From a virus, in the IMG/VR virus record IMGVR_UViG_3300000117_000031, positions 1-44,686 of that record: 44,686 bases of DNA. One strand, 5' to 3'. A model generated the notes under the pieces. That model was not told where the DNA came from. It ran no database searches and saw only the letters and a list, made by a program, of their open reading frames with translations. The position numbers and the translations under genes were made by a program. This document shows, piece after piece, positions 1-44,686 of this stretch (positions are counted from its first letter, which is position 1; each line of letters opens with the position of its first letter).

Positions 1-1
1 T

Positions 2-1663
2 ATGCGCCAAGGAACACCGGGGGAGAAGATCGGTAAGGGAGTTTCCCCTCGTGAGGCAACACCATCATTAGTACGTGCAGGAGCGACTGGCCGAGTTAAG
101 CCAGATCAATTCTTTAACACTCTAATCGGAGACCTCAACAAGACTGACCCATTCTCTGGGGGAGCGGCAACAACTTCTACGGTTATTCGTGTCAACAACG
201 AACTTGCACAGGTTGCCGGCCAGCACTTCGAGGAACCTATCACCATCTACACAGGGGGTAGGGGACAACGGGAAGTTGTTATCGGAGATCGCGGCGGCCA
301 CTACCAACTGGTGGAGGGAGATCCCTCTACTGAAGCCTTGCGTGGCGCACTCAAGGTTAAGATGCTCGAGGTTATCCGCAATAGCCCCGCCGCCGCGCCC
401 CTACGTAAGGCGCTCGTCAAGAGCGGAGCATTGACTCCTGCACAAGCAGAGGAAGCACGTCGGTTAGTTTTTGAAACTATCCAGAAGGGTGACCCTCTGT
501 TTGACGAGACAAAGCTCAACATGAATCTTTTGTTTAGCGTGTCAGAACTCAAGATGCTACGCCTCAATGAAGCAGGGAGCTACACACAGGTACCCCTACT
601 CGACATGGACGGAATATTTCGTGAGGTTAGCCTAGACACAATGATCGCGGCTGACGAAGAAATACGGGGGCTTGCTAGCGCATCAATCTCTGAGTACAGA
701 AACACCGTAGCAAAGATGAAGCAAGAGTTTAAACTCGACGCAAGGAATAAAGAGTACGCAAACGATACTGTAGCTAAAGCAATCCAAGATCTCGACGCTG
801 ATCCCCAAGGGTTTTTCTTTAAGCAGTTTGATCTAGGTGACCCCGGATTTACAGAAGTCGAAAACATCGAGACACTTATCCGCCAGAGAGTAACTGCAAA
901 AGTTAATCGGGATATTGAGGCTGGAGAAGTCACTCGTGAAGAAGGCTTGGCTGAGATTGAAAAAGCAGTAGACGCCTACAAAGGTTTACGTAAGGAGTAC
1001 TTCGGCACGTGGCTACGTTCTACCGCAGAGAAAAAACTCGAGGGTAGTGTCTACGGAATTGATCCGACGACAGGTAAAAAAGGAATTGTTCCGAACAGAG
1101 GATTTAGCGGATCTGATCTTCTCGATGCGATTGGAGCTGGCGGAGCACAGGATAGTGAGAAGAAGCGGGCCATTTTTGATAAGATGACCGACGGCGATGA
1201 CGAACTCTACCAGACTCTCAAGGACATTGGGGACTGGGCTGTCCTAAACCAAGCAAAGATGCCGGGGGGAATGACTGTCGACGGAGTGCCCACGGGTCTT
1301 TCCATCGAATCTTGGATCTCCCGTATCTACTCAATCAACCGTGGCGTGGTGTCTCCCCGTTACGTTGGTGCAGAGGCTCTTATCCAGAGTTTCCGTATGC
1401 AAGGGCTGAGTCTTCTTGAAGCAATGGTCAACGACAAGAAACTCGCCAAGACCGTACAGGAAATCCTTGTTTCCGGTAAGCCTCTCAAAACAGAACAAGA
1501 GAACTTCGAGTTCTTCCAAGCTCTATCGGTAGCGGCAGGTCTTTCCGCTATTCGTTTAGAACGTGCGGCCGAAGCACAAGCAAAGACCGAGGATGAGGAC
1601 GAAAAAACTGAAATCGTTATCCCCGGTAGTATCAATGAACAGATGAACTACTTAATGCCTTAG
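2..1663 (+). CDS. C-terminal part of a large internal virion protein (5' truncated)
   Basis: The frame is open from the first bases, so the ATG at 2 is probably internal and the gene begins upstream of the window. The visible 553 residues are mostly soluble and helical and end in an acidic stretch (TEDEDEKTE) followed by NEQMNYLMP. A segment near residues 440-490 (RIYSINRGVVSPRYVGAEAL) resembles C-terminal regions I associate with large structural proteins of marine podoviruses. No catalytic motif is recognised. It is followed 15 bp downstream by a small gene and then by a terminator, so it is near the end of a plus-strand structural operon. The virion role is inferred from resemblance and position. 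It could also be another large structural protein. Confidence 0.55.
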   Translation: MRQGTPGEKIGKGVSPREATPSLVRAGATGRVKPDQFFNTLIGDLNKTDPFSGGAATTSTVIRVNNELAQVAGQHFEEPITIYTGGRGQREVVIGDRGGHYQLVEGDPSTEALRGALKVKMLEVIRNSPAAAPLRKALVKSGALTPAQAEEARRLVFETIQKGDPLFDETKLNMNLLFSVSELKMLRLNEAGSYTQVPLLDMDGIFREVSLDTMIAADEEIRGLASASISEYRNTVAKMKQEFKLDARNKEYANDTVAKAIQDLDADPQGFFFKQFDLGDPGFTEVENIETLIRQRVTAKVNRDIEAGEVTREEGLAEIEKAVDAYKGLRKEYFGTWLRSTAEKKLEGSVYGIDPTTGKKGIVPNRGFSGSDLLDAIGAGGAQDSEKKRAIFDKMTDGDDELYQTLKDIGDWAVLNQAKMPGGMTVDGVPTGLSIESWISRIYSINRGVVSPRYVGAEALIQSFRMQGLSLLEAMVNDKKLAKTVQEILVSGKPLKTEQENFEFFQALSVAAGLSAIRLERAAEAQAKTEDEDEKTEIVIPGSINEQMNYLMP

Positions 1664-1678
1664 GAAGGAAATACCCCT

Positions 1679-2023
1679 ATGATGATGAAAAAAATGTACT
1701 CAAACGAAGGCCGCAAACCAATGATGGCGGGCGGTGACACTATGCGTCAAAAGAAATCTTACGGAGGTTCTACCCGTAAGAAATACGTCAATGGCGGTAG
1801 CACTAACATGGAGAAGGCAAAGACCACAACAGCTACGCCTACTACAAGTGCCGCGTCAGGAATGACACAGAGAGAGCGGGACTCCCTCACTCGGGAAATG
1901 ATCCGCCTCGAAAACTTACAAGACGAGAATGCGGCTTCCGCCGAACAGGTTGAGAGGTTGAATGTTATCTACGGTAAGCTCGGCGTGTCCGCTACACCGG
2001 GTCGTGCGAACGTAGACAAGTAG
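1679..2023 (+). CDS. Small Gly/Lys-rich phage protein, probably virion-associated
   Basis: This 114-aa gene starts at ATGATGATG with a strong GGAAGGAA ribosome site about 9 nt upstream. The first 45 residues are Met/Lys/Gly-rich (MMAGGDTMRQKKSYGG, YVNGGS), a composition I associate with small structural proteins at the end of marine phage head-tail operons. A Thr/Ala linker follows, then a helical segment (residues 60-105: REMIRLENLQDEN, VERLNVIYGKLG). It is the last gene before the terminator at 2058. No enzymatic motif is seen. The link to the virion is inference from location and composition only. Confidence 0.6.
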   Translation: MMMKKMYSNEGRKPMMAGGDTMRQKKSYGGSTRKKYVNGGSTNMEKAKTTTATPTTSAASGMTQRERDSLTREMIRLENLQDENAASAEQVERLNVIYGKLGVSATPGRANVDK

Positions 2024-2057
2024 AATTACAATAATAACAAAGATACTTCCCACACTT

Positions 2058-2080
2058 GGCCCCTTTACGGGGCCTTTTTT
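2058..2080 (+). terminator. Rho-independent terminator of the plus-strand structural operon
   Basis: The arms GGCCCC (2058-2063) and GGGGCC (2069-2074) form a 6-bp GC stem with loop TTTAC, followed by six T residues (2075-2080). It separates the converging plus-strand structural operon and minus-strand replication operon. The opposite strand has no T-run after the hairpin, so it works mainly for the plus strand. The stop codon of the minus-strand gene lies at the edge of the T-run. Confidence 0.85.
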
Positions 2081-2288
2081 ATGCGCGTTCTTCCTTAATC
2101 TTATCCTGTAAAGTACGGAAGTAATGTCTCACAATGTTACCAATCTTGTGAGGATAAGCGGGGTCACCGAGAGAGCGAAGAGTACGCTCCATTCCCACTG
2201 TGTCCACGCAGTCCAGATTAAATTCAATGTTTCCATCGCGGTTTAGCTCTATGCTAAAGTTGAGTAGGTTTGCTTTTTGTTCTGCCAT
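2079..2288 (-). CDS. Small hypothetical protein, last gene of the minus-strand operon
   Basis: This 69-aa frame (MAEQKANLLNFSIEL...) has balanced composition and a basic helical C-terminus (HYFRTLQDKIKEERA). The first half, alternating hydrophobic and polar (NFSIELNRDGNIEFNLD), suggests a beta hairpin. The upstream sequence has no clear Shine-Dalgarno, so the start is uncertain. It is the last frame of the minus operon, 39 bp after the preceding gene, and ends at the edge of the plus-strand terminator. No family is recognised. Confidence 0.5.
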   Translation of the reverse strand: MAEQKANLLNFSIELNRDGNIEFNLDCVDTVGMERTLRSLGDPAYPHKIGNIVRHYFRTLQDKIKEERA

Positions 2289-2327
2289 AGGTTTTTACAC
2301 AAGTCATAAGGTTGTTACATGGGTGAC

Positions 2328-2510
2328 CTAACGGCCACCCTCCCGGTCCCAATCGTATGGCTTCCTATGTCTGAGCCTGTTCCGTAAATCATATATCATG
2401 TTATGCGCATCTTCAAGAACTTTCTTGTTCCCGAGCATCGGATTTAATTCGCAGGCTTCTACTTGTAACCGTAGGCGGTCTAGCATTCTCTGTACTCGTG
2501 CATCTGTCAT
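2328..2510 (-). CDS. Small hypothetical protein coupled to nrdB
   Basis: The start chosen is the ATG at 2510, whose ATGA overlaps the nrdB stop; the frame extends further upstream but only inside nrdB. The 60-aa product begins MTDARVQRMLDRLRLQVEAC and is helical and charged, with a short tail KPYDWDREGGR. The four-base overlap implies translational coupling to the RNR small subunit. No known family is recognised, and a link to nucleotide metabolism rests only on the coupling. Confidence 0.6.
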   Translation of the reverse strand: MTDARVQRMLDRLRLQVEACELNPMLGNKKVLEDAHNMIYDLRNRLRHRKPYDWDREGGR

Positions 2511-3493
2511 GCGGCTACCTCCACACGTTCCTCCCGTGCTTCCGGCCAACCCCACTCACCTACCATCCCATTCGCATTGTAGTCCGTCACAGTGCCCTCA
2601 AAGAAGTTCTTGTGACTCGCCCCATTCACAACCCAGTCAAGCCACTCTAGGGGGTTCTCCTTGACCTTCCAGTTACCCTTGAGTCCGAGCATGATTAAGC
2701 GGCGGTCTGCTAGGTATCGGATGTATTGTTTAATTTCTTCAGCACTAACGCCTTCAATTCTTCCCATTTCAAACGCATTATCAATAACCTTGTCTTCGAG
2801 CGCGACACCAACTCGGAACATGTCGTAGATATCTTTTTTGAAATCGTCTGTAACAATTCTTGGATGTTCATCACAAAACTCCCTAAATAATTTAACCATA
2901 CCTTCACAGTGCATACTCTCATCGCGTATGCTCCACTCTACAATCTCACACATGCCACGCATCTTGCCAAACCGTTGATAGTTCAAGAGCATCGCAAAGG
3001 CACTGAAGAGGGCCATCCCCTCATTCATGACGCTACGTGCAATCGACTTGGCGATCCCAGCATGGGACTGCATATCAATCTCGCCCATGAAGTCTACCTT
3101 GTCGGCCATCGCTTTGTACTCACGAAACGCAGAGAACTCCGACTCAGGTAGCCCCAAGGTGTCATTGAGTAGCGCATACGAACGCTGGTGGACAAACTCA
3201 CGGTTAGCAAAGCTTGTTAACATTGCGCGGATCTCATTGTTCTTGAGCTTCGGGATGTAGTACTCGAGGTAGTTCGTGCCAACCTGTACGTCAGACTGCG
3301 TGAACAACTTTAAAATCTGGGTTATGTGGTGCTTCTCCTGTGCGGAAAGTTTGCCACCTTGCCACTGTGCTACGTCTTCTTGCAGTTTTGCCTCCCATTC
3401 TCCCCAGTGGACCTTCTCATGAGAAACTGCGTACTCCACAGCCCAAGGGTATTTAAATGGTTTGTAAACTTTTGACTCTTCTAATAAAGACAT
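2507..3493 (-). CDS. nrdB: Class I ribonucleotide reductase small (beta, R2) subunit
   Basis: NrdB holds the diiron-tyrosyl radical cofactor that NrdA uses to reduce ribonucleotides for phage DNA synthesis. The start is MSLLEESKVY at 3493, preceded by AAGGA; the longer frame runs through a terminator and is discarded. Counted from this start, the expected R2 ligands are present: D68, E99 and H102 in REFVHQRSY, E158 in MNEGM, and E192 and H195 in RDESMHCEG. The radical tyrosine is Y106. At 328 aa it is slightly shorter than E. coli NrdB. It is separated from nrdA by three small genes and an intrinsic terminator, so the two subunits may be differently expressed. The family call is firm. Confidence 0.95.
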   Translation of the reverse strand: MSLLEESKVYKPFKYPWAVEYAVSHEKVHWGEWEAKLQEDVAQWQGGKLSAQEKHHITQILKLFTQSDVQVGTNYLEYYIPKLKNNEIRAMLTSFANREFVHQRSYALLNDTLGLPESEFSAFREYKAMADKVDFMGEIDMQSHAGIAKSIARSVMNEGMALFSAFAMLLNYQRFGKMRGMCEIVEWSIRDESMHCEGMVKLFREFCDEHPRIVTDDFKKDIYDMFRVGVALEDKVIDNAFEMGRIEGVSAEEIKQYIRYLADRRLIMLGLKGNWKVKENPLEWLDWVVNGASHKNFFEGTVTDYNANGMVGEWGWPEAREERVEVAA

Positions 3494-3518
3494 CGTAAGT
3501 CCTTGTTTTATTTGTTGG

Positions 3519-3542
3519 AAAAAAAAAAGGCCCCGAAGGGCC
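3519..3542 (-). terminator. Intrinsic terminator directly upstream of nrdB
   Basis: Read on the minus strand, GGCCC-TTCG-GGGCC (forward 3542-3529) forms a perfect 5-bp stem with a UUCG tetraloop, followed by ten T residues (3528-3519). The T-run ends about 26 nt before the nrdB start, inside what otherwise looks like one operon. A second stem (GCCGG/CCGGC) lies just upstream at about 3551-3568. It may attenuate nrdB expression or insulate it from upstream genes. Confidence 0.8.
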
Positions 3543-3600
3543 CACAAAACGCCGGGGATCAATCCGGCTAGGGGAGAAAACTTATGTCCCACTACCTATC

Positions 3601-4113
3601 TTAGTCTGGACCAAACCGAGAGTCAACCACCTCTTTCCATAAATTTTCGATAGGCATTAGATTCTTACTCTCGACTACTTTCCTCGGGCCGTAACCGTAA
3701 TCCATGTCCTTTGCCCCAGCCTCAAAACTATGCCGGTCAATCCAACCAATAACGTCATAGACACTATCATCGTTTGTTGTGGAGACTAAGATCGAAATAT
3801 CCGAATTAAACTTTGTGAAGTCATCAAAGATGAGATCTCCTTCAGGCTTCTTTGTTAACTTGACATCGACAGACAGGTCGTCAATCCAAAGATCCACCCC
3901 ACCATCTGTGACGACGTTTAGCGTGGGTAGGTCACATCCGAAAACTTTCGCAACAGCATACTCTGCACGAAACCCCTGTACATTTGATATAACGCGGTTC
4001 TCATCCGACGTGTCTAAACGGGGTGGTAGTTTTTGCATCTTGCAAATTTTAACAGTGTCTTGTCCGAGGATTTGACACTCGTGCATTTCTTTTTGCGTAA
4101 GTTTAATTTTCAT
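3601..4113 (-). CDS. PD-(D/E)XK-like nuclease-fold protein of unknown role
   Basis: This 170-aa protein carries a restriction-endonuclease-like core: a helix with GFRAEYAVAKVFG (conserved-type Glu near residue 50), then GGVDLW and, after a short turn, SVDVKLTK, giving an E...D...D-x-K arrangement around residues 50-84. The rest is mixed alpha/beta with no other domain. The ribosome site GGAAAAG precedes the ATG, which follows the previous stop by one base. A terminator follows it, so it ends the nrdA-containing transcription segment. The fold is inferred by motif reading; a DNA repair, host-DNA degradation or resolvase role cannot be separated. Some members of the fold are inactive. Confidence 0.6.
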   Translation of the reverse strand: MKIKLTQKEMHECQILGQDTVKICKMQKLPPRLDTSDENRVISNVQGFRAEYAVAKVFGCDLPTLNVVTDGGVDLWIDDLSVDVKLTKKPEGDLIFDDFTKFNSDISILVSTTNDDSVYDVIGWIDRHSFEAGAKDMDYGYGPRKVVESKNLMPIENLWKEVVDSRFGPD

Positions 4114-4114
4114 A

Positions 4115-4264
4115 TTACTTTTCCGTTTCGTCCAGTCGTTTTAGTTTAAGTTCGAGTTGCAAGAGCTTCCAGTTAAGATCATCCGCCTTATCAAATTTTC
4201 TCTTGACAGAAGCTTTCAGGATCTTGTGGTAAGTCCGTAGCATTTTCTGTTTGATCTTGTGCAT
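4115..4264 (-). CDS. Small basic coiled-coil protein
   Basis: The start chosen is MHKIKQKMLR at 4264, with an AGGAT ribosome site; the frame extends upstream without support. The 49-aa product is strongly basic in the first half and forms a heptad-like helix in the second (LNWKLLQLELKLKRLDE). It ends one base before the ATG of the PD-(D/E)XK gene (TAA-T-ATG), so the two are probably translationally coupled. Function is unknown. Confidence 0.55.
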   Translation of the reverse strand: MHKIKQKMLRTYHKILKASVKRKFDKADDLNWKLLQLELKLKRLDETEK

Positions 4265-4329
4265 TGTTAAATATCCTATCCCAGTTGTTGTTATATTTTT
4301 TGGTGTCATATGGACGTCGAGCATCACCT

Positions 4330-4554
4330 TTACCCGTATGAGTCCTCGTCATCGTCCTCCATCTCTTGTCCGCTTTCGTTGTCATACTCGACATCTCCAC
4401 TTAATTGTTCAAACATATCCATGATTCCACTAAAGCACATCGGGCAGAGGGAGAATGGTATAATACCGATGTACCCTTGCATCCCGCCTTCTGCCTCTAT
4501 GTCAAATTCACAGGTACAGATGTTACATGTAACGTCAGGGGTTAGCCGTGACAT
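4330..4554 (-). CDS. Small zinc-ribbon-like acidic protein in the RNR operon
   Basis: The 74-aa product starts at the ATG at 4554 with GGAAGA 9 nt upstream; a GTG at 4563 is too close to that ribosome site. It has paired cysteines CNIC (about residue 12) and CPMC (about residue 38), spaced like a treble-clef or zinc ribbon, followed by a very acidic tail (EYDNESGQEMEDDDEDSYG). It overlaps the nrdA 3' end by 13 bp. It might be a regulator or redox partner of RNR, but the CxxC pairs look structural and no glutaredoxin or thioredoxin fold is visible. Confidence 0.65.
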   Translation of the reverse strand: MSRLTPDVTCNICTCEFDIEAEGGMQGYIGIIPFSLCPMCFSGIMDMFEQLSGDVEYDNESGQEMEDDDEDSYG

Positions 4555-6293
4555 GACAAGCACTCTTCCGCATCTTGTAGAGCGACTCTCTCAACTGCGA
4601 CTCCAACCTTATCCGCCTCGATTCCCGCATCTGTGCGGAGGTAGTACAAAGACTTGAGCCTAGACTTCCACGCCCGAAGGTGTACCGAATTGACATAAGA
4701 CGCCGGCGAACCAGCAGGGAAAAACAGATTGACTGACTGAGCTTGACAGACGTAGGGTTGGCGATCAGCCGCGTGGTCAACGACGGCTCCTTGGTCAATT
4801 TCGTACGCCGTTTTAAAAACATCCCTCTGCTCGTCTGAGAGGAACTCCAAGTGCTGAACTGAGCCTTGAGCATTAACGATACTTTTCCACGTCTCCTGAT
4901 CATTTTTTCCCAGAGCATCTAAGACTCCTTCAAGATTCGGGTTCTTGACGAGATGAGCACCTGCACGAGTACGATGGGTATAAGCATTAGACTTAATAGG
5001 CTCAATGCTAGCACTACACCCACAGATAATAGAACTGTTAGCGTTTGGAGCGATAGCGAGAAGGTGAGCGTTCCGACGTCCCGTACCAACCATGTCAGGA
5101 GCCTCGCCCTTCTCTTTGCCAAGACGCAAACTTTCCGTATGAGCCTGTGCGTGTATGTCGGCAAATATCCGTTGGTTCGCAAACTTCGCGCTAATGCTGT
5201 TCCACGGGATCTCATTCTGCTGTAAATACCCATGCCAACCCATCGCTCCTAAGCCGATAGACCTTTCTCTTTTAGCTGAGTAGACAGCTTTTCCCAGTTC
5301 TCTTGGTGCATTTTTGATAAAGAACTCAAGGACGTTGTCCAAGAATCGAACCAAGTCTCCAACCATTCCTGTTCCTTTCCACTCGTCGTATTTTTCGAGG
5401 TTGACCGAGCTAAGGCAACAGACTGCTGTGCGTTTTTCAGATGTAGGGAGAGTGATTTCAGAGCATAGGTTAGACCCTCTAACTGCGAGTCCAAGTGCCT
5501 TCTGAGAATCTGGTAACCTTCGGTTGGATTCGTCGATGAAGTGTAAGTAAGGTGAGCCAGTTCTGAAGCGAGCTTCAAGTATTCTTTCCCACAAGTCTCT
5601 AGCTGAGATCGAATCTCTGACATCTCCGTCATTAGGGTCTCGTAATTGCCATTCTGTTCCATGTTCTACTGCCTCCATAAAAGCATCTGTAATGTTAACG
5701 GCGTTAAACAGGTTGAAACATTTTCTGTTCGTATCGCCGGTAGGTACTTTAAAGTTAATAAATTCGATGATGTCTGGGTGAGACACATCCATGTAGGCCG
5801 CATAACTTCCCTTACGGGTGCGGCCCTGTTTCCACGCAGTCATCCCTGAGTCGACGACTTTCATGAATGGAATAGGTCCGGGTGCTTTATCCGAGATCCC
5901 ACGTACGTCAGACCAATGTCCTCCGACGCCGCCTCCCTTTACGGAGAGCCAAGCAACTTCAGCGTTATGGCTGATGAGAGACTCAAGATTGTCGCCAACA
6001 TAAGTGAGAAAGCAAGAGATTGGCAATCCTTTTGGCTCAACTCCGTCAAGCGGTGCGTTTGAAAGCACAGGACTAGCGAACATAAACCAACGCTTAGAAG
6101 CGTAATCATAAATACGTTGAGCAAAGCCATAGTCTCCCTCACAATATGCCAAAGCCGCCCGAGCAAAAGCCTCTTGTGGGCTAGACTCGTCGGGCAACAT
6201 GTAGTAATCCGTGAGGAGCTTCAAGGCTTGTGCGCTAAAGTTCTCATCACGGTCGTAGTCGATGGCAATCCTGCCACAGTACATATGTTCCAT
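4542..6293 (-). CDS. nrdA: Class I ribonucleotide reductase large (alpha, R1) subunit
   Basis: NrdA reduces ribonucleoside diphosphates to deoxy forms using the NrdB radical. The start is MEHMYCGRIAI at 6293, with GGAG upstream and a TAATG overlap with the preceding gene. The catalytic set is present: C94 in ISCFLTYVG, N275-C277-E279 in GSNLCSEITLP, the second redox cysteine in TAVCCLSSV (292/293), and a C-terminal shuttle pair C578/C581 in EECLSCHG. At 583 aa it is much shorter than E. coli NrdA and begins directly in the barrel region. It therefore lacks the N-terminal ATP cone, so overall-activity inhibition by dATP should be absent. That is common in phage enzymes and suits unchecked dNTP synthesis. 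Confidence 0.95.
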   Translation of the reverse strand: MEHMYCGRIAIDYDRDENFSAQALKLLTDYYMLPDESSPQEAFARAALAYCEGDYGFAQRIYDYASKRWFMFASPVLSNAPLDGVEPKGLPISCFLTYVGDNLESLISHNAEVAWLSVKGGGVGGHWSDVRGISDKAPGPIPFMKVVDSGMTAWKQGRTRKGSYAAYMDVSHPDIIEFINFKVPTGDTNRKCFNLFNAVNITDAFMEAVEHGTEWQLRDPNDGDVRDSISARDLWERILEARFRTGSPYLHFIDESNRRLPDSQKALGLAVRGSNLCSEITLPTSEKRTAVCCLSSVNLEKYDEWKGTGMVGDLVRFLDNVLEFFIKNAPRELGKAVYSAKRERSIGLGAMGWHGYLQQNEIPWNSISAKFANQRIFADIHAQAHTESLRLGKEKGEAPDMVGTGRRNAHLLAIAPNANSSIICGCSASIEPIKSNAYTHRTRAGAHLVKNPNLEGVLDALGKNDQETWKSIVNAQGSVQHLEFLSDEQRDVFKTAYEIDQGAVVDHAADRQPYVCQAQSVNLFFPAGSPASYVNSVHLRAWKSRLKSLYYLRTDAGIEADKVGVAVERVALQDAEECLSCHG

Positions 6294-6511
6294 TATTTCT
6301 CCGAAAGTTCTTTTTCTGCGCGGGTCGCGTACCACTCAGCCTTGCCCACGTTCATCAAGGGGGTATCTTTGTCGTTCACCCGTAATAAATATTTTAGCGA
6401 GTTTCCGAGCAAATATCCAGTGAATTGTTCTTCCGTGAGTACAGACTTGATAACCTCGATGGCCTCAAAGTCTTTCTTCTTGTAGTGTTCAGGGTTCTTC
6501 CAATCTGTCAT
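6293..6511 (-). CDS. DUF3310-domain protein (T7 gp1.7-like module)
   Basis: The 72 residues match the DUF3310 pattern almost end to end: NPEHYKKKDFEAIEVI, then EEQFTGYLLGNSLKYLLR and a closing KAEWYATRAEKEL. DUF3310 occurs in T7 gp1.7, reported as a nucleotide kinase affecting dTMP phosphorylation, and as stand-alone small phage proteins like this one. The ATGA start overlaps the previous stop and its TAA overlaps the nrdA ATG, so it is coupled to RNR. A nucleotide-metabolism role is plausible. No P-loop is present in this short version. Confidence 0.85.
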   Translation of the reverse strand: MTDWKNPEHYKKKDFEAIEVIKSVLTEEQFTGYLLGNSLKYLLRVNDKDTPLMNVGKAEWYATRAEKELSEK

Positions 6512-6894
6512 TGCAGTTCTCCAAATTTGGCAGTAATGACATTCCCTTCCATGCTCTTGATGCGATCACGATGTTCCGGCTTTAGCTCTTCTTCTGGTAC
6601 GACTTCACCGAGTGCTTCCAACGTAACCCTTTCCAATCCCATGTCGTAGAGGTTATCGAAGTCTTCGTGGACAGCCCCAAGCAATCCTTGAAGGATAACA
6701 TACGTCGGGTCAAACATCGTCGTACCATCAACTTCAACTTGAGTATCTCGAGTTGCATATGCACGGATAGCAAAGCCATCCTCGTCCCCATCTTCATCTT
6801 CTAGAGGCTCCAAAACTATGTAGTATCTTCCTTTTAATAGGCCCGCCTGTTCTAAGGCCGCCAACTTCTCTTGGTCTATAATCAAATCTGTCAT
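6508..6894 (-). CDS. Hypothetical acidic protein
   Basis: The start chosen is MTDLIIDQEKLAALEQ at 6894, where ATGA overlaps the stop of the endonuclease I gene; the in-frame extension lies inside that gene. The 128-aa product has an acidic loop (LEPLEDEDGDEDGFAIRAYATRD), a predicted beta-rich middle and a helical C-terminus. No family is recognised. Its four-base overlaps on both sides place it firmly in the replication and nucleotide operon. Confidence 0.7.
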   Translation of the reverse strand: MTDLIIDQEKLAALEQAGLLKGRYYIVLEPLEDEDGDEDGFAIRAYATRDTQVEVDGTTMFDPTYVILQGLLGAVHEDFDNLYDMGLERVTLEALGEVVPEEELKPEHRDRIKSMEGNVITAKFGELQ

Positions 6895-7274
6895 GCTTTT
6901 TTCTCCAACCACTCTAGGGGTATTTGCCCGTCGGCCCATAATATACCATATCTGTCACACCATGAACCATAGGTTGTTTTACTAGACCGGTTAAGTTTAT
7001 TCGATGCTCTCAAAAACAACATACGTATATCGAGAAACATGTTTTGCTGAATCACCAATAACATCTTCTGGCGATCAGCAGGACTAAAGAACCCCTTGGC
7101 TTCTACATAAATGTCTTGTTCCGGAAGATAAAAATCTGGAGTGTACATTCTCGGCTTAGGCTGATACGAAATTTTTTTTGTTTCGTACTCAAACTTTACG
7201 TTTTTTTCCGCGAGGTTTTTCGCTACAGAAAGCTCATAGTCTGAGCGGAATCTATGTCGTTTAGGTTTACTCAT
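6891..7274 (-). CDS. T7-like endonuclease I (Holliday junction resolvase, gp3 family)
   Basis: This 127-aa protein resolves branched DNA during phage replication and packaging in T7-like phages. Catalytic positions are visible: E14 in RSDYELSVAK, D47 in YTPDFYLP, and E58-x-K60 in VEAKGFFSP, matching E20, D55, E65 and K67 of T7 endonuclease I. The family C-terminal signature SKTTYGSWCDRYGI followed by IPLEWLEKK is also present. It is slightly shorter than T7 gp3 (149 aa). It overlaps its neighbours by four bases on each side. Confidence 0.92.
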   Translation of the reverse strand: MSKPKRHRFRSDYELSVAKNLAEKNVKFEYETKKISYQPKPRMYTPDFYLPEQDIYVEAKGFFSPADRQKMLLVIQQNMFLDIRMLFLRASNKLNRSSKTTYGSWCDRYGILWADGQIPLEWLEKKA

Positions 7275-7642
7275 AGATTACTAACTTCCTGTATCGATTG
7301 AGAAATTCTTTCCTGTAATTTCGGAGTTGTATTCCCGATTTGCAGGAGTGCGTGAGAGTACTCATCTCCGGGAAAAACTACGACTCGTCCTTGGCGTACG
7401 ACATTTGCGATACTAATCAATTCGTCCGTAGCTTTTTTACCGTCGCGCTCCCATGTTTCGTGCCCTAAAGGTTGACCGAAGTGTTGCCACATAGTCAACG
7501 GCAAGCACCTCTCAAAGTTACGTGCCCACCGTACCCACGGGTCGCCGCCTTTCTTGTCAGCGGCCTCGATGTAAACTGCGTAAGCTCCCTCATTTAGATA
7601 GAGAAGCTGACGATCCACTTTCTTTGTCATCAGAAGGGGCAT
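7271..7642 (-). CDS. Hypothetical protein
   Basis: The 123-aa frame starts MPLLMTKKVDRQ at 7642, with GGAG 7 nt before the ATG. Tryptophan-rich central segments (DPWVRWARNFERCLPLTMWQ) and a helical tail suggest a folded globular protein. It overlaps the upstream gene by 53 bp and shares a four-base overlap with endonuclease I. No known motif was found. Confidence 0.65.
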   Translation of the reverse strand: MPLLMTKKVDRQLLYLNEGAYAVYIEAADKKGGDPWVRWARNFERCLPLTMWQHFGQPLGHETWERDGKKATDELISIANVVRQGRVVVFPGDEYSHALLQIGNTTPKLQERISQSIQEVSNL

Positions 7643-7919
7643 CTTTGTTCTCCACTACAATACGACGCAAGGTTGAAAGACCATCCGCCTTGATTCCTAA
7701 GCCGTAGTCATTACAATCAAGCTGGCAAAAAACCTTACCACGTTTGTACGTCATGTCACCGACTTGGTAGATTGTCGCGTACTGCACGTCATCCAGTAAT
7801 GGACGTAACTCGTCAATCACCATCGTGTTGTGCCTCTCCACATCTTTCATGATGCGGTCCTTGAGCTTGATGATCTTTCCTTGTAGCTCGACTACTTTCT
7901 TGATATCTGCGGTCTTCAT
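7590..7919 (-). CDS. Hypothetical protein with N-terminal helix
   Basis: The 109-aa product begins with an amphipathic helix (MKTADIKKVVELQGKIIKLKD, with spaced hydrophobics), then a beta-like segment (ATIYQVGDMTYKRGKVFCQL) and a disordered Ser/Lys tail. The ATG overlaps the stop of the Cas4-like exonuclease, indicating coupling. The tail overlaps the next gene by 53 bp, so its last 17 residues are constrained by two frames. No function can be assigned. Confidence 0.65.
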   Translation of the reverse strand: MKTADIKKVVELQGKIIKLKDRIMKDVERHNTMVIDELRPLLDDVQYATIYQVGDMTYKRGKVFCQLDCNDYGLGIKADGLSTLRRIVVENKDAPSDDKESGSSASLSK

Positions 7920-8800
7920 AGTTCCTTAACCTTCAGTGTGTGGTACCAAGCTAGCGGCTTGTTCTTAGCACGGGAGGTGACTTTACCATGTTGGGTGGCT
8001 TTAGGCCAGCAATGCGCTCTGTACCCACAAAACGTACATTGCCTATTGAGTAGCTTGTTACCGGTGTAAATTTTTTCCCCTTGCTGAGTGTAGTACTCAT
8101 CTTCAGGCTCCATCGGCGGCTTCTTGAACTTGAAGTTCGACATAAGAGCTTCCACAGTTCTGTGTGCCTCATCCAAGTATTCCACCCGATCCTCTGCTTG
8201 ATCACTCGGTGCTTGCACAAAGTCTATTTCTCCAGAAGATTTATCAACTACTATCCACCCCCCGAAATCCATGTTCTTTGATTCAGCGTAGAGATGTCCT
8301 TGCATGACATACCCGAAGGGGTCATCGTCCTTGATGTTGTCGTATCCTTTGCCAAACTTTTGCTTGAAAGAGTACGGGCTTGCAGACTTAACGTCCCAGA
8401 CTTTTACTCCATCAACATCATCTTCCATAATTAAGTCGAGTGTACCCTGTACACTTTCCGAAGCGATATCTAGTTGGCATTTACTCTGAGCTTCCACGAT
8501 CTTTATACCAGCGCCCTTGAGTACGGCCATCACAGCACACTCAACAAGGTCACCAATCAAGAATCTCAATATTGCGTTATAGCTCATCTCCTCTTCTAAG
8601 CCGTCTCGCCCGCAAATCTGCTGGCACAGGGGTCTCCCGAGCCCACTCATGCGTATACGCCACTGTGGATCTCGGTTAAATTGTTTCTCGAGTGCCTCGC
8701 GGCAATCCCTCGCGAACTCCTCCAAAATGGAAGGGGAAAGCGATGCTTCCCCCCTCACGGCTTGCTGTAAGAAGTTCTTTACACGAAACTCCGCAAGCAT
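7916..8800 (-). CDS. Cas4/RecB-like PD-(D/E)XK exonuclease with Fe-S cysteines
   Basis: The 294-aa protein shows the RecB/Cas4 nuclease order: D122 in GTLDLIMEDD, D136-V-K138 in VWDVKSAS, then the QxxxY motif (Q167 and Y171 in MQGHLYA). Cysteines C255, C258 and C264 in RQCTFCGYRAHCW, plus C59 or C63 upstream, match the four-Cys iron-sulphur arrangement of Cas4 and AddB-type nucleases. It likely degrades or resects DNA ends during phage replication or recombination, and lies between the putative ssDNA-binding protein and endonuclease I genes, like a T7 gp6 counterpart. Cluster assembly and polarity are inferred. Confidence 0.88.
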   Translation of the reverse strand: MLAEFRVKNFLQQAVRGEASLSPSILEEFARDCREALEKQFNRDPQWRIRMSGLGRPLCQQICGRDGLEEEMSYNAILRFLIGDLVECAVMAVLKGAGIKIVEAQSKCQLDIASESVQGTLDLIMEDDVDGVKVWDVKSASPYSFKQKFGKGYDNIKDDDPFGYVMQGHLYAESKNMDFGGWIVVDKSSGEIDFVQAPSDQAEDRVEYLDEAHRTVEALMSNFKFKKPPMEPEDEYYTQQGEKIYTGNKLLNRQCTFCGYRAHCWPKATQHGKVTSRAKNKPLAWYHTLKVKEL

Positions 8801-8801
8801 C

Positions 8802-9638
8802 CTAGTTGAAGTCCGCCGCGAGATCTACTTCCTCGTTTTGAACCTTCGCCTTCAGCGCCTCCTTGTGTTGCTCCAAGATACGATGATTCGATGCGGCTAC
8901 AGTCTGAACAAACATCCCTGTGGTTTCTAAGTCCTGATCTGTCATCTTGACAGTCTTCTCAGGAGTAAACACAGGAGTGAAGTACGTGACGGTACCCATC
9001 TTGTGACGTTTAGTAGTCAAGTCAAATACCTGCTCGCTCATGAGGATACCCTTAGGTAACTTGTCAATTGCCTCCTTTGCTGGGCGGAATGCAGAGCGTT
9101 TAAAATATGTCACAACAGGATGCGACTCAACTTTGACGTCCCTGCCATCGGCTGTTTTGCCTTCCATACTAACCAGTGCGTAAAACACGTGGTTGACTGT
9201 CGCGAGACGTGACGCAAGAGTTTTAGGATGGTCAGCTCCTAGCTCTTCTTCCTCACTCTTAGAAATACGTCCACACTTGTTTCCACCAGTGGTGTCAGGA
9301 AACTGATGCTCTAGCTTCGGCTCTTGAGTTGAGCGACAAGAAAACTTACCCTCCTCCGCATCGAATATAGACCACTCGTAGTATCGAGCCATCGGCCGGA
9401 ACTTGACGCTGTCTGCATACACAAACTCGCCCTCGTAATACAATTTCCAAGCACCTTTCTTTAAGGTGTTGCCCACGTCATCATCAGTATCATAGTTGAT
9501 GTTTAACCGACTCAGACCAGTCTTTGGCTTTTCTTCAGACTCTCCTTGACCGATGAGTGCCATCAAGGCTTCACGATCACCCGACTTGACAACATCCATG
9601 ATGTTATCTGCATTTTCTAAAACGCTCAATTCGCCCAT
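8802..9638 (-). CDS. Probable single-stranded DNA-binding protein
   Basis: This 278-aa protein lies between DNA polymerase and the exonuclease, the place of SSB in many T7-like and HMO-2011-like phages. The body is beta-rich (AWKLYYEGEFVYADSVKF, HPVVTYFKRSAF, MGTVTYFTPVF), as expected for an OB-fold, and ends in an acidic tail with a terminal aromatic (EEVDLAADFN) typical of SSB interaction tails. An N-terminal helical region precedes it. No diagnostic motif is visible, so the call rests on context, beta content and tail. A recombination mediator is the main alternative. Confidence 0.55.
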   Translation of the reverse strand: MGELSVLENADNIMDVVKSGDREALMALIGQGESEEKPKTGLSRLNINYDTDDDVGNTLKKGAWKLYYEGEFVYADSVKFRPMARYYEWSIFDAEEGKFSCRSTQEPKLEHQFPDTTGGNKCGRISKSEEEELGADHPKTLASRLATVNHVFYALVSMEGKTADGRDVKVESHPVVTYFKRSAFRPAKEAIDKLPKGILMSEQVFDLTTKRHKMGTVTYFTPVFTPEKTVKMTDQDLETTGMFVQTVAASNHRILEQHKEALKAKVQNEEVDLAADFN

Positions 9639-9650
9639 TACGTAGCTCCT

Positions 9651-11195
9651 TTAATTTGCGTATACAACTTGGGTATCTAACCAGTTAGACCCCATTTTTA
9701 CCTCGACAGAGATCGGCATATCGTATTCTACACCATACCTGCGTCGGCACTCTTCAGGTAGAGACATCATTGCTTCTACCACAAGATTAGTACAAGTATC
9801 CTCCTCACCGGGGAATATGTCAAGCACAATACTATCGTGCACCGTATTACATATCACACTTTTTAAATTCTTACTTTTCATAGACTTAGAAAGATAAATT
9901 AAAGAGATTGGCAAGAGATCCCCGGTTGCAAACCCCTGCACAGGGTAGTTGCAGATGGCTGTCCGGTTGGTCGCCGTACCCCAGTCTGTCCACGTCGTAC
10001 CGGGAAACGCATACTGTCTTCCGGATGGTAACGTGATGAAACCCTTCTCGACTGCGTCGCTCTGTAGTTTGTCGTGCCACGCAGTTACCCCCGCGTACTT
10101 GTCTTTGAACGCACGGTAGTATCGTTGCTGATCAGGAGTACCTGTTGTTCCCCCGTAGAGCGGTTTAAAAGTATGAGCCTTCGCTTCTTGCCGCGAGCAT
10201 CCAATAATTTCAGCAGTGACAGTATGTACATCCGTCTTGTTCTCCACGTCGTGGTACACCTGCGGGTCGTTCGCTAAGAATCCTGCGACTCTGAACTCGA
10301 GTTGCCCGTAATCAGCCTCGAGTATTTGCCCTCCTTCAAAACGAGAGACCATCGCCCGACGGATAGCGAATGTAGAACCACGGGGCATATTCTGGAAGTT
10401 GGGGTTACGAGAACTGAGCCGTCCTGTAGCTGTGACACATTGCATGAAATCGGGGTGTACGATGTTATCCCTGTCTTTGTTGTTTTTGAGTCCTTCAACA
10501 AAAGTAGAGAGGTAAGTGCGTAGTGCATTGTATCGGGAGTAACTCTCTGCAAACTCTCGGGCGGTACCAGAAAGTTCATCGAGGCGTTCTCTAAGTGTTT
10601 CATGGTCTGTCTTGAATCCGGCGGCGGCTGTGTCCCACGCATCTCGGGGAATGATTTTAAAGCCTGCCACTTCTTTAGTCGGCGCATAGATTACTCCATC
10701 CCCTTCACATGGTTTACAGATACGCACAGCCTTACCTTCCGTGCCATCTTTCTTGATAACTTTCTTGCGGCCGGCTCCCATACAAGCTGTGCAACGGGAG
10801 GCTACAGTCTTTCGTAGTATCTCCGTCTCATCCTTCACGTACATGCCAAATAAATTTTTTGTCATCTTTGTACGTTGCTTGGGTTTACGGGTAGCACCAC
10901 GTAACTCTGATCCCAAGTTGAAGATGGAGGACCAACGCTTCTTGTCTATCACTTTACGTGAGTAGAACAACATTGAGCGGTCATCGGCACTGTTTAGGTT
11001 AACGGGCGTGTCACCCATTGCTTCCTCAGCCATGCGCTGTAGCTTGACCTCGAGAGCGTTCATCTCGTCCCGATACTCTTTCTCAATGTCATTGAGCACA
11101 CTTGGGTCGATCTTGATACCTGTCCTCTCCAAGCTCGATAAGACTTCTGTCATCTCCAGCGACAGACGTAGGGTGTTCAATAATTTCGATGCCAT
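9651..11195 (-). CDS. Family A DNA polymerase with inserted DnaJ-like zinc motif, proofreading domain separate
   Basis: This 514-aa replicative polymerase starts at MASKLLNTLRL (11195) with AGAGGAG upstream. It begins at the thumb: TGIKIDPSVLNDIEKEYRDE is typical of the segment after the exonuclease domain. Motif A is ILEADYGQLEFR (D295), motif B is RQEAKAHTFKPLYGG (R335, K339, F343, Y347), and motif C is VHDSIVLD (H453, D454). The motif B residue equivalent to E. coli position 762 is Phe. Residues 135-142 (CTACMGAG) and 160-167 (CKPCEGDG) form a DnaJ-type double CxxCxGxG zinc motif between thumb start and palm. Such an insertion is, to my knowledge, characteristic of HMO-2011-like phages. 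The 3'-5' exonuclease is a separate gene at 11642-12190. Confidence 0.93.
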   Translation of the reverse strand: MASKLLNTLRLSLEMTEVLSSLERTGIKIDPSVLNDIEKEYRDEMNALEVKLQRMAEEAMGDTPVNLNSADDRSMLFYSRKVIDKKRWSSIFNLGSELRGATRKPKQRTKMTKNLFGMYVKDETEILRKTVASRCTACMGAGRKKVIKKDGTEGKAVRICKPCEGDGVIYAPTKEVAGFKIIPRDAWDTAAAGFKTDHETLRERLDELSGTAREFAESYSRYNALRTYLSTFVEGLKNNKDRDNIVHPDFMQCVTATGRLSSRNPNFQNMPRGSTFAIRRAMVSRFEGGQILEADYGQLEFRVAGFLANDPQVYHDVENKTDVHTVTAEIIGCSRQEAKAHTFKPLYGGTTGTPDQQRYYRAFKDKYAGVTAWHDKLQSDAVEKGFITLPSGRQYAFPGTTWTDWGTATNRTAICNYPVQGFATGDLLPISLIYLSKSMKSKNLKSVICNTVHDSIVLDIFPGEEDTCTNLVVEAMMSLPEECRRRYGVEYDMPISVEVKMGSNWLDTQVVYAN

Positions 11196-11403
11196 AGGCT
11201 TTAATCTCCTCTTGGAGTTTCTGTGAGAAAATCTCACCGTTCATTACGCTACCCATACCGTCGAGTACACCATTATAGTACTCGACACTTGTTAAGTCAT
11301 CATCCATGTCAGCTTCATTACGTAAAAACTTGTAGATGAGTACAGCAGACTCGCGGGTGATGCCCCCCATGAGTCCCTTATACGCTAGGGGTTTCTTGCT
11401 CAT
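11089..11403 (-). CDS. Hypothetical protein between the exonuclease and polymerase genes
   Basis: The frame starts at ATG 11403 with AAGGAGA upstream. It encodes 104 aa with a well-composed first two thirds (residues 13-70: GGITRESAVLIYKFLRNEAD, VEYYNGVLDGMGSVMNGE). The last third (after about residue 69) overlaps the polymerase 5' end by 107 bp and looks less protein-like. It might be a genuine overlapping gene or a remnant of a region that once joined exonuclease and polymerase. No family is recognised. Confidence 0.6.
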   Translation of the reverse strand: MSKKPLAYKGLMGGITRESAVLIYKFLRNEADMDDDLTSVEYYNGVLDGMGSVMNGEIFSQKLQEEIKAYGIEIIEHPTSVAGDDRSLIELGEDRYQDRPKCAQ

Positions 11404-11608
11404 CGTTGTCTCCTTTTAAGAGGGAATCACCCAGAGAATACTCCTTGTTGTTTTTATCGATAGCTTTTTCGAGTAAAGATACTAACCCGATTTCCACGAG
11501 AAGTCGAGTCGCTTCGGGTGTCGTTTCTATTTGAAACGTAGCAGAACCATCTTCATGCTCTACCATGTCGCCCACTTTAATGAGTGCGTCTGAGTCTAGT
11601 TCTTTCAT
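11378..11608 (-). CDS. Small acidic hypothetical protein
   Basis: The 76-aa product starts MKELDSDALIKVGDMVEHED at 11608, with AGGAG 9 nt upstream. It has a compact alpha/beta look (SATFQIETTPEATRLLVEIGLVSLLEKAI) and an acidic tail. It overlaps the following gene by 26 bp. Together with that gene it separates the proofreading exonuclease from the polymerase. Function is unknown. Confidence 0.65.
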   Translation of the reverse strand: MKELDSDALIKVGDMVEHEDGSATFQIETTPEATRLLVEIGLVSLLEKAIDKNNKEYSLGDSLLKGDNDEQETPSV

Positions 11609-11641
11609 TGGTTTATCTCCTGTTGATTTTGCATAGGAATA

Positions 11642-12190
11642 CTATGCATACAGATCTTCCCACGTTGTCATGTACTTCTCCACTACCTGCTTACACGCAA
11701 CCTCCCATGTCGCCTGCACGTCAGCTATCCCGTATTCTTCTACGATCTCCCACGGAATCTCCGCAAATGTCTTGCCGCTCTTGAGGTAATCCTGCGTAAG
11801 GTCTTTCTTCTTTTCAGTAACCTCATACCTTTTCGCGAGGGCATCGAGGGAGAGCGGCCACTTACGCGCCCTAGCCAAGAGATACTCCGCAACCATAGTA
11901 TCATATACGTGACCTTCATACGTGAATCCACATTCGCGAATCCAGTTAAGGTCGAACTTAACATTGTGCCCCACAACGACTTCTGCTTCATGTAAATCCT
12001 CCCTAAACTCCTCAATTTTATCACGGTCTTGGTCGTGTTCATTATGATGGACACAAGCGTATTTGACCGGTTCGTTGGACACCTTCCAGCCGATGCTCAC
12101 CAAATGATTACCAAAATAGGGAAGTGGTGTATACCCACCGTTGGGTTTTGGCTTGTGGGTACACTCCACGTCAAACGTCAATATTTTCAT
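11642..12190 (-). CDS. DnaQ-like 3'-5' exonuclease, the detached proofreading domain of the polymerase
   Basis: The start is MKILTFDVECTH at 12190, with GGAG 8 nt upstream; a slightly earlier ATG would have no better site. The DEDDy motifs are complete: D7 and E9 in FDVECT, D80 in GHNVKFDLNW, and Y153 with D157 in EEYGIADVQATWE. The 182-aa protein corresponds in size to the exonuclease domain that precedes the polymerase domain in Pol I-type enzymes. It probably acts with the polymerase at 9651-11195 as a two-subunit enzyme. It overlaps the HNH gene by 20 bp. Confidence 0.9.
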   Translation of the reverse strand: MKILTFDVECTHKPKPNGGYTPLPYFGNHLVSIGWKVSNEPVKYACVHHNEHDQDRDKIEEFREDLHEAEVVVGHNVKFDLNWIRECGFTYEGHVYDTMVAEYLLARARKWPLSLDALAKRYEVTEKKKDLTQDYLKSGKTFAEIPWEIVEEYGIADVQATWEVACKQVVEKYMTTWEDLYA

Positions 12191-12677
12191 TCTTGTAAAC
12201 TCCAAACTTAATCATAGCGTCTTTAACAGCCTGCCCAGCCTTACGTAACTTGAGGGCGTCCTCTTTTTTCTTGGCGTACCCTAAGAAAACATTCTTACCA
12301 AACACAGAGATGCTAACCTGCCACATATTCTTGCGCTTAAAGAAATGCAGGCCCGCATACTTTTTGGTTCTACGGTTATTGGCCTGTTCGAGATACGTGG
12401 CCCATTTCACATTGGCAGGTTCGTAGTTACCATTAACATCGAGTCGCTCGAGGGTCAAGCCCGCTGGTCGAATGCCTACGTCATCTACGAAGTTGTCAAA
12501 GCTCTCTGCCCACCTGTCACATACTTTAATGCCTCTACCGCCGTAGTCAGCATAGCGGCTACTATTTTCGTTTGTGCACCGATATAGCATCCCCTCCCAG
12601 ACACGGTACGTCTGTCTCAAAGGATTTCTAACAAAAGGTATTGTCCAATCTACTTTGTGTTTCTTTACCTTATTCAT
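12171..12677 (-). CDS. HNH-like homing endonuclease with AP2 DNA-binding domain
   Basis: The 168-aa protein begins MNKVKKHKVDW at 12677, overlapping the helicase stop by 8 bp, with GGAG upstream; the longer open frame is only helicase antiframe. Residues 20-104 follow the common phage pattern YADYGGRGIKVCDRW, then SFDNFVDDVGIRPAG, LTLERLDVNGNY and NVKWATYLEQANNRR. Residues 107-145 (GLHFFKRKNMWQVSIS, then FLGYAKKKEDAL) resemble an AP2-like domain. Proteins of this build are free-standing homing endonucleases that spread into neighbouring replication genes. The canonical first histidine is replaced (LERLD), as in many members of this subgroup. It sits between helicase and exonuclease without an intron. 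Confidence 0.85.
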   Translation of the reverse strand: MNKVKKHKVDWTIPFVRNPLRQTYRVWEGMLYRCTNENSSRYADYGGRGIKVCDRWAESFDNFVDDVGIRPAGLTLERLDVNGNYEPANVKWATYLEQANNRRTKKYAGLHFFKRKNMWQVSISVFGKNVFLGYAKKKEDALKLRKAGQAVKDAMIKFGVYKNENIDV

Positions 12678-13989
12678 TGAAATCGTTCTCCTCAGGGCTA
12701 GCCACCTGCTCTTGATTCTCAGGCGGTACAACAATGATTGTGTTGTTCTTTTCGTACACAGCCCGATACATGTCGATTTCACATGGTAATGTCCCGTGCC
12801 ACCCGTTCTGTTTGTTCTTTGAGACACATACATACCTCTTGGTGTTCTCAGGACTGCGGTCTCCCGTACGCCCGATACCAATGATGAGGTCCGCCTCACC
12901 TGCCTTGCCCGTCTTGGAGTTGTCGAGATACTGATACTCAACGTGCATCATCGACTCCGCCTCAGCAGAAGCCTGCGATACACCCCACACCAGACACTTA
13001 TTACGCTTCGCAATCTCTCGAGCTTGTAGGTAGATCTCTTTGAGCTTCTCATCACCACGGTTGTACTTACCTGCAATCTTGACCTTGTCTAGTTGATCAA
13101 TGAAGACGATGTCCGGTTTGTTAATCTTGCACCAGTCATCAATCTCCTGAATGGTCGTTCCAACACAGTCAAGAACATGCAAGCGGTTGCCGATCTCGCT
13201 ACGCCATACTTCAGCAAATTTACCACGCCCTTCACTGAGCTCTTTCCGCGTAGCTTTAAAAAAACTCTGGATGATACGTAATTTAGTTCGTACAGCCGGC
13301 TCTTCGTTTCCCCAGACCGAAACGGTAAGCCCTTGCTCGAGGAATTTCTTAGCGAGAAAAGATACAAATGTAGTCTTACCTGTTTCCGGCCGAGCAAAGA
13401 TGATTCCAAAATGTCCTCGATCCAACCCCGGAACGTAACTGGACAGGGGTGCCCAGTTGAAAGGGAAATCGGGTTCGAGCGTAAGGGAGTCCAAAAGCTC
13501 CTCGAGCCCCATGTCCACCTCCGTGTACGTCGTCTTCTCGCCAATCGAATCCTCCGCTGTAGACTCAATGAGTCGCTTGAGTTCTCCAAAGTTCTTCTCC
13601 TTACCGAGGAAGATGTTGACAGATAGCTCTGAGATTATCCGCGCACGATTACGCATCCATAGATCACGGATGACTCTCTCTTGTAGGTCAGTGTTTTTTC
13701 CAATGTCATCTTTGAGCGTATCAAAATGCTCCCAGTACCTCAGGCGAGTGCTGTCAGGTAGGGCGGGGTGCAAAGAGTCAAAATATGCCTGTAGCTCGCT
13801 TGAGGTTAAGTCTGACTTATATTCTGCGTGGGCTTCGACAATAGCTTGCCAGATAGGGGCCCACTCCCCTTCAAACATATCCTTAGTGAGTACATTTTTT
13901 ACACGATCATAGCACTCTGTCCGAAGACAGAACGAAATGATCTTACTTTCCAAGCATTGCTGTTCTAATGATTGTTCCACGTTCATCAT
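12670..13989 (-). CDS. DnaB-like replicative DNA helicase
   Basis: This RecA-fold helicase of about 439 aa unwinds DNA at the phage fork. The N-terminal 150 residues resemble the DnaB helical domain (VEQSLEQQCLESKIISFCL, LTKDMFEGEWAPIW). Walker A is ARPETGKTT (about residues 199-207) and Walker B is PDIVFIDQLDKV (about 293-304). Later strands carry the expected LVWGVSQASAEAE and GEADLIIGIGR. The start is uncertain: ATG at 13989 or 13986 lies close to a GGAG, while a GTG at 13980 has better spacing. It overlaps primase by 47 bp. Unlike T7 gp4, primase and helicase are separate genes. Confidence 0.92.
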   Translation of the reverse strand: MMNVEQSLEQQCLESKIISFCLRTECYDRVKNVLTKDMFEGEWAPIWQAIVEAHAEYKSDLTSSELQAYFDSLHPALPDSTRLRYWEHFDTLKDDIGKNTDLQERVIRDLWMRNRARIISELSVNIFLGKEKNFGELKRLIESTAEDSIGEKTTYTEVDMGLEELLDSLTLEPDFPFNWAPLSSYVPGLDRGHFGIIFARPETGKTTFVSFLAKKFLEQGLTVSVWGNEEPAVRTKLRIIQSFFKATRKELSEGRGKFAEVWRSEIGNRLHVLDCVGTTIQEIDDWCKINKPDIVFIDQLDKVKIAGKYNRGDEKLKEIYLQAREIAKRNKCLVWGVSQASAEAESMMHVEYQYLDNSKTGKAGEADLIIGIGRTGDRSPENTKRYVCVSKNKQNGWHGTLPCEIDMYRAVYEKNNTIIVVPPENQEQVASPEENDFNE

Positions 13990-14734
13990 CTCCAATTGAC
14001 TTCAAGTCTTTTTCTAACATCAGGATACCTGTAGGCACGAGAGTATTCAAAGCTCTCATGTATGTCAACGCTTTATCTGTTGCGTCTCTATCGAGGGCAA
14101 CGATCACACGCTTGAACTTGGTGAGGTCTGCAATGTGTTCGTCCCGTAGGCTAGTACCCAAGAGAGCGTAGCCAGTAGCCCAGTCCGAGATGCTGATGGC
14201 GGAGGGGATATCTTCCACAACAAATACAGTATCCGATGTGCCTATCCGGAAGCCACCCCGGTAGTTACCATAGCGGTACCACTTCGGGCGAGCCCCGATT
14301 AAGGTACGGCCTGCCCCATCAACAAGTCTACCGTCGTTATCCCGTATCGCGTACACAAGTCTCTTGTGTCGAACATCGTAGTAAATATCGTCGTATCTTC
14401 CGGACGTGTTTACGCTATCGACATAGTCCAAGCCTTTTTGAGATATCTGGCGTGACCAGCACTTGGGTTTCTCGAAGGGAACGTCTGGACATGGGGGTGT
14501 CTTTTTGTGAGTATTTTTACTCAGTATGGCTACTATATTGTCTGAGTTGTCACGGGTGATGCGGCGGTCAGTCCTTCCTCGCACTGTGCATTCTGCGTGG
14601 AAACAATTCCACATGAGCTCTCCGTTGGCATTTGTTACAGAGAATGTCCCCTTGTGTCCGCACGAGGGACAGTTCATTCTACGGGACTCACCGTCTAAAA
14701 GGCCGATGGACTCGACGTATTCTTTTACTTGCAT
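13943..14734 (-). CDS. DNA primase (zinc-binding plus TOPRIM)
   Basis: The 263-aa primase begins MQVKEYVESIGLL at 14734 with GGAGG upstream, and is the first gene of the minus operon. A zinc ribbon (C22-P-S-C25 with C44 and C49 in NCFHAEC) is followed by a linker and a TOPRIM fold: E174 in VFVVEDIPSA and D215/D217 in VIVALDRDA. This is the layout of the T7 gp4 primase half. The extended frame upstream runs through the iterons and is not coding. Adjacent iterons and an AT-rich stretch make this the likely replication initiation region. Confidence 0.92.
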   Translation of the reverse strand: MQVKEYVESIGLLDGESRRMNCPSCGHKGTFSVTNANGELMWNCFHAECTVRGRTDRRITRDNSDNIVAILSKNTHKKTPPCPDVPFEKPKCWSRQISQKGLDYVDSVNTSGRYDDIYYDVRHKRLVYAIRDNDGRLVDGAGRTLIGARPKWYRYGNYRGGFRIGTSDTVFVVEDIPSAISISDWATGYALLGTSLRDEHIADLTKFKRVIVALDRDATDKALTYMRALNTLVPTGILMLEKDLKSIGDDERGTIIRTAMLGK

Positions 14735-14747
14735 CGTTTTTCCTCCA

Positions 14748-14762
14748 GTCAGAAAATCTGAC
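14748..14762. repeat. Inverted repeat next to the primase ribosome site
   Basis: GTCAG-AAAAT-CTGAC is a perfect 5-bp inverted repeat around a 5-nt AT centre. Its right arm is part of the first iteron. It lies 13 bp upstream of the primase start, so it could act as operator or as a hairpin in the primase leader. Confidence 0.5.
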
Positions 14763-14836
14763 AGCGCAACCTTAAACGAAACTGACAACGCCGTCAAACA
14801 AAAAACTGACAACACTCCAAAAAAAAATCTGACAAC
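14757..14836 (+). repeat. Iteron cluster A, four copies of (A/T)CTGACA(A/G)C at 23-24 bp period
   Basis: Copies start at 14757 (TCTGACAGC), 14781 (ACTGACAAC), 14805 (ACTGACAAC) and 14828 (TCTGACAAC), with spacings of 24, 24 and 23 bp; each is preceded by an A-rich run. The full consensus with cluster B is AAAAACTGACAAC. The cluster lies in the divergent region between primase and the plus-strand early genes. The last copy abuts the -35 box of a plus-strand promoter, and an AT-rich stretch follows at 14843-14863. Evenly phased iterons suggest a replication origin or a regulator array. Confidence 0.8.
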
Positions 14837-14838
14837 CC

Positions 14839-14867
14839 TTCCCAAAGAAATAAATATGTGATACAGT
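14839..14867 (+). promoter_or_regulatory. Candidate sigma70 promoter P1 with conserved leader element
   Basis: TTCCCA (14839-14844), a 17-bp spacer and TACAGT (14862-14867) give four matches out of six to each consensus box. The sequence after the -10 box, CCGATCAACCCC then TGCCGGGGGTATACCC then ACTATGG (to 14902), closely repeats the one after promoter P2 at 31808. The shared leader makes the promoter more credible than the box scores alone. Confidence 0.6.
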
Positions 14868-14898
14868 CCGATCAACCCCTGCCGGGGGTATACCCACT

Positions 14899-14940
14899 AT
14901 GGCATCCCCATCGGTAAGCCGTCGTTTCTTTCTTCCGTAA
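14899..14940 (+). CDS. Possible 13-residue leader peptide
   Basis: The ATG at the end of the conserved promoter-leader element opens a tiny frame, MASPSVSRRFFLP. The same ATG context (CACTATGG) starts a real 59-aa gene at 31867 behind promoter P2, with a GGGGG run 11 nt upstream in both. The peptide may be a translated leader, or only a residue of the copied element. Confidence 0.25.
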   Translation: MASPSVSRRFFLP

Positions 14941-15031
14941 ACAAAACATCCCGTACGACCAAAGTCTAATACAACACACAATAAAGGTTCTGTACTGTGG
15001 TGCTTCATTCACGAAACGGGGAGAAGTTACC

Positions 15032-15283
15032 GTGATAAAACGCATACACATTAACCAACATAACATACGACACAACGCAAAAAATCCAGACGAGTTGCGA
15101 CCGGTTGTTACCGTAAAAACAAGCTCAACCAACACTAAAGGTTTTAGCGCAACTATTAACGGAGCTTGTCGCGTAGTATACTCACCAGACAAACCGTTAT
15201 CGTGTGGTGCTAAAGTGTGGATCGAGACGAAGGATACTGTCGTCGTCGACCAAGGGGACGGATTAGTTACGGGAGTTATGTAA
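15032..15283 (+). CDS. Small conserved phage protein
   Basis: This 83-aa protein uses a GTG start with GGGGAG 8 nt upstream. It matches a pattern I recognise in many phages: IHINQHNIRHNAKNP, then PVVTVKTSSTNTKG, and at the end VVYSPDKPLSCGAKVWIETKD. It is beta-rich. Its role is not known to me. It is the first substantial gene downstream of promoter P1 and begins a run of closely spaced small genes. Confidence 0.7.
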   Translation: MIKRIHINQHNIRHNAKNPDELRPVVTVKTSSTNTKGFSATINGACRVVYSPDKPLSCGAKVWIETKDTVVVDQGDGLVTGVM

Positions 15284-15284
15284 C

Positions 15285-15491
15285 ATGAAATATTATACAG
15301 ACGACGAATTGATTGAATTGGTGCAGAGTATAGGAGACTCGAAGGAATCTTACGAATGGGTTGCAGACAAGATTGCGGAGCGTTTTAAGAATAAAGACGC
15401 TATAATCAATACCCAACGCGACCGACTGGATGTTGCCGCAAAATATGTTGGGCATAACTTGATTTATGAACTACTCGAGGAGGGTTACTGA
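15285..15491 (+). CDS. Small helical hypothetical protein
   Basis: The 68-aa frame begins MKYYTDDELIELVQSIGD, one base after the previous stop. It is acidic and helical (ESYEWVADKIAERFKNKD, VGHNLIYELLEEGY). It is tightly packed between neighbours. No family or motif is recognised. Confidence 0.6.
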   Translation: MKYYTDDELIELVQSIGDSKESYEWVADKIAERFKNKDAIINTQRDRLDVAAKYVGHNLIYELLEEGY

Positions 15492-15492
15492 G

Positions 15493-15831
15493 ATGATTGC
15501 AGAACAATATCGAAACATCAAACCACACTTTGTCCATGCGTATCATGTGCCGATGGTTTACCGGTGGTCTTGCATCCTACTGGATCAAGATACGGAGAAC
15601 CCACCATTTCAACCGGCGCGATACTTTGTGGTTAATGTGTTTGCGGAAACAAAAGACGCAGTGTTGGATTGTTTAGGTGAGGAGTATCCGTGGTGCGATA
15701 TCATGTACGTTGATAAGGCACTCGGTGGACATAGTGACGATGATTTCCTAGAATCTTGGCTACACCATTTTGATGCAAGAGAAGCGATACCAGTAAGAGA
15801 GGCACCACATGGCACTAACTACAACAAGTAG
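15493..15831 (+). CDS. Hypothetical early-region protein
   Basis: The start is ATG 15493 (MIAEQYRNIKPHFVHAYH), one base after the previous stop, with GGAGGG 8 nt upstream; an earlier in-frame ATG at 15466 lies inside the preceding gene. The 112-aa product is alpha/beta with several aromatic residues (VPMVYRWSCILLDQD, ARYFVVNVFAETKDAVLDCL). No known domain is seen. Confidence 0.65.
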   Translation: MIAEQYRNIKPHFVHAYHVPMVYRWSCILLDQDTENPPFQPARYFVVNVFAETKDAVLDCLGEEYPWCDIMYVDKALGGHSDDDFLESWLHHFDAREAIPVREAPHGTNYNK

Positions 15832-16021
15832 AAACGAGAACAAAACGCGGGTAGATTATCTTGTGTATAAACAAGTAACTGAAGTACTTGCGTTAGTTAA
15901 GCAGGCAAACGAAACCTTGAACGATACCGGCGACATTGATTCTGACTCACTAGATAATGCGAGTAGTCATTTAAAGTGTGCAATTGATATGCTTGACCAT
16001 TACTTGAGGGCGAACGCATGA
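15809..16021 (+). CDS. Small helical hypothetical protein
   Basis: The 70-aa frame begins MALTTTSRNENKTRVDYLVY and overlaps the preceding gene by 23 bp, with an AGAGAGG ribosome site. The body forms helices (YKQVTEVLALVKQANETLND, ASSHLKCAIDMLDHYLR). Its TGA overlaps the next ATG (ATGA). No family is recognised. Confidence 0.6.
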   Translation: MALTTTSRNENKTRVDYLVYKQVTEVLALVKQANETLNDTGDIDSDSLDNASSHLKCAIDMLDHYLRANA

Positions 16022-16173
16022 TGATTACTAGAGAACAATTGGCAGTCTTTATTACTAGCGCGGATTTAATGCAGGAGTTTGAAGACACAGTGTGGTTACA
16101 GGTTGACCGCGAAGAGTACGAAACGATAACGGAGCTTTTAGACAATGAGACCGAAAACAATTCACCATCCTGA
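16018..16173 (+). CDS. Small acidic hypothetical protein of 51 aa
   Basis: ATG 16018 overlaps the preceding stop as ATGA. The product begins MMITREQLAVFITSADLMQE, continues with TVWLQVDREEYETITELLD and ends in a polar tail. Coupling and composition support a real gene. Function is unknown. Confidence 0.55.
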   Translation: MMITREQLAVFITSADLMQEFEDTVWLQVDREEYETITELLDNETENNSPS

Positions 16174-16360
16174 AGCACTCGCAGACTGGAGAGCGAACGA
16201 CGAAAAACCATACACTTTTAGTGGAGAAACAAACAATGCAAGTACACGTAAACATAGTACGCACAACAACGAAATTCCCAAAGAGCAAAAGAAGCTTGAA
16301 GGACTACTCGCACTCCGTCTTAAAGAAGCCATCGAGCGCGAAAATAGGAAGCGCAGGTAG
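16145..16360 (+). CDS. Possible small basic protein overlapping the Cys-rich gene
   Basis: This 71-aa frame has a good ribosome site (GGAG 10 nt upstream of ATG 16145) and a basic helical end (LRLKEAIERENRKRR). It overlaps the neighbouring genes at both ends (29 bp and 125 bp) in another frame. Only about 60 bp are free of overlap, so it may be real or a chance frame. Confidence 0.4.
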   Translation: MRPKTIHHPEALADWRANDEKPYTFSGETNNASTRKHSTHNNEIPKEQKKLEGLLALRLKEAIERENRKRR

Positions 16361-16922
16361 GTACGTTAAAAAAGGTAAGCTGAAGGGCGCAGAAGTCTAC
16401 ACCCTGACCCTAACGGAGCGGGAGACTTGTCCGCAGTCTTGTGGACACTGGGACGATTGTTACGGAAACAATATGCCGTTTGCCCATCGCCTAGAACACG
16501 GGGAGGAACTCGAGAGGCGTTTGATCGAGGAGGTAGGAGAGAAATGCCGGCTTGCCGCTAGTAAAGACCGTAAGGTACTTATTCGGTTACATGTACTCGG
16601 GGACTTTTACAGTGTGGGCTATGTGCAGTTATGGCGTAAGCTTTTGGTCTTGCACAAGAATCTCTATGTGTGGGGCTACACGCACGTTACACCATCGGAT
16701 AACCTACAAATTTACCACGAACTCACACTGGCGCGGGACGGGTTTCCAGAGCGGTGGCACGTACGATGGAGCGACACTTGCGGAAAGTTTAGTGCGAACA
16801 GTGAAAAACTGACAACGACCGGTATAGTGTGTCCAGAACAAACTGGGCAAACAAAAGCTTGCACAACATGTGCTCTCTGTTGGGATGCTCCCGAAAAGAA
16901 CATCATCTTTCGGACGCATTAA
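16236..16922 (+). CDS. Cys-rich Gp88-like phage protein of unknown function
   Basis: The start chosen is MQVHVNIVRTTTK at 16236 with GGAG 10 nt upstream (a GTG at 16221 is possible). The 228-aa product has clustered cysteines: C65, C69 and C75 in ETCPQSCGHWDDCYGNNMP, then the block VLIRLHVLGDFYSVGYVQLW, and a C-terminal cluster CPEQ, KACTTCALCW. This matches a family I associate with phage Gp88-like proteins, where Cys-rich clusters flank an alpha/beta core. The cysteines could hold zinc or an Fe-S cluster. The biochemical role is not known. An iteron copy (16808) lies inside its 3' end. Confidence 0.7.
   Translation: MQVHVNIVRTTTKFPKSKRSLKDYSHSVLKKPSSAKIGSAGRYVKKGKLKGAEVYTLTLTERETCPQSCGHWDDCYGNNMPFAHRLEHGEELERRLIEEVGEKCRLAASKDRKVLIRLHVLGDFYSVGYVQLWRKLLVLHKNLYVWGYTHVTPSDNLQIYHELTLARDGFPERWHVRWSDTCGKFSANSEKLTTTGIVCPEQTGQTKACTTCALCWDAPEKNIIFRTH
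16808..16816 (+). repeat. Solitary iteron copy inside the Cys-rich gene
   Basis: GAAAAACTGACAAC ends at 16816 and matches the 13-bp iteron consensus exactly. It is 122 bp upstream of cluster B, close to five repeat periods, but lies within coding sequence, so chance or dual constraint are possible. Confidence 0.5.
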
Positions 16923-16929
16923 CAAAAAA

Positions 16930-16988
16930 ACTGACAACCTTGGTTTTACGAAAAACTGACAACAACCTGTATAAGGAAAACTGACAAC
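16930..16988 (+). repeat. Iteron cluster B, three copies of AAAACTGACAAC at 25 bp period
   Basis: ACTGACAAC begins at 16930, 16955 and 16980, exactly 25 bp apart, each preceded by at least four A residues. The orientation is the same as cluster A 2.1 kb upstream. The last copy ends at the ATG of a tiny membrane peptide gene (16989). A TATAAG box lies between the second and third copies (16970-16975). The two clusters bracket the small early genes. Confidence 0.8.
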
Positions 16989-17051
16989 ATGGAGTATATT
17001 GTGTGCGTCGCGATTATCGCGCTTTTACTGTGGAACACTCACAAACTGTGA
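16989..17051 (+). CDS. Tiny single-span membrane peptide of 20 aa
   Basis: The frame starts at the end of the third iteron, with AAGGA about 11 nt upstream. It encodes MEYIV, a hydrophobic core CVAIIALLLW and a polar NTHKL end. The composition is that of one transmembrane helix. A similar tiny membrane peptide lies just after the DUF932 gene. Phages use such peptides as holin-like or inhibitor proteins, but nothing here shows which. Confidence 0.4.
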   Translation: MEYIVCVAIIALLLWNTHKL

Positions 17052-17066
17052 GCCGTGGGACGGACT

Positions 17067-17095
17067 CGCGCGCGCGCGTACACACATGCGCGCAC
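17067..17095. other. Alternating purine-pyrimidine tract (Z-DNA prone)
   Basis: Twenty-nine bases alternate strictly between pyrimidine and purine: six CG steps (17067-17078), then TACACACATG and CGCGCAC. Such tracts can flip to left-handed DNA under negative supercoiling. It lies between iteron cluster B and the DUF932 promoter, in non-coding DNA. Confidence 0.7.
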
Positions 17096-17131
17096 CCGTT
17101 TCTTTATATGCAAAAATCTTGCAGAAAATAG

Positions 17132-17160
17132 TTGCTGTATGTCTTTTTTTAACGTACAAA
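17132..17160 (+). promoter_or_regulatory. Candidate promoter of the DUF932 operon
   Basis: TTGCTG (17132-17137), a 17-bp spacer rich in T, and TACAAA (17155-17160) give four of six matches to each sigma70 box. It lies 50 bp before the DUF932 start. Just downstream, ACCGGATC occurs twice (17167-17174 and 17185-17192), 18 bp apart, as possible operator half-sites. Confidence 0.4.
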
Positions 17161-17210
17161 ATACCTACCGGATCGGATTGGCCGACCGGATCACAAGAGG
17201 GCTTTTAGCC

Positions 17211-18221
17211 ATGAACGCAATAGTAAACAACCCAGAGCGTACCGCTCAGCGTATCCAAGATGGTTTGGAATTTACGCACAGCAACCCGCTCGACGTTGAC
17301 TTCTTCCGTGAACTCGGGAGTGTCCAAAAGGAAGCGATGTATGACCGCGACCGAAACTTGATCGATGGTTTCTATGCATTGCGAAACAGCAACACCCAGA
17401 AACTCTTGGCCGGTTCGCCGCCGGTATCGAAGTCGTACAAGCTTGTCGACCACGCACTAGCATTCAGAGAGCAAGCGCAATCGATCTTGGATAACCCATC
17501 GTTGCCGCACGACAACTTCACTGTTGTCGACCGGATCTTCGACGAAGGCCGCCGCGCAACTCGCACCGTGTACTTCAACGATCTCACTTTCGATATCGAT
17601 GGAAAAGGTCAAGGGATCACAGCACGAGCGGACATTATCAACTCTGTCGATATGTCTTGGGCTTTTCAGGTCTTCTCTGGAGCTTACCGCGACTACTGCC
17701 GAAACACTTGCGTCTTTGGCGGCCAGAAAGCTTACCACCAGAAACGGAAGCACACTTCAAACCTTTCGGTCTCGAGCATGATCGCGAAGAGCACTCTTGG
17801 CTTGGGGATGTTCAACTCGCACCGTGACCAGATGAACGCATGGAGAACGATAGATCTGCACCCGTCCCAGTGGGTAGAAATCCTCGAGAATACGATTTGT
17901 AAGAAGGGAGGGGAGGCCGCGCAACTCAGCACCGACAAATCAACCCGCGTCAATGGCCGTTTGCTTGACTACATGAACCACCGGTTCAACGAAGAGCAGA
18001 GGGAGCTTGGTTCTAGCATGTGGGCGGGATATAACGCGCTGACACATTGGGCAACTCACGTCGACGAGACTTGGGAGCGGGAGAACGAGGACGGCACACT
18101 TACCGAATTGTCTACTGGCCGTGAGAAATCGAATCCGCACCGCGTCCGATTACAGCGCGAGGCCAAGGTTCGGAATGTCCTCGAATCGCCCTACTGGCTC
18201 GCATTGGAACAGGCCGCATGA
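17211..18221 (+). CDS. DUF932-like phage/plasmid protein
   Basis: The start is MNAIVNNPERTAQRI at 17211 with GAGGG 9 nt upstream; the longer frame upstream crosses the CG-rich tract and is not coding-like. The 336-aa protein has a DUF932-like core: INSVDMSWAFQVFSGAYRDYC, then NTCVFGGQKAYHQKRKHTSN and a helical stretch with MNAWRTIDLHPSQW. DUF932 proteins occur on phages and plasmids near replication or recombination genes; their activity is not established. It is followed with a four-base overlap by a membrane peptide and then by a winged-helix gene. The family match is by reading, moderately certain. Confidence 0.7.
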   Translation: MNAIVNNPERTAQRIQDGLEFTHSNPLDVDFFRELGSVQKEAMYDRDRNLIDGFYALRNSNTQKLLAGSPPVSKSYKLVDHALAFREQAQSILDNPSLPHDNFTVVDRIFDEGRRATRTVYFNDLTFDIDGKGQGITARADIINSVDMSWAFQVFSGAYRDYCRNTCVFGGQKAYHQKRKHTSNLSVSSMIAKSTLGLGMFNSHRDQMNAWRTIDLHPSQWVEILENTICKKGGEAAQLSTDKSTRVNGRLLDYMNHRFNEEQRELGSSMWAGYNALTHWATHVDETWERENEDGTLTELSTGREKSNPHRVRLQREAKVRNVLESPYWLALEQAA

Positions 18222-18298
18222 TCGATTTCATCGCGGCACTCTATAAACTGGCGGTTATCACTTTGGTGATCGTCATACTCTCTTTGATCTTTGGGTAA
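18218..18298 (+). CDS. Tiny single-span membrane peptide of 26 aa
   Basis: ATGA overlaps the DUF932 stop. The product starts MIDFIAALYKL and continues with a strongly hydrophobic helix AVITLVIVILSLIFG. Start coupling and a clean transmembrane profile support it. It resembles in size the peptide at 16989. Function is unknown. Confidence 0.5.
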   Translation: MIDFIAALYKLAVITLVIVILSLIFG

Positions 18299-18310
18299 GG
18301 AATCCAAACC

Positions 18311-18745
18311 ATGAAAACTTTAGAAACATTCAAGAACGACCTCGGCACACTTCGTACAGACCTTAACGCGACAACCTACCGCGTCGAGAAGGTGCAGGAG
18401 CTTCTTAGCGACCTAGTTGAGAAACTGGATGGATTGTACGACCAGTCGGTATCGAACAAGGATCAGGCCGTCGACCTAGTACGCGCCGCCGACGATCTGA
18501 AACCCGCGAAGGATAATCGCGCTTTGTGTTCTTCTCATTACCGGATGCTCGCTATCCTGAATGAGTATGGCGTAATGCACCGCGAACATGTGGCGCGTTT
18601 GCTTGGGGTGAAGGATCAGACAGTCATGCAAATGATGCACGTTTGCCGACACCACGGACTCGCACACTTGAAAACGCGGAAGGGTGTTGTTAGTATTCAG
18701 TCACTGGCCGATGGGGTCAGCGATAATACAAACTTTAAGATCTAA
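18311..18745 (+). CDS. Coiled-coil plus winged-helix DNA-binding protein
   Basis: The 144-aa product has an N-terminal heptad region (residues 1-60: FKNDLGTLRTDLNATTYRVE, VQELLSDLVEKLDGLYDQ). A winged-helix domain follows from about residue 75: HYRMLAILNEYGVMHREHVA, LLGVKDQTVMQMMHVCRHHG and the wing LAHLKTRKGVVSI. The coiled coil suggests a dimer. It is the best candidate in the window for a phage-encoded regulator, and its targets could include the iterons or the palindromes nearby. This is inference; it has no close relative that I recognise. Confidence 0.65.
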   Translation: MKTLETFKNDLGTLRTDLNATTYRVEKVQELLSDLVEKLDGLYDQSVSNKDQAVDLVRAADDLKPAKDNRALCSSHYRMLAILNEYGVMHREHVARLLGVKDQTVMQMMHVCRHHGLAHLKTRKGVVSIQSLADGVSDNTNFKI

Positions 18746-18755
18746 GGGGATCACT

Positions 18756-18968
18756 ATGAAAACTGAAACAACTTTGAACTTCACAGCCGAGCAACTCAAC
18801 GAACTCAAGCGCATCGTTGACACTATCGGATGGGCAACACGCGACGACAAGACCGGGCACATCGATGCTTACGTCTCAGAGAACCGCGTTAAGTTTGCGC
18901 AGAATCTTGCCGGTGTTCTTGGCCGCATGGATACCGCCGCAATCGTTGGATCATCCGAAGGGATCTAG
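18756..18968 (+). CDS. Small hypothetical protein ending the early operon
   Basis: The start is MKTETTLNFTAEQLNELKRI at 18756, with AAGGGGA upstream; the earlier frame lies inside the winged-helix gene. The 70-aa product is helical and moderately acidic. It is followed 19 bp later by a strong terminator. No family is recognised. Confidence 0.6.
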   Translation: MKTETTLNFTAEQLNELKRIVDTIGWATRDDKTGHIDAYVSENRVKFAQNLAGVLGRMDTAAIVGSSEGI

Positions 18969-18987
18969 AACAAGCATTCCCTCATTT

Positions 18988-19012
18988 GCCCCGCTTGTCG
19001 GGGCTTTTTTTT
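18988..19012 (+). terminator. Rho-independent terminator of the early plus-strand operon
   Basis: GCCCCG (18988-18993) pairs perfectly with CGGGGC (18999-19004) around the loop CTTGT, followed by eight T residues (19005-19012). It closes the run of small early genes. Confidence 0.92.
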
Positions 19013-19096
19013 GCCTTGCCGTCAAGGTATCCCCGAAGTGTCTAGAAAAATACCCAACCCGTTGTAATCTCTACGATGTAAGGTTTTTTGTGTGTC

Positions 19097-19120
19097 GCGG
19101 TTTGGTTATAGAACCACCGC
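19097..19120. other. Unassigned hairpin in the intergenic region
   Basis: GCGG-TTT-GGTT-ATAG-AACC-A-CCGC folds into a two-part stem with a small internal loop. It lies about 85 bp after the early terminator, with no T-run. It could be an RNA processing site or part of an untranslated leader; nothing fixes its role. Confidence 0.35.
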
Positions 19121-19174
19121 CCGACAACGCCCAAAATGAAAACTGGTAATGGAATTCTTTAGGACTCTCTGTGT

Positions 19175-19318
19175 GTGGCCGCGATATATGCCCCCAAGGT
19201 AGATGTCCCAGTGTATCGACACGCGGTAGAAGACCAAAAAGTCGTATGGATCAAAGGAAACCCCAAAAATCGTAAGGGGGAGGGCAAGGGCCACTGGGGG
19301 TACGGGTATATGTACTAG
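19175..19318 (+). CDS. Possible 47-aa gene in the regulatory interval
   Basis: A GTG at 19175 with AGGA 9 nt upstream opens a frame with protein-like content: MAAIYAPKVDVPVYRHAVED, then QKVVWIKGNPKNRKGEGKGH and WGYGYMY. The balanced composition is unusual for a random frame in this GC-rich interval. There is no promoter evidence close by and no homolog that I know. Confidence 0.3.
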   Translation: MAAIYAPKVDVPVYRHAVEDQKVVWIKGNPKNRKGEGKGHWGYGYMY

Positions 19319-19351
19319 CAAACTCCCCACATTTTTTGTGATTTTCGGTAT

Positions 19352-19372
19352 GTGTTTCACGGAGTGTTTCAC
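19352..19372. repeat. Direct repeat GTGTTTCAC twice
   Basis: GTGTTTCAC occurs at 19352-19360 and 19364-19372, 12 bp apart, about one helical turn. It lies downstream of the predicted small RNA terminator on the minus strand. It may be a protein-binding site; no other copy was noticed. Confidence 0.35.
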
Positions 19373-19423
19373 AGTCGGGCCGTACTATGGGGTACCCCCG
19401 GAGGTATCCCCGACGTGAGCCCC

Positions 19424-19463
19424 AAAAAAAGAAGCCCCGACAGCAGGGGGTACTGTCAGGGCT
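19424..19463 (-). terminator. Minus-strand intrinsic terminator of the predicted small RNA
   Basis: An 11-position stem with one mismatch and a 9-nt loop is followed on the minus strand by TTCTTTTTTT. No minus-strand protein gene precedes it, so it most simply ends the short transcript starting near 19517. Confidence 0.8.
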
Positions 19464-19517
19464 ATGGGGCGGGGGGTAAGCTTGGGGTAGTGTATAGGTT
19501 TACCCCGGCGGGCTTAC
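19424..19517 (-). ncRNA. Predicted minus-strand small RNA of about 94 nt
   Basis: On the minus strand a sigma70-type promoter (TTGACG, 17 bp, TACAAT; 19552-19524) is followed by a non-coding stretch and a strong terminator. The terminator arms AGCCCTGACAG and CTGTCGGGGCT (forward 19463-19453 and 19443-19433) pair at 10 of 11 positions, then TTCTTTTTTT (to 19424). The transcript would run from about 19517 to 19424. Near its 5' end, AAGCCCGCCGGGG and TATACACTA repeat the leader element seen after promoters P1 and P2. No ORF of note lies inside. The target and function are unknown; it might regulate the divergent late operon. Confidence 0.6.
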
Positions 19518-19523
19518 AATCCC

Positions 19524-19552
19524 ATTGTACAGTCCAGATTTCTATCCGTCAA
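19524..19552 (-). promoter_or_regulatory. Sigma70 promoter P3 of the predicted small RNA
   Basis: Read on the minus strand, TTGACG (19552-19547), a 17-bp spacer and TACAAT (19529-19524) give five of six matches in both boxes. It is divergent from the late promoter, with 44 bp between the two -35 boxes. Confidence 0.75.
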
Positions 19553-19596
19553 TAGGTACGGAAACTATTTTTTTCTTCTGTTAAATCATAGAGTAC

Positions 19597-19626
19597 TTGA
19601 CAAAATTTATTTTTGGTACCCATAAT
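19597..19626 (+). promoter_or_regulatory. Sigma70 promoter P4 of the late (terminase-capsid) operon
   Basis: TTGACA (19597-19602) is a perfect -35 box; CATAAT (19621-19626) is a five-of-six -10 box after an 18-bp spacer. It is 118 bp upstream of the small terminase gene, with no other promoter this good before the structural operon. Host RNA polymerase probably reads it, since no phage RNA polymerase gene is seen in this window. Confidence 0.75.
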
Positions 19627-19637
19627 GGGTTTGTACC
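19615..19637. promoter_or_regulatory. Palindrome over the -10 box of the late promoter
   Basis: Outer arms GGTAC (19615-19619) and GTACC (19633-19637) enclose inner arms CCCAT (19619-19623) and ATGGG (19625-19629) centred on one A. The whole 23-bp site covers the -10 box and start region of P4. This is where a repressor would block late transcription. Confidence 0.55.
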
Positions 19638-19743
19638 GGGGCCGAAATGGCAGGGGAAATCAACTTTTATAGTCCATGTGAACCAAAGTTCCGAGACCAA
19701 GGGCCCCCACGTACACCTTTTTAGCACATATAAGTGATAAATC

Positions 19744-20148
19744 ATGAATCTCCTCCCCCAACAGAAGAAGAAACGTGAACTCTCCGACAAACAGCAGGCT
19801 TTCCTTACGGCGCTCTTCGAGAACGGAGGCCATTTCTCGAGGGCTTGCGAAGTGTCAGGTTATTCGCAAGGTTCCATCGGGTACCTTAAAGAGTCTCTTG
19901 CCGACGAAATTATCGAAGGAGCACGGAATATTCTTGCAGGCGGTGCTCTTAAAGCCGCGAATAAGCTCGTCTCGACCATTGACGCGCCGGAAATCGAGCG
20001 TGGAGATAACATACGGCTCCAAGCCGCCGAATCTCTCCTCAACCGAGTGGGTCTCGGGAAACAGGAGACTCACAATGTCAATGTCCAAGCTGTACATGGG
20101 GTGGTATTACTCCCCCCGAAGAAAGAGATGGTTATAGAAAATGGCTAA
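19744..20148 (+). CDS. terS: Terminase small subunit
   Basis: The small terminase recognises the packaging site and hands DNA to TerL. The 134-aa product follows the terminase small subunit pattern: KQQAFLTALFENGGHFSRAC, an HTH-like EVSGYSQGSIGYLKESLADE, then GGALKAANKLVSTIDAPEIE and LQAAESLLNRVGLGK. It lies directly before a short basic gene and terL, under promoter P4. The ribosome site upstream of ATG 19744 is weak (AAGTGATAAATC), so the start is a little uncertain. The family call rests on pattern and gene order. Confidence 0.85.
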   Translation: MNLLPQQKKKRELSDKQQAFLTALFENGGHFSRACEVSGYSQGSIGYLKESLADEIIEGARNILAGGALKAANKLVSTIDAPEIERGDNIRLQAAESLLNRVGLGKQETHNVNVQAVHGVVLLPPKKEMVIENG

Positions 20149-20452
20149 GAATAAACCTTACACAAATCCACCACGTGATGTCGAAGGATTCTTTAAAGAA
20201 AGGAGCCGCGTCAATAGACAGTTTAGACGTGAAGAAGATAAAGCCGCTGAAGAAGCTCGTAATAAACGATTAAGTACCACAACTATTCGTGATCGTCTCG
20301 AGAATCTCATCGGTCTGACTAAAGGTCGAGCAGATACTCGTGAAGCTAACATTGCGGCGGATAAAGCACGTAAAAAAGTGCGTAACCGAAATGAAGGGCA
20401 AAGAAAAGCCGGAGATATTAAAGCAAAATACCCTTCAAAAGGTAGTAGATGA
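20141..20452 (+). CDS. Small highly basic protein between terS and terL
   Basis: The 103-aa product is rich in Arg and Lys (RVNRQFRREEDKAAEEARNK, then KARKKVRNRNEGQRKAGD). It overlaps terS by 8 bp and terL by 4 bp (ATGA), so it is translated in a coupled chain with both terminase subunits. It may bind DNA or assist packaging. No family is recognised; the charge and location are all that can be said. Confidence 0.75.
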   Translation: MAKNKPYTNPPRDVEGFFKERSRVNRQFRREEDKAAEEARNKRLSTTTIRDRLENLIGLTKGRADTREANIAADKARKKVRNRNEGQRKAGDIKAKYPSKGSR

Positions 20453-22155
20453 GCGAAGAAACGCCCGTTGAAGCTCCAAAACGCAAACCGGGACGCCCAA
20501 AAAAGGACCCGAATGCACCCAAAAGCCGCTACCATCTCTCTACTGCGGAAAAAGCGCGTCGAGCGACTCAGGCGTCGATAAGAAGGTCTAAAAAAGAGGC
20601 GGAAAGGAAGCGAGTCGCCGCAGATAAGCAAGTATACCGAGCAAAACAGCGGGAAAATGCCGCTAAAAAAGTAGAAACAGCACTACAAGGTGAAAAGTCT
20701 CGCGTGATAGACATGGGGGACGTAAATAAACTCCCCAAACACGTCGAGGATTTAATCGGTGAAGCAGAAGTTGTATTCCAACCTAATGGGGGACCTCAAG
20801 AAGACTTTCTCAGTGCCCCAGAGCAGGATGTTCTGTATGGTGGGGCGGCCGGAGGCGGAAAAAGTTTCGCTCTTCTTGCTGATCCTCTCCGCTATTGTCA
20901 CAACGGCAACCACCGTGGGCTTCTTCTCCGCCGTACTCTCGATGAATTGACTGAACTCATATCAAAGTCGAAACAACTGTATCCCAAAGCGTTTCCCGGT
21001 GCCACATTCCGTGAAAGTAAGTCGACGTGGGTCTTCCCCTCTGGAGCGACCATATGGTTCTCGTATCTCGACAAAGATAAAGACGTTACACGATATCAAG
21101 GGCAAGCATTCAACTGGATAGCCATCGATGAAGTCACTCAGTATCCCACACCCTATGTATGGGAATACCTACGGTCACGTCTACGTTCCACCGATGCAGA
21201 GCTATCCCAGAATCTCTCAATGCGATGTACAGCTAACCCCGGCGGCGTTGGCGGCTGGTGGGTCAAAAAAATGTACATTGACCAAGGAAATCCCGGTAAG
21301 CCATTCGTTCCCACCGATATGGAGTCAGGAAAGCCATACGTATACCCGGACGGACATGAAAAGGCAGGTAAGCCGCTCTATTACCGAAAGTTTATCCCAG
21401 CCAGACTTACTGACAACCCGTACCTTATGCGGGACGGCCAGTACGAAGCCATGCTCCTCTCCCTGCCAGAGGTGGAGCGAAAGCGTCTACTCGATGGCGA
21501 CTGGGACGTTGCAGAAGGTTGTGCATTCCCAGAGTTTAACAAGCTCAAGCACGTTGTCGATCCTTTCGACCTCCCGACAAACTGGCCCCGAATCAGAGCG
21601 GCCGACTATGGTTACGCAAGCCCTTCGTGCGTACTCTGGGGTGCAATCGATTGGGACAACAACATATGGGTCTATCGAGAACTTTACGTAAAACACTTTA
21701 CAGCAGAGCAACTCGCCGCTAAAATAATAGAATTAGAAGAGTGGGACCCGAATCCTCACTACGCTGTGCTCGATAAATCATGCTGGAACCGTACAGGATA
21801 CGGGCCCTCGATTGCCGAGACAATGATACGCGGGGGATGTCGGTGGACACCTTCCGATAGCAACCGCATCGCAGGTAAGATGGAAATACACCGTCGCTTG
21901 GGGGACAATGAGTTCACCGGCGAGCCCACAGTTAAGTTTTTCCACACATGTACAAACATAATAAAACAGATGGCGGGCATTCCCCTCTCAAAAACAAACT
22001 CTGAGGATGTAGATACGAAAGCCGAGGACCACGCCTATGACGCCTTGCGTTATATGTTGATGACTCGCACATCAGGCTACGTCTCCATTCACAAAACCTT
22101 AAACGACATTAAGAATAGCACGTTTAAACCACAGGATGCAACATTCGGATACTAA
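20449..22155 (+). CDS. terL: Terminase large subunit with N-terminal AT-hook extension
   Basis: TerL is the packaging ATPase and headful or site nuclease. Walker A is GGAAGGGKS (131-139); Walker B is WIAIDEVTQ (D227, E228); coupling residues follow in MRCTANPGG. The nuclease domain shows D386 in RAADYGYASPSC, a second Asp in YAVLDKSC, and the final acidic DTKAEDHAYDALRYML. The N-terminal 90 residues are an unusual extension: an AT-hook (KRKPGRPKKD, residues 11-20) and a long basic helix (RRSKKEAERKRVAADKQVYR). This could help DNA capture. The length of 568 aa is within the usual range once the extension is counted. Confidence 0.95.
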   Translation: MSEETPVEAPKRKPGRPKKDPNAPKSRYHLSTAEKARRATQASIRRSKKEAERKRVAADKQVYRAKQRENAAKKVETALQGEKSRVIDMGDVNKLPKHVEDLIGEAEVVFQPNGGPQEDFLSAPEQDVLYGGAAGGGKSFALLADPLRYCHNGNHRGLLLRRTLDELTELISKSKQLYPKAFPGATFRESKSTWVFPSGATIWFSYLDKDKDVTRYQGQAFNWIAIDEVTQYPTPYVWEYLRSRLRSTDAELSQNLSMRCTANPGGVGGWWVKKMYIDQGNPGKPFVPTDMESGKPYVYPDGHEKAGKPLYYRKFIPARLTDNPYLMRDGQYEAMLLSLPEVERKRLLDGDWDVAEGCAFPEFNKLKHVVDPFDLPTNWPRIRAADYGYASPSCVLWGAIDWDNNIWVYRELYVKHFTAEQLAAKIIELEEWDPNPHYAVLDKSCWNRTGYGPSIAETMIRGGCRWTPSDSNRIAGKMEIHRRLGDNEFTGEPTVKFFHTCTNIIKQMAGIPLSKTNSEDVDTKAEDHAYDALRYMLMTRTSGYVSIHKTLNDIKNSTFKPQDATFGY

Positions 22156-23991
22156 ATGGCTAAGGTAACCCCAAAACAAGAAACCCTGAGTAATTTTGAA
22201 AAGTTGTACGACATCCTATTTTCTGGAGATATACCAGATCGGGACGACTTATTTGAACGTGTAAAAGCCGGGGATGAGCTAACAGTGCGTGAAGCATTTT
22301 TGGCTCGTATGTACGCTCAAGGAATTGAAATTGCCCCTGCTGTTTTAAAAGATGAACGACTCGGCCCTATAGCAAAAGACATCCAAGATCGTTTTGGAAA
22401 ACCGAATACGGATCAGCCTGTTGTTGCCGGTGGTCTCGCAAAACAAATTGAAACGGTATCAAATAAAGCCGGCGGACTCGACGCTTCTTATCAACAGCTA
22501 GTCAGTGATGCTGAAGCGGGTAAAATAACAGGTGTTAGCACTCAAATTAAAGCGTTACAACGTCAGGTTGAAAACTTTAAAAAGGGTGCTCTCGGTAAAG
22601 TGGGGGGTACAGCGGATCTAAAGTTCGCCAAAGCCCCTACGGATCGCACCATTCAAGCTATCGTCGAAGGGATTGCGCGTATTCCTGACGAAAACCTTCG
22701 AGATGCGGTGTACCTATCCATATTTGGTATGCGAAGCAAGGCTCTTTCGCAGATGGCGACAGACTTTGAGTCTGCGTCTGAGCTCGAAGTTCCCCGCCCC
22801 TACTTTGATGCGGAAACAGGGACTGTAGAAACGCCGAAGGTTAAGGGGCGTAAGCAATTAGGTGAGCCACGTAAAATGGGACCTATTGCAACGTCTATAC
22901 TACAGCGTCGAGCGCAGGCCGCCATAGATGCAGGTGAAACTTTTATTTTTCCTGATATTAGTGACGCTCAGATTCAAAAAGCTCTAAAAGATTACGTTTT
23001 TAACAAAAAATTCTTTCCGGCGGCAGAAGTAAATCATTTAGGTAGATTACCAACAGGTATGACAGATTTACGTCGCTTGTTTGTGTCTTACGTAGGTAAT
23101 AACTATCCTGACGATTTGGCTACAGCCGAAACACTACTAGGCCACAGCGCACCTCCTAAAGGGGCTACAAAAGTAGGCGCGAGATTTTACCTCACTGTTG
23201 ATAGCACTGAAGCTGAAGCTATAGGGACGTTCTTAACTGAATTTGAACAACGAGTAGCTCAAACAGTGGGAGCTAAATCCTACAACGATTTTAGTGCAAA
23301 GCTCGGAGTTCCGTTTGACGACACGTCTGTAGTTAACTTTGTCAATATTGAAACACAAAAGGACGAAATAAAAGCCGGACTCCGCGAAAAGCTAGAGGCT
23401 GAACAGACCCCGATGAGTGACGCTGAAAGACAGGCGTTGGAAGAGCAACGTATTCAGACAGCAACCAAAGGCGCAAATGAAGCAAAATTAGCCGCAGAAA
23501 CGGCGGGGCTAGAGGCTGAAAAAATTAAACAACAACGCCTCGAAGAACAGCAAAAAACAGCGAAAATACAAGATACAGCTCCAACTAGACAAGAGCGTCT
23601 CCAGCAAAACGCTATCGAAGAAGCAGAGGAAATCGCCAAAAAAACAGGCGGGTTAAACCTCGGCGGAATTTTTGATTTTGGAAAGAAAGCACTCGGAGCA
23701 TTGGGCGTTCCCGGAATGGGCTTTGTCGACACCGAGAATAGGTTAAAAGTTCTCGAAGAAGCTGGCTACGGAGGTTCTGAAGCAGAACAGTACGTCACGC
23801 AAGACATCGGAATGAAAGAAGGACCGCTCGGAGTTGTAGAGTTAGTAGGACAGGGGGTAAGAGCGGGAATGGAACAACTAGGAATGAAAGAGCCGCTATC
23901 TCAAGAACAGATTGATGCACAACAAGTGAAAGCGTACGAAAACCAACTATTAAACATGGGGATCAACCCCGAAGACATAAAAGCACGATAA
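22156..23991 (+). CDS. Probable virion protein containing a tyrosine-recombinase-like domain
   Basis: The 611-aa protein starts immediately after the terL stop. Residues 165-350 follow the catalytic domain order of tyrosine recombinases: AVYLSIFGMRSKALSQMATD (Arg box I, R193), KVKGRKQL (Lys in the beta hairpin), TFIFPD, then TDLRRLFVSY (R306; the usual His before it is T303), ETLLGHS (H330) and ARFYLTVD (Y345). N-terminal helices precede it. The C-terminal 200 residues are a long Ala/Gln/Glu coiled coil followed by a Gly-rich segment (LNLGGIFDFGKKALGALG) like head-associated proteins. Position between terL and portal suggests a structural or ejected protein rather than an ordinary integrase. 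Activity is uncertain because one catalytic His is replaced. Confidence 0.6.
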   Translation: MAKVTPKQETLSNFEKLYDILFSGDIPDRDDLFERVKAGDELTVREAFLARMYAQGIEIAPAVLKDERLGPIAKDIQDRFGKPNTDQPVVAGGLAKQIETVSNKAGGLDASYQQLVSDAEAGKITGVSTQIKALQRQVENFKKGALGKVGGTADLKFAKAPTDRTIQAIVEGIARIPDENLRDAVYLSIFGMRSKALSQMATDFESASELEVPRPYFDAETGTVETPKVKGRKQLGEPRKMGPIATSILQRRAQAAIDAGETFIFPDISDAQIQKALKDYVFNKKFFPAAEVNHLGRLPTGMTDLRRLFVSYVGNNYPDDLATAETLLGHSAPPKGATKVGARFYLTVDSTEAEAIGTFLTEFEQRVAQTVGAKSYNDFSAKLGVPFDDTSVVNFVNIETQKDEIKAGLREKLEAEQTPMSDAERQALEEQRIQTATKGANEAKLAAETAGLEAEKIKQQRLEEQQKTAKIQDTAPTRQERLQQNAIEEAEEIAKKTGGLNLGGIFDFGKKALGALGVPGMGFVDTENRLKVLEEAGYGGSEAEQYVTQDIGMKEGPLGVVELVGQGVRAGMEQLGMKEPLSQEQIDAQQVKAYENQLLNMGINPEDIKAR

Positions 23992-24007
23992 AACCGAGGA
24001 AAATGCA

Positions 24008-24214
24008 ATGAAATACTCAGAAGCAGACATCATGAATGCTGACAAGAAAACTATCGACTACAACTGCGGTGAGAATAACCTCTACCGTGAAAAAGCCGAT
24101 TTTGACACTGTAGCTAAGACAGATGTGTTGATTGAAGCAATGCCTAAGAAGCAGACAAAGACAACTGTTGACGCTAGTTTCTTAGCAAAAGCAAACGAAT
24201 CTCCACTCGCTTAA
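24008..24214 (+). CDS. Small hypothetical protein before portal
   Basis: The 68-aa product begins MKYSEADIMNADKKTIDYNC, with a GAGGAAA ribosome site. It is polar and looks largely unstructured, ending in FLAKANESPLA. It lies 17 bp after the recombinase-fold gene and 28 bp before portal. It may be a minor head protein. No family is recognised. Confidence 0.6.
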   Translation: MKYSEADIMNADKKTIDYNCGENNLYREKADFDTVAKTDVLIEAMPKKQTKTTVDASFLAKANESPLA

Positions 24215-24241
24215 TAACTCTATCTACATTAGGTAAACAGC

Positions 24242-26350
24242 ATGTCCGACAATGGGTTCCTACAGCCTGCCGATGACGGTGAGGTAGAGGTCACTAACGC
24301 TGGTGAACAGATGGTGGGTCTTGCAGGCCACATCAGATCAAAATTCGAGGATTCTGAAAACGGGAGACGGTACCACGAGGAAAGATGGCTTCAAGCCTAC
24401 AAAAATTTCCGAGGTATCTACGACTCCACGACGCAGTACCGAGATTCTGAGCGTTCTAAAGTCTTTATTAAAATTACAAAGACAAAAGTTCTTGCGGCTT
24501 ACGGTCAGATTGCGGACATCTTGTTTGCAAACAAAAAATTTCCAATCGTAGTTGAGTCAACGCCTGTTCCAGAAGGAATCGCAGAGTTTGCTCATCTCAC
24601 AGGGCCTCTCGATCAAATGCAAGGACCACAGCAGGACCCGTTCGGGTACGCTGGAGATGGTAGAGAGCTTCCCCCCGGAGCTACAGAAGCTACTACGAAC
24701 TTTGGAAAATATGAAGGAATGCCTCTCACGGAAGGACCCTCAAACTTTGGGGAGCCCCAAGTTGAGCCTGCGCGTGAAGCGGCAAGAATGCTTGAGAAGA
24801 CTATCCACGATCAGCTTTTAGATACAAATGCAGTAAACGTACTCCGTAATGCAATCTTTGAGTCTTCGTTGCTCGGCACTGGTATCATTAAAGGCCCGTT
24901 CAATTTTTACAAACGAGTTCACAAGTGGACGAAGGATGAAGAAGGAGAACGAGAGTATACACCAGAAGAAAAGATTGTGCCACGAATTGAGCACGTATCA
25001 GTCTGGGACTTTCATCCTGATCCTTCAGCAACAAACATCGAGGACTGTGAGTACGTTATTCAGCGTCACCGGATGTCCCGCCAGCAACTTCGTAACTTGA
25101 TCAATCGGCCATTTTTTAATCTCAAAGCAATTGAGAATGTTTTGGTACGGGGACCTAACTACGAGGACAAGTACTACGAAGATACTATTCGCGACGAAGA
25201 CACCCACCCAAACCACCATGAAAACCGGTTTGAGGTTCTTGAGTACTGGGGTGTTCTCGATGCTAACTTTGCCCGTGAAGTAGGCTTAGAACTTCCGGAT
25301 ACCGTTTCTGAACTCGACCAAGTACAAATTAATGCTTGGGTTTGCGGTTCAGAAGTTATCCGGTGCGTCCTAAATCCTTTTACGCCTGCTCGCATTCCGT
25401 TCCACGCATTCCCTTACGAGATTAACCCATATCAAATATGGGGAGTAGGCGTTGCCGAGAACATGGAAGATGCTCAGATGCTGATGAATGGTCATGTCCG
25501 CATGGCTATTGACAACTTAGCTCTGGCGGGCAACCTCGTATTCGACGTAGACGAAGCAAGCCTCGTTCCCGGTCAGAACTTTGATATTTTTCCCGGAAAA
25601 GTCTTTAGGCGTCAATCTGGGGTTACAGGTACCGCGATTAACGGTCTCAAATTCCCTAATACGGCCCCAGAGAACATTCAGATGTACCAAATTGCCCGTC
25701 AGCTCTCTGATGAGGAAACAGGCATCCCCTCTATTATGCACGGTCAAACAGGCGTAACAGGGACCGGACGTACAGCCTCAGGGCTATCTATGCTACTTTC
25801 CTCGGGTAACTTGTCTATCAAGACCGTTATCAAGAATATTGATGACTACTTGCTCAAGCCTCTCGGAGAAGCTTTTTTCCAATGGAATATGCAGTACAAC
25901 GATAAGTCTCCGGAAATTATCGGAGATCTTGAGATCAAGCCTCGGGGTACTTCTGCGGTTATGCAAAAAGAAGTACGTACGCAACGTCTCACAACTTTAC
26001 TCCAGACGATTGCAAACCCAATGCTTGCTCCGTTTATTAAAATTCCAAACCTCGTTAAAGAACTTGCTATCTCTCAAGACATTGATCCAGATCTTCTTGT
26101 CAACGATATGGAAGAAGCGAAGCTCTACGCCGAAATGTTAAAAGGACTCCAGAATGCTCAACAAGGAACAGGCCCAAGCGGTGGGGCCGCTGATCAACAA
26201 CCCGCAGGCATGGGAAGCCCTGAACAGTTACCTGATGGACCTCCACCAAATGACAATTCGGGGGTTGGTAACGGCACAATCGGAACGGGAAATGTACCAG
26301 CTTCAGGGGAAAGCGGCTTTACTGGACAGTCTCCTCAACCTCAAGAATAA
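24242..26350 (+). CDS. Portal protein
   Basis: The portal forms the dodecameric ring through which DNA enters the head. This 702-aa protein has typical features of large podovirus portals: an N-terminal helical region (HIRSKFEDSENGRRYHEERW), the segment TKVLAAYGQIADILFANKKF, a wing region with VSVWDFHPDPSATNIEDCEY, and the later DDEETGIPS-type element (QLSDEETGIPSIMHGQTGVT) before the crown helices. The ribosome site AGGT precedes ATG 24242. The last 65 residues are Pro/Gly/Gln/Asn-rich and disordered; a second gene is encoded there in another frame. Order terL-portal-scaffold-capsid supports the call. Confidence 0.88.
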   Translation: MSDNGFLQPADDGEVEVTNAGEQMVGLAGHIRSKFEDSENGRRYHEERWLQAYKNFRGIYDSTTQYRDSERSKVFIKITKTKVLAAYGQIADILFANKKFPIVVESTPVPEGIAEFAHLTGPLDQMQGPQQDPFGYAGDGRELPPGATEATTNFGKYEGMPLTEGPSNFGEPQVEPAREAARMLEKTIHDQLLDTNAVNVLRNAIFESSLLGTGIIKGPFNFYKRVHKWTKDEEGEREYTPEEKIVPRIEHVSVWDFHPDPSATNIEDCEYVIQRHRMSRQQLRNLINRPFFNLKAIENVLVRGPNYEDKYYEDTIRDEDTHPNHHENRFEVLEYWGVLDANFAREVGLELPDTVSELDQVQINAWVCGSEVIRCVLNPFTPARIPFHAFPYEINPYQIWGVGVAENMEDAQMLMNGHVRMAIDNLALAGNLVFDVDEASLVPGQNFDIFPGKVFRRQSGVTGTAINGLKFPNTAPENIQMYQIARQLSDEETGIPSIMHGQTGVTGTGRTASGLSMLLSSGNLSIKTVIKNIDDYLLKPLGEAFFQWNMQYNDKSPEIIGDLEIKPRGTSAVMQKEVRTQRLTTLLQTIANPMLAPFIKIPNLVKELAISQDIDPDLLVNDMEEAKLYAEMLKGLQNAQQGTGPSGGAADQQPAGMGSPEQLPDGPPPNDNSGVGNGTIGTGNVPASGESGFTGQSPQPQE

Positions 26351-26381
26351 CCATAAAAAGGTAGTTGCACAACATGGCTAG
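26154..26381 (+). CDS. Overprinted 75-aa helical protein at the portal 3' end
   Basis: ATG 26154 has AAGGA 7 nt upstream and opens the +1 frame relative to portal. It encodes a well-formed helical protein: LINNPQAWEALNSYLMDLHQ, TAQSEREMYQLQGKAALLDS, LLNLKNNHKK. It overlaps portal by 197 bp, then continues past the portal stop and ends inside the start of the next gene (ATGGCTAG), coupling all three. The portal residues in the overlap are low-complexity, as expected when the other frame is the constrained one. A head-assembly or portal-associated role is plausible; the family is not recognised. Confidence 0.65.
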   Translation: MLNKEQAQAVGPLINNPQAWEALNSYLMDLHQMTIRGLVTAQSEREMYQLQGKAALLDSLLNLKNNHKKVVAQHG

Positions 26382-29355
26382 CTACAGTAGCCCTTACGCT
26401 TCCGACCCGTTTTACGAAAACCTTCGGGCTAGATCTCGGCGGCGTCGTGCGGAAGAAGCGAGAGGACCCACAACAAATATTGTGGATACTGGCGTCGGCA
26501 CGTCTGGAAGCGACGGACCTAATGTCGACGTTGTCGGCACTAATTTAACATCTGCGCTCGCACCTACCACAACGATTAAGACTCCTTCAGCACGGATAGA
26601 GATTAATGACCTAGACGCGGTTGTTGGGGCGGCCCAACCACAATACGGGGTAACAAAAGACTACTCAACACTTCTGAGGATATCGGAGGGTGTTTCAGCA
26701 AACACGATGCCTCTCCTTGCCGCTGGAGTCACAGAGAGTTGGTCCCCTATCGTACAGGCCGCAAAGTCTGAGGCTTTGAAAGTCGGAATCGACCAGACAC
26801 CGAGGTACCTCCGAGAGTCTGAAACAGTCGGGGGTCTTCGCACACAGGTGTCAGGTTTTCAGTCGAGTAAAAGTTATTTGCGAGAACCGACAGGTGTGTA
26901 CCGGGAAGTATCGGACGATGAGCTCGGGGATTACCCAGCAAGTGCTATTCTTAGTGCGCGTGAAGCCGCAGAACAAAACCCCTTAGGCTACATTGGACCC
27001 GATCCTACAACACCGGGCGGACAGCTAGCTAAAACAGGGGTTGGGATACTCAATGCATTTATGCCGGCGACTTCACTAGTGACAATGATGTTTGGTGAAG
27101 TTCTCGAGACTCCGGCAGGAACACCCTACGCAACAGGGTCTGGTTTAGGCAGAGTAGTCGCACTCAACAACTACCGGACTATGTGGGACACCCACGGTAA
27201 AATGGAAGCTGGAATTCCGGGTAATTTCGGAATGAAGATCGGGAATAGTTACGTGACTTATCAGGCTACTGATGGTCTTTTTGGCACGGGAATTAACGGC
27301 GCAAAAGTCGTCGGGAGTAACATAAACGCAGAACAGTTCCAGAAAATGTACGCAACACAACTCGGGTACGATTATCGGACTGTTGATTTTAACAACTCAA
27401 AAGCAGGCGAGCTAAACGGAGAACGACTTCAAGGTTTTTCAGATGGTGTCGGAGGGTTCTCTGCGGCAACAGGAGAGTTTGTTGACTCGAAAGGGCGAAC
27501 TTATACAGACCTCAACAGAGATCAGGTAAAAGACTACGTAAATTCTCTTTCGTACAGTCCTTCTCAACTTGAAGGGGCTCTCAACGCTCTAGAAAGTAAA
27601 AAAGAAACCGCAAAGACCTCCTTTTTTGGAGCAGAATACAAGCAACAAACTTACCAGATGGCTATCGACGAAGTTCGCGGCCGGATGCAAGAGGCTAAAG
27701 ATCTCGTTGCGGCGTTGAGCCCAGAAGAGTACAACTTGGCGATACAGCAAGTCCAGAGACAGTATGGTTCACGCTTAACTTCAGAAGAAATACGAGAAAA
27801 AGGGTTGATTATCAACGTCCTCGAATCAAGTCTTTCTCCGGGAGCAACCAAGTGGCGTACTGTCGTTGATCCTGTCACAGGACAGGTTAACCGGTATAAC
27901 TTTAATCTTGAACCGGAGCCAAAAGTTAGTACAGGGCCTAAGGTCGGGACTTCTGTTGTTGGTGGAAAAACGTACACGACAGTTTCTGGCGGAGACGGGA
28001 AAGGTAGAGACTCTCCATCGCCAAGTTCTGGAAGATCGAGTACGTCGGAAGCGGCCGCTTCTGAAGATGCATACAGCTCAGACCCATCAGATACGTACTT
28101 TGCGGAAGGAGGCCGAGTTCGTGGAGCGACCGGCATGGTGGCCGTAGATTCTCCAGAAAATGAGGACCAGATTGGCCCTGTCGGATTTGTCAATGGTCGA
28201 ACTCCGGAAGAAACAACAGAAGCTGACACCGTTAGGGATGATGTTGAAGGGGCTGTTCCTGAGGGTACTTTCGTAATTAACGCAGTTGCTGTAGAGCGGT
28301 ATGGAAGTTCAAAAATTCGTAAGCTTCTCCTTTCTGCTCTAAAAGAAGCTGAAAAACAAGGGATTGACATTTCTGCTACAGACGGTACAATTACCGATGA
28401 GGATTCTGTTTCTGTAGCAGTATCTGAAGGTGAAGTTCTCGTTCCCCCTGTTTTAGTTCGTATTATCGGGTTGCAAAAACTTGAGAGTATTAACGCTCTC
28501 GGACAAGAAGAAGTAAAAGAGAGGGTTGAGGAGTACGGACAAGCGGAAACTTCTGAACCCGTCGAAGGCGAAGCTCCGATACAGGCTTCCGTAGACGGGG
28601 GCTTTATTGAACGCCAAAAAAAGTTTGATGGGGGATCTCTATACAAAGCTATCCCTACAAACGTAAGGCTTCTCGGAGAGTTTATTGCTGGTAAAGACAC
28701 ACCTATCACAGAGAAAGATTTTACCCAAGAAGAACTCAAGGCAATGTCGGGCGCTGTTGAACGAGCAAAATCTCGAAATGCAGAGCACGAAGCAGAACTG
28801 AAACGTCGCATTAAGGCAGGAACACCGTTCGTAGAAACAGTTCTCGATAAAGCAGGTAACACAGGGTACGTAGACTATCGCGGAAAGATTGTATCCAGAG
28901 AACAGCTACGGCATATGGATAACCCAGAATTTCAACAAGAAGCTCTTGAAGTTTTACGTAATCAATTAAAGACTTACGAAGACACCCGCAACAAAACATC
29001 TGTAAGAAATTACTACGTAAGTGAAGTCGCAAATCCCGGCGGGGCAATGGAGTTGCTAAAAATACTAAACAACCCTCTGTACCAGTTGCAGACAACTCTC
29101 GGAGAATATCGTGCCACAGAAAATAATAGTGGTATGGTAATTGACGATGAGTATAACTTCAACACCCGCGAGTTGCGGGAGATGATCGGAAAAGATGAAG
29201 TAGAGTTCATCGATATTCTTAAAAACTTAGATACACCTCAGCTTGCGGCAGAACTATTTGCTCGATACATGCAACCCACGCACAAGCGAGACGTAAATAT
29301 TAAAATACCAAAGTCAGGTGACAGTTTTATAGATATTCCACCTGAGTTTGAGTGA
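26374..29355 (+). CDS. Large virion structural protein of 993 aa
   Basis: The start is MASYSSPYASDPFYENLRAR at 26374, with AAAGGTAG upstream; the frame opens 9 bp earlier with TTG only. The protein is long and polar, with repetitive Gly/Ser/Thr regions. A central block is distinctive: FAEGGRVRGATGMV, VRDDVEGAVPEGTFVINAVA, then ITDEDSVSVAVSEGEVLVPP and LVRIIGLQKLESINALG. I associate this block with large structural proteins of marine phages. No enzymatic motif or transmembrane helix is obvious. It might be an ejected or head-interior protein. Residues 540-580 are a low-complexity Ser/Gly linker. Confidence 0.6.
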   Translation: MASYSSPYASDPFYENLRARSRRRRAEEARGPTTNIVDTGVGTSGSDGPNVDVVGTNLTSALAPTTTIKTPSARIEINDLDAVVGAAQPQYGVTKDYSTLLRISEGVSANTMPLLAAGVTESWSPIVQAAKSEALKVGIDQTPRYLRESETVGGLRTQVSGFQSSKSYLREPTGVYREVSDDELGDYPASAILSAREAAEQNPLGYIGPDPTTPGGQLAKTGVGILNAFMPATSLVTMMFGEVLETPAGTPYATGSGLGRVVALNNYRTMWDTHGKMEAGIPGNFGMKIGNSYVTYQATDGLFGTGINGAKVVGSNINAEQFQKMYATQLGYDYRTVDFNNSKAGELNGERLQGFSDGVGGFSAATGEFVDSKGRTYTDLNRDQVKDYVNSLSYSPSQLEGALNALESKKETAKTSFFGAEYKQQTYQMAIDEVRGRMQEAKDLVAALSPEEYNLAIQQVQRQYGSRLTSEEIREKGLIINVLESSLSPGATKWRTVVDPVTGQVNRYNFNLEPEPKVSTGPKVGTSVVGGKTYTTVSGGDGKGRDSPSPSSGRSSTSEAAASEDAYSSDPSDTYFAEGGRVRGATGMVAVDSPENEDQIGPVGFVNGRTPEETTEADTVRDDVEGAVPEGTFVINAVAVERYGSSKIRKLLLSALKEAEKQGIDISATDGTITDEDSVSVAVSEGEVLVPPVLVRIIGLQKLESINALGQEEVKERVEEYGQAETSEPVEGEAPIQASVDGGFIERQKKFDGGSLYKAIPTNVRLLGEFIAGKDTPITEKDFTQEELKAMSGAVERAKSRNAEHEAELKRRIKAGTPFVETVLDKAGNTGYVDYRGKIVSREQLRHMDNPEFQQEALEVLRNQLKTYEDTRNKTSVRNYYVSEVANPGGAMELLKILNNPLYQLQTTLGEYRATENNSGMVIDDEYNFNTRELREMIGKDEVEFIDILKNLDTPQLAAELFARYMQPTHKRDVNIKIPKSGDSFIDIPPEFE

Positions 29356-29363
29356 TTTAAGTA

Positions 29364-29431
29364 ACGGCTACCCCGTTTCGACGGGCCCCGTGTAATTAAC
29401 CTACGGCTACCCTCAGCCATGAGGCCCCGTG
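29364..29431 (+). ncRNA. Tandem pair of covarying hairpins in the scaffold leader
   Basis: Two 29-nt units (29364-29392 and 29403-29431) share flanks ACGGCTACCC and GGCCCCGTG, while the ten central bases differ but pair in both: CGT-TTCG-ACG in the first and TCA-GCCA-TGA in the second. Outer bases ACGG and CCGT can also pair. Conserved flanks with compensatory stems point to a structured RNA element or protein-binding site. It lies between the 993-aa gene and the scaffold gene, 16 bp before the scaffold ATG. No T-run follows, so it is not a normal terminator. Confidence 0.65.
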
Positions 29432-29446
29432 AGATAGGAGAATAAA

Positions 29447-30334
29447 ATGGCAAAACCAAAAGGGCATCGCGCTAATAAAGCAAACGATAGTTTCGGAACT
29501 GTTAACAACCAAAACCTCTATCGAGGTAAATACAGAGAAGAAGTCTATCAGGATGACGACGAAGAAACAATGGTTGCTGAGGACCCCTCAGAAAATGAGG
29601 CTACTCCTGAAGGTAATACAAGTTTCGCTGAACCCCAAGAAGGTTCGGACACAGACTACAAAAAGCGTTACGACGATCTAAAACGTCACTACGATTCCAA
29701 ACTTGACGAGTGGAAGCAAGAACGAGAAGAACTTGCAAATGCTCAACAAGCGGGTCGAGACAGCGGACTAGACATGTCACAACTTCCTAAGACTCCAGAA
29801 GACTTGGCGAAGTTTAAGCAGGATTATCCTGATGTTTACGCAATTGTAGAAACTGTATCCTCACTTCAAGCGGAGAATAGACTCAAAGACTTGAAGGATG
29901 AAGTGGAGACGTTAAAAGGTCGAGAGAAAAAGATGGAAGTTCAGTCTGCTTATAAAGAGCTACTGAATGCCCACCCAGACTTTCAAAACCTTAAAACAGA
30001 CGAAAAATTCTTGACGTGGCTAGATGAACAGCCAAGTTCTATCGCAGACGGTATTTACAAGAATAACACTGATTCTAAATGGGCTATTCGTGTTGTCGAT
30101 CTTTATAAGGCGGACACAGGCGTTTCTACAAAGAAAAGGAGAAATGCTTCAGATGCTGACCCGGCCGCAGTGGTAAAGACATCTACTGTGAAGGATGTGG
30201 TCGGGGAGTCGTCCGGAGATAAAAAAATCTGGAAGGCTTCAGAAATCGGTCGTCTAAAACCGTGGCAGTTTGAAAAGCTAGAAGCTGAAATTGATTCTGC
30301 TCGTGCTGAAGGACGTATCGACTATTCATCATAA
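29447..30334 (+). CDS. Capsid scaffolding protein
   Basis: The 295-aa acidic, helical protein directly precedes the major capsid gene, the usual place of scaffold. A disordered N-terminus (MAKPKGHRANKANDSFGTVN, then an acidic EEVYQDDDEETMVAEDPSEN) is followed by a coiled-coil region (KKRYDDLKRHYDSKLDEWKQ, LKDLKDEVETLKGREKKMEV) and a C-terminal helix (RLKPWQFEKLEAEIDSARAE) of the type that binds capsid. AGGAG precedes the ATG. The call comes from composition and gene order. Confidence 0.85.
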   Translation: MAKPKGHRANKANDSFGTVNNQNLYRGKYREEVYQDDDEETMVAEDPSENEATPEGNTSFAEPQEGSDTDYKKRYDDLKRHYDSKLDEWKQEREELANAQQAGRDSGLDMSQLPKTPEDLAKFKQDYPDVYAIVETVSSLQAENRLKDLKDEVETLKGREKKMEVQSAYKELLNAHPDFQNLKTDEKFLTWLDEQPSSIADGIYKNNTDSKWAIRVVDLYKADTGVSTKKRRNASDADPAAVVKTSTVKDVVGESSGDKKIWKASEIGRLKPWQFEKLEAEIDSARAEGRIDYSS

Positions 30335-30376
30335 CTTTAACAACCTAACTATCTCATAATAAGGAAGGGTAATAAC

Positions 30377-31321
30377 ATGGCTTTTAATAGCGCATCAGGT
30401 TATAACAACCTGCCTTCAGGTAACTTTACTCCTGAGATTTTTTCTCAGAAAGTCCTGAAGTTTTTTCGTCGTGCCTCTGTCGTAGAGGATATCACAAACA
30501 CTGATTATGCAGGTGAAATCGAAAACTACGGTGACACAGTACGCATCATCAAAGAACCTACAATCACTGTATCTGCATACTCACGTGGTGCTGTGGTAAA
30601 CCCACAAGACCTCGCTGACGACCAGATCACAATGGTTGTTGACCAAGCGAATGCTTTCGCGTTCAAGATCGACGACATCGAAGAGCGTCAGTCACACGTT
30701 AACTTTGAAGCGTTGGCTACATCTTCAGGCGCGTTCTCTTTGAAGCGTAAGTACGATGCTAACGTCCTCCAAGCAATGGTTGACGGTGCTGGCAACACAG
30801 GTACTGATTTCGGTACTGCGGCCGCTCCAATCAACATCTACACAGCGGCAACCAAAGGTGACACTGCTGTAAACATGATGTTGGCAATGGCCCGTGCTTT
30901 AGACGACGAGTCAATCCCAGAAGAAAATCGTTTCTTCGTTGCACCTCCTGCTTTCTACGAAGCGTTGTTTGGTGCGGGTGCTAAGTTCGCAGAAGTACAG
31001 GTAACTGGCGACGGAACTTCACCATTACGTAACGGTCTCGTCATGCAGGGCAACATTGCAGGTATGGCTTGCTACAAGTCAACTGCGCTGAACAACTCTG
31101 GTACTGACGTTGTGACTATTACTTCACAGGACACTACAAACGACTTCGTAGTTCTTGCGGGTCACATGTCTTCTACAGCGACTGCATCGCACATCGCTAA
31201 GACAGAAGTTGTCCGTTCAACTGACACATTCAGCGACATCGTTCGTGGTCTTCACGTATTCGGCCGCAAGGTCTTACGTCCAGAAGCCCTCGTACAAGGT
31301 GTTGTTGCAACTGCCGCTTAA
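30377..31321 (+). CDS. Major capsid protein (HK97 fold expected)
   Basis: This 314-aa protein has a strong AAGGAAGGG ribosome site. Its codon use differs from its neighbours, with a strong preference for TTC, AAC and CGT-type codons as in highly expressed genes. It shows the features of HK97-fold capsids from marine podoviruses: VLKFFRRASVVEDITNTDYA, ENYGDTVRIIKEPTITVSAY, VDQANAFAFKIDDIEERQSH, and a P-domain-like LDDESIPEENRFFVAPPAFY. It follows scaffold and precedes a decoration-like gene. No protease domain is fused. Confidence 0.92.
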   Translation: MAFNSASGYNNLPSGNFTPEIFSQKVLKFFRRASVVEDITNTDYAGEIENYGDTVRIIKEPTITVSAYSRGAVVNPQDLADDQITMVVDQANAFAFKIDDIEERQSHVNFEALATSSGAFSLKRKYDANVLQAMVDGAGNTGTDFGTAAAPINIYTAATKGDTAVNMMLAMARALDDESIPEENRFFVAPPAFYEALFGAGAKFAEVQVTGDGTSPLRNGLVMQGNIAGMACYKSTALNNSGTDVVTITSQDTTNDFVVLAGHMSSTATASHIAKTEVVRSTDTFSDIVRGLHVFGRKVLRPEALVQGVVATAA

Positions 31322-31334
31322 GGGAGACTAAAAA

Positions 31335-31757
31335 ATGGCCGGAACATATTCCGTAACTGGTAACTCTGTAAATATTTCAGCAGGTTCCAACTCTTACGTT
31401 CAAGAAGCAGTTCTTGACTTTTCTACAACTAACTTGGGAATCAACGAAACAATTGATGTTTTCCAGATTCCTGCCGAAACAGTAGTTTTAACTGCTGGTG
31501 TTCAGCTAATCACAGCTTCAGGCAACGCAGGTACTTTAGACTTGGGTGACTCTGAAACTGCTGACTTCTACGTTGCAGATATCGATGCCGATAGCGCAAC
31601 AGCAGAACTGAACTCATTCGGTGGTGCTAAAGCGTACATCGCGGCTGACGAGATCCTTCTAAAGGGTATCACTGCGGCTTTCGATGGTAAAGTACGTGTA
31701 GTTGCTGTCATGGCTCCTTTGGGTCTCAGCACTAAGACTGGCGAAGCTTTCGCCTAA
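31335..31757 (+). CDS. Capsid decoration or head-fiber-like protein
   Basis: The 140-aa beta-rich protein directly follows the major capsid gene and precedes the terminator. Its sequence (SVTGNSVNISAGSNSYVQEA, TVVLTAGVQLITASGNAGTL, VRVVAVMAPLG) consists of alternating hydrophobic/polar strands with small residues and an acidic loop. This suits a head decoration or fiber protein. GGGAG precedes the ATG. The assignment is from position and strand pattern. Confidence 0.65.
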   Translation: MAGTYSVTGNSVNISAGSNSYVQEAVLDFSTTNLGINETIDVFQIPAETVVLTAGVQLITASGNAGTLDLGDSETADFYVADIDADSATAELNSFGGAKAYIAADEILLKGITAAFDGKVRVVAVMAPLGLSTKTGEAFA

Positions 31758-31764
31758 GTAAGTC

Positions 31765-31786
31765 GGGGCCTTCGGGCCCCTTCTTT
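31765..31786 (+). terminator. Terminator after the capsid genes
   Basis: GGGGCC (31765-31770) and GGCCCC (31775-31780) pair perfectly around a TTCG tetraloop, followed by TTCTTT. It probably reduces transcription from capsid into the lysis and tail genes, which have their own promoter (P2). Confidence 0.85.
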
Positions 31787-31807
31787 ACGTGAACATCTTA
31801 CGGGGTG

Positions 31808-31836
31808 TTGACATAAAGAATTTCATAATATAAAAT
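31808..31836 (+). promoter_or_regulatory. Sigma70 promoter P2 of the lysis-tail operon with conserved leader
   Basis: TTGACA (31808-31813) is a perfect -35 box; TAAAAT (31831-31836) is a five-of-six -10 box after a 17-bp spacer. The following leader CCGATCAAGCCC, GCCGGGGGTATATAC, ACTATGG (to 31870) repeats that of P1 almost base for base. Here the final ATG starts a 59-aa gene. Confidence 0.88.
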
Positions 31837-31866
31837 CCGATCAAGCCCGCCGGGGGTATATACACT

Positions 31867-32046
31867 ATGGGTCAAAGAGGACTTTGGGACAACATCCACG
31901 CAAAACGTAAGCGAATCAAAGAAGGTTCTAAAGAACGTATGCGTAAACCGGGATCTAAGGGAGCACCCACAGAAGAAGCCTTGAAGCGTTCTGCCAAAGC
32001 AATGGGCGGTTACACAGAAAGGTGGAGCAAAGCACGTGGCGGTTGA
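31867..32046 (+). CDS. Small basic conserved phage protein of 59 aa
   Basis: The start ATG belongs to the conserved leader element. The product begins MGQRGLWDNIHAKRKRIKEG, continues SKERMRKPGSKGAPTEEALK and ends with YTERWSKARGG. The DNIHAKRKRI...KPGSKGAPT pattern resembles small basic proteins of marine phages that I have seen repeatedly. It overlaps the next gene by 11 bp. Its position before lysozyme is compatible with a virion role; the function is unknown. Confidence 0.75.
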   Translation: MGQRGLWDNIHAKRKRIKEGSKERMRKPGSKGAPTEEALKRSAKAMGGYTERWSKARGG

Positions 32047-32293
32047 ATACAGAGGAATGACATTCCCCGGATACAACAAACCAATTCGTACTCCCAAAGG
32101 ACCTAAGAAATTTGCCGTGCTGGCAAAAAAGGGTGATAAAGTCAAGTTGGTAAGATTTGGCGATCCCAAGATGAGTATCAAGAAAGACCAACCGGCTAAT
32201 AAAAAATCATACTGTGCTCGGTCTTCGGGCATCAAGGGCACCGACGATAAGTTCAGTGCAAACTATTGGTCACGTAAGAAATGGAATTGTTAA
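32036..32293 (+). CDS. Small conserved basic phage protein
   Basis: The 85-aa protein uses GTG at 32036, overlapping the preceding gene. The sequence MAVEYRGMTFPGYNKPIRTP, KKFAVLAKKGDKVKLVRFGD and a Cys-containing end (YCARSSGIKGTDDKFSANYW) correspond to a recurring small protein of marine phages that usually follows the DNIHAKRKRI-type protein. The Lys content suggests nucleic-acid binding. It is not membrane-spanning, so it is not a holin. Function is unknown. Confidence 0.75.
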   Translation: MAVEYRGMTFPGYNKPIRTPKGPKKFAVLAKKGDKVKLVRFGDPKMSIKKDQPANKKSYCARSSGIKGTDDKFSANYWSRKKWNC

Positions 32294-32297
32294 ACGC

Positions 32298-32726
32298 ATG
32301 ATGAAATACGACATGACAGCACTGGAAGACCAACTCATTGACCACGAAGGTCTCGAGCTAAAGCCTTACCAGTGTACAGCAGATAAGTTGACCATAGGAG
32401 TTGGTCGCAACATCGAAGATCGTGGTATCACGGAAGACGAAGCACGTTATCTTCTGAAAAATGACATCAAGATTGTAGAAGATGAACTTCTTGAGAAAAA
32501 ACCCGTGGTTGCTGGACTTGATGCTGTTCGTCAGCGCGTCCTTGTTGACATGGGCTTCAATTTAGGTATTCCAACACTCCTCAAGTTCCAAAACATGTGG
32601 ACCGCAATCGAAGAAGAAGATTGGGAAGAGGCCGCTAATCAAGCGATGGATTCCCGTTGGGCAAAACAGGTAGGCCGTCGGGCAGAAAGACTCTGTCAGG
32701 CAATGGCTACAGGTGAGTGGGTCTAA
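32298..32726 (+). CDS. Endolysin, T4-lysozyme-like muramidase (GH24)
   Basis: This 142-aa enzyme cleaves peptidoglycan to release progeny. From the ATG at 32298 the catalytic triad E-8aa-C-5aa-T is E17 (LIDHEG), C26 (YQCTADKLT) and T32 (TIGVG). Cys in place of Asp at the second position is a common, functional variant of the family. The C-terminal DMGFNLGIPTLLKFQNMW and SRWAKQVGRRAERL are also typical. There is no N-terminal signal or SAR helix, so a separate holin should be needed. The start is uncertain; the frame is open upstream inside the previous gene, and ATG 32301 is equally possible. Confidence 0.93.
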   Translation: MMKYDMTALEDQLIDHEGLELKPYQCTADKLTIGVGRNIEDRGITEDEARYLLKNDIKIVEDELLEKKPVVAGLDAVRQRVLVDMGFNLGIPTLLKFQNMWTAIEEEDWEEAANQAMDSRWAKQVGRRAERLCQAMATGEWV

Positions 32727-33089
32727 GTGGCCGCTAACAACGTCCTACAGAATTCACGGGCAAGGACACTCAATGTCGCGTGTGACGTAGAAGATCAGAC
32801 GTACACGCTTTACACTTGCCCTTCTAACTGCCGAGCACATATGAGTCTTCTGTACTTATCAAACAATAATGATGCGTCAGTTAACGCTGAAGTTGAGTGG
32901 GAACGTGCAGACGGAAGTCATATGCACCTTCTTTCTTCTAAAAACTTAGTGGTAGGAGATTTCCTACAGTGGTCTGGTGGTTTTGTCGTCCTTGAACCGG
33001 GGGACTACCTTACTGTGACTGCAAGCAATAACACCACACCGCATATGGACGCGATGTGTACCGTCGAAGAATTCTTCTCTTTACCTTAA
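32727..33089 (+). CDS. Small beta-rich virion-type protein
   Basis: The 120-aa protein begins at a GTG joined to the lysozyme stop (TAAGTG). Text such as VLQNSRARTLNVACDVEDQT, YTLYTCPSNCRAHMSLLYLS and GGFVVLEPGDYLTVTASNN is typical of short beta-sandwich structural proteins in marine phage tail operons. It precedes fiber-type genes. A tail or capsid accessory role is inferred. Confidence 0.6.
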   Translation: MAANNVLQNSRARTLNVACDVEDQTYTLYTCPSNCRAHMSLLYLSNNNDASVNAEVEWERADGSHMHLLSSKNLVVGDFLQWSGGFVVLEPGDYLTVTASNNTTPHMDAMCTVEEFFSLP

Positions 33090-33113
33090 CAAAAATTCTC
33101 AAAGGAGAACCCC

Positions 33114-33503
33114 ATGAGTAAGTCTAACGCTCTTGAAAACTTGGTTTTAGACCATTTCTTAGGCACAACACAGTCAACTTTTGACTCAAGCGTGTTTCTT
33201 GCGCTACACACAGCAAGTCCTGCTGAAGACGCGAGTGGCGCAGAACTTTCAGGAACAGGGTACGCTCGTTCCGCAATTACTTTCAATTCAGCAAGTGGTG
33301 GCTCTGCGACGGGACCAGATTCTGCTATTGAGTACACAAACTCAGGCGGAACTTCTTGGACAGAGGTAACACACTTTGCAATTTGGACTGCGGTAACTGG
33401 TGGAACAATGCTCTACTACGGTTCACTCTCGACCGCGAAGACTATTGCCGCAGGAGATACTCTACGATTTACTGCTGATTCCATTACGATTACTGAAGCT
33501 TAA
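33114..33503 (+). CDS. Fiber-like structural protein (short tail-fiber family)
   Basis: The 129-aa protein has an excellent AAAGGAGA ribosome site. It matches a widespread phage fiber-type family: SNALENLVLDHFLGTTQSTF, SSVFLALHTASPAEDASGAE, GTGYARSAITFNSASGGSAT, then VTHFAIWTAVTGGTMLYYGS and AAGDTLRFTADSITITEA. Members are annotated as tail fiber or virion structural proteins. The exact location in the particle is not known from sequence. Confidence 0.78.
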   Translation: MSKSNALENLVLDHFLGTTQSTFDSSVFLALHTASPAEDASGAELSGTGYARSAITFNSASGGSATGPDSAIEYTNSGGTSWTEVTHFAIWTAVTGGTMLYYGSLSTAKTIAAGDTLRFTADSITITEA

Positions 33504-33508
33504 TTATT

Positions 33509-34735
33509 ATGGCTTTTGTCGTAGCTAATCGTGTTAAAGAAACCTCGACGACTTCCGGCACAGGTACGCTAAATCTTAATGGTGCCGTTGGGGGTTTCCA
33601 AACGTTTGTGGCGGGTGTTGGTACAACCAATACTACGTACTATGCTATTTACGAACCCTCTTCTGGTGGGTGGGAAGTTGGGATTGGTACTGTTACCTCT
33701 GGAACTCCTGATACACTATCCCGCACTACAGTTTTTGAGTCCTCGAATAGCGGCAATTTAGTTAACTTTGGGTCTACAGCAAAGGATGTTATTTGTACCC
33801 AGCCTGCGGAATCCCTAGCACGTCTCGACAATGATCTGGACACGAACGGGAACGATGTTAAGTTTGGTGATGCTGACAAGGCTACCTTTGGTGCGGGTAA
33901 TGATCTTCAGATTTATCATAGTTCTGACAGCGTTTATCTTGATGCCTCCAATGCCCCTAACTATCTATTTATAACTACTGGGACAAGTGGTTTTTATTTG
34001 ATGGATCCCAGTTTCAATATTCTCGTGGAATTAATCGGGAATGGAATAAGTTTAAATCATAATAGTTCCTCTAAACTTGTAACCCAATCTACAGGCATTG
34101 ACGTAACAGGCACGGTGGTTGCTGATGGGTTGACTATTGATGGTGATATCAATCTCCCAGACTGGGACTTTGCAACATCCAAAGGGCAATTACTTATCGG
34201 CGATAGTGACGATTTACAGCTTTATCATATCTCTGGTAATAACTACATAAAATCTACATCCACCTTGCAAATTCTTACTGATGCTTTTCAACTTTTCAAT
34301 GGCAATAATACAGAACTAATGATTCTTGCCACTGCTAACGGCTCTGTTGACCTCTACTACGATAACGCTAAGAAACTAGAAACAACCTCCACAGGGGTAG
34401 ACGTTACTGGTTCAATTGCTTCAAACATTTCAATAAACGCTCAGACAGGAACAACATACACCACAGTATTAGCAGATCGTTCCAAATTAGTCACCTTAGA
34501 CAATGCCTCTGCTGTTACCGTAACAATCCCTCCAAACTCATCTGTAGCATACCCCACAGGGACTAAGATTGATTTGCTTGCCAAGGGAGCAGGGCAAGTT
34601 ACTGTAGCCGCAGGTGCGGGGGTGACAGTCAATTCATCGCAAACGCTAAACCTTAGAGCGCAGTGGTCAGCGGCTAGTGTTGTCAAGCTAGCGACAGATA
34701 CTTGGGTTCTGCTTGGTGATTTAGAGGCCGCTTGA
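33509..34735 (+). CDS. Tail fiber protein with repeated beta motifs
   Basis: The 408-aa protein starts with a segment common to marine phage fibers (FVVANRVKETSTTSGTGTLN). It then carries repeats typical of fiber shafts: NDLQIYHSSDSVYLDASN, DDLQLYHISGNNYIKSTS, NGSVDLYYDNAKKLETTSTG and VDVTG at segment ends. The C-terminus resembles a beta head (TVTIPPNSSVAYPTGTKIDL). The final TGA overlaps the next TTG start. It is probably a receptor-binding or intermediate fiber. Confidence 0.82.
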   Translation: MAFVVANRVKETSTTSGTGTLNLNGAVGGFQTFVAGVGTTNTTYYAIYEPSSGGWEVGIGTVTSGTPDTLSRTTVFESSNSGNLVNFGSTAKDVICTQPAESLARLDNDLDTNGNDVKFGDADKATFGAGNDLQIYHSSDSVYLDASNAPNYLFITTGTSGFYLMDPSFNILVELIGNGISLNHNSSSKLVTQSTGIDVTGTVVADGLTIDGDINLPDWDFATSKGQLLIGDSDDLQLYHISGNNYIKSTSTLQILTDAFQLFNGNNTELMILATANGSVDLYYDNAKKLETTSTGVDVTGSIASNISINAQTGTTYTTVLADRSKLVTLDNASAVTVTIPPNSSVAYPTGTKIDLLAKGAGQVTVAAGAGVTVNSSQTLNLRAQWSAASVVKLATDTWVLLGDLEAA

Positions 34736-35193
34736 TATGGAGTACACCCGGATTGAATGATTTGCTTAAAATAAAAGGACGAGTTAGCATTGTCTTAAAG
34801 GACAAAGATGGTAACGTCAAAGAAACTCGGGAAATCGATAACTTAGTTGTTGATTCAGGTCTGGACTACATCGCCTCTCGGATGAAGGATGCTACCGCTA
34901 CTGCTATGACTCACATGGCATTAGGTTCTGGCTCTACGGCGGCGGCGGCAGGCGATACAGACCTTGGCTCGATCCTTGGATCGCGTCAAACGCTAACGTC
35001 AACAACAGCGACAGACAACACTGTGGTTTATGTCGCATCGTTTGGTGCTGGATCTGCAACTGGTGCTGTGACTGAAGCAGGTATCTTCAACGCATCATCT
35101 GGTGGATCGATGCTATGCCGTACTGTATTCAGTGTGGTCAATAAAGCGGCTGGCGATACAATGTCAGTTACGTGGACAATCACAATCTCATGA
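34732..35193 (+). CDS. Fiber-associated structural protein
   Basis: This 153-aa gene has no ATG in a good place; a TTG at 34732 in TTGA overlap with the previous stop is the best start by coupling. Its sequence matches a family of phage proteins found among fibers: DNLVVDSGLDYIASRMKDAT, AMTHMALGSGSTAAAAGDTD, TVVYVASFGAGSATGAVTEA and SVVNKAAGDTMSVTWTITIS. The role is likely as fiber or base protein. The last bases overlap the next gene (ATGA). Confidence 0.75.
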   Translation: MIWSTPGLNDLLKIKGRVSIVLKDKDGNVKETREIDNLVVDSGLDYIASRMKDATATAMTHMALGSGSTAAAAGDTDLGSILGSRQTLTSTTATDNTVVYVASFGAGSATGAVTEAGIFNASSGGSMLCRTVFSVVNKAAGDTMSVTWTITIS

Positions 35194-36758
35194 CAGGTTT
35201 TTGGCTTGGAACAGTCGCATCGTCTCTATCATTAGATACTGAGCAATTTGGCGATTTATTCCTTTTTGATAATGTGCCAGACAAAGAATTAAGTTTGCCT
35301 ACTGATTTTAACGGAACTGGCATATTTTTTAAGCCAGATGGAACAAAAGTATTCTTTTGCAATCTTAGCGATCAAATTCATGAATATTCTCTAAGCACTG
35401 CTTGGGATATAAGTACAGCAACGGCGACAACATCTACTACTGTTTCCAACAACACAAGGGATTTGTACATTGACCAATCGGGAACGAGGTTATTTTATTT
35501 AAGTACCGATGGAACTGTTCGTAAACATGGACTGAATACAGCTTGGAATTTGAGTACAATTACATCTGAGGTGCAAGGATACGAGCTCGCTAATTTGTTA
35601 GCAAATTGCCAAAGCCTTTGGTTTAAAAAAGATGGCACAAGGGTTTATGTAGGTTCTGCCCGCGAGATAACTATCAACACAGTAGATTATATTGACCCCA
35701 TAATATCTGCGCCCTTATCTACGGCTTGGGATTTGAGTACCTTTGGCTCAAATAGTGCTGTCAGTCTTCGTGACTTGCTCGGCGGTTCAGGAGTAACCCC
35801 AAACGGGTTAAGTCTAGTTAACAACGGCTCAGAGGTTATTTTTTGCGACAATGCATCAGACCAAATTATCCAACTCAACTTATCAACTCCTTATGATATT
35901 ACAACAGCATCTTTATCGAGGAGTTTTAGCACATCAGCAGACATGGACAATATAGGCGGCTTGACTGTTAGCGAAGAGAATCCCAATGAAATTTATCTGA
36001 TGGGTTTAGGTGACTTCAGAGTTCTTCAGTATTCAAAAGAATTTTCAACTCCGACAATGATTTTTTCAGATTCAGTTTTATCCTTAGAAAGTATAGCAAG
36101 CCCATCATTCCCATCATTTGAGTTTAGAACCTCAGTCACATCTCAAGAACTAGATGCCCCCGCAGTTGTTACTTTAACCCTAAGTTTGTCCGCCGCATCT
36201 GTTGGGGATTTGTGTGTTCTGTGGGATCACAGAAGGAATGAATCTTCAACTTCTGTTCCTGCTTCAAATACCCCATCAGGATGGACGTTGATTGGCACAA
36301 GTTCTGGTAATTATAGCAACGAGTTTCGATCAGATTATTGCTTCAAAATTCTCGATAGCAACGATATTTCTAATGGAGTTACTGGGGGACAAGCAGAAGA
36401 TCGTTACATGAGAGCTTATATTTTCAGCACATCTCTATCAACAGTGACAGCTAGAGATTTCACAACGCAATCAACCATTGGCAATCAAGCCTTGCAGACA
36501 CAAAATATATCGACATTAAGTTCTTCCGCCCCCGTTGTCGCATTTGGATTTAAAATGACCTACGGCGGAACGCACACTGCAAGTTTTACATCTCCTTCTT
36601 GGGGGACAGAGTTTACGAGTAGCTCTTTCGGTATTAGTACCGGCGGTTTAGCAAGCGGATTCACTATCCAGCTCGACACGTTGAGTGATATAGATGTGGA
36701 TGCCAATGACGAAGGCAATGCACAAGAACTGACAAGTTTCCACTTAGAAATTAGTTAA
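35190..36758 (+). CDS. Tail fiber with beta-propeller-like repeats
   Basis: The start is MTGFWLGTVASSLSLDTEQF at 35190, in ATGA overlap with the previous stop. Residues 35-280 contain repeats of a propeller-like unit: GIFFKPDGTKVFFCNLSDQI-HEYSLSTAWDISTAT, then LYIDQSGTRLFYLSTDGTVR and LWFKKDGTRVYVGSAREI, each with the LSTAWDLST tail. This unit is recurrent in phage fibers. The C-terminal half is a separate beta region (LWDHRRNESSTSVPASNTPS). It is 522 aa. Receptor or glycan binding is a reasonable guess. Confidence 0.8.
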   Translation: MTGFWLGTVASSLSLDTEQFGDLFLFDNVPDKELSLPTDFNGTGIFFKPDGTKVFFCNLSDQIHEYSLSTAWDISTATATTSTTVSNNTRDLYIDQSGTRLFYLSTDGTVRKHGLNTAWNLSTITSEVQGYELANLLANCQSLWFKKDGTRVYVGSAREITINTVDYIDPIISAPLSTAWDLSTFGSNSAVSLRDLLGGSGVTPNGLSLVNNGSEVIFCDNASDQIIQLNLSTPYDITTASLSRSFSTSADMDNIGGLTVSEENPNEIYLMGLGDFRVLQYSKEFSTPTMIFSDSVLSLESIASPSFPSFEFRTSVTSQELDAPAVVTLTLSLSAASVGDLCVLWDHRRNESSTSVPASNTPSGWTLIGTSSGNYSNEFRSDYCFKILDSNDISNGVTGGQAEDRYMRAYIFSTSLSTVTARDFTTQSTIGNQALQTQNISTLSSSAPVVAFGFKMTYGGTHTASFTSPSWGTEFTSSSFGISTGGLASGFTIQLDTLSDIDVDANDEGNAQELTSFHLEIS

Positions 36759-36773
36759 ACTTAGGAGATACGG

Positions 36774-38111
36774 ATGGCGTTTGGTGCATTTGCATTTTCA
36801 GAAACACCGCTAGGTACAACTAGTATCTCTATAATTGTAGAGGCTACAGCTAGTACTTCTTGCGCGGCCACAACATCTGCTAGCGCCGAAAAAATATTTA
36901 TCATTGACACCGAAGCTGACACCATTCTCGGCCAAGCTTTTAACTCGAGTACAGCACGGGCAGTTTCTAATAGCGTAACGCCTGACGTTACAGGGCAAAC
37001 AACTTCAAGTTCTACAGCACGAGCAGTTTCTAATAGCGTAACGCCTGACGTTACAGGGCAAACAACTTCAAGTTCTACAGCACTTGCTGTCGCGAATGTA
37101 ACGACTGGCTCGACGGGTTCTGCAACAAGCTCCTCTACAGTAGTTGCGCTAGTAAATGGAGTGTTTGATAACATCGAGGGGTCTTCTCCACCCTCATCCG
37201 CGACTATTAGTGTAGTTTCCCCGGTATCTGTCGTAGAAGCTGTCGGAACTTCTTTAAGCTCATCCTCGGCTTTTGTGGTTACCGACGCAGAACAAGTCGG
37301 GGAAGTGCAAGGAACATCAGCAAGTTCTTCTTTTGTTTTTGCTGTAGCCAATGTAACGACGAATTCTTCTGGTAGTGCGGCGAGCACTTCAACGGGTGTT
37401 GCAGTAGCTAACCCAACAACTAATGTCACAGCACTAGCAACATCTTCTGCGACAGCACTGCAAACACACCTCTCTGGTGTAACCACAGTTCTTGGTAGCG
37501 CAATCTCAAACTCAACCGCTTCTGCGGTAACTACTACTAGCTCAAATACCACAGGAACTTCTACAAGCACATCAAGTGCTGTTGCCCTAGCTAATGTGAA
37601 TGCAACGGCAACCGGCCTCTCCGTAAACACATCAACAGCAGTAGCCGTAACCCCAATTGAAGCGACATCAACTGGTACTTCAAATGTATCAAATGTTGCC
37701 GCAACAAATATTATAGTTGCATCTCCTCTGTACGCAGTTGTTGCGAGTACCACGTCCGCTAGTTCAAAAATAGTGGCTAACGAAGACGGCGTTACCCTTA
37801 TTTCTTCGTCCACAGTTAGCACAGTTTCTGCAAATAAAATTGCAAATCCAGTTGTAGAATCCGCTGGAAACGCTATACTTAATAATATTACTGTTTTGCA
37901 TATCAACGTTGCGCCAACAGAAGACATTAACGGTAACGCTACCCTTAATGGCATTGGCCTACGAAACGTGTTCTTTAACCCTGCAAACTTAGATTATCGC
38001 CGTTTAATTCACATACCACAAGATTCTAACAGATACCTGTCGGTACCTCCCTCCTCCTCACGTATCTTATACATTAATCGGGACCTTCCCCGTATCGTAA
38101 AGGTAGCTTAA
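36774..38111 (+). CDS. Ser/Thr/Ala-rich repetitive fiber protein
   Basis: The 445-aa protein starts MAFGAFAFSETPLGTTSISI, with TTAGGAGA upstream. Much of it is built of degenerate units such as SSSTAVAVANVTT-GSTGSAT, low in charge and aromatics. One unit is duplicated at DNA level (63 bp; 36953-37078). The C-terminal 90 residues differ (NPANLDYRRLIHIPQDSNRY, YINRDLPRIVKVA) and resemble a conserved anchor. A long open frame on the opposite strand is a codon-bias shadow. It is likely a variable fiber or adhesin. Confidence 0.7.
   Translation: MAFGAFAFSETPLGTTSISIIVEATASTSCAATTSASAEKIFIIDTEADTILGQAFNSSTARAVSNSVTPDVTGQTTSSSTARAVSNSVTPDVTGQTTSSSTALAVANVTTGSTGSATSSSTVVALVNGVFDNIEGSSPPSSATISVVSPVSVVEAVGTSLSSSSAFVVTDAEQVGEVQGTSASSSFVFAVANVTTNSSGSAASTSTGVAVANPTTNVTALATSSATALQTHLSGVTTVLGSAISNSTASAVTTTSSNTTGTSTSTSSAVALANVNATATGLSVNTSTAVAVTPIEATSTGTSNVSNVAATNIIVASPLYAVVASTTSASSKIVANEDGVTLISSSTVSTVSANKIANPVVESAGNAILNNITVLHINVAPTEDINGNATLNGIGLRNVFFNPANLDYRRLIHIPQDSNRYLSVPPSSSRILYINRDLPRIVKVA
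36953..37078 (+). repeat. 63-bp tandem duplication in the fiber gene
   Basis: Copies at 36953-37015 and 37016-37078 differ at one or very few bases (CGGG versus CGAG near the start), with a partial third start (ACAGCAC). Each encodes 21 residues (ARAVSNSVTPDVTGQ and following). Near-identity indicates a recent slip or duplication. Confidence 0.85.
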
Positions 38112-38113
38112 TA

Positions 38114-38485
38114 ATGGCTTTTAAATTTCCTGATAAAGACCCGGATGAGCAGTTGGACTATACGGTCGATTGGTCGCGGTATTTAACGGACACCCAGTCA
38201 ATTGATCTCGAAAATTCGTCTTGGAAGATTCAGAAGAAAGACGGGACTTATGTTTCTTTTTTTAGTGATCAAAGTTTTGAAGGGGATGCCGTAATTGCAA
38301 AAGATGCTAGCGTTTTGAATGGTCTCACAATGGAGAGTCAAACTTTTACGACTAACAAGGCTATTATTGTACTCTCTAGAGGCATTGCTAACACAGCCTA
38401 CCGACTACTCTGCGAAATAAAAATTGACGGTACCAACGTCACAACAAATCGCGAAATAAACTTGCGCGTTAGGGAGAGATCGTAA
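38114..38485 (+). CDS. Phage fiber-tail adaptor protein
   Basis: The 123-aa protein matches the short fiber-tail adaptor family: MAFKFPDKDPDEQLDYTVDW-SRYLTD at the N-terminus, then SSWKIQKKDGTYVSFFSDQS and TAYRLLCEIKIDGTNVTTNR. It is encoded directly after the fibers and ends in TAATG overlap with the adaptor gene. It likely joins fiber to tail hub. The match is by pattern. Confidence 0.75.
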   Translation: MAFKFPDKDPDEQLDYTVDWSRYLTDTQSIDLENSSWKIQKKDGTYVSFFSDQSFEGDAVIAKDASVLNGLTMESQTFTTNKAIIVLSRGIANTAYRLLCEIKIDGTNVTTNREINLRVRERS

Positions 38486-39165
38486 TGGCGTATAATTATC
38501 TTGCGCTGTGTAACGATGTAGCGTCTCGCCTAAATGAAGTTGCTTTTACAGACTCTAATTTTCCTACTGTCGTTGGTGTAGGACAAAACATTAAAGAAGC
38601 TGTTAACGCTTCAATTCGTTATATTAACCAAGCGCATTTTCATTGGCCTTTTAACCACAACCTCGAAGAAGAAATCCTTTCTCCGGCAGTTTCTAGGTAC
38701 TCCTTGGCTGAAAATATTAAGTATGTTGACTTTGGGACATTCCGGTTAACCCGAGACACAGACTTAAATGTAAATCAAGGTAGGGGGCTGTCTCAGATGA
38801 GCTACTCTGAATACTTAAACACATATGTTGATCAGGAGTATGAGACAGACGCAACAAAAGGGTCTGCCCCACGATTTGTTGTTCGCACCCCAGATTTTCA
38901 ATACATAGTGGTCCCTATGCCAGACAAAGCGTACACAATTCAATACGAGCAGTACATGGACCCCGTAGAGCTTATTGATGCTACTGACGTACCCACCATA
39001 CCCGACCGATTTCGGCACGTAATTATTGACGGCGCAATGTACTACGCCTATATGTTTAGAGACAATATTGAAATGGCCGGTATGTCTCAAAATAAATTTG
39101 AAAATGGAATTAAGCAAATGCGTACAATTTTAACTAACGAATACGCATACTTCAGGGGCACGTAA
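38485..39165 (+). CDS. Head-tail adaptor (tail-tubular-A-like) protein
   Basis: The 226-aa helical protein follows the pattern of podovirus adaptor proteins that sit under the portal: YLALCNDVASRLNEVAFTDS, VNASIRYINQAHFHWPFNHN, FRLTRDTDLNVNQGRGLSQM, IQYEQYMDPVELIDATDVPT, DGAMYYAYMFRDNIEMAGMS. GGGAGAG precedes the ATG. It is followed by the nozzle protein in TAATG overlap, the usual adaptor-nozzle order. Confidence 0.78.
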   Translation: MAYNYLALCNDVASRLNEVAFTDSNFPTVVGVGQNIKEAVNASIRYINQAHFHWPFNHNLEEEILSPAVSRYSLAENIKYVDFGTFRLTRDTDLNVNQGRGLSQMSYSEYLNTYVDQEYETDATKGSAPRFVVRTPDFQYIVVPMPDKAYTIQYEQYMDPVELIDATDVPTIPDRFRHVIIDGAMYYAYMFRDNIEMAGMSQNKFENGIKQMRTILTNEYAYFRGT

Positions 39166-40913
39166 TGCCGGACCGGTACCAAACCTACCCGATTTCTTTT
39201 CGTGGCGGATTAGTCACTAACGTTAGCCGTTTAGAACAGGGCTTACAGTTTCCGGGGAGTGCTACAACCTTAACAAACTTTGAGCCTTCGATTGACGGTG
39301 GGTACCGCCGTATTGAGGGTTTTACAAAATATGATCCAAACGAAGTCCCCGGAACTTCTGAAATACGAGGGGTATTTTATTTTAACGATGCGGCGTTTGC
39401 GGTCCGTAACCAGCATATATACTCTTCAGGTGGGTCTGGATGGACTCAGATAACGACGTCTGCAACCTTAGACATTTCCGGTACTGGTATTGTACGTTTT
39501 GAAAAGTTAAACTATACAGGCGCAAATACATTAATTATTGTCGATGGATTAGGGTATCCGTACCGGTACAAATCCACAGTGTTTGAGGAGCTTACAAGTC
39601 TTCCCGCAGACACCCAAGGGTCGTCTTTTGCAATTAACTTTCAAAATCACCTCTTTTTAGCAAACGAATCCTCCATAATCTTTTCATCCCCGTATAATGA
39701 AGCGGATTTTAGCCCCGCCTCTGGTGGAGGTTCCATAGCTCTTGATGATGGCTCAGATATTACAGGTCTTCGAGTATTTCGTGACCAGTTAATTATCTTT
39801 ACTGAACGGTCCATCTATCAATTAACGGGGCGTTCGGTAGCTGACTTTAAGTTAGATCCCATCACGCGGGACTTGGGCTGTACGGAGCCCGATACGATAC
39901 AAGAAGTTGGCGGTGACGTAATGTTTTTAGCCCCTGATGGGTTACGCTTACTGAGTGCCACAGAAAGGAATAATGACTTTGGTTTGGCTGTTGTATCTCG
40001 CCCAATACAAAAAGACTTAATAAACTTTTTATCGCGACACACAACATTCTCTAGCCTCGTTGTACGCGCCAAATCACAGTACCGAATATTCGGGTACAAC
40101 GCCGCATTTACTTCTTCCGCATCTGAAGGAATTATCTCGGTTCTTCGTTCTCCTCAAGGGGGCGAAGGAATTGAGTTTGCTAAGCTAAATGGTATAAACG
40201 CCCGTGTCGCGTACAGTGATTACATCGAAAACGTAGAGCGTGTACTTTTTGCAAATTCTGACGGCTACGTTTATAATATGGAGTCAGGCAACAGTTTTGA
40301 TGGTGGTATAATTTCTGCGACATTTACTACCCCGTTCCTACCTATTCAAGATCCGATGGTACGTAAACAACTGCATAAGGTCGATCTCTACACAGACCCC
40401 CAAGGGTCAATTGATGTTGATGTAGCTGTTAAGTATGACTACGAAAAAACAGGAGTCTTACAGCCGCCAGCAAGTAATATTAGTAACACTGCCGGTGAAA
40501 ACCTCGCTATTTATGGGGCGGCATTATACGCCGCAGAAGATGCGACGGCAGATGTTAACGGTGCAGTAAGCGCGAGTACGAACATTATTTTAGACAATAA
40601 CGTAGGGACTATTGCCGTAGGCATGTCTGTAAGTGGTTCTGGTATAACTGGACGTGTTACAGTGGTTACTGTGACAGATCAAAATAACATTGTTCTATCA
40701 GAAACGGTAACCCTTACAGACGATACTCCGTTAGTGTTTACTGAAAATACGTCTGAAGTATTTACTTTTGGCGGGCAACTTCAAGATTTCTTTGAAATTT
40801 CGACGGTCGGGTCTGGGGAAGTAATTGCTCTTCAGTTTACATCAGATTCAACGGTACCCACTTTTTCTTTGGAATCAGCGGCACTTCAATTTCTAACAAG
40901 CGGTAGAAGGTAA
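39165..40913 (+). CDS. Tail nozzle (tail-tubular-B-like) protein with inserted VGM module
   Basis: The 582-aa protein forms the tail nozzle in this type of phage. Recognisable elements are YPISFRGGLVTNVSRLEQGL, TLTNFEPSIDGGYRRIEGFT, VFRDQLIIFTERSIYQLTGR, LGCTEPDTIQEVGGDVMFLA and VRKQLHKVDLYTDPQGSIDV, in the usual order of the family. Residues about 464-527 (GAVSASTNIILDNNVGTIAV, GMSVSGSGIT, IVLSETVTLTDDTPLVFT) form an added beta module that also occurs twice in the next gene. It directly follows the adaptor gene. Confidence 0.85.
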   Translation: MPDRYQTYPISFRGGLVTNVSRLEQGLQFPGSATTLTNFEPSIDGGYRRIEGFTKYDPNEVPGTSEIRGVFYFNDAAFAVRNQHIYSSGGSGWTQITTSATLDISGTGIVRFEKLNYTGANTLIIVDGLGYPYRYKSTVFEELTSLPADTQGSSFAINFQNHLFLANESSIIFSSPYNEADFSPASGGGSIALDDGSDITGLRVFRDQLIIFTERSIYQLTGRSVADFKLDPITRDLGCTEPDTIQEVGGDVMFLAPDGLRLLSATERNNDFGLAVVSRPIQKDLINFLSRHTTFSSLVVRAKSQYRIFGYNAAFTSSASEGIISVLRSPQGGEGIEFAKLNGINARVAYSDYIENVERVLFANSDGYVYNMESGNSFDGGIISATFTTPFLPIQDPMVRKQLHKVDLYTDPQGSIDVDVAVKYDYEKTGVLQPPASNISNTAGENLAIYGAALYAAEDATADVNGAVSASTNIILDNNVGTIAVGMSVSGSGITGRVTVVTVTDQNNIVLSETVTLTDDTPLVFTENTSEVFTFGGQLQDFFEISTVGSGEVIALQFTSDSTVPTFSLESAALQFLTSGRR

Positions 40914-40914
40914 C

Positions 40915-43728
40915 ATGGCGTCACAAGGCTACACACGAAACGACGAAAATAACAACATTGCTGAGGGTAACGTTATCCGTGCGTCGGACCTCGACGGAGA
41001 GTTTAACGCTATCCAAACAGCTTTTAACGCTAGTGCTGGACATACTCACGACGGTACACAAGGGGAAGGCGGAGCAATTACAGCCTTAGGTCCGTCACAA
41101 GATGTTAGTATTACAGCTTCGTTAATTTCTCCTACTAACGACGATACGGTTAGTATTGGATCTTCCGGAAACGAGTTTAAAGATCTCCATATTGACGGCA
41201 AGGCGTATATTGATGAGCTTGGTGAAAACCTTTTAGTGGGTGACGCGGCTTCTGTTTCTATAAACTTTTGGGACACGGCCATAGCAGTTACGTCTTCTGC
41301 TGATGGTCAGCTAGATATCGATGCAGACGGCGAAGTTGAAATTACGGTATCTGACGCGGATGGTGTTATCGACCTAAACGTAGACGTTGTTGACATCTCA
41401 AACGATGTTAAAATGAGTAGTGATGCCGCCATACTAAACATGGGCGCGGACGACGATGTGCAGATTACTCACGTTGCTGACACCGGAGTTTTATTTACAG
41501 CGGGAAGTAGCGGCACTGATGCAGTAGAAGTTCAATTCCGAGATTCCGCTTTAAGCATCGGTTCGTCCACAGATGGACAGTTAGATCTCGCGGCTGACAC
41601 AGAGATTGAACTTACTACGCCAACTGTTGAACTTTCAAATGACATCAGCCTTGCAAGTGATTCTGCTGTAATTAAGATGGGAGCAGACAGTGAGGTCACG
41701 GTGACTCATGTTGCGGATACCGGTGTTGAGCTCAAGACAACAGGCGCAACAGTTAACGCTGTTACTGATTCTTTAAATATTCAAGTTGAAAATGCGTCGG
41801 CTGTGGCAGGTATCGGAGCGGGTATAACCTTTAGCGCAGAAACGAACGCATCGAATGTAGAGACTATTGGTGCCATTCGTTCTGTAACTACTAGTGTTAC
41901 ATCGGGAAACGAGCAGGCTGATCTGTCGTTCCACACTATGAAAGACGGAACTTTAACGGAGGCTTTCCGTTATGTTGCAGTTGATGATGAGCTATATATA
42001 ACAGGAAATCTGGAGACTACCGGAGATGTTACCGTAGGTGGTGCTCTAGACATTACAGGCAGTTTCACTGCGGATAACCTTTCTTCAACAACAGCCGATA
42101 CTGATTTAACGCTATCGGGAAATGGCACTGGTAACGTTACCGTCAGTGATAGCTTAATAGTAACGGGTGACTTGACAGTATCTGGCACCACCACAACCGT
42201 AAACTCAACAACCGTATCTATTGCCGACGCAAACTTTGAGCTTGCTTCCAACAACAACAACGATGGTTCAAATGCAATTACTGTTGACACAGTAGACTTT
42301 GGTGTTTACGGAAACTATAATTCTGATCCCGGTAGTACAAATGCAACAGCTTACGCAGGATTTTTCCGGGACGCATCTGATTCGGGTAAGATTAAGTTTT
42401 ACTCGGGACTTGCGACTGAACCGACAACTACTGTCGACACCACAGATTCTGGATACGCAGAAGCTACTCTTGTTGCGGGCAGTGTCGAGGTAGATAACCT
42501 CAGTTTAGATGGTAACGCGATTACTAGTACTGACACCGATGGTGATATTACCGTGACACCCAACGGCGAAGGCTCTGCTGTTGTCAGCCAATTAAAGCTG
42601 GGATCAAGTGATGTTGCTGTTAGTGACATTAAGGATGAAGACGATTTCACGTCTAATAGCGACTCGGCGTTAGCAACACAGCAATCAATCAAAGCGTACG
42701 TCGATAGTGCTACTGGAGGAATCTCTGCAATTCCTGCTGGCACACTTGCTCCGTATGCCGGTGAAATTAATATCGCTAAGTCTACAGTAGATGGGGTGAT
42801 AAACGACAGTACATCTATGACTATCGACACACCAACAACAGGTACAGTTGTGGTAGGCATGAAAGTTATTGGCGCGGGGATACCGGAAGGAGTGACAGTT
42901 TCTACCGTCACAAGCCCGACTGTTTTTGTGTTATCGCAAGCCGTTACTGTTGCTGACGGTGCTTCTGTTCATTTTCACAATGCTCCGAGTGGATGGCTGG
43001 CGTGTTATGGGCAGACAGTAAGTGCCACAAGCTATGCCACTTTGTACAGTGTGATTGGTACCCGGTATGGTAACGGAAGTGATAGCGACAACGATACGTT
43101 TGAGCTACCTGATCTTCGAGGCCGTGTTATTGCTGGTCAAGATGACTTGGACGGGTCTGCTTCAAACCGACTTCCAAACGATAACGGAGAGACGAGTGTT
43201 ACCCATACAACGACAAGTCTCGTTAACGCTTCCGCAGATGTTCCTGTAGATAGTGCGAGTGGTATTCAACTAGGGATGCGGGTTACTGGCAGTGGAATAA
43301 GTGCTTCCGATAAAGTGTGGGTCATAGGAATAAATTCATCTAGTCTAATTATAACTCTTTCGTCTGCTCAGACCATTAGTAACGGAGTAAGCCTTACGTT
43401 TGCGTTCAGCGGACAAGTTGTAGGCTCTACAGGTGGCTATAGTAATCATACATTGACGAGTCAAGAGTCAGGTCAACCGGCCCACAACCACACAGCTACG
43501 CAACCGGAACACAGTCATAGTATGCGACTAGTAAATGGAAATGAGGGGAGTAACAACGGTCTCCAAGCTAGTTATTTAACCAACGGTACTATTCTAAGTA
43601 ACCAAGGAGGCATTATAAACGGTGCTACCCCAGCTATTACTGTATCTAGTGTTTCTGCGGCAGATGCGTCGAACGCCCACAACATTCTTCAGCCAACAAT
43701 GATAATGAACTACATTATTAAGTACTAA
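40915..43728 (+). CDS. Long tail fiber with C-terminal collar domain interrupted by a VGM module
   Basis: The 937-aa fiber begins ASQGYTRNDENNNIAEGNVI and ASDLDGEFNAIQTAFNASAG-HTHDG, a common anchor of marine phage fibers. The middle is a repetitive shaft (VTHVADTGV motif twice, SADGQLDIDADGEVEITVSD-type units). Two copies of a VGMxVxGxGI beta module lie near residues 622-687 and 766-832. The phage tail collar domain starts at SGWLACYGQTVSATSYATLY and TFELPDLRGRVIAGQDDLDG, is interrupted by the second module, and resumes at GSTGGYSNHTLTSQESGQPA-HNH, ending NILQPTMIMNYIIKY. It likely binds the host receptor. Confidence 0.85.
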   Translation: MASQGYTRNDENNNIAEGNVIRASDLDGEFNAIQTAFNASAGHTHDGTQGEGGAITALGPSQDVSITASLISPTNDDTVSIGSSGNEFKDLHIDGKAYIDELGENLLVGDAASVSINFWDTAIAVTSSADGQLDIDADGEVEITVSDADGVIDLNVDVVDISNDVKMSSDAAILNMGADDDVQITHVADTGVLFTAGSSGTDAVEVQFRDSALSIGSSTDGQLDLAADTEIELTTPTVELSNDISLASDSAVIKMGADSEVTVTHVADTGVELKTTGATVNAVTDSLNIQVENASAVAGIGAGITFSAETNASNVETIGAIRSVTTSVTSGNEQADLSFHTMKDGTLTEAFRYVAVDDELYITGNLETTGDVTVGGALDITGSFTADNLSSTTADTDLTLSGNGTGNVTVSDSLIVTGDLTVSGTTTTVNSTTVSIADANFELASNNNNDGSNAITVDTVDFGVYGNYNSDPGSTNATAYAGFFRDASDSGKIKFYSGLATEPTTTVDTTDSGYAEATLVAGSVEVDNLSLDGNAITSTDTDGDITVTPNGEGSAVVSQLKLGSSDVAVSDIKDEDDFTSNSDSALATQQSIKAYVDSATGGISAIPAGTLAPYAGEINIAKSTVDGVINDSTSMTIDTPTTGTVVVGMKVIGAGIPEGVTVSTVTSPTVFVLSQAVTVADGASVHFHNAPSGWLACYGQTVSATSYATLYSVIGTRYGNGSDSDNDTFELPDLRGRVIAGQDDLDGSASNRLPNDNGETSVTHTTTSLVNASADVPVDSASGIQLGMRVTGSGISASDKVWVIGINSSSLIITLSSAQTISNGVSLTFAFSGQVVGSTGGYSNHTLTSQESGQPAHNHTATQPEHSHSMRLVNGNEGSNNGLQASYLTNGTILSNQGGIINGATPAITVSSVSAADASNAHNILQPTMIMNYIIKY

Positions 43729-44476
43729 ACGTATCTTCGTAAACTTTCTTGAGTTCACCGAGTCTATCCATTTCTTTTTGACCGGGAGTTCTCGAAGTTT
43801 CGGGGTAGTACATAATACCGACGCTGTTAATAAAATTATCAAAGTCTGGAAATAAGGTTAGGGGGGCTCCGGAATAGGGTAGCAAAAGTTGATCACGCAC
43901 ACTGAAATCGTATGTTAAGTTAAGTAAGGAGTACCACCTCTCGTTTGCGGCGTTGACAATAGGCGTGTTTTTGCGGATAAGAAGACAGGTTAGCGTAGAG
44001 GTAAAGTCTTCAGGGTGGCACCTTAGCTCCTTAAGTTTTTTTAATACTTTAGCGGCGTAATCAAAGGTAAAATACCCCGTCATAAAAGGAAAAGCAAGTT
44101 CTTCCCATAAACTTCTTGTCTCTGAATGTTTTGGTACAACAAAATGGTGAGTGGGATTTTCTTCAATATATCTTACCATAGTAGTAAAAAAGTCTTTATG
44201 TAAGTACCACTTCTGGTCTAAGTAAATTGTCCAGTCTGCATCCGGAAACCACCGGTGAGACAGTAGTCTACCAAAACGTTGACGCATAGGGTAGGTAGTA
44301 TTAGGGCAGTCCGTCTGCTCTGTGATGTTTAAATACTTCCACCCCCGATCTGTCGGAAGCTCTATGTTTCCGTCGTGAAGGTAGTAGGCGTCTAAGCTTT
44401 CTGGGAGTTCTTGTTTAATATTTGGCACAAACCCATCTTCTGGGCCTGTGCTACATGTAAAGAATACGATTTTCAT
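43718..44476 (-). CDS. Glycosyltransferase-like protein (DUF616-type)
   Basis: The 252-aa protein begins MKIVFFTCSTGPEDGFVPNI. It shows the pattern of a glycosyltransferase-like family often called DUF616: YPMRQRFGRLLSHRWFPDAD, WTIYLDQKWYLHKDFFTTMV (with D-x in place of a DxD motif), HHFVVPKHSETRSLWEELAF. It may modify a virion or host glycan. It converges with the tail fiber gene, overlapping its 3' end by 11 bp, and follows the oxygenase gene by one base (TAA-T-ATG). The transferase activity is inferred, not shown. Confidence 0.7.
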   Translation of the reverse strand: MKIVFFTCSTGPEDGFVPNIKQELPESLDAYYLHDGNIELPTDRGWKYLNITEQTDCPNTTYPMRQRFGRLLSHRWFPDADWTIYLDQKWYLHKDFFTTMVRYIEENPTHHFVVPKHSETRSLWEELAFPFMTGYFTFDYAAKVLKKLKELRCHPEDFTSTLTCLLIRKNTPIVNAANERWYSLLNLTYDFSVRDQLLLPYSGAPLTLFPDFDNFINSVGIMYYPETSRTPGQKEMDRLGELKKVYEDTFST

Positions 44477-44477
44477 A

Positions 44478-44686
44478 TTAGATTAACCATGTAACAATTG
44501 CGTAGCGTGTTCCTGAGGTTACTTCAGAAACTTCGTGAGGGTAAAGATAGTTTGACGGAAAAGTAATTGCTTGTCCTTTTTTCATCGGATACTTCAACTG
44601 CCCGTCAAAAAAACAAAGGTCTCCACCTGTAAAGTCGTCGTTTAAACAGATGGAGCAGGATATGCGCCAATTGGTACCCGCGCCCT
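44478..44686 (-). CDS. 2OG-Fe(II) oxygenase, C-terminal part (cut by window end)
   Basis: The last 69 residues of a minus-strand gene are visible; its start lies beyond 44686. The sequence WRISCSICLNDDFTGGDLCF, GQLKYPMKKGQAITFPSNYL, YPHEVSEVTSGTRYAIVTWL is the C-terminal half of a double-stranded beta helix of prolyl-4-hydroxylase type: the distal iron-ligand His in PHEV and the 2-oxoglutarate-binding Arg in GTRY. The N-terminal HxD is outside the window. Such genes are common auxiliary genes of marine phages; the substrate is unknown. The stop is one base before the glycosyltransferase ATG. Confidence 0.85.
   Translation of the reverse strand, partial: GAGTNWRISCSICLNDDFTGGDLCFFDGQLKYPMKKGQAITFPSNYLYPHEVSEVTSGTRYAIVTWLI

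Follow-up and report, generated by a model that had tools for sequence, protein, structure and literature searches.

What are the four short direct repeats in front of the primase gene of this phage, and which protein, if any, reads them? The window, that is, the whole 44,686-nt stretch that we analysed, belongs to a record that is a 52.8-kb virus contig. Portal and primase put the phage near the HMO-2011-type podoviruses (HMO-2011 group), and no T7-type RNA polymerase gene was noticed among the proteins scanned. The earlier note described four copies of a 9-bp core with A-rich 5' flanks and a 23-24 bp period, and proposed an iteron replication origin. The repeats themselves are as described (array A, Table 1): the CTGACARC cores start at 14758, 14782, 14806 and 14829 on the plus strand, each with an A-rich run 5' of it. 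The best 9-mer (at most one mismatch) occurs four times in the 131-bp intergenic stretch, a count that 0 of 300 dinucleotide shuffles reach (mean 1.83, maximum 3). Over the whole window, CTGACAAC is found 9 times versus 1.65 expected. The flanks are also as claimed: close by on the left is the start codon of the minus-strand primase gene (14734), and on the right is a rightward operon. A perfect inverted repeat, GTCAGAAAATCTGAC (14748-14762), overlaps the first copy and adjoins the primase ribosome-binding site; it is not kept in the related genome L018.

The AT-rich stretch that was said to follow the array is present (14845-14861), but it looks like the spacer between the two boxes of an extended -10 promoter that is conserved. 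By eye, this is probably the rightward early promoter; a consensus promoter scanner does not list it. Its -10 is kept in relatives, array A stops just upstream of its -35 (by eye), and in the genomes checked by eye 25-38 nt separate the end of the array from the -10. In L019, L022, L024 and L051, the leader after this promoter, downstream of array A, carries the palindromic AAACGTACTTAGTACGCAG or a close variant, and in some of them the element is repeated.

The description of a single cluster is incomplete, in that the same word appears again 2.1 kb away in array B, directly 3' of the stop codon of the ORF at 16221-16922 and adjoining a tiny membrane-peptide gene. Nearly all near relatives examined have a small ORF at the position of this micro-ORF, among them L187, L037, L121, L126, L043, L125, L040, L055, L054, L053, L036, L028 and L048. 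In most of these ORFs the C-terminal segment is hydrophobic, and in some types the array B repeats fall inside the coding part. In one relative a tRNA-Cys gene (L043:5929-6002) stands between array B and DUF932. One further exact copy of the word in the window is probably coincidental, because relatives of any type vary in sequence there. The claim that the repeats are sites for a DNA-binding protein is thus well supported, with one word at two places per genome in a single orientation.

Table 1. Features around the repeat arrays and the candidate binding protein, in window coordinates.
Feature	Coordinates	Strand	Remarks
DNA primase gene	13943..14734	-	array A sits in its 5' leader
Array A	14754..14836	+	AAAWCTGACARC x4, spacing 24/24/23 bp, between primase start codon and rightward promoter
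Predicted rightward early promoter	14839..14867	+	TTCCCA, 17 nt, TACAGT, TG extension
Conserved leader GATCAACCCCTGCCGGGGGTA with short hairpin	14870..14890	+	just downstream of promoter
GP88-family protein gene	16221..16922	+	last sizeable gene ahead of array B
Further exact copy of the word	16805..16816	+	within coding sequence
Array B	16927..16988	+	AAAACTGACAAC x3 at 16927, 16952, 16977, spacing 25/25 bp
Micro-ORF MEYIVCVAIIALLLWNTHKL	16989..17051	+	begins right after final array B copy
DUF932 protein gene	17055..18221	+	downstream of array B
Small protein with weak HTH matches	18311..18745	+	
Hypervariable tyrosine recombinase, P0001, 611 aa	22156..23991	+	between TerL and portal; candidate binder of arrays A and B

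We retrieved relatives with primase, DUF932, TerL and GP88-like queries. Close relatives have repeats at both the A and the B places, and the word differs from phage to phage. It is GATGTCAACC in L011, TTGTCAG in L014, L017 and L051, GGTCAACC in L016, CGTCAAC in L012, L023 and L040, TTACCATCC in L024, L025 and L054, TTTCGAGCC in L026, and GGCATCC in L010 and L036, with others besides. Within a genome the two arrays agree: the array A word is the array B word in 14 of 15 genomes, L009 being the sole case in which they differ. When all A arrays are scored against all B arrays of these 15 genomes, the median is 23 on the diagonal and 2 off it (permutation p = 1e-5). The word does not follow the primase, as phages with primases 86-90% identical to that of the window use other words, and in L018 and L019/L020, which carry the window word, the primase has only 64-69% identity to the window's. 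Relatives have between 1 and 5 copies at distances of 13 to about 57 bp; the regular phasing of the window, for which the earlier note suggested a conservation check, is therefore not a conserved feature. In a sister group (GP88-like gene about 50% identical), the form TGACAAA..CACGC is common to many recombinase groups, so that specificity is either coarse there or encoded in another way.

Which gene changes together with the word? We listed 19 genes over a span of about 8-26 kb, 17 of which had enough genomes to test. With motif classes set by eye after seeing the arrays, identity in the recombinase ORF at 22156-23991 predicts the word (AUC 0.775, permutation p = 0.0025). All other tested genes have p > 0.06, the small genes at 15809 and 16145 coming near significance (p = 0.06). 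No tracking appears for the primase, helicase, polymerase, DUF932, GP88-like or HTH genes, nor for the TerS-like gene, TerL, the portal or the small early genes. Three of these products, the HTH protein at 18311 (AUC 0.59, p = 0.21), the DUF932 protein and the primase, are the binders that had been proposed for array A. The slot just before TerL (20141-20452) holds an optional, highly variable small ORF, unrelated in some genomes; it is discarded as the determinant, being missing in the window-word phages L187 and L037.

All seven recombinase pairs above 50% identity have the same word. In a larger set, the seven recombinase groups with at least two members are all concordant by eye. Classified by regular expressions that were composed after viewing the arrays, 11 of 13 within-group pairs agree versus 76 of 548 between groups (p = 5e-5), and both disagreeing within-group pairs come from L034, which the expressions misassign. 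L204 and L205 form a natural double swap, in which array B and the recombinase (23% identity) are both replaced on a background of TerL DNA at 98%, the GP88-like gene at 96% and the flank after the array at 95% identity. The two genomes are 89-98% identical across most of the stretch from array to recombinase, and they also differ in two small stretches just before TerL. An exception is L075 and L081, which have array B in common and TerL DNA 99.5% identical but unrelated recombinases. Unrelated recombinases are at times found with the same word (TTGTCAG, TTACCATCC, TGACAAA..CACGC). Overall, the sites are asymmetric, specific to the phage type, and go with one protein, the exceptions being L009 and L075/L081. 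Scans with three recombinase types gave no new genome with array and recombinase together, as judged from coordinates.

The recombinase is far more variable than its surroundings. Beside TerLs that are 71-99% identical to that of the window, grouping of the ORF at 45% identity yields 43 clusters. In 57 aligned sequences with 14% mean identity, R193, R306 and Y345 are present in 57/57 and K230 in 55/57; position 330 is H in 32 and R in 25. The R-K-R-Y residues are the tyrosine recombinase catalytic set. Profile matches are to an archaeal Xer recombinase (E = 8e-10) and lambda integrase (1e-4). PF00589 matches 16 of the 57 family members, the window protein itself having no match. In a PF00589 search of 12 genomes, five have a single match, in an open frame whose length suits the ORF that follows TerL. 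The predicted model (pLDDT 78) gives weak matches with Foldseek alone, and the VIA realignment is clear over residues 152-380, which align to Xer (Z 12.1) and the Brujita integrase (Z 11.3). Otherwise unrelated types have a C-terminal tail of about 115 aa in common; together with the position between TerL and portal, this suggests that the recombinase may be virion-associated. Neither HMO-2011 nor HTVC033P has a recombinase between TerL and portal, and tblastn with the recombinases of the window and of L072 against 50,697 phage records (isolated phages) finds no match.

Tentatively, and with slightly less than even confidence, we read arrays A and B as phage-type-specific sites of a single DNA-binding protein that would control early expression; the likeliest candidate is the tyrosine recombinase that the phage itself encodes. 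That word and recombinase change together across genomes is more suggestive of a self-recognition system than of a replication origin. The recombinase would bind the A-rich 9-bp sites directly, and its position among virion genes would fit a protein made late and/or packaged and injected. It would assemble at two places: array A, in the primase leader immediately before the rightward early promoter, and array B, next to the small membrane-peptide gene; going by position only, it might loop the two arrays together. Early expression would then be controlled only on DNA that bears the recombinase's own word. The conserved catalytic residues point against pure regulation, which would not need them, and their conservation makes it probable that the recombinase also cleaves and rejoins DNA at some site.

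In being exclusive and fast-changing, the pairing is reminiscent of immunity or superinfection specificity, and such a role would account for the joint diversification and swapping of recombinase and sites. A bolder version, which we hold to be rather unlikely, is that a late-made or virion-carried recombinase acts as a phage-type specificity factor, reading its own word at the two early control points and so picking whose incoming DNA gets expressed. If true, recombinase and sites would co-diversify under selection for exclusivity, in an immunity-like system built on a recombinase. Dozens of types lie between two conserved packaging genes, paired with distant early words, in uncultured marine phages, and such pairing suggests that self-recognition at the level of DNA is under strong selection. 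The same pairs are ready-made cognate and non-cognate combinations with which to test the evolution of recombinase specificity and exclusion among co-infecting phages.

Several known systems share part of this arrangement. The operators and stoperators bound by the repressor of cluster A mycobacteriophages (L5, Bxb1) are short asymmetric sites in one orientation, with a consensus that differs by phage type and is matched to the cognate DNA-binding protein, and some are at early promoters (PMC6550527, PMC9283540). The arrays are like them in all these respects: short one-orientation asymmetric sites, a type-specific word, a linked protein, and a place, for some, at early promoters. They are unlike them in that the tracking protein is a tyrosine recombinase among virion genes and not a repressor of the immunity family, that each genome has two site clusters and not many scattered sites, and that we found no sign of lysogeny. 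The arm-type or accessory sites of lambda Int, Tn916 and TnpI of Tn4430 are enzyme-specific direct repeats of about 9-11 bp. The arrays would match them in repeat length and in enzyme specificity, with a tyrosine recombinase as predicted binder, but no core crossover site was found, the two arrays lie 2.1 kb apart at control points of early genes, and the recombinase gene is about 5-7 kb from them, between TerL and portal. With the lambdoid origin iterons and their O protein the likeness is in four direct repeats of similar spacing beside replication genes and in phage-dependent specificity; here, in contrast, the spacing is unconserved, there is a second array, no O-like initiator is recognised, and the tracking gene is not beside the sites. 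HMO-2011 and CRP-1 to CRP-3, of the same phage group, also have tyrosine recombinases, but unlike in the window the HMO-2011-type gene adjoins the primase and is annotated as an integrase.

The same recombinase could use the arrays differently, as arm-type or accessory sites of a site-specific recombination (integration, circularisation of entering DNA, or concatemer resolution) with any effect on transcription incidental. We regard this as unlikely, though as a serious competitor. Tyrosine recombinases are known to bind direct repeats (lambda Int, TnpI), and R-K-R-Y persists at 14% mean identity. HMO-2011 relatives have a tyrosine integrase adjoining the primase, and CRP-3 of this group integrates at tRNA-Met (PMC6918029). 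Against it, no conserved inverted core made of the word is found near the arrays or elsewhere, and the arrays are separated by 2.1 kb with genes between them. An inverted pair at 19437 was considered as the core and discarded, as it is a conserved hairpin also found in other repeat types; the hairpin, GCCCCGACAGC..CTGTCAGGGC, lies with a leader at 19430-19470 upstream of the TerS-like gene and is conserved across repeat types. No integrated relative turned up among 84,980 bacterial genomes, in a scan that reaches close TerL relatives only, and neither tRNA genes nor Rfam families were found in the window. Less probable still is that another phage or host protein, such as the HTH protein at 18311 or a small gene that was not sampled, binds the sites, and that the correlation with the recombinase comes from exchange of a linked module. 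The exceptions L009 and L075/L081 would fit such a binder, as would the two small genes approaching significance and the confinement of the gene comparison to about 8-26 kb. But the HTH protein does not predict the word, the primase, DUF932, TerS-like and TerL genes have no association with it, phages that share the word lack the variable small ORF before TerL, and L204 and L205 have 89-98% identity along most of the DNA from array to recombinase.

The iteron origin, in which an initiator would bind array A, melt the adjacent AT-rich DNA and load the primase-helicase in the manner of lambda O, keeps from its original case the tandem direct repeats near replication genes and the adjacent AT-rich stretch. 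Origin specificity varies among lambdoid phages too. The lowest point of cumulative GC skew falls in the 14-15 kb bin, where an origin would put it; since gene orientation also switches there, the minimum carries no weight in either direction. What stands against an origin is that spacing and copy number are not conserved, that an equal array with the same word lies away from the primase at the small membrane-peptide gene, and that the AT-rich stretch reads as a promoter spacer. Moreover, the word is replaced outright between relatives with primases 86-90% identical, no dedicated initiator gene is recognised, and the sole tracking gene is the recombinase. No finding favours an iteron origin in particular, and we rate it low, as improbable, because of the unconserved phasing, the second array and the lack of a recognised initiator. 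Most improbable of all is that the A-rich repeats are UP-like promoter elements for the host RNA polymerase with no dedicated binder: A-rich runs do lie directly upstream of the -35 region, but a 9-bp core that is not A-rich is kept at two sites per genome and swapped between genomes, and array B is not at such a promoter.

Elsewhere in the window, the family-A DNA polymerase is split into two ORFs on the minus strand (polymerase 9651-11237 and exonuclease 11642-12205, with a gap between), and an HNH endonuclease ORF (12171-12941) adjoins them. At 36950-37083 a 63-bp unit is repeated 2.1 times with 98% identity, and long ORFs overlap there on both strands.

Follow-up and report, generated by a model that had tools for sequence, protein, structure and literature searches.

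A putative small RNA gene between the early and late regions of an HMO-2011-type marine phage genome, with candidate targets in two phage leaders

The DNA analysed here (the window) comprises bases 1–44686 of a 52,816-base IMG/VR contig from an uncultured marine phage of 52.8 kb. Within it, about 600 bp separate the terminator of the early genes from the late operon, and the question raised by this interval is whether it holds an independent small RNA gene and, if so, what such an RNA might act on. Since its TerL is about 50% identical (over 81–96%) to those of the CRP Roseobacter phages, the HTVC Pelagibacter phages and HMO-2011, the phage is, by sequence homology, of the HMO-2011 type, which has been described as both dominant and widespread among marine viruses (PMC9038755). 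The nearest TerS proteins of isolates come from pelagiphages and roseophages, all under 45%, a TerS search of the GTDB genomes yielded no relative, and megablast of the small-RNA region against named phages gave no match. The borders of the interval are as follows:

18988–19004, plus strand: terminator closing the rightward early genes
19597–19626, plus strand: late promoter TTGACA-18-CATAAT, upstream of terS and divergent from the small RNA
19744–20148: terS, followed in the late operon by an ORF at 20141 and by terL at 20449

A small ORF (19647–19724, plus strand; MAGEINFYSPCE...) is situated right after the late promoter and before terS, and many relatives keep its first ~12 codons, with MAGEDKFYRPCD appearing in others. 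No tRNA genes were found in the window; in one relative, L029, a tRNA gene is located upstream of terS (135–205, plus strand).

According to the preliminary description, this interval carries, on the minus strand and divergently to the late promoter, a gene for an independent, ORF-free small RNA of about 94 nt, whose promoter matches five of six positions in both boxes (17-bp spacer) and is followed about 54 nt downstream by a strong terminator with a T-run. The re-examination located each of these elements:

19552..19524, minus strand: sigma-70-type promoter TTGACG-17-TACAAT, 5/6 match in both boxes
19517..19424, minus strand: predicted small RNA of ~94 nt, with a start inferred from the promoter (±3 nt)
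19463..19433, minus strand: terminator hairpin AGCCCTGACAGTACCCCCTGCTGTCGGGGCT-TCTTTTTTTG
19432..19424, minus strand: terminator U-run

The terminator begins 54 nt after the predicted start at ~19517, its stem consists of 11 outer pairs, one of them G-U, and two weak inner pairs, and TCTTTTTTTG stands directly 3' of the hairpin 19463..19433 on the minus strand. No ORF starts within the small RNA, and the flanking minus-strand ORFs (19790..19581 and 19372..19106) both lie outside it. The window contains a single cassette in which a promoter with 5/6 matches in both boxes is joined, within 140 nt, by a terminator of at least 9 bp; of 300 dinucleotide shuffles, 1 contained such a cassette. By itself, the number of promoter-like matches (25) does not exceed the chance expectation (19.3 ± 3.8), and the case for the small RNA therefore rests on the pairing of promoter with terminator and on conservation. 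The predicted 94-nt RNA folds with a minimum free energy of −36.5 kcal/mol (z −5.0), matched by none of 200 shuffles, and the z-score of the opposite (plus) strand is −1.95.

Two other functions of this stretch were considered and rejected. An attenuator of the downstream minus-strand ORF 19372..19106 was discarded because stops and gaps interrupt that ORF in relatives, and a translated plus-strand ORF at 19352–19555 because of stops and frame breaks in relatives.

The search for TerS relatives gave 57 loci; 30 distinct small-RNA sequences, that of the window included, were aligned, and a covariance model (R1) built from this alignment was run on 58 sources. R1 gave full-model matches in the window and in 46 loci, scoring 53–108 bits overall and 53–105 bits in the relatives, whose E-values are at most 1.7e-9. 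These 46 loci comprise every IMG/VR relative whose TerS reaches 80% identity and whose upstream sequence is long enough, and each carries one copy of the small RNA in the same place and orientation; where R1 found no match, the contig is truncated or the TerS identity is 67% or lower. In long records, the small RNA is single-copy and found only beside terS. The DNA upstream of terS in the relatives repeats the same promoter and two hairpins: TTGAC[AG] and the 17-nt spacing are present in all of them, and the −10 box is TACAAT in most, else TATGAT, TAAACT or TACACT. Identity among the relatives is 0.6–0.9 over the promoter and the RNA, as against about 0.2–0.4 in much of the surrounding non-coding DNA, and peaks at 0.90 at the 5' element, the most conserved part. 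No ORF is conserved across the relatives at this locus. The preliminary description had proposed a covariance search of related genomes, and had staked its claim on close relatives not losing both promoter and terminator; the search found the small RNA in 46/46 close relatives, with compensatory stem changes, and both elements are kept in all 46. Taken together, the cassette, the fold and the conservation indicate that this is almost certainly a real RNA gene, structured and non-coding, with its own promoter and intrinsic terminator.

A second conserved non-coding block is found at 19284–19383 (GGCAAGGGCCAC...CTAGTRCTAGCA...ATATTTTTT...GTGTTTCACGnARTGTTTCACA). It contains direct repeats, is modular among the relatives, and is possibly an origin or packaging site. 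In one relative (G004, L110:9557, minus strand), the strand opposite the small RNA bears a promoter-like TTTACA-18-TATAAT, then GGGCCACTGGGGGTACCCC... and a T-run; this may represent a second transcript in that relative.

The RNA structure proposed for the family adds the following features:

19517..19476, minus strand: 5' hairpin, GUAAGC/GCUUAC (19517–19512 with 19481–19476) and GGGGUA/UACCCC (19506–19501 with 19489–19484)
19475..19464, minus strand: C-rich single-stranded linker joining the two hairpins (59% C across the family)
19453–19446, minus strand: terminator loop region GUACCCCC

Under this structure, 89.5% of cells are paired, compared with 82.1% in shuffled and 35–51% in slid controls, and 57 cells are changed on both sides, compared with 17 and 2–10, respectively. 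Most of the covariation support falls in the terminator stem, where 95% of cells are paired, compensatory change is seen in 7 of 13 pairs, and several positions show three or more pair types. The ~35 double changes counted on a tree from terS and downstream DNA are an upper estimate, as the allele classes of the small RNA do not follow the tree (recombination) and the counts of independent events are thereby inflated. In the outer 5' helix, compensatory changes occur at two of six pairs, all in one allele class (GUAGGUU/AACCUGC type), and the inner helix GGGGUA/UACCCC varies on one side only. With the MAFFT alignment as input, RNAalifold missed the 5' hairpin, which is thus less certain than the terminator hairpin; as a modelled structure it is considered probable. 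RNAalifold instead proposes a GGG/CCC pairing across the start (variants GGG/CCC, GGA/TCC and GAG/CTC), and because the first G's of this dyad precede the predicted start, it may be a DNA operator. The terminator loop remains C-rich while the stem changes: GUACCCCC, GUAUCCCC or GUACCCUC (GUAYCCCC) are found in 24 of the 30 sequences, and the other six have CCCC or CUCCCC cores (GGUUCCCCC or GGUCCCC types), the G-C core alone being kept.

It had also been claimed that the 5' region of the small RNA carries the leader element of promoters P1 and P2. This element is real, and CCSGCCGGGGGTA at the 5' end of the small RNA is common to both promoters:

19512..19501, minus strand: 5' element of the small RNA, CCCGCCGGGGTA, with GGG and flanking C's invariant in the 30 distinct sequences
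14876–14891, plus strand: P1 leader element CCCCTGCCGGGGGTAT, in the 5' hairpin of the long early leader; candidate target
31808..31836, plus strand: promoter P2, TTGACA-17-TAAAAT
31845–31859, plus strand: P2 leader element GCCCGCCGGGGGTAT, with GGGGG about 10 nt before the ATG; candidate target

At all three promoters, the element is located 15–17 nt after the −10 box. Each well-covered genome has it at two further promoters, of which P1 opens the early operon and P2 follows the capsid genes, and the P1/P2 form with GGGGGTA recurs in the leaders of relatives. CCSGCCGGGGGTA is absent from the late-promoter leader, and a wide pattern scan for P2 gave no match. At P1, the GGGGG forms the 3' arm of a 5' hairpin rather than a ribosome-binding site; GGGAGAAG follows ~150 nt further on. 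The common 5' element suggests that the promoters of the small RNA, P1 and P2 are co-regulated.

The untranslated P1 leader (14868–15040, plus strand) is long and conserved, with the 5' hairpin CCCCUGCCGGGG, the blocks CTTCCGTAAACAAAAC and TACGACCAAAGTCTA, and then a GTG start. A short motif, CGGTAAGCCGTCG / GGGCAAGCCGTCG, is repeated near leaders and terminators; in many relatives it occurs 3' of the small RNA, and in the window at 14905–14920.

The preliminary description had suggested that the RNA could titrate the P1 and P2 leaders or base-pair with them. Pairing would not involve its 5' element, whose sequence is that of the leaders themselves. Sequences able to pair are found in the terminator loop and the linker, both of which are C-rich and complement GGGGGUA of the element, and 8-nt complementarity of the loop to GGGGGUAU (G-U allowed) is observed in 24 of 30 loops, or in 12 of 17 distinct loops vs. 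0.6 in shuffled ones. The preliminary description had called for a complementarity prediction with the two leaders, and its outcome is divided: the loop complementarity is conserved, but the duplex energies do not single out P1 and P2, which rank about 8th of 64 start regions here and roughly 2nd to 14th in most other genomes. The energy ranking gave no single clear target, and the top duplex match, inside terS, was rejected as a target because it depends on the non-conserved linker. The target element is nearly invariant across genomes, leaving no loop–target co-variation to read.

Based on the complementarity between the loop and GGGGG and on the precedent of sX13, pairing in trans with the G-rich leaders is preferred and appears to be the best single explanation, with target evidence that is only suggestive. 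Host RNA polymerase would produce the ~94-nt RNA from its own sigma-70 promoter during infection, and the RNA would act in trans as a C-rich riboregulator, in which the loop GUAYCCCC and the C-rich linker pair with GGGGGUA near the 5' ends of phage mRNAs, those with the P1 and P2 leaders first. Such pairing would block ribosome access on P2-type leaders, would alter leader structure on P1, and might in this way help to switch between gene blocks. For the statement as a whole, a structured small RNA transcribed in infection and pairing in trans with the G-rich P1 and P2 leaders, the probability is put at roughly 0.45. A broader version is doubtful: a phage-wide RNA switch of HMO-2011-type marine phages, in which a small RNA family not described before is driven by the same leader-tagged promoter class as its targets and, through its C-rich loop, binds the 5' hairpin that early and post-capsid transcripts have in common, timing them relative to the late operon.

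A decoy role and a DNA-level regulon are serious rivals to trans pairing. As a decoy or sensor, a real small RNA would titrate a phage or host protein that binds the common 5' element in RNA, which would agree with this element being the most conserved part, being common to exactly these promoters, and forming a 5' hairpin in its P1 copy. However, the small RNA has its GGGGUA half base-paired within the 5' hairpin, whereas a short CCCC-GGGG hairpin forms in P1 and P2; the conserved C-rich loop would be left without a role, and no candidate protein is known. A decoy is considered unlikely. The likelihood of a DNA operator just past the start is similarly low. Here the promoters of the small RNA, P1 and P2 would form one regulon, and the RNA would target other G-rich host or phage mRNAs. 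The uniform distance of the element from the three −10 boxes, its partly palindromic sequence (GGGTATACCC; GGGGGTATACCCCC in L045), and the co-varying dyad GGG-N8-CCC across the start of the small RNA are consistent with an operator, but P1 and P2 are without this dyad, no regulator was identified, and the conserved loop would remain unexplained.

A cis role in replication or packaging, either by transcription near an origin or pac site or through a packaging RNA like that of phi29, is improbable. The position beside terS and terL is fixed, and the second conserved block, which combines GTGTTTCAC direct repeats with an AT-rich stretch, is found 40–140 bp past the terminator; however, the terminator ends the transcript before that block, no Rfam match relates the RNA detectably to known packaging RNAs, and relatives of this terminase are not known to require an RNA. 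Finally, a mere terminator of stray leftward late-region transcription beneath a chance promoter can be set aside as very improbable, for although a leftward-facing terminator would protect the region and promoter-like matches are frequent by chance, the promoter boxes and their spacing are kept in all relatives, the 5' element and 5' hairpin are conserved, and the loop is conserved past the needs of a terminator.

A similar divergent promoter is also seen at greater distance. The TerS relatives L054–L058 have a promoter, a similar 5' element and a terminator but no R1 match, and L060 and L061 have the promoter and a similar element without a clear terminator. R1 did not find the small RNA in HMO-2011 or CRP-603, and its matches in CRP-235 (E-value, 0.02) and HTVC115P (E-value, 0.33) are not convincing. 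At the syntenic divergent site, the pelagiphage HTVC115P, which is in culture with its host HTCC7211, has a consensus promoter TTGACA-16-TATAAT, a start ACCTGCCGGGAGC, and a terminator 86 nt past the −10 box; the putative transcript would lie at ~54310–54404 of MN698247, divergent from terS. In HTVC104P and HTVC033P, the divergent promoter is present together with a leader containing CC(A)GGGGG, and no terminator is clear. Because R1 does not reach the HTVC phages (E-value, 0.33), homology of the HTVC115P cassette to the small RNA is only a suggestion, from position and motif. Its presence in a phage that can be grown makes this cassette, for all its divergence, the best starting point for experiments.

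No Rfam family was matched in the window at the gathering threshold, and permissive matches (sX13, sar, int-alpA) are at chance level. The literature search found no paper on HMO-2011 and small RNA and no description of how HMO-2011-type phages time their genes; intergenic or non-coding elements go unmentioned in the main genome paper on the group. A phage-encoded small RNA with its own promoter and terminator is of a kind known already; the family itself appears new, judged against the libraries searched. Placed where early genes give way to late ones, a conserved small RNA gene offers a concrete candidate regulator that can be tested: its cassette is small enough for a plasmid test in a culturable alphaproteobacterium, and the covariance model permits it to be tracked in metatranscriptomes.

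Among known phage RNAs, the pRNA of phi29, a 174-nt scaffold RNA of a different motor, is also encoded near packaging genes, and no resemblance to it was found. Lambda OOP and P22 sar are short self-contained phage RNA genes with a promoter and an intrinsic terminator that act by antisense, and the RNA described here has the same layout, its terminator matching sar weakly (E-value, 0.84). OOP and sar are cis-encoded opposite their targets with long complementarity, whereas the pairing proposed here would be short and in trans; no conserved gene lies opposite 19424–19517, where the plus strand runs between the 18988–19004 terminator and the late promoter at 19597. Antisense pairing by a short phage RNA gene is documented for OOP (PMC5869508). 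C-rich apical loops are shared with S. aureus RNAIII-type RNAs (UCCC loops), H. pylori HPnc5490 and the alpha-r7 family (PMC3771888), C-rich RNAs directed at G-rich ribosome-binding regions, which are cellular genes with no sequence relationship to the phage RNA by Rfam search. The closest analogy to the proposed mode of action is sX13 of Xanthomonas (RF02232), the product of its own gene of about 115 nt, with stable stems and apical CCCC/CCCCC loops, which represses mRNAs with GGGG near the start codon independently of Hfq (PMC3771888). The small RNA scores 21.2 and 22.1 bits against RF02232, below the cut-off of 50 (E-value, 0.12 at 21 bits). Both RNAs have their own gene and a C-rich apical loop, but sX13 has three stem-loops and is located beside polA, whereas the phage RNA has two hairpins, with one C-rich apical loop and a C-rich linker, and is phage-borne, beside terS.
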